DNA of 20,536 bases from a virus. Numbering within the stretch: the stretch's first letter is position 1; each line of letters opens with the position of its first letter. The notes below the pieces were generated by a model, which saw only the letters and a list, made by a program, of their open reading frames with translations, was not told where the DNA came from and did no database searches. The stretch covers positions 1-20,536 of IMG/VR virus record IMGVR_UViG_3300030109_003974; one strand, 5' to 3'. The position numbers were made by a program, and so were the translations under genes. Of the stretch, positions 1-20,536 are shown piece after piece.

Positions 1-2178
1 ATAAAAACCGCAGGCGATGCTGGTCTTGATAAATTAACGCGGACTTTAAACGGGCTAGGGCGACAAGCTAAAAGTGCCGCAGCTCCGTTTGATCAAATAT
101 CAAAAGAGCTAAAAGACGTACAAAGAACGTCAGTTAATAGCATTGCCAACCTTCGGGGTTACAGAAACGCTTGGCGTGATATTACGCAGCAAGTTGAGAT
201 TGGCAGTGCTGCATTTAAAGAGGCGACGGCTGAGGCGGCAAGGCTTGATAAGCAACTGCAGAAAGCGGAAGGAAGGCAGGGCAAAGGACGGTTTAGAGCT
301 GGCGCACAGATTGCTGGCACAATTGCAGGCGCTGGAGTTTTTGGAGGGGTTGAAGGTGCTGCTGGTGCAGGAATTGGCGCTCTTTTTGGTGGCGCCGGTG
401 GGGCAATTGTTGGCGGTGCTATTGGTGCTCAGGTTGGTCAACTAAGACAAGCCTTGGGCGCTGTTGCTGAATACGGAGCAGAGCTAACTAAACTACGAAT
501 TGCTCTTCGTGGGGTCACTCAAAGTGAGCAGGAGTATGAAAAAGCTCTTTTAGTTGTTAATCAAGCAACAAAAGATTTTGCAATTCCTCAATCTCTAGTT
601 ACTAAACAATTTACAAAACTCCAGGCCTCTGTTTCTGGCGCAGGTGGCAATTTAGCAGATACTACTAAGTCTTTTAGAGGAATTATTGCTGCAGTTAGGG
701 CCACCGGTGGCTCGTTGCAAGATGTTGATTCTGCCTTAACAGCAACAGCGCAAGTCTTTTCTAAAGGCAAAGTTAGCGCAGAAGAATTAAGGCAACAAAT
801 TGGCGAACGTTTGCCAGGCGCTTTTACTTTGTTTGCGGAATCAGCAGGTTTAAGCACAAAAGAATTAGACAAAGCTCTTGAAGGCGGCAAAGTGACTTTG
901 CAGGACTTTTTGCGGTTTTCGGAAGACCTTTTTGAAAGGTACGGTGAAACTGCTCAAATTATTGCTAGCGGACCTGAAGGCGCAGGGGATCGATTAAAAG
1001 TTGCACTTGAAGAACTAAATGAAAAAGTTGCTCCTGAACTGTCACGGTTAGGCGCACAGTTTCAGACTTTTGCAACTAACGCAGCCAACTCTCTTGTTGG
1101 ATTGTTTGACAAATTAGGAGAATTTGGGAGAGAAATGGAAGAAAGAGCTGGTGGCAAGCTTATTGATAATCAAAGGCGAACGCTTGAGCAAGCTAAGCGA
1201 ACAATTTTAGATCCTGCAGCGTCGGAGCTTGCAGTAAGTTTTGCTAAGGATGCAATTGCTAGGCTTACTCCAATTATACAAAGATTTGATTTTATTGGCC
1301 CTCCAGTTCCAGACGCCCCTAGCAAGCTAGATGGAAAGTTAGAGCCAGACCCAGAAAAACCTGATTCGGGGACAACAAGCCGGATGAGAACAACAAGCCA
1401 AGAGTTGCTTGACCTTGCTTTAGCAAGAAACCAAGCTTTTAATGACGGCAATGAAATAAGGCTGGCAGAACTTGATCTTGAAATTAAAATCCAAAAATTA
1501 ACAGAACAATTTAACGCAGGACAAATTGATTTTAATACGGCACAGGTTAAGGCTTTAGCAGCGGAAGAACAATTTAAAAAGACTGGTTTAAGACTCTTGG
1601 AAAAAGAAAGGAAAGGGTATAGGGATCGCACAAAAGATCAAAAAGAATTTAAGAAGGAACTTACTGAAACAGAAAAGCTAGTTAAAAGCATAGAAAACAC
1701 ATTGGCAACCAGCATGGCTAGTGCCATTGAAGGTTTAATTGATGGCACAAAATCATTAAGTGAGTCTTTGTCTGGCGTGTTAAGGCAAATGGCTAGTTTG
1801 CTGCTGAACTTTGGCACAAAATCTTTGATGGGTTCAATATTCCCTTCAGCTAATGGCAATGTGTATGCCAACAACAAAATTGTTCCGTTTGCCTCTGGCG
1901 GCGTTGTAAATAAGCCAACCATTTTCCCAATGGCTAACGGTATGGGGCTAATGGGCGAGGCTGGCCCTGAAGCAATCATGCCTTTGCGTCGTGGAGCAAA
2001 TGGCAAGCTTGGTGTTGAATCCTCTGGGGGCGTTGGTAACGTAGTAGTTAACGTTGACGCCGCTGGTTCTAAAGTGCAAGGTGATCAGCCAAATGCCAAG
2101 GCTCTTGGCTCTGCAATTGGTGCAGCCGTGCAGGCTGAGCTAGTCAAGCAAAAACGTCCTGGAGGATTATTGAGCTAA
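1..2178 (+). CDS. Tail tape measure protein, 5'-truncated by the window edge
   Basis: The frame is open from base 1 to the TAA at 2176-2178, so this is the last 725 residues of a longer gene. The TTG at 454 is internal and is not the start. The protein sets tail length and lines the tail lumen. Visible parts are a coiled-coil-like N-terminal stretch (about 1-95), a long Gly/Ala-rich hydrophobic segment (about 100-150), and a tape-measure N-terminal domain of the TIGR02675/PF20155 type (about 160-340, with motifs such as QIGERLPGAF). A charged helical region (about 460-560) follows. The C-terminus, with GGVV...PT.F......GLMGEAGPEAIMPL and a Val/Asn-rich tail, is typical of lambda-family tape measures. 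Lambda gpH is about 850 aa, so little may be missing. The stop overlaps the next start by one base (TAATG), which fits translational coupling to the gpM-like gene. Family assignment is firm; the true start lies outside the window. Confidence 0.93.
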   Translation: MKTAGDAGLDKLTRTLNGLGRQAKSAAAPFDQISKELKDVQRTSVNSIANLRGYRNAWRDITQQVEIGSAAFKEATAEAARLDKQLQKAEGRQGKGRFRAGAQIAGTIAGAGVFGGVEGAAGAGIGALFGGAGGAIVGGAIGAQVGQLRQALGAVAEYGAELTKLRIALRGVTQSEQEYEKALLVVNQATKDFAIPQSLVTKQFTKLQASVSGAGGNLADTTKSFRGIIAAVRATGGSLQDVDSALTATAQVFSKGKVSAEELRQQIGERLPGAFTLFAESAGLSTKELDKALEGGKVTLQDFLRFSEDLFERYGETAQIIASGPEGAGDRLKVALEELNEKVAPELSRLGAQFQTFATNAANSLVGLFDKLGEFGREMEERAGGKLIDNQRRTLEQAKRTILDPAASELAVSFAKDAIARLTPIIQRFDFIGPPVPDAPSKLDGKLEPDPEKPDSGTTSRMRTTSQELLDLALARNQAFNDGNEIRLAELDLEIKIQKLTEQFNAGQIDFNTAQVKALAAEEQFKKTGLRLLEKERKGYRDRTKDQKEFKKELTETEKLVKSIENTLATSMASAIEGLIDGTKSLSESLSGVLRQMASLLLNFGTKSLMGSIFPSANGNVYANNKIVPFASGGVVNKPTIFPMANGMGLMGEAGPEAIMPLRRGANGKLGVESSGGVGNVVVNVDAAGSKVQGDQPNAKALGSAIGAAVQAELVKQKRPGGLLS

Positions 2179-2519
2179 TGGCTACTTTCCCTGACATTGC
2201 TCCTGACTATGGGGCTTCAAAAGCGGCGCAACCAAAAGTGCGTTCAATTCAATTTGGTTCAGGATATTCGCAACGTGCTGCCTTTGGAATTAACCAAGAT
2301 CCCAAAACATGGAGTTTGACTTGGCAAAACAGAACAACAGCTGACGCAAACTCGATTGAAGACTTTTTGGAAGCTAGAGCAGGTGTTGAATCATTTAATT
2401 GGTCGCCACCAGACGAGGCAACTACTTATAAATGGGTTTGTGCAAACTGGACTAAGACGATGCCGTATTCAAACCTTTTCAACATAACGGCTACTTTTGT
2501 CCAAGTGTTTGAGGCGTAA
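2178..2519 (+). CDS. M: gpM-like phage minor tail protein
   Basis: This 113-residue protein matches the phage minor tail family of lambda gpM (109 aa, PF05939). Family hallmarks are the N-terminal P-x-I-APDYGA segment, the RxIQFGSGYSQR motif near residue 25, the W-S-L-T-W strand, the central G-V-ESF-W-PP segment near residue 70, and a C-terminal strand ending in F-V-Q-V-F-E. In lambda gpM joins the tail tip after tape measure and gpH-complex assembly. It lies between the tape measure and gpL-like genes, exactly as in lambda. Start and stop each overlap their neighbour by one base (TAATG at both ends), which supports the ATG chosen and suggests coupled translation. Confidence 0.93.
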   Translation: MATFPDIAPDYGASKAAQPKVRSIQFGSGYSQRAAFGINQDPKTWSLTWQNRTTADANSIEDFLEARAGVESFNWSPPDEATTYKWVCANWTKTMPYSNLFNITATFVQVFEA

Positions 2520-3499
2520 TGAGTTACCCAATCTCTGACCACGCCTGGGAGGCCAATAAAAGTTATTTAGTCAACGACGTTGTTCGTGCGTCTGTTTCGC
2601 AAAACCTAACGCTTGCATTTAAGTGCATTGTCGCTGGTACGTCAGACGAAAGCGAGCCAGTCTTTCCGCGACAGATTACTCATACTGTTGTCGACAACGA
2701 AGTTACGTGGGAAGCGTTTGAGCCTCTTTCCGACCAGCTTCAAAAGCTAGCGCCGACTGCTGTTATTGATTTGTTTGAAGTTCATTTGACATCAGCGGTC
2801 AACGGATCAGACAGCGTTTTGTATTATCACGCCGGAACAAATAATTTAGTTGAAAATGTTGTATTTGATGGAAAAATTTACCCTGCAGCTCCTGTTGAGG
2901 TTGATGGTTTTGCGTTTTCGGCAAAAGGTACTTTGCCAAGACCAAGTTTAAAAGTAGCAAACGTTAATAACGCTATAAGTTCACTTCTTCTTACAGTAAA
3001 TCCATTAAAAGCAGAAGTAAGGCGGATCCGTACATTTAAAAAGTTTTTAGACCCTGTTAATTTTGGCCCGCAATTAATTTTGACAGAAGGCGACGACTTG
3101 CTTGTGACTCAACAAAATGCCAATTTTATTATTGGTGTAAGCGGCAACGACACTGCTGACCCAGACGCAAAGTCTGTTGAGACGTGGTACATCGATCGGG
3201 TCGCATCGGAAAACTTGCAATTTGTCGAGTTTGAGCTGACAGCAAGGCTTGATTTAATAAACCTTCAATTGCCTAGGCGAACTGTTAATGAGTTTTGTCC
3301 TTGGAAGTACAAAGGCGCAGAGTGCGGCTATAACGGATCTAATTTCTTTGATATAGATGATGAGTCAACAGCGTTGGAGGCCAATGACGTTTGCGGTAAG
3401 CGTCTGAGCAGTTGCAGAAAAAGATTTGAGGACAATAAAGGTGATGGTGCTGAGGCAATTCCGTTTGGAGGCTTTATTGGAGCAAGACTTCAGGCTTGA
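2519..3499 (+). CDS. L: gpL-like minor tail protein with an extra N-terminal module
   Basis: At 326 residues this is about 95 longer than lambda gpL (232 aa). Residues about 75-326 are the gpL-like part. They include the paired cysteines C260/C269 (C-x8-C, in EFCPWKYKGAECGY) and C292/C299 (C-x6-C), followed by CRKRF. In lambda gpL and relatives four such cysteines bind an iron-sulfur cluster in the tail tip, so the same is expected here. The additional N-terminal 70 residues have the pattern W-x-A-x-x-x-Y-x-x-x-D-V-V...F-x-C-x-x-A-G-T-S...S-E-P...V-T-W. That is a small beta module often found on phage virion proteins and similar to chitin-binding type 3 folds. The start is coupled to the gpM-like stop (TAATG). 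Confidence 0.92.
   Translation: MSYPISDHAWEANKSYLVNDVVRASVSQNLTLAFKCIVAGTSDESEPVFPRQITHTVVDNEVTWEAFEPLSDQLQKLAPTAVIDLFEVHLTSAVNGSDSVLYYHAGTNNLVENVVFDGKIYPAAPVEVDGFAFSAKGTLPRPSLKVANVNNAISSLLLTVNPLKAEVRRIRTFKKFLDPVNFGPQLILTEGDDLLVTQQNANFIIGVSGNDTADPDAKSVETWYIDRVASENLQFVEFELTARLDLINLQLPRRTVNEFCPWKYKGAECGYNGSNFFDIDDESTALEANDVCGKRLSSCRKRFEDNKGDGAEAIPFGGFIGARLQA
3467..3471 (+). promoter_or_regulatory. Shine-Dalgarno GGAGG for the JAMM ORF
   Basis: GGAGG lies 5 nt before a TTG codon at 3477 in the frame of the JAMM-domain ORF, inside the end of the gpL-like gene. It favours TTG 3477 over the in-frame ATG at 3444, which has only a weak AAGG upstream. Confidence 0.5.
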
Positions 3500-3788
3500 T
3501 GCAATAAAACACGCACAGGCAGAAATGCCGCGTGAAGCTGTTGGCCTAGTTGTTGATGGTGCCTATTGGCCGTGCAAGAACATTGCTGACGCTCCACAAC
3601 AACATTTTGTGCTTGACCCGCACGATTATGCCAAGGCTATGTTCGCTGGAACGATTGAAGCAATTGTGCATTCTCATCCAAAGGGTACGTCACCAAGCGA
3701 GTGTGATCGCAAGGCATGTAGGCAAAGTAAGCTGCTTTGGTACGTGTATTCCGTGCCAGACAATTTATGGTCAACTATTTACCCTTGA
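3477..3788 (+). CDS. K: gpK N-terminal half: JAB/JAMM metalloprotease-like tail assembly protein
   Basis: This ORF gives about 103 residues from TTG 3477; an ATG at 3444 would add 11. It carries a JAMM metal-binding signature, HSHPKGTSPSECD. The two histidines, the serine and the aspartate are in the usual order, but the loop is one residue shorter than in the canonical H-x-H-x7-S-x2-D. The MPREAVGLVV segment corresponds to the upstream acidic residue and strand of Mov34/JAB domains. Lambda gpK (about 199 aa) joins this domain to an NlpC/P60 domain in a single tail assembly protein. Here the second domain is in the next, overlapping ORF in the -1 register. It probably acts in tail tip maturation. 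The domain call is strong; start and independent expression are less sure. Confidence 0.82.
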   Translation: MEQDFRLDAIKHAQAEMPREAVGLVVDGAYWPCKNIADAPQQHFVLDPHDYAKAMFAGTIEAIVHSHPKGTSPSECDRKACRQSKLLWYVYSVPDNLWSTIYP

Positions 3789-4156
3789 TTGGCAAGGAGT
3801 TTGCGTATGGAACGCAGGATTGCTATAGCTTGTTGCGTGATTATTACGCGTTGCGTGGCATTGACTTTCCTGACTTTGAAAGGCCAAAAAATTTAGAGTC
3901 TACCGATAGCATTTTTTTTCGTTATGCCAAAACGCTTGGTTTTGTGCTTGTAGATTTTGACGATCGGGAAGAAGGCGACGTATTGATTATGCGGTTAGGC
4001 ACTAGGACGCCAATGCACGCAGCGGTTTATCTAACTGGCGATCGAATTTTGCACCAGCGCATGAATAGCATCAGTGCGGTGGAACCATTTGGGCGGTACT
4101 ATAGGCAGAGCGTTGCCGCCGTCTATCGCTATGCAACTGGTGATGTTAGCCGGTGA
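3767..4156 (+). CDS. K: gpK C-terminal half: NlpC/P60 cysteine peptidase-like tail assembly protein
   Basis: From ATG 3767 this is 129 residues. It shows the NlpC/P60 signature YGTQDCYSLLRDYY with catalytic Cys19, a histidine at residue 84 in MHAAVYL, and a second histidine at residue 96 in the expected third position. REEGDVLIM before the histidine strand is also typical. Such domains cut peptidoglycan cross-peptides; in tails they are thought to help assembly or local cell-wall penetration. The ORF overlaps the JAMM ORF by 22 nt and the gpI-like gene by about 26 nt. No clear Shine-Dalgarno sequence precedes the ATG, so translation may depend on coupling. A TTG at 3737 would extend it by ten residues. 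Confidence 0.85.
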   Translation: MVNYLPLIGKEFAYGTQDCYSLLRDYYALRGIDFPDFERPKNLESTDSIFFRYAKTLGFVLVDFDDREEGDVLIMRLGTRTPMHAAVYLTGDRILHQRMNSISAVEPFGRYYRQSVAAVYRYATGDVSR

Positions 4157-5423
4157 GCTGGGCGATAAATACGGCACACAACACGAGTATTACAACCTAA
4201 GGACACCAGCAGATGCGATCAAACTGCTGTGCGTCAACTATCCGCAGCTGCAGAAAGATCTGGTAACAGCGCACGAAAATGGGATTGGCTACAAGCTAAT
4301 TCAGTCTGGTGCGGCGATGGGATATGACGAATTGCATTTGCCGTTTGGCAGCAAGCCGATGATGCTTGTGCCGGTGATTAGCGGTAGTGGCGGATCAACG
4401 CGTCAAATTTTGTTTGGCGTTGGCTTGGTTGCGGCTTCGTTTTTGTTACCTGGCGCTGGTTTGTTTGGAACGGTAGGGCTTTTTGGAGCTGGGGCGGCTG
4501 GTGTAGCTGGTATTTCCACTACTGCTGTTTTGACTGCAACAACAATTGGCACAGCATTAAGTGCTGTTGGCGCAAGCATGATTCTTAGCGGGGTGGCGAA
4601 TTTAATTTCGCCGCAACCAGAAATGCCAAAACTTGGCAACAACCGGTTTGATAACGGCACAAACGTTAGAGGCACTGGGGCGCAAGGCGTAACTCGTGGT
4701 GCAGACGGTCAGCAGTCTTATGGGTTTTCAGGCCCTGCAAACACCGTTGGGACGGGCGCGACTGTCCCTGTAATTTATGGGGAAGTAATTACTGGCGGTC
4801 ATCTTATGGCTGTCGACCTTCAGGTAACTGACGATTCAGATCGTTTAGCAAAAACGATTGTTGCACCAGATGTAAGCAGAACAACAATTAATGGTGAGCG
4901 TCTTAAGAGGGCGTTTAATTCTGCGGCTGGGTTGGACACAAAAAGGTTAAGACCTGAATACAAAATCAGAACAACTGACAATGACAAAAAAGTCAAGATT
5001 GACCAAGGGTTTGGTCCAGGTTTAGAAAAAACGCTTGAGGAAGGACGTTCTATTTCAAATGACAATTTAAAATACAAAAAAGGCAACAATAAGCGTAAAA
5101 AAATTGACGTAATTTTTAAAATAGAAGGCGGTTTGTTTGACAGGATTTCAGGGGCAGGCTCTACCGAAATACCTGGGTTCATAAGTTATGAAGTCAAGCT
5201 TGTGCTTGAGCGACCTGGAGAGCCAAATTTTACGGGGGCAAGTGCAGGCGTTACAGTTCAAGGACTTTTTCACTCCAACGAAACTTTGGTTTACGGTCAT
5301 CGATTTGAAGTGCCAAGAGCAGGCAAGACCGATGACCTTCGCCTAAGGGTTGAGATTGTCGATGCAGAGACAGTAAACAGAACAAAGTTGACTATTATTG
5401 GCTACGGCTACGACTTGATCTAG
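4131..5423 (+). CDS. I: gpI-like tail assembly protein with a large C-terminal extension
   Basis: From ATG 4131 the protein is 430 residues, against about 223 for lambda gpI. The first 75 or so residues match the lambda tail I domain (PF06805): GELGDKYG, TPADAIKLL, then a tryptophan-free segment ending ELHLPFGSKPMMLVPVISG. A Gly/Ala-rich hydrophobic stretch follows (about 85-155), as usual in gpI. The rest (about 175-430) begins with a Gly/Asn/Thr-rich linker and the segment TVPVIYGEVITGG, which in related phages belongs to the tip complex. It continues with a charged Lys/Asp-rich region and a beta-rich domain ending DDLRLRVEIVDAE. That last domain resembles the early part of the downstream gpJ-like protein. 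Alternative starts are GTG 4074 and ATG 4143; 4131 fits the family N-terminus best. Confidence 0.85.
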   Translation: MQLVMLAGELGDKYGTQHEYYNLRTPADAIKLLCVNYPQLQKDLVTAHENGIGYKLIQSGAAMGYDELHLPFGSKPMMLVPVISGSGGSTRQILFGVGLVAASFLLPGAGLFGTVGLFGAGAAGVAGISTTAVLTATTIGTALSAVGASMILSGVANLISPQPEMPKLGNNRFDNGTNVRGTGAQGVTRGADGQQSYGFSGPANTVGTGATVPVIYGEVITGGHLMAVDLQVTDDSDRLAKTIVAPDVSRTTINGERLKRAFNSAAGLDTKRLRPEYKIRTTDNDKKVKIDQGFGPGLEKTLEEGRSISNDNLKYKKGNNKRKKIDVIFKIEGGLFDRISGAGSTEIPGFISYEVKLVLERPGEPNFTGASAGVTVQGLFHSNETLVYGHRFEVPRAGKTDDLRLRVEIVDAETVNRTKLTIIGYGYDLI

Positions 5424-5425
5424 GA

Positions 5426-8400
5426 ATGGCTCTCAACTCTAAAACTAATCTTCATGTCGTCGACATCATAGGCGAAGGCCCAATTGAAGGATTAACAAAA
5501 AGCCGAAGCAGCATCTTTTTAGACGAAACGGAGGTGCCGGGAAAGGGAGCTGGAACGTACGATTTTGAATTTAAAAACGGAATGCCTAAGCAGCCTCCGT
5601 TTAGCGATCAAACTGCATTTAAGGATAATGTTACGACATTAATCAATGTTGGCGTTCAGGTTGGAGCAAATTACAGCGAAACAGTTGACGCAGAAAACAA
5701 AGTAACAGACCGAGATTATGGCCAAGGTGTAGTTGTTCGCACAATTACAGATTCGTTTGTAGACGATATTCAATTAATTTTTACTGTTCCTAAGCTTTAC
5801 TGCCAGGGGATGGAGGGTCTTGCAAAGGGGCAGCTGTTTTTTGCACAAATAAAATTTGAAGTTGCAGTTCAAGGGAGTAAAGGAGGTTATCAACCAATTG
5901 ATCTATTGACCACCGATGGGATCACTGACGGCAATATAATCAAAGGAATATCTACTTCTAACTATCAGATAAAAACACAACCAATAAAGCTAGACGAGCG
6001 AAAGTTTGGCAACGGTCCTTACAACATTAGAGTAAGAAAAAAGCGGTTTAAAAACCGGGAAGATGCTTTTGAAGTGCAAATTAATGACTTTGAAGACATT
6101 TCTAAAAAAACACCGCTTGCAAATACTCGCGCAGACACGCTTGTTTGGTCTTCTATTATTGCAAGAACAAACGTTAAAGTTAACTACGCAAATACAGCTT
6201 GTATCGCTTCAAGTATTGACTCAGAGCTTTTTAACACATTGCCTAAGCGAGCGTATCAAGTGCGTGGGTTAAAAGTCAAAATTCCTAGCAATGCCACGCC
6301 TCGGGCTGACGGAAGCTTGGAATACAACAATACTATTCCTTTTGATGGGCAATTAAAGGATGGATTGCATTGGACAACATGCCCCATTTGTTGTTTTTAC
6401 GACATGCTTACCAACGCTCGTTATGGAGCGGGTGATTTTATTGACGCTGCAAATGTAAGTTGGATTGATTTAATTGAACTGTCTAAATACGCTAATGAGC
6501 TTATCAATAAAGACTTTTCAAATCCTGCGGCAGGCACAGAGCCTAGGTTTGCAATCAACACTGTGATTGGTTCACGGGCTGATGCTTACAACGTCTTGCA
6601 AGATCTAGCCAGCGTATTTCGCGGGATGATCTACTGGAAGTCTGACACCGTACAGGTCGCAGCAGATCACGGCAACTTAGATGGTAGTGTTCTTGACCCT
6701 GTTCATGTTTTTAATAATTCAAGTGTTGTTGGTGGAGGCTTTGAATACAGCGGATCATCTCTTAAAACACGCAGCACGCGGGTCACTGTTAGGTATAACG
6801 ATCCAGACAATTTTTACAAGCCAGACCATGTAATTATTGAAAACAGGGCCTTAATCGATAAGTACGGCTTCCAAGAGCGTGATGTTGTGGCGTTTGGCTG
6901 CACATCTAAATACCAGGCCCAGAGGATGGGTCGATGGATTCTTACGTCAGAAGAGGTTGACGGCAATATCGTGTCGTTTTCCGTTGGCCTAGAAGGTCTT
7001 GCGGTATTGCCTGGGCAGATCTTTGCCGTGTCGGACGCAATGCGTCAAGGCGCTCGATTGGCTGGGCGTGTTGCTGGAGCGGAGTTTGATTTTGTCATAG
7101 GCGACCAAACGATCACGTTGCCTTCTGGCAGCAACAACGTTTTGACAGTTGTCTTGCCTGATGGAACGGTTGAAGCAAAACCAATCAGTAGTGTTGTTGG
7201 CACTCGGATTAACGTTTCTAGCTCTTTTTCCCAGATTCCAGCTGATGATGCGGTCTACACGATTTCAAACAACAGCGTTGAAAACCAAAAGTTTCGTTGC
7301 CTTTCTGTAGGAGAAGGCGAGGGCGGCGTTTATGTAATTACTGGAGTTCAGCATGTAGATAACGTTTACAGCGTTGTTGAAGGAAAAGATTCACAGCTTG
7401 ATTTTGCCGACATTTCAATTTTTGATGAAAAGCCAAACGCGCCAACAGATCTGCAGGTTACTTTTGCAGAGATTAGTCAAAACGACAATACAGTTAACAG
7501 AACCACGTTCTCTTGGAGCAGAGGGCTAGAGGCCACTGCGGTTAAATTTAAAGTTCGCTACAGGGTAGGTAGTGGAAACGATATTGAAGCAGAGACAACA
7601 AACACGTATATCAATATCGATGGCTTGCCTGTTGGTGCAACTTTCTTTGGCCAAGTTAAATCAGTTGGTCCGGCACCAAACAACAAAGAATCGGTGTTTG
7701 CAACGCTAACTGTTGCGATTGGTTCGCCTGACATTAGTACAGGTGTCGATGGCTTGACGAGCCAGACACTGCCGCCTGATCCAGAAAATGTCACTATTGA
7801 AGCGGTAGGCAAAGACCAAGCCGTTCTTCGCTGGAACGTTCCTTCTATTGGTGGAAATATTTTAAATTTGACGGCGGTTGTTCGTCATTCAGACAAAACA
7901 AGCACAACTAACCCTGCTTCTTGGGCTGATGGTTCCTTGTTGCGTACCGTTGAGGCCAGGGCTGGTTACGTCAGCTTGCCTTTAATCGAGGGCACGTACC
8001 TCGTTAAATTTGAGACCAAGACCGGCATAAGAAGTCAAAACGCAATTATTGCAATCATTAACCTGCCTGATGGAATACCAAGGTTTAATTTAGAAGTTAT
8101 CAATGAACATCAAGATCCGTTTGAGTTCCAAGGCCAAAAAGATGGTGTTTATTACAACGACGATTTGGATGGGCTAGTTCTTGACGGGGATGCGTTTATT
8201 GATGACATTAGCGGCACTTTTGACAACTTAACGTCAGTTGATTTTATTGGAACGCAAAATACGTCAGGGGTATATCATTTCGCAAAAACCTTGGATTTAG
8301 GCGCAAAATACAGCATTCTTTTAAAGAGAAGATTATTGATGCGTGGTATTTACACAAGTGATTTGATTGATAGTAGGACTGAGCTTATTAACAATTGGAC

Positions 8401-8959
8401 TGATTTTGACGGCCTGGTCCCGGATGATACAAACGTCAGTGTTTATTTCCGTAAGACAGACAACGCATCTGTTGATGAGTATCAAGTTACAGAAGATGGG
8501 TTTTCTCTTCAGCTTGAAGATGCTAGCAAAATTAAACTTAACTCTAACTTAGAATTTGAAGATTGGATTCCTCTTGAAAACGGAAACTACGTTGGCAGGC
8601 AGTTCCAGTTCAAGGCGGAACTAGAAACGTTCCACCCTGATCAGACGCCGTTGATTGATCAACTAGGTTGTTTAATACAACTGGAGCGTAGAGTTGAAAG
8701 CAGCCAACTTATCTACTCTGGGGAAGGAACGAAAGACGTAGCTTTTGAGTATCCGTTCTATGTCGATGCTGACACCAAGGTTACTGTCAGCATTGTCGCT
8801 TATGACATGCAGACTGATGATTACTTTGAAATGTCTGAAGCGACTGCTACTGGTTTTAGCGTTACGTTCAAAACTTCATTCGATGGCGATCAAGTCGTTA
8901 GCCGCAGGTTTAGATATACTGCGACTGGATATGGCACACTACAGCCAACGACCCCTTAG
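5426..8959 (+). CDS. J: gpJ-like tail tip attachment (host specificity) protein
   Basis: This 1177-residue protein is close to lambda gpJ (1132 aa). The N-terminus has the family motif DIIGEGPIEGL. At about 240-290 is the conserved block TLVWSSIIARTNVKVNY...SIDSELF...PKRAYQVRGLKVKIPSN. At about 300-420 comes WTTCPICCFYDMLTNARYGAG and then FRGMIYWKSDTVQVAADH, both characteristic of gpJ. Two fibronectin type III-like domains follow, at about 670-770 and 780-890, each opening with a Pro-rich P-x-x-x-x-V strand. A beta-rich C-terminal region of about 290 residues completes it and should be the variable host-contacting end. In lambda gpJ forms the tail tip and binds the receptor LamB; the receptor here is unknown. 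It starts 3 nt after the gpI-like stop, at the end of the tail-tip operon. Confidence 0.93.
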   Translation: MALNSKTNLHVVDIIGEGPIEGLTKSRSSIFLDETEVPGKGAGTYDFEFKNGMPKQPPFSDQTAFKDNVTTLINVGVQVGANYSETVDAENKVTDRDYGQGVVVRTITDSFVDDIQLIFTVPKLYCQGMEGLAKGQLFFAQIKFEVAVQGSKGGYQPIDLLTTDGITDGNIIKGISTSNYQIKTQPIKLDERKFGNGPYNIRVRKKRFKNREDAFEVQINDFEDISKKTPLANTRADTLVWSSIIARTNVKVNYANTACIASSIDSELFNTLPKRAYQVRGLKVKIPSNATPRADGSLEYNNTIPFDGQLKDGLHWTTCPICCFYDMLTNARYGAGDFIDAANVSWIDLIELSKYANELINKDFSNPAAGTEPRFAINTVIGSRADAYNVLQDLASVFRGMIYWKSDTVQVAADHGNLDGSVLDPVHVFNNSSVVGGGFEYSGSSLKTRSTRVTVRYNDPDNFYKPDHVIIENRALIDKYGFQERDVVAFGCTSKYQAQRMGRWILTSEEVDGNIVSFSVGLEGLAVLPGQIFAVSDAMRQGARLAGRVAGAEFDFVIGDQTITLPSGSNNVLTVVLPDGTVEAKPISSVVGTRINVSSSFSQIPADDAVYTISNNSVENQKFRCLSVGEGEGGVYVITGVQHVDNVYSVVEGKDSQLDFADISIFDEKPNAPTDLQVTFAEISQNDNTVNRTTFSWSRGLEATAVKFKVRYRVGSGNDIEAETTNTYINIDGLPVGATFFGQVKSVGPAPNNKESVFATLTVAIGSPDISTGVDGLTSQTLPPDPENVTIEAVGKDQAVLRWNVPSIGGNILNLTAVVRHSDKTSTTNPASWADGSLLRTVEARAGYVSLPLIEGTYLVKFETKTGIRSQNAIIAIINLPDGIPRFNLEVINEHQDPFEFQGQKDGVYYNDDLDGLVLDGDAFIDDISGTFDNLTSVDFIGTQNTSGVYHFAKTLDLGAKYSILLKRRLLMRGIYTSDLIDSRTELINNWTDFDGLVPDDTNVSVYFRKTDNASVDEYQVTEDGFSLQLEDASKIKLNSNLEFEDWIPLENGNYVGRQFQFKAELETFHPDQTPLIDQLGCLIQLERRVESSQLIYSGEGTKDVAFEYPFYVDADTKVTVSIVAYDMQTDDYFEMSEATATGFSVTFKTSFDGDQVVSRRFRYTATGYGTLQPTTP

Positions 8960-8970
8960 CTGAATTAATC

Positions 8971-9933
8971 ATGGCTCAAGCTGACGGCAATGTTGCGAAT
9001 GGGAGTGGATCCGCCGTTCGTAGCGACATCAATACACAGCTTGCAGCGGTATTTACGAACCACAGCGGGGGCACCGCTCCCTCCACCACGTTTGCGTATC
9101 AGTTTTGGGTTGACACTACTGCAGGCGAGCTGAAGATTCGCAATGGCGCAAACAGTGCTTGGATTTCACTGCGTTCCATAACTAGCGGTGGAATTGTTTT
9201 TCCTGCAGGTGGCGAGGCTGCTCCATCCGTAACGTTTGGCACTGACGGTCCTGATTACGGTTTTTACCGTTCATCTCTTGGCGCTGTTGCTTATGTAACT
9301 CAATTCAGCGGCGCTGACCATACGCTTTTTTCAATCGGTAAAGACAACGGCACTGACGCTGACGGCGTTGCAGACGGACCGTCTTTGTACTGGGGGATGC
9401 AAACCAACCCCACGGCTTCAAATAACACGACAAACGAAGGATTAATTATTTCAAAACGCGGCCGCATTCGCGTTACATGTAACAACAGCTTTTCCGGCGT
9501 ATTTAACAGAGTTGGCTCAGGCGGAACGCAGCTTGGCTCTGTTGTTGAGTTTCGTTCAAACGGCACACAAGCTGGACGAATTGGAATTATCAGCGCAACA
9601 GACGTTTCTTTAATTGACGCTTCAGACCGTCGGCTGAAAGACAACATTACTGACATGCCGGAGGCCAAGTCTCGAATCAATCAGATTCAGATGCACCGTT
9701 TCCGCATGATCAGCACTGAAACCTACGAGGAAGGTTTTATTGCTCAGGAGCTTCAAGCCGTAGTTCCTTCTGCAGTGATGGGAATGGAAGACAGCGTTGA
9801 TGAAAATGGCAATGTTGAATACATGGGTGTTGGCAAGGATATGTTGGTGCCATTGTTGATGAAAGGACTGCAAGAGGCTTTCGCTGAGATTGCTGCTTTG
9901 ACGGCCCGTGTTGAAACCCTGGAGGCTGGCTGA
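8971..9933 (+). CDS. Tail fibre protein with C-terminal peptidase S74 intramolecular chaperone
   Basis: This 320-residue fibre protein starts with MAQADGNVANGSGSAVRSDIN and a beta-rich segment (QFWVDTTAGELKIRNG) that I recognise from marine phage fibres and take as the particle-binding part. A short beta-rich shaft follows. From residue 218 there is a peptidase S74 domain, with the signature S-D-R-R-L-K-D-N-I, the conserved GFIAQEL strand near 255, and a C-terminal trimeric coiled coil (EIAALTARVETLEA). S74 chaperones help the fibre trimer fold and then cut themselves off at the conserved serine, so the mature fibre would be about 217 residues. The stop overlaps the next start (TGATG). The annotation is strong; the ligand is unknown. 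Confidence 0.9.
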   Translation: MAQADGNVANGSGSAVRSDINTQLAAVFTNHSGGTAPSTTFAYQFWVDTTAGELKIRNGANSAWISLRSITSGGIVFPAGGEAAPSVTFGTDGPDYGFYRSSLGAVAYVTQFSGADHTLFSIGKDNGTDADGVADGPSLYWGMQTNPTASNNTTNEGLIISKRGRIRVTCNNSFSGVFNRVGSGGTQLGSVVEFRSNGTQAGRIGIISATDVSLIDASDRRLKDNITDMPEAKSRINQIQMHRFRMISTETYEEGFIAQELQAVVPSAVMGMEDSVDENGNVEYMGVGKDMLVPLLMKGLQEAFAEIAALTARVETLEAG

Positions 9934-11030
9934 TGTCTGACCGCAAAATCTCTGCGCTAACAGAACTCACCGCACCTGTTACTGCAGACGTATTCCCAAT
10001 CGTTGTTACTGCTGAGGCTAACAACGCGCTAAAAAACAAAAAGGTTGCGTTTGGCACGCTTCATAAGGCATTGCCTGATGGAACGGAAGCTGGCCCTGCT
10101 GTTGCATTTTTGTCAGATAGCGGCGCAACAGGGTTATATCGCTCTGGTGCGAATGAATTGGCGTTTAGTGCCAACTCGACCAACATCGGCAAGATTACGG
10201 CGACTGGCTTTCAGCTAGGCACTGGAACGGCTGCCGCTCAATTGCATCTGTTTAGTACCGATACGACTGATCAAGTCATTATTGAGAACACTGATGCTGG
10301 CCTAGATACGGCACCTGATGTTGTGCTGTATCGCAACTCTGCGTCACCTGCTGCCAATGACAATCTTGGCAATCTTGAGTTTCGCGGAGAGGATGATGCA
10401 GGCAACGCTCAGGCGTATGCCCAGATCCTTGCTCAAATCCAAGACCCAACTAGCGGATCAGAGGATGGCACTCTTGATTTGATGACCGCATCGGGCGGGT
10501 CTATTGCGACACGGATCCGTCTGTTTGGCAACAAGGTTGGCATTGGTGAAGCTGCCCCAGCTCATCCGCTCCACATCACCGAATCAGTAGAAAACACAGC
10601 GTTATTCCTTGAGTCAAAGGAAAACGTTGCTGTTAGTGCTGGTGACATTACGTTGTATCACCACCGCAATGGTGCTGTTGGTCAAGCAGCTGATGCACTA
10701 AGTGCGTTGATTTTCCAGGGCAATAACGGTGCTGGAACGCCTGAGCAAATTCAGTTTGCCAAGATTGAGGCGTCAATTGTCGACCCAGTTGATACGACAG
10801 AAGACGGCAAGATCGACCTACAGGTCCAGGCTGCTGGGACGTTAACGAGCATGGCGGCAATCACTGCCGCAAATGTGACGTTAGGGTCACGGCCTATTTT
10901 GCCAACTCATACTCCTGCATCAGCTACGGCTGCTGGAACGTTGGGTGAGGTGGCATGGGATGCAAACTACATCTACGTTTGCACTGCCACGAACACTTGG
11001 AAACGAGTGGCAATTGGCACTTGGTCTTAA
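9933..11030 (+). CDS. Tail fibre/receptor-binding protein with internal duplication
   Basis: At 365 residues, it begins with an N-terminal module (ISALTELTAPVTADVFPIV) that matches the start of the downstream giant fibre, and a DSGATGLYRSGANELAF segment shared with it. Residues about 104-205 and 213-318 are two copies of one domain. Both contain I/L-x-F-x-G-x-x-x-A-G, then I-x-A-x-I-x-D-P, then E-D-G-x-x-D-L. The C-terminus, with AAGTLGEVAWDANYIYVCTATNTWKRVA, is a common end module of phage fibre proteins. There is no S74 domain, so trimer folding may not need that chaperone or may use another. It is probably a virion fibre or spike; binding target unknown. Confidence 0.82.
   Translation: MSDRKISALTELTAPVTADVFPIVVTAEANNALKNKKVAFGTLHKALPDGTEAGPAVAFLSDSGATGLYRSGANELAFSANSTNIGKITATGFQLGTGTAAAQLHLFSTDTTDQVIIENTDAGLDTAPDVVLYRNSASPAANDNLGNLEFRGEDDAGNAQAYAQILAQIQDPTSGSEDGTLDLMTASGGSIATRIRLFGNKVGIGEAAPAHPLHITESVENTALFLESKENVAVSAGDITLYHHRNGAVGQAADALSALIFQGNNGAGTPEQIQFAKIEASIVDPVDTTEDGKIDLQVQAAGTLTSMAAITAANVTLGSRPILPTHTPASATAAGTLGEVAWDANYIYVCTATNTWKRVAIGTWS
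10242..10547 (+). repeat. Fibre domain repeat, copy A
   Basis: This encodes residues about 104-205 of the 365-aa fibre protein. It aligns by eye with copy B at 10569-10886 through the order LH...ENTDA...D-x-x-L-Y-x-x...F-R-G...AGN...ILAQIQDP...EDGTLDL. Boundaries are approximate. Confidence 0.7.
10569..10886 (+). repeat. Fibre domain repeat, copy B
   Basis: This encodes residues about 213-318, the second copy of the domain: PLH...ESKEN...DITLYHH...FQGNNGAG...KIEASIVDP...EDGKIDL. The copies are strongly diverged at the DNA level, so the duplication is old. Confidence 0.7.
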
Positions 11031-11054
11031 AATTAAGCTAAAGCATCGACAGTC

Positions 11055-14000
11055 ATGGCAAACGTCAAGATTTCGGACCTGACGGCATACGTCGATCCGG
11101 CCAGTTCAGATATTTTGCCGATTGTCGATTTGGTGAACGACGTTACCAAGAAGGTGACGATTGCGGATTTATTGGAAAATGCAGGGGATGGCAGCGCTGC
11201 TGCACCTGCGTTTGCATTTAATTCTGATAGCAATACTGGTATTTATAGAAGTGGTGCAGATGAGCTGAGCTTTGCGACGGCTGGAACGCAACGGCTTGTT
11301 ATTGATAGCAGCGGGAATGTCTCTGTTGGTGGCAGCAACGTTGTAACTGTAGGAGATACTGGAACGGTCACAAGCACGATGATTCTTGACGGGACAATCG
11401 TCAATGCTGACATTAATTCCGCTGCAGCTATTGCTCTAAACAAATTGGCAAGTGGAGCACTACCTTCCACAATTACTATAGGATCATCAAATATTGTGAA
11501 TGGCACTATTGTAGATGCCGATATTAGTACATCTGCTGCTATAAGCCTGAGTAAACTTTCTTCAGGAGCACTACCGTCGAATATCACTGTTACATCGTCA
11601 AATATCTCTGATCTGTCTATCGTCAACGCTGATGTTAACGCATCTGCAGCGATCGCTGGTACTAAAGTAAGTCCTAATTTTGGTAGTCAGAATGTATTGA
11701 CGACTGGAAATTGTGGGATTGGCACTACGAGTCCAGTTAGAGCACTACAAATCGGAACACACGGTTCAGGTAATGGTGAAATGGCTCTTGCCTCTTCCAC
11801 TACCGGCAATTGTAGTATTTTGATGGGTGATGGAGCAAGTGGAAGTGACTTTTATAGAGGTTATATTCAGTATCAAAATAATACGGATTCTTTGGTATTT
11901 GCTACGGCTACTACACAGAGGATGGCAATCGACAGCTCGGGCAATCTAAACGTAGGTACGACAGGAGTTAACAACAATTTCCGCCTTAATGTTAAAGCAC
12001 CGTCTGGGAATGGTGGCATTGCGTTTGTACCAGCTACGGATGGAGCAACCGTTCCTGTTATTCGTATGCTTAATGCTGCGATAAGCGCTAATGTTGCAGA
12101 GATTGGTACAGTTTCCGGAAATCATTTCTATATATCTACAGGTGCAAGTGAGCGACTCAGAATCGATTCAAGTGGCAACGCCACGTTTACTGCAGACGCA
12201 ACCATCAACTCACTAACGATTGGCCGTGGTGCGGGTAACGTTTCAAGTAATACGGTGGTTGGTAGTAGTGCTCTGAATGCAAACACCAATGGTACTTTCA
12301 ACGCAGCTGTAGGATTAAATGCTCTCTCTTCTAATACCGGAGGTGATTACAACACGGCTATCGGTGGAGATAGCCCCCTCGGTGCAAACACCACAGGTAA
12401 TTACAACACAGCTGTCGGGGCAGGTTCCCTCAAGGCGAACACCACTGGCTCTCTCAACACAGCTAGCGGACTCAACTCTCTTCGATTAAACACTACTGGT
12501 TCTAGAAACACAGCCACCGGACGACAAGCTCTTTATTCCAATACCACTGCTAGTGATAATACAGCTAGCGGTCATCAAGCTCTTTATTCCAATACAACTG
12601 GTGCTAGTAACACAGCTAGCGGATCCAGTGCTCTCTATTCTAATACCACTGGTGGTAACAACACTGCTAGCGGAGTAAACGCTCTTACATCAAACACCAC
12701 TGCTGATAACAATACAGCTTACGGGATAGGTTCTCTTTATTCAAATACCACTGCTTCTAACAACACAGCCCACGGTTTTAAAGCTCTCTATTCCAATACT
12801 ACAGGTACTTTCAATACATCCATTGGGATGCAATCTCTTTATACTAACACCACTGGTAGTTATAACTCAGCTAGTGGAATGTATGCGCTGTATTACAGCA
12901 CCACTGGTACTAATAATACGGCTACCGGATTTCAAGCTCTGTATACCAACACTACTGGCGGTGGCAATACAGCTAACGGGAAAAGTGCTCTACAGCAAAA
13001 CACTACGGGTACTCTTAACACAGCTATAGGGTATCAAGCTTTAGTCCTCAACTCCACTGGCTCTAGTAATGTAGCAAGCGGGGTCAATGCTCTTTATAGC
13101 AACACTACTGGTGATAAAAACGTAGCAAGTGGGTATCAGGCACTCTTTACAAATTCCACTGGTAGTTACAACGTAGCTGTTGGAAATGAAGCACTAACTC
13201 TAAACACTACAGCATCTGAAAATACTGCAGTTGGCAATAAAGCTTTAAAAAGTAACACGACAGGCGCTAGTAATACAGCACAAGGTGCTGGTGCGCTTCA
13301 TACGAACACCACTGGTGCTTACAACACAGCAAACGGTTACCATGCTCTCTTTTCCAACACCACTGGCGGTAATAATACAGCCGTTGGAAGACAAGCTCTC
13401 TTAAGCAACACCACTGCGAGTGGTAACACAGCTACTGGATACAATTCGCTTGCTTTAAACACCACTGGCGGTAACAACACAGCCTTTGGATTTGAAGGTT
13501 TAATCAGCAATACCACTGGTGCTTACAACACAGCTACTGGATACCAAGCTCTTTATAACAACACCACTGGTCATAGCAACGTAGCTAACGGGTACCAAGC
13601 TCTTGCTTTAAACTCCACTGGTTATAGCAACACAGCTAGCGGATATCAAGCTCTTTATAACAACACCACGGGTCAAGGCAACACTGCTGCCGGGGAAAAT
13701 TCTCTTCTTTCTAATACCACTGGTGTTGAAAACACAGCCACTGGCATACAATCTCTACGTTTCAACACAACTGGTACTGAAAACGTAGCAAGCGGATATA
13801 ACGCTTTGCGTGTCAATACAACTGGGAACTACAACGTTGCATACGGGGCAAGAGCCTTATATAGCAACACCACTGCCAGCAATAATGTAGCTGTCGGATA
13901 TTTTGCACTCTATTCCAACACCACGGGTTATCACAACGTAGCCAACGGAGTCAGTGCTCTTCGTTTTAACACCACTGGTACTAATAATACAGCCTGCGGG

Positions 14001-14897
14001 TTTCAAGCTCTTTACTCCAACACTTCTGGCGGAGATAACTCAGCCTACGGGATGGATGCACTCTTACTCAACACTACTGGTAATTACAATACAGCTGCAG
14101 GATGGAGGGCTCTTCGTAGTAACAGCACTGGTAATTCAAACGTAGCTACTGGATATCAGGCCCTTTTTGGCAACACCACTGGTATTAATAACACAGCTAC
14201 TGGATTAAATTCTCTCCTCAACAACACCACTGGAAACAACAATGTAGCTAACGGATTAGACGCTCTTCGTAACAACACCACTGGTGCTAGTAATGTAGCC
14301 CTCGGATACCAAGCCCTCTATTCAAACACTACTAGCAATACAAACACAGCTATTGGAAGAGATACTCTCTATAACAACACCACTGGTACAGCTAATGTAG
14401 CCCTCGGATACTCAGCTATGGTCTCAAACACCACTGGATCCGGTAATATTGGCATTGGTTTTATAAGCAGCAATGGGTCTTATGGACCAGTGTTTGCCAC
14501 AACAACAGAAAACAACCGTCTAGCTTTAGGTCATACATCAATCACTAATGCCTACGTCAAAGTATCTTGGACCGTTACATCAGATGAACGCGATAAGATG
14601 AACTTTGCTCCAGTACCGTATGGTCTGGACTTTGTTAATCAACTCAAGCCAACTGCCTATCAGTTCAAGGTAGATCGTGACACTGAAACACCAGATGGTG
14701 ATGTACGTTATGGATTCAAAGCGCAAGACATCCTTGCCTTAGAAGGTGACAACCCAGTCATCATTGACACCGAAGACGCTGATCACCTCAAATACAAAGG
14801 TGAGCATCTGGTTCCTGTGCTGGTAAATGCCGTACAAGAGTTGACGGCTATGGTTAAAGAGTTGCAGAATGAGGTCGCTGCGCTGAAGAGCGCGTAG
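11055..14897 (+). CDS. Giant repetitive tail fibre protein with peptidase S74 chaperone
   Basis: This 1280-residue fibre has several sections. Residues 1-90 share the N-terminal module of the upstream fibre gene (KISDLTAY...DILPIVDLV, then SNTGIYRSGADELSF). Residues about 95-215 contain three degenerate copies of a GTIVNADINSAAAIALNKL-like motif common in marine phage fibres. Residues about 215-400 are beta-rich with IDSSGN repeats. Residues 410-1124 are 42 tandem units of about 17 residues with consensus NTTGxxNTAxGxxALxx, which suggests a long trimeric beta-helix shaft like adhesin stalks. An S74 self-cleaving chaperone starts at Ser1176 (S-D-E-R-D-K-M-N), with GFKAQDI and a closing coiled coil (LTAMVKELQNEVAAL). 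It probably forms the main side or central fibre. Receptor unknown; the fold of the shaft is inferred from the repeat. Confidence 0.9.
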   Translation: MANVKISDLTAYVDPASSDILPIVDLVNDVTKKVTIADLLENAGDGSAAAPAFAFNSDSNTGIYRSGADELSFATAGTQRLVIDSSGNVSVGGSNVVTVGDTGTVTSTMILDGTIVNADINSAAAIALNKLASGALPSTITIGSSNIVNGTIVDADISTSAAISLSKLSSGALPSNITVTSSNISDLSIVNADVNASAAIAGTKVSPNFGSQNVLTTGNCGIGTTSPVRALQIGTHGSGNGEMALASSTTGNCSILMGDGASGSDFYRGYIQYQNNTDSLVFATATTQRMAIDSSGNLNVGTTGVNNNFRLNVKAPSGNGGIAFVPATDGATVPVIRMLNAAISANVAEIGTVSGNHFYISTGASERLRIDSSGNATFTADATINSLTIGRGAGNVSSNTVVGSSALNANTNGTFNAAVGLNALSSNTGGDYNTAIGGDSPLGANTTGNYNTAVGAGSLKANTTGSLNTASGLNSLRLNTTGSRNTATGRQALYSNTTASDNTASGHQALYSNTTGASNTASGSSALYSNTTGGNNTASGVNALTSNTTADNNTAYGIGSLYSNTTASNNTAHGFKALYSNTTGTFNTSIGMQSLYTNTTGSYNSASGMYALYYSTTGTNNTATGFQALYTNTTGGGNTANGKSALQQNTTGTLNTAIGYQALVLNSTGSSNVASGVNALYSNTTGDKNVASGYQALFTNSTGSYNVAVGNEALTLNTTASENTAVGNKALKSNTTGASNTAQGAGALHTNTTGAYNTANGYHALFSNTTGGNNTAVGRQALLSNTTASGNTATGYNSLALNTTGGNNTAFGFEGLISNTTGAYNTATGYQALYNNTTGHSNVANGYQALALNSTGYSNTASGYQALYNNTTGQGNTAAGENSLLSNTTGVENTATGIQSLRFNTTGTENVASGYNALRVNTTGNYNVAYGARALYSNTTASNNVAVGYFALYSNTTGYHNVANGVSALRFNTTGTNNTACGFQALYSNTSGGDNSAYGMDALLLNTTGNYNTAAGWRALRSNSTGNSNVATGYQALFGNTTGINNTATGLNSLLNNTTGNNNVANGLDALRNNTTGASNVALGYQALYSNTTSNTNTAIGRDTLYNNTTGTANVALGYSAMVSNTTGSGNIGIGFISSNGSYGPVFATTTENNRLALGHTSITNAYVKVSWTVTSDERDKMNFAPVPYGLDFVNQLKPTAYQFKVDRDTETPDGDVRYGFKAQDILALEGDNPVIIDTEDADHLKYKGEHLVPVLVNAVQELTAMVKELQNEVAALKSA
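12282..14426 (+). repeat. Coding tandem repeat: 42 units of 51 bp (one of 54 bp)
   Basis: The array runs in frame from the AAC codon at 12282 to the AAC at 14427, which is 2145 bp, equal to 42 x 51 + 3. The one 54-bp unit is near the start (NTGGDYNTAIGGDSPLGA). Each unit encodes NTTGxxNTAxGxxALxx; a degenerate 43rd unit (NTTGSGNIGIGF) follows at 14427. The positions Asn1, Thr2, Thr3, Asn7, Gly11 and Leu15 are the most constant. The DNA is much more variable than the protein (all four Thr codons occur), though neighbouring units share longer identical stretches. Confidence 0.95.
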
Positions 14898-14923
14898 ACT
14901 CGCATCATTCTCCTAGACCTGTC

Positions 14924-15151
14924 ATGTCTGTTGAAACGCCAACTGCTGCAGAAATAGCTCAAAACTATTCTGCAGCTCTTGATTCCGTCACTGTCATCAC
15001 TGACTTAATGGCTCTGTCTTCTCGTGATGCTGATCAAACAGCAACAGTTGCTCGCAATGTCGAGCACTTGGAGCTGATGGTTGCCAAGGACTACTGGACA
15101 ACAGAAGACCTTGAGCCTTTAAATTCCGCAATCACAGCAGGTAAAGCCTGA
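14924..15151 (+). CDS. Small conserved phage protein, function unknown
   Basis: This 75-residue acidic, mostly alpha-helical protein (TAAEIAQNYSAALDSVTVI near the N-terminus) has no signal peptide or membrane segment. It follows the giant fibre by 26 nt and precedes the next small gene by 2 nt, so it belongs to the fibre transcription unit. Small genes in this place can encode fibre-associated or assembly factors, but nothing in the sequence shows that. It is real by position, tight packing and plausible composition. Confidence 0.7.
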   Translation: MSVETPTAAEIAQNYSAALDSVTVITDLMALSSRDADQTATVARNVEHLELMVAKDYWTTEDLEPLNSAITAGKA

Positions 15152-15153
15152 TC

Positions 15154-15477
15154 ATGGCAAACACCTACACATGGAAAGTCGGTCAATGCGACAGACTTCT
15201 TCAAACCGGAGTGATCAGTACGCTCCACTACACCGTCACAGCAGAGACTGAAGACGGCGTTTATTCCAGTGGGGCGTATGGCTCAATCGGTCTTGAAGCA
15301 CCTGATGCTGACGACATGATCGCTTATGACGATGTGACTGAGGCGCAAGCAATTTCTTGGCTGCAAACTGCACTTGGCGGTGCAGAGAAGGTGACTGAAA
15401 TCCAAACTGCTTTGGACAATCAGCTGACGGAAAAGCGCACACCAACAACAGGTGCTGGCTTACCCTGGGCCGCCTGA
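15154..15477 (+). CDS. Small conserved phage protein, DUF7936-like
   Basis: The 107 residues begin MANTYTWKVGQCDRL and continue with strands typical of a small beta domain (LHYTVTAETEDGVYSSGAYGSIGL). A helical D-V-T-E-A-Q-A-I-S-W-L-Q-T-A-L segment and a Pro-rich LPWAA end follow. From memory this fits a widespread family in marine phages near fibre genes (DUF7936); that identifier should be checked. Role unknown; context suggests a virion or fibre accessory protein. Its stop overlaps the next start (TGATG). Confidence 0.78.
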   Translation: MANTYTWKVGQCDRLLQTGVISTLHYTVTAETEDGVYSSGAYGSIGLEAPDADDMIAYDDVTEAQAISWLQTALGGAEKVTEIQTALDNQLTEKRTPTTGAGLPWAA

Positions 15478-15671
15478 TGCAAAGACCTGATCCAATGATG
15501 TCTGCGTCCTACGGGGCTACGGACATTGAGAGTCAGAATAATCGCATTGTCTGGCTCGACATGCTTTATAAGCTTGAGGGCAGAGACAGAGCAGACCATC
15601 CAAAGCGTGGTCTTTACACCGGCTTGCATAAACGTCACTTCTCAACGTTTCCTGGAACGGATGAGAATTAA
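15477..15671 (+). CDS. Small conserved phage protein, function unknown
   Basis: This 64-residue basic soluble protein starts inside the preceding stop codon (TGATG), which supports coupled translation and the start at 15477. It contains ESQNNRIVWLDMLYKLEGRD and HPKRGLYTGLHKRH. The combination of a helical segment and the motif H-P-x-x-G-L-Y-T-G-L resembles short proteins I associate with cyanophage genomes. No known domain can be named. It is the last gene before a 71-nt gap. Confidence 0.65.
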   Translation: MQRPDPMMSASYGATDIESQNNRIVWLDMLYKLEGRDRADHPKRGLYTGLHKRHFSTFPGTDEN

Positions 15672-15742
15672 GGAACAGATTCAAAACTGTCCATTGACTG
15701 GGCCAGCTAATCTGGCTCAAGAAAACTCACCTCCTTCTACAA

Positions 15743-16099
15743 ATGATCAAAGCATTCGCAGTAGCTGTTTCTGGTGTTCTCGCTGGTTCAGCTGCCTTGG
15801 CAGGCCCTTATGTCAACGTAGAGAATAACGGCGGTTATTCGGGCGGAGATTACGCCGGATCTGTAACAGATTTCCACGTTGGTTTTGAAGGTTCTGACGG
15901 CGTTTACGGTTACTACCTGCAGGGCGGTCCAGCCTTGGTTGCTCCTGACGGTGGCGATTCTGAGTTTGAACTGTCCGGCAAAGTTGGCGGAAACGTCCAA
16001 GTAGCCCAAAACGTTGGCATCTATGGCGAGCTGAGCTTCATCACTGCAGAAGATGATCCTTCTGTTGGAACCAAGCTTGGCGTGAAGTGGGCTTTCTGA
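15743..16099 (+). CDS. Secreted small outer-membrane-protein-like protein
   Basis: The 118-residue product starts with a clear signal peptide (MIKAFAVAVSGVLAGSAALA, predicted cleavage after residue 20 before GPYVNVE). The mature 98 residues are a series of alternating hydrophobic/polar strands rich in Gly and Tyr: VTDFHVGFEG, VYGYYLQGGP, SGKVGGNVQV, VGIYGELSF and KLGVKWAF. It ends in phenylalanine as outer membrane beta-barrel proteins do. Only about six strands fit, fewer than the eight of the smallest classical barrels, so it may oligomerise or sit on the cell surface or periplasm in another way. It could be a moron that alters the host envelope during infection. It is flanked by gaps and closed by a terminator, consistent with its own transcription unit. 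The secretion call is strong; the barrel and role are inference. Confidence 0.82.
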   Translation: MIKAFAVAVSGVLAGSAALAGPYVNVENNGGYSGGDYAGSVTDFHVGFEGSDGVYGYYLQGGPALVAPDGGDSEFELSGKVGGNVQVAQNVGIYGELSFITAEDDPSVGTKLGVKWAF

Positions 16100-16133
16100 G
16101 CTATAACTAGCTTAGGTTTCTCACACGAACCAA

Positions 16134-16168
16134 CAAGGGGCTCCCGCAAGGGGGCCTTTTGTTTTATC
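16134..16168 (+). terminator. Rho-independent terminator
   Basis: A 12-bp stem, 16134-16145 with 16150-16161 (three G-U pairs, the rest Watson-Crick), is capped by a GCAA tetraloop and followed by TTTTATCT. It ends the transcript of the small outer-membrane-like protein gene, 35 nt after its stop. The next start lies only 10 nt beyond the T tract, so downstream genes need read-through or an upstream promoter. Confidence 0.88.
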
Positions 16169-16178
16169 TAGGATCATC

Positions 16179-16430
16179 ATGCAAAAAGTTTTTAACCTGC
16201 TCGGCGCTACAGCATTTCTGATGTCTGGAGCAATGGTTGTTGGAACGTTGGTGCTTTACACCAGGATCCCATCACTGACGAAGTATTACATGAGTGAGCT
16301 AAAGCTTGAGCTAACCAAGCTCGTCACTGACATGGTGCCAGGTCAGATTGATGACGTGATGCCTGAACTGCCAACAGCAACAGGCCCTGTCATTGAGCCT
16401 GCATTCGAGCTACCTAAGTCACCGTTCTAA
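16179..16430 (+). CDS. Small membrane protein, function unknown
   Basis: This 83-residue protein has one hydrophobic segment at about 5-27 (LLGATAFLMSGAMVVGTLVLY), then a charged amphipathic region (IPSLTKYYMSELKLELTKLV) and a Pro-rich end. It resembles small membrane proteins of marine cyanophages by general form. It stops at TAA TAG, and the next gene begins at once in the same frame, so the two are physically linked and may once have been one gene. Membrane placement is clear; function is not. Confidence 0.7.
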   Translation: MQKVFNLLGATAFLMSGAMVVGTLVLYTRIPSLTKYYMSELKLELTKLVTDMVPGQIDDVMPELPTATGPVIEPAFELPKSPF

Positions 16431-16433
16431 TAG

Positions 16434-17189
16434 GTGCCTGAAATACCTGAGATTGGTGTGGGACGTATTGGCGTTCCAGAAATACCCACGTGGAGAAGTA
16501 TCCCGCCGCAAAGCATTCCGCAAGAACCGCCAATCACTTTGATGCTGGGTTTTCCGGTTGCGGAAATACCTGGCTGTGTTGAGACACGCAATACTCAACC
16601 TGGGAATGCAGATGCTTATACGACAGACCCAAAGGGCAACTTTGTTGTCTGTGACGGAACGATGCCATCGTTTCCTGCTGCATTGGACTTTACGCCTGGC
16701 ACGTTGACTTATGGATCAGCCAAGCCGCCAGCAATAAACCCAAAAGAAAAACCGGCAGCCTCCCAGCAACCGGTAAAGTCCCCTCCGCCAGCAGCTGCAC
16801 CTGCTGACATTTCAAATTTAGACACGGAACTGCCATGTCCGCCACCAGACGCAATACCTATTGGAGCTAAAAATAAGCTTCAGACTGCTGTCATAACTGG
16901 CTATAAGCGTGTCGATGGAGAATGTAAACCGCAATTCAAATCGTTGGACATACCAGCGATTCTCGGCAACCACTTACCTGGCTCGCCTGTTGTGGTCACG
17001 ACTGCAACGATTGCGGTTGTCGCAACAACAGCGGCAGTTCTAGCCAAACCATTAGGCGATATTTTGCTGAAGGTGATCAAGCCTCTTGTCAAAAAGACGA
17101 TCAAGAAGATTAAGGAGAAGCTTGGGAAGAAGACTGTTGTTGAGTCAGCTTGGCAGCGTCGGAAGTTTCAGCGTTCTTTGAAGAAGTAG
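16434..17189 (+). CDS. Proline-rich protein with C-terminal membrane segment and basic tail
   Basis: The 251 residues start at GTG 16434, right after the double stop of the upstream gene; no Shine-Dalgarno sequence is visible and reinitiation is likely. It has a Pro-rich N-terminus with PEIP-type repeats and a segment EIPGCVETR. A PSFPAALDFTPGTLTYG block at about 78-94 and a Pro/Ala/Lys linker (98-140) follow. A small domain near 148-180 contains AVITGYKRVDGECKPQ. A hydrophobic stretch at 185-205 leads into a strongly basic amphipathic tail (about 213-251; repeated K-K-x-x-K-K). Cysteines are at 48, 73, 135 and 164. I recall similar proteins in marine cyanophages but know no function. The last 80 nt overlap the convergent gene on the other strand. 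Confidence 0.75.
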   Translation: MPEIPEIGVGRIGVPEIPTWRSIPPQSIPQEPPITLMLGFPVAEIPGCVETRNTQPGNADAYTTDPKGNFVVCDGTMPSFPAALDFTPGTLTYGSAKPPAINPKEKPAASQQPVKSPPPAAAPADISNLDTELPCPPPDAIPIGAKNKLQTAVITGYKRVDGECKPQFKSLDIPAILGNHLPGSPVVVTTATIAVVATTAAVLAKPLGDILLKVIKPLVKKTIKKIKEKLGKKTVVESAWQRRKFQRSLKK

Positions 17190-17841
17190 GGATTGAATGT
17201 GTGTGGGGCGGCAAGACACCAGGCGGATTAACTAAGACGACATCGGCACAGATCTTGCTGTAGGGCGACCTGCGGTGAAAACTGATGCCCTTTTGCATTA
17301 GTTCAGCGCAATTTTTAAGTCTTGCAAGCTCGTAGTTAAGCCTTTTATCAGCCAAGGCTGCTTCCATCAACTCGACTTGCTTTTCTGCTGCTTTGCGGCA
17401 AGTGCGGATATGACTGCGATCTAGTGGGATTGAGATCTGTGCAGTGATGCCGCCATTGACTGAGAAATTTGTCTTCTGCCCTGTCCTTACTGGTTTTCTG
17501 AAAAGCACGCGACCAGGATTGTCTGGTCTGCCATCTGGAACGGGATTGCCTTCTGGATCAAACGCACCAGTAATGTCAAGCGTGTCATAGACAGGCTCGT
17601 TGTAATAGCGTTCATACGGATCAGACCAGCCAGTGGTTGAACTAAGAAAAGGGTTAATCGTCAAGCTTGCCCCTTGGCAGCTAACGCCGTTAATCACAGA
17701 GCTAAAAGTGCTGCTCGGGACCACCTGCACGGATTGATTCGTCACTGAGCCCGAACTATTCGCAACGGGGGCTGCTGTACTACTAACCTGAGCATTTACC
17801 GGCCCAGTGAATAACAGCAAAGCTGCTAGGACACGCTTCAT
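17110..17841 (-). CDS. Exported protein with four cysteines, function unknown
   Basis: This 243-residue product begins with a signal peptide (MKRVLAALLLFTGPVNAQ). The mature part opens with a low-complexity Ser/Thr/Val stretch and then QVVPSSTFSSVINGVSCQG and a Tyr-rich segment (SDPYERYYNEPVYD). A beta region follows, and then a helical section with probable coiled-coil character (about 147-185). The tail is Ser/Gln-rich. Exactly four cysteines are present (55, 148, 178, 198), so two disulfides are possible after export. It is the last gene of a four-gene operon and overlaps the preceding gene by 4 nt (ATGA). Its 3' end overlaps the convergent proline-rich gene by 80 nt. From memory it resembles cyanophage hypothetical proteins; role unknown. 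Confidence 0.8.
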   Translation of the reverse strand: MKRVLAALLLFTGPVNAQVSSTAAPVANSSGSVTNQSVQVVPSSTFSSVINGVSCQGASLTINPFLSSTTGWSDPYERYYNEPVYDTLDITGAFDPEGNPVPDGRPDNPGRVLFRKPVRTGQKTNFSVNGGITAQISIPLDRSHIRTCRKAAEKQVELMEAALADKRLNYELARLKNCAELMQKGISFHRRSPYSKICADVVLVNPPGVLPPHTHSIPTSSKNAETSDAAKLTQQQSSSQASP

Positions 17842-18257
17842 TGGGTAAAGGTGCTGGTGGTTTCTGTAAGTGATTCGATGTCAGTCTCTCTATTTATGAT
17901 CGTGTGATTTGTAAGCCCTGGTCCAGAAAGAGTCTCAACTATGGAGAAAGCAGCGCCTGGCTTAACGATGCTCCATGTTGGTCTAGATGCAGGATCAAGT
18001 CCAGTCCACTTGCTTGAAACACCGTTCAATGTATTGGTGGTAGTCGTCAAGCTTTGTGGAGCAAGCCCGCCAGAAGGCTGAATATTTGTGCCGCTAGCTG
18101 TGTATTCATAACCCGTGCGATATTCGTAAGAGTTAATGACTTCAATAACCTTTGATGTTGTCTTTGTTGTGCTGGAAAGTGTTCCTTGCTGAAAGTTAGG
18201 AACGATTGGTACGGCTGCCGCTGGGGCAGCCAAAAGCAACAACAGCAGGATTTTCAC
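17838..18257 (-). CDS. Exported protein, function unknown
   Basis: The 139-residue protein starts at GTG (codon 18257-18255), overlapping the preceding stop by 4 nt (GTGA). The start MKILLLLLLAAPAAA is a short signal peptide. The mature part is rich in Ser, Thr and Asn with alternating beta-strand pattern (KTTSKVIEVINSYEYRTGYEY) and a TWSIVKPGAAFSIVETLSGPG segment. It has no cysteines and no domain I can name. It is part of the four-gene exported-protein operon, so it probably acts with its neighbours in the periplasm or at the cell surface, or on the virion. Confidence 0.78.
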   Translation of the reverse strand: MKILLLLLLAAPAAAVPIVPNFQQGTLSSTTKTTSKVIEVINSYEYRTGYEYTASGTNIQPSGGLAPQSLTTTTNTLNGVSSKWTGLDPASRPTWSIVKPGAAFSIVETLSGPGLTNHTIINRETDIESLTETTSTFTQ

Positions 18258-18685
18258 TTGATAGTTAGCTCCTGAATAACTTGGCCAATTGCCGTAGTGC
18301 CAGCACCACCAGCCGTAATTGCTAATGCACCATCTGTAGCAATTGTCCCCGCCAGAGTGCCTGCTACACCGCCTGCAGTTGTTGTTGTGTTTCCAAATAT
18401 AGGTAGTGCTGGAACGACACCTGCCGTAACAGTTGTTGAAAGTACGGCCGGAACGTCATCACCTTCTATGTACGACTCTGAATACGAAAAGCTGTCACCA
18501 GCAGTAGTAATACTGTAAGCACCAGGAGTGTACCCAAGAGCAGTCCCGGAAGTAAGTGTCCCCAGCACAGGAGGAGTACCATCAACAGTTAGTGAAATTG
18601 AAGACTTGATAGCGTGCGTAATGTCTGCCGAAGCAGGACTTATCGCAAAGAATGTTAGGCACGATACAAAGAGAAAACGTCTCAT
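18254..18685 (-). CDS. Exported protein, function unknown
   Basis: This 143-residue product has a signal peptide (MRRFLFVSCLTFFAISPASA) with a likely cleavage before DITHAIKSS. The mature part starts with a strand (SISLTVDG). It then contains many small residues (Gly, Ala, Thr, Val) and an acidic, aromatic patch (SFSYSESYIEGDD). The C-terminal third is Gly/Ala/Thr-rich and low in charge, as in fibre-forming or surface-layer-like proteins, but no family is recognised. It overlaps its neighbours by 4 nt on both sides. It is the second gene of the operon. Confidence 0.78.
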   Translation of the reverse strand: MRRFLFVSCLTFFAISPASADITHAIKSSISLTVDGTPPVLGTLTSGTALGYTPGAYSITTAGDSFSYSESYIEGDDVPAVLSTTVTAGVVPALPIFGNTTTTAGGVAGTLAGTIATDGALAITAGGAGTTAIGQVIQELTIK

Positions 18686-18951
18686 TTGGGTTTAGACGTA
18701 GTGGGTGTTTGTTCTGCGATTGTAGGCGGCTCATCTTTTTTCTTGCCATTGGCGCGTTTAATGTTGACGCCAAAGCTGGTCATGGTTCCAGTAAGCAAGG
18801 AAGCAGGGAATGTTGGGTCCATGGCTTTGACATAGCCCAGGTAGTTAAGGCTGAGCATCACAATCGACCATGTCAAAACAGCCAGTTTTACAAAATCCGC
18901 CAAAGCTGTTGATTCTGGTTCGTGCTCCTGCTTAACCTGTTCTTCTGCCAT
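18682..18951 (-). CDS. Small membrane protein, holin candidate
   Basis: The 89-residue protein has an acidic N-terminus, a hydrophobic helix at about 19-40 (ADFVKLAVLTWSIVMLSLNYL), and a second weaker hydrophobic stretch at 47-64 (TFPASLLTGTMTSFGVNI). A hydrophilic Lys/Pro/Thr tail with AANGKKKD-like charge closes it. Size, one or two membrane helices and a charged tail fit phage holins. The DPTFPASLLTGT segment resembles holin-like proteins I recall from phages and prophages. It is the first gene of the minus-strand operon, divergent from other small membrane proteins and a peptidase. The holin role is inferred from form and context only. Confidence 0.72.
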   Translation of the reverse strand: MAEEQVKQEHEPESTALADFVKLAVLTWSIVMLSLNYLGYVKAMDPTFPASLLTGTMTSFGVNIKRANGKKKDEPPTIAEQTPTTSKPK

Positions 18952-18974
18952 GATGAGTTCACGCTATAGGTCGA

Positions 18975-19229
18975 ATGGTGGTTGAAATCTGGGCTGCTGT
19001 TGCTGGTGCGTCTATAGGCGTGGCTGCTTCTGGTATCAAAGGTGCCAGCCGTGAGACACAGCATGGAAGAGATTCTTTGGTACGCCTCACGAGTGCTGTC
19101 GATAATTTAGCGTCACGAATGGATGTGCTCCACGCTGATCTGAGGGTTAGGGACCAGGAGCTATTCGCTCGAATCTCAGACCTAGAGCAGAATGTTGCAC
19201 GACTGGAAGGACACGCGAATCGGACTTAG
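18975..19229 (+). CDS. Small membrane-anchored coiled-coil protein
   Basis: This 84-residue protein has an N-terminal hydrophobic helix (about 4-22, IWAAVAGASIGVAASGI) and then a long charged helix with heptad pattern (LVRLTSAVDNLASRMDVLHADL, continuing through ISDLEQNVARLE). That is an inner-membrane anchor followed by a coiled coil, the shape of an inner-membrane spanin or a small assembly factor. It begins 23 nt from the divergent holin-like gene. It leads into two further small genes and the C39 peptidase, which suits a lysis cassette. Function not proven. Confidence 0.72.
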   Translation: MVVEIWAAVAGASIGVAASGIKGASRETQHGRDSLVRLTSAVDNLASRMDVLHADLRVRDQELFARISDLEQNVARLEGHANRT

Positions 19230-19253
19230 ACTTTCGGCACACACAGTGCCGTC

Positions 19254-19427
19254 ATGGTTTTACTTCTAAAGCCAATTCTGTTCAGCTTCATCAAATCAAA
19301 GGCTGTAAAACAGCTGCTGATGGACTGTCTGATCAAGATCAGCGAGCAAACTGACAACCAATTAGATGACGTTGCTTGCAAATATGTGCAAGACCTACTC
19401 TTTCCTGGAGAGCGCGTTGAAAAGTAA
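19254..19427 (+). CDS. Small (57 aa) conserved phage protein
   Basis: ATG 19254 to TAA 19425-19427 encodes MVLLLKPILFSFIKSKAVKQ and then a helical, charged region with DCLIKISEQTDNQLDDVACK and LLFPGERVEK. The N-terminal 13 residues are hydrophobic and followed by lysines. The pattern (hydrophobic start, K-S-K-A-V-K, T-D-N-x-x-D-D, L-F-P-G-E) resembles short proteins next to lysis genes in marine cyanophages, as far as I recall. It fills the gap between its neighbours and abuts the next ATG without any spacer. Function unknown. Confidence 0.68.
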   Translation: MVLLLKPILFSFIKSKAVKQLLMDCLIKISEQTDNQLDDVACKYVQDLLFPGERVEK

Positions 19428-20141
19428 ATGTGGGTTTGGGTCATAGTTGTGCTTTCGCTCCTCCCCTTCTTTCAGTTCTTTAAAAAAGGCGATCCCCATC
19501 AATTGGCTGCGATTGCAGAGCTGGAAAAGTCCATTGACCAAGATCTACTTAACGACGAGGCCGAATGGTTTGAGATGTGGAAAACAAGCGGCATCCACCA
19601 AGAGGTTTATGGCGTTCCGTATTACAACCAACTAGATAGCCTTACTGGCTATGGCTACCGGGAATGCTTTGACTCTGCTGCCGCAATGGTTGCTGCGTTT
19701 CACCGAGCTGTTCAAAGCCAAGGCGCTTACAGAAAAGTGCGTCGAAAGCACGGCGACACTACAGAGGTTCATGCTCAAGTGTCTGCGTTGAGATCGCTTG
19801 GATTAGATGCCGAGTTTCGTCAAAACGTAAGAGTGGAGGACATCGAGATTGAGATCGATGCCGGGAGACCTCTGATGGCCGGTTGGCTGCATAAAGGCGA
19901 TTTTACTAAAGGCAATCCAGCAGTGTGCAACAGCGAAGGATGTGGCCATTGGAGCGTAATTATTGGCTACGACAAGGATGATTTCATTGCCATGGACCCT
20001 ATGGGCAAGCCAAATATGGAGCATGGCGGCCATGACACCACCAAGTCTGGTGAGTTGATCAGAATGTCGCGCCATGCTTTTTACCAACGATTTTTAATCG
20101 AGGGTGAAGCAAGTGGCTGGGCCATATTTGTCGATCGATGA
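19428..20141 (+). CDS. Membrane-anchored C39-family-like cysteine peptidase, endolysin candidate
   Basis: The 237-residue protein starts with a hydrophobic segment (residues 2-18, WVWVIVVLSLLPFFQFF), then KK and a charged linker. The rest is a C39-like papain-fold peptidase (PF13529 type). It has YYNQLDS before the active site, GYRECFDSAAAM with Cys80, GCGHWSVIIGYDKDD with His174, and the aspartate in IAMDPMG (Asp190). The order Cys, His, Asp fits a catalytic triad. Such peptidases in phages can cut peptidoglycan cross-links or process proteins. The N-terminal helix could be an inner-membrane anchor or a signal-arrest-release segment. With nearby holin-like and coiled-coil membrane proteins it is the best endolysin candidate here. 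The stop overlaps the next start (ATGA). Confidence 0.82.
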   Translation: MWVWVIVVLSLLPFFQFFKKGDPHQLAAIAELEKSIDQDLLNDEAEWFEMWKTSGIHQEVYGVPYYNQLDSLTGYGYRECFDSAAAMVAAFHRAVQSQGAYRKVRRKHGDTTEVHAQVSALRSLGLDAEFRQNVRVEDIEIEIDAGRPLMAGWLHKGDFTKGNPAVCNSEGCGHWSVIIGYDKDDFIAMDPMGKPNMEHGGHDTTKSGELIRMSRHAFYQRFLIEGEASGWAIFVDR

Positions 20142-20332
20142 ACTGGGGTTATATCAGTGCCTTCTGGACGACAGTCGTGATGAATTGCGTTCAACCTGTG
20201 AACTGGGAAGCCTGCCTACCAGTGCAGGACTGGCTGTTCCCCGCTATAGGTGATTACATACGGTTTAAGACGGAGGAACCTTATGCTTCCGAAAAACGAG
20301 CCTTACGATCCATTCGATTGGATGATCGTTGA
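20138..20332 (+). CDS. Small hypothetical protein, overlapping both neighbours
   Basis: The 64 residues start inside the peptidase stop (ATGA), which suggests coupling. The N-terminal part is aromatic and hydrophobic (WGYISAFWTTVVMNCVQPVNW) and may form a short membrane segment. The C-terminal 16 residues lie in a 50-nt overlap with the next gene in another frame and look constrained by it. It has no recognised family. It may be real, but the overlap and small size keep confidence moderate. Confidence 0.5.
   Translation: MNWGYISAFWTTVVMNCVQPVNWEACLPVQDWLFPAIGDYIRFKTEEPYASEKRALRSIRLDDR
20272..20277 (+). promoter_or_regulatory. Strong Shine-Dalgarno GGAGGA
   Basis: GGAGGA lies 5 nt before the ATG at 20283. 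It decides this start over the in-frame GTG at 20250, which lacks such a site. Confidence 0.75.
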
Positions 20333-20528
20333 ACAAACCCTTGAAGAAGAACTGACGTTAGAGCGCAGCATTAGGGAGATTGAAGACTGTAGAGACATCA
20401 GCACGATGACACAGCTATGCACTGCAATGGTGCGTCACCAATGGCACCAAAGCAAACTTTTAAATCAAGCTGTCAATCACATCGCCGAGATGGATGCTTT
20501 GATTGCTGGCGGAGTGCAGATGCTCTAA
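20283..20528 (+). CDS. Small conserved phage protein, function unknown
   Basis: From ATG 20283 the protein is 81 residues, all-helical and acidic: PYDPFDWMIVEQTLEEELTL, then REIEDCRDISTMTQLCTAMV and VRHQWHQSKLLNQAVNHIAE. It has no signal or membrane segment. I recall very similar small proteins in marine cyanophages, without known function. The excellent Shine-Dalgarno sequence suggests strong translation. Only 8 nt of the window follow the stop. Confidence 0.8.
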   Translation: MLPKNEPYDPFDWMIVEQTLEEELTLERSIREIEDCRDISTMTQLCTAMVRHQWHQSKLLNQAVNHIAEMDALIAGGVQML

Positions 20529-20536
20529 ACGCCTTT

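Follow-up and report, generated by a model that had tools for sequence, protein, structure and literature searches.

What do four overlapping genes do that run against the strand of a virus's tail genes, three of them encoding exported proteins and one a predicted membrane protein? The window in which they lie (the whole stretch of DNA that was analysed, bases 1-20536 of a 23,193-base virus record) carries on its plus strand a lambda-like tail module from the tape measure on, with fibre genes and a Phage_OMP gene last. The minus-strand genes are designated A to D and their plus-strand neighbours E to J (Table 1).

Table 1. Position and predicted features of the genes in and around the minus-strand block.
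Feature	Position	Strand	Description
Fibre gene	11055-14897		1280 aa, probable fibre with chaperone tail; dozens of tandem units N.TASG..AL..NTTG, S74-like C-terminal region
G	15743-16099	plus	Pfam Phage_OMP, cyanophage outer-membrane beta barrel
F	16179-16430	plus	83 aa, one N-terminal TM, Pro-rich tail; phrog_568, labelled 'plasmid stability'
E	16434-17189	plus	gp164 family, T4-GC 234, phrog_570; Pro-rich, four Cys
D	17841-17110	minus	243 aa, signal peptide, beta-rich then long helix; gp165 family, T4-GC 235, phrog_848/phrog_1755
C	18257-17838	minus	139 aa, GTG start, signal peptide, Ser/Thr-rich beta protein; DUF6322, phrog_650
B	18685-18254	minus	143 aa, signal peptide, Gly/Ala/Thr-rich beta protein; phrog_564
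A	18951-18682	minus	89 aa, small predicted inner-membrane protein, holin-like hairpin; DUF6450, phrog_21865, phrog_721
H	18975-19229	plus	phrog_26178; N-terminal TM and coiled coil
I	19254-19427	plus	57 aa, phrog_2738
J	19428-20141	plus	C39-like cysteine peptidase, N-terminal hydrophobic segment; PHROG 'endolysin' family

Gene content of the locus

As an earlier note on this DNA had reported, the four minus-strand genes overlap by exactly 4 nt at each of the three junctions (A/B, B/C and C/D). Their median dN/dS against relatives of 70-97% protein identity was about 0.1 (A 0.08, B 0.11, C 0.09, D 0.11), indicating strong purifying selection and open reading frames that are not due to chance. 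The signal peptides that the note had assigned to B, C and D, alongside a membrane partner A, were confirmed by inspection, with cleavage between MRRFLFVSCLTFFAISPASA and D in B, between MKILLLLLLAAPAAA and V in C, and between MKRVLAALLLFTGPVNA and Q in D; they are kept in relatives, and inspection found no lipobox Cys at any of the three cleavage sites, as in ordinary signal peptides. The residue compositions given for B and C and the four Cys of D were also as claimed. In D, these residues (Cys 55, 148, 178 and 198) were invariant across 74 aligned relatives, and the predicted structure places a 42-residue helix at 142-183. The hydrophobicity of A comprised one strong segment and a weaker second one, and two TM regions are noted in GenBank for its P-SSP7 homologue; the motif DPTF.AS..TG....FG is conserved in A and is followed by a Lys-rich tail. 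The C-terminal end of C is likewise conserved (T.S.F.Q). The statement that these proteins have no known domains stood only in part: C matched DUF6322 (E 2e-36) and A matched DUF6450 (E 2e-12) in Pfam, and all four matched PHROG families, every one of them of unknown function.

Two further features concern variation at the locus. Compared with almost all relatives (e.g. L012), the window's B is short of about 22 residues near 'SISLTVDG/TPPVLG'; the deletion is in frame and is either a real variant or an assembly effect. Each close relative carried an A of one of two kinds, sharing either about 90% or about 52% identity with that of the window, against 75-95% for the genes on either side, suggesting that A is swapped by recombination.

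On the facing strand, E possessed one TM near its C-terminus followed by a strongly cationic tail. It is convergent with D, the two 3' ends overlapping by 80 nt on opposite strands (17110-17189); a convergent overlap or close abutment of D and E was seen again in T7-like and T4-like relatives. On the other side, H is divergent from A across a 23-bp gap, and in the window and its close relatives A-D adjoin the endolysin-like J with I and H in between. The I family adjoins A or D in T7-like cyanophages too. By its sequence J is a candidate endolysin, homologous to P-SS2 gp098, which is annotated as similar to the putative lysozyme of S-PM2.

Relationship and predicted structure of the exported proteins

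Profile comparison of B with C gave a probability of 95.4% (E 1.7e-8) over about 60 columns, and the two matched each other's profile in many loci with E values of 1e-3 to 1e-6; on these sequence comparisons B and C are distant paralogues. D showed no relationship to either. The AlphaFold2 model of D (mean pLDDT 70, pTM 0.33) was beta-rich with its helix confidently predicted, and that of B, based on a full-length relative (L047), was all-beta (pLDDT 71, pTM 0.37). No sequence relatives of B, C or D were found in the PDB, and Foldseek against the PDB, run with these weak models, gave best E values of 0.23 and 1.7 with no fold assigned. Against viral models, confident matches fell in the same cyanophage family only, reaching P-SSP10, P-SSP3 and S-RIP1.

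This paralogy brings up one reading in which the exported proteins would construct or alter the infected cell's surface. B and C, as related subunits of two kinds, would form a polymer with D as its anchor, which would keep further phages or released progeny from adsorbing or would change how cells contact each other; other genes would lyse the cell. In its favour, B and C are repetitive, paralogous beta proteins whose C-terminal strands are conserved, as in two-subunit fibres, and the linked G is an outer-membrane barrel; known pilus or adhesin folds, on the other hand, were unmatched. We regard this as a plausible alternative, though not one to be relied on.

Conservation and spread of the cassette

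Gene order was essentially fixed across 80 close viral loci, with J-I-H pointing away from A-B-C-D and E-F-G convergent with it; the linkage of G to the cassette was frequent, not constant. Over 232 loci, distant ones included, the arrangement of B-C-D facing E was nearly invariant, and A either headed B-C-D (sipho and Oinezvirus types) or stood on the facing strand after F (T4-like). These 232 loci had been found with C or D, and the test was redone with E or A as independent bait. D, C and B were all present in 66/66 loci with room when E was the only bait, and B, C and D in 46/59 when A was, the loci partly overlapping so that these counts are not fully independent. The view that the four genes are one conserved unit was borne out by all three sets of loci. 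As for their occurring independently of each other, which the earlier note had named as the contrary case, B, C, D and E did not do so; A, which in S-TIM5 lies distant from the remaining cassette genes, is a looser member of a core made of B, C, D and E.

Translated searches over 50,697 phage records, at E values up to 1 where the last few matches may be noise, matched A in 458 records, D in 451, C in 412 and B in 206. Almost all were Synechococcus or Prochlorococcus phages, the named hosts being marine picocyanobacteria. The cassette was present in lambda-like, T7-like and T4-like marine cyanophages (more than 400 phage records), and at least about 600 viral contigs carried these proteins. 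Its occurrence with three tail types suggests that its role is tied to the host they have in common, not to one kind of tail. A, B, C and D were all absent from the Syn5 and P-SS2 genomes, and S-PM2 is reported to lack the cluster (PMC3037559); the cassette is therefore common, yet dispensable in some lineages.

A host origin was considered and rejected. Eight loci were found in the genome collection, mostly on small MAG contigs and all but two in the ordinary phage order, and we take them to be phage DNA that binning placed with hosts, not host genes. Cyanophage sequence also appeared under the labels Nonlabens, Formosa, Lewinella and Euryarchaeota (L237, L236, L232-L235), probably through binning or sample contamination.

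Correspondence with a published gene cluster

The earlier note had singled out these genes as an undescribed system, which does not hold: a 'mobile hypothetical gene cluster' of T4-like cyanophages, comprising T4-GCs 218, 219, 234, 235 and 237 and a 'plasmid stability' gene, was published in 2010 (Sullivan et al. 2010, PMC3037559). Through the annotations of Syn1 and S-SM1, A corresponds to GC218, B to GC237, C to GC236, D to GC235, E to GC234 and F to the 'plasmid stability' gene (GC414), GC236 standing beside the published cluster list. Homologues of T4-GCs 218, 234, 235 and 237 were all present at the window's locus, so that A-D make up most of a published cassette; GC219 had no counterpart in the interval between E and F of the window. 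The T4-like cluster shares with the window the order B-C-D facing E, and differs in that A heads the B-C-D operon in the window and lies on the facing strand in T4-like phages, and that the J-I-H block is attached in the window. The window's locus is thus a further carrier, in a sipho-type phage, of a cassette whose function has gone unexplained since its publication. The full-text literature searched, mostly outside the subscription journals, yielded no functional paper on it, and in the papers available we did not find its spread across morphotypes, its late promoters, the B-C paralogy or its placement in the T7 slot described below.

The label on F raises the published suggestion of a mobile element with a plasmid-stability function, in which the other genes would be passengers. 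F aligned with genes that are annotated as 'plasmid stability' in Syn1, S-SM1 and P-RSM6, and the genome position of the cluster is variable (PMC3037559, PMC9602691). F itself, however, is a small, Pro-rich, one-TM protein that gave no Pfam match, and plasmid stability was rejected as its literal function; the label, which recurs in the cyanophage literature, looks like an annotation error. The nearly invariant order and orientation of B-C-D and E, together with the functional constraint implied by the low dN/dS, also count against passengers, and we consider this explanation most improbable.

Promoters and timing

Among T4-like relatives, the late-promoter core TAAATA occurred 18-50 nt before B in 37/60 distinct upstream regions without A, compared with a mean of 3.7 and a maximum of 13 in first-order resamples, which leave the relatedness of the sequences in. 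In 32/47 cases it also preceded A, with which the facing operon begins. The controls gave 0/60 for C and 0/58 for D, internal starts that share the same relatedness, and 2/50 for E and 1/37 for F. Cyanomyoviruses have NATAAATA as their published late promoter (PMC2984593), and a promoter of the NATAAATA type about 30 nt upstream, as found in the T4-like relatives, marks T4-type late genes. As this promoter type heads both facing operons, both strands are late in these relatives, which runs counter to the suggestion that the strand switch reflects separate timing. In sipho-type loci with A upstream, the window's type, the T4 late motif was found before B in 0/93, and a sigma-70 scan of the window gave no promoter for A above chance; late timing in the window's phage is what its T4-like relatives suggest.

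Late expression is compatible with remodelling of the cell surface, and would also suit virion components such as accessory proteins of the tail tip, a role for which the fibre and tail genes nearby in podoviruses and in the window could be cited too. Signal peptides would nevertheless route B, C and D away from assembly in the cytoplasm, which makes a virion role less likely, and a single cassette shared by three unrelated tail types would be hard to fit into the virion. In S-TIM5, moreover, the annotation labels B, C, D and E hypothetical and their neighbours virion structural. We judge a place in the virion decidedly unlikely.

Genome position and comparison with lysis modules

In P-SSP7, tail fibre gp17 and the genes accompanying it are followed in turn by 042 (E-like), 043 (A), 044 (C), 045 (D), an I homologue and the small terminase, with matches of 043 to A at E 2e-25, 044 to C at E 7e-11, 045 to D at E 2e-26 and I at E 2e-16, and 042 linked to E through phrog_9426. 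The I homologue (phrog_2738) is a small unannotated gene between 045 and 046 (L391:39183-39341). The E-like, A, C and D homologues form one block as in the window's cassette; P-SSP7 differs in having no B, E on the same strand, a shorter D and a site between the tail fibre and terminase genes. D of S-TIP37 lies in the same slot, between fibre and packaging genes, and in P-SCSP1s I, A, a C-like gene, D and an E-like gene adjoin the large terminase. In coliphage T7, the corresponding slot contains the holin gene 17.5, and the spanin genes 18.5 and 18.7 precede the large terminase.

The lysis modules of lambda and T7 (holin, endolysin and Rz/Rz1 spanins) resemble the cassette in combining a small membrane protein, an endolysin-like neighbour and envelope-directed proteins, with the T7 slot in common. 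They differ from it in that no sequence similarity was detectable and that the cassette encodes three Sec-exported, soluble-looking proteins with no lipoprotein identified. The size of A and its TM count (89 aa, one strong and one weak segment) fit the 1-3 TM of holins, although A matched no known holin family, only DUF6450 and PHROGs of unknown function; a search for T4 holin T gave no match, and neither did its control, so that this search carries no weight. Rz-type spanins were found in 0/12 cyanophage genomes with a control that worked, and for H the PHROG spanin match was no more than weak (E 0.1). On sequence grounds, calling A a holin or B-D spanins fails at the family level.

A proposed late module acting on the envelope

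A late, exported and fixed block of genes, found with three tail types in one host group and in or beside lysis positions, is most simply read as a late envelope module. A-B-C-D with the facing E and F would be the sipho-type copy of a late cassette common to the three tail types, acting on the picocyanobacterial envelope at the end of infection, most likely in lysis or exit. We put this explanation first, tentatively and short of an even chance, and the earlier note's proposal of lysis or envelope remodelling stays a best guess.

From these observations we infer a mechanism in which A would form a holin-like hairpin in the inner membrane, peptidoglycan would be cut by the adjacent peptidase J, and the Sec-exported paralogues B and C would assemble with D, as a disulphide-bearing protein of beta strands and a helix, in the periplasm or outer membrane, where the three would open or weaken the outer membrane. 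In coliphages, opening the outer membrane is the job of spanins. The reading as lysis or exit draws on the position in the T7 holin slot in P-SSP7 and on J adjoining the block in the window, and is supported by the lack of Rz-type spanins in the 12 genomes.

Several points weigh against lysis. No enzyme, holin or spanin family was recognised in A-D, the second TM of A is weak, and the structure models, themselves weak, resemble no solved structure. S-PM2, Syn5 and P-SS2, which lack the cassette, presumably still lyse their hosts, and in T4-like genomes the cassette does not adjoin a J-type peptidase. Late exported proteins would also be explained by surface-remodelling functions, and a role in surface remodelling or exclusion is nearly as likely as one in lysis or exit; the T7-slot position and the neighbourhood of J nonetheless favour lysis, and a surface coat needs no holin-like partner.

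Implications for cyanophage biology

With the late promoters, the position in the T7 holin slot and the near-invariant linkage, what had been a set of hypothetical genes becomes a module that can be tested, and S-TIP37, a T7-like carrier of D, has been used in published genetic engineering of cyanophages (PMC8776855). Little is known of the way in which marine cyanophages get through the envelope of Prochlorococcus and Synechococcus, although the lysis of these hosts matters for ocean carbon flow. It is a more specific and unlikely proposition that cyanophages of three tail types share a spanin-independent system for opening the outer membrane, made of the secreted paralogues B and C and the Cys-rich D and triggered together with the holin-like A. 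If true, it would be a new kind of exit machinery for phages of Gram-negative hosts, adapted to picocyanobacteria.
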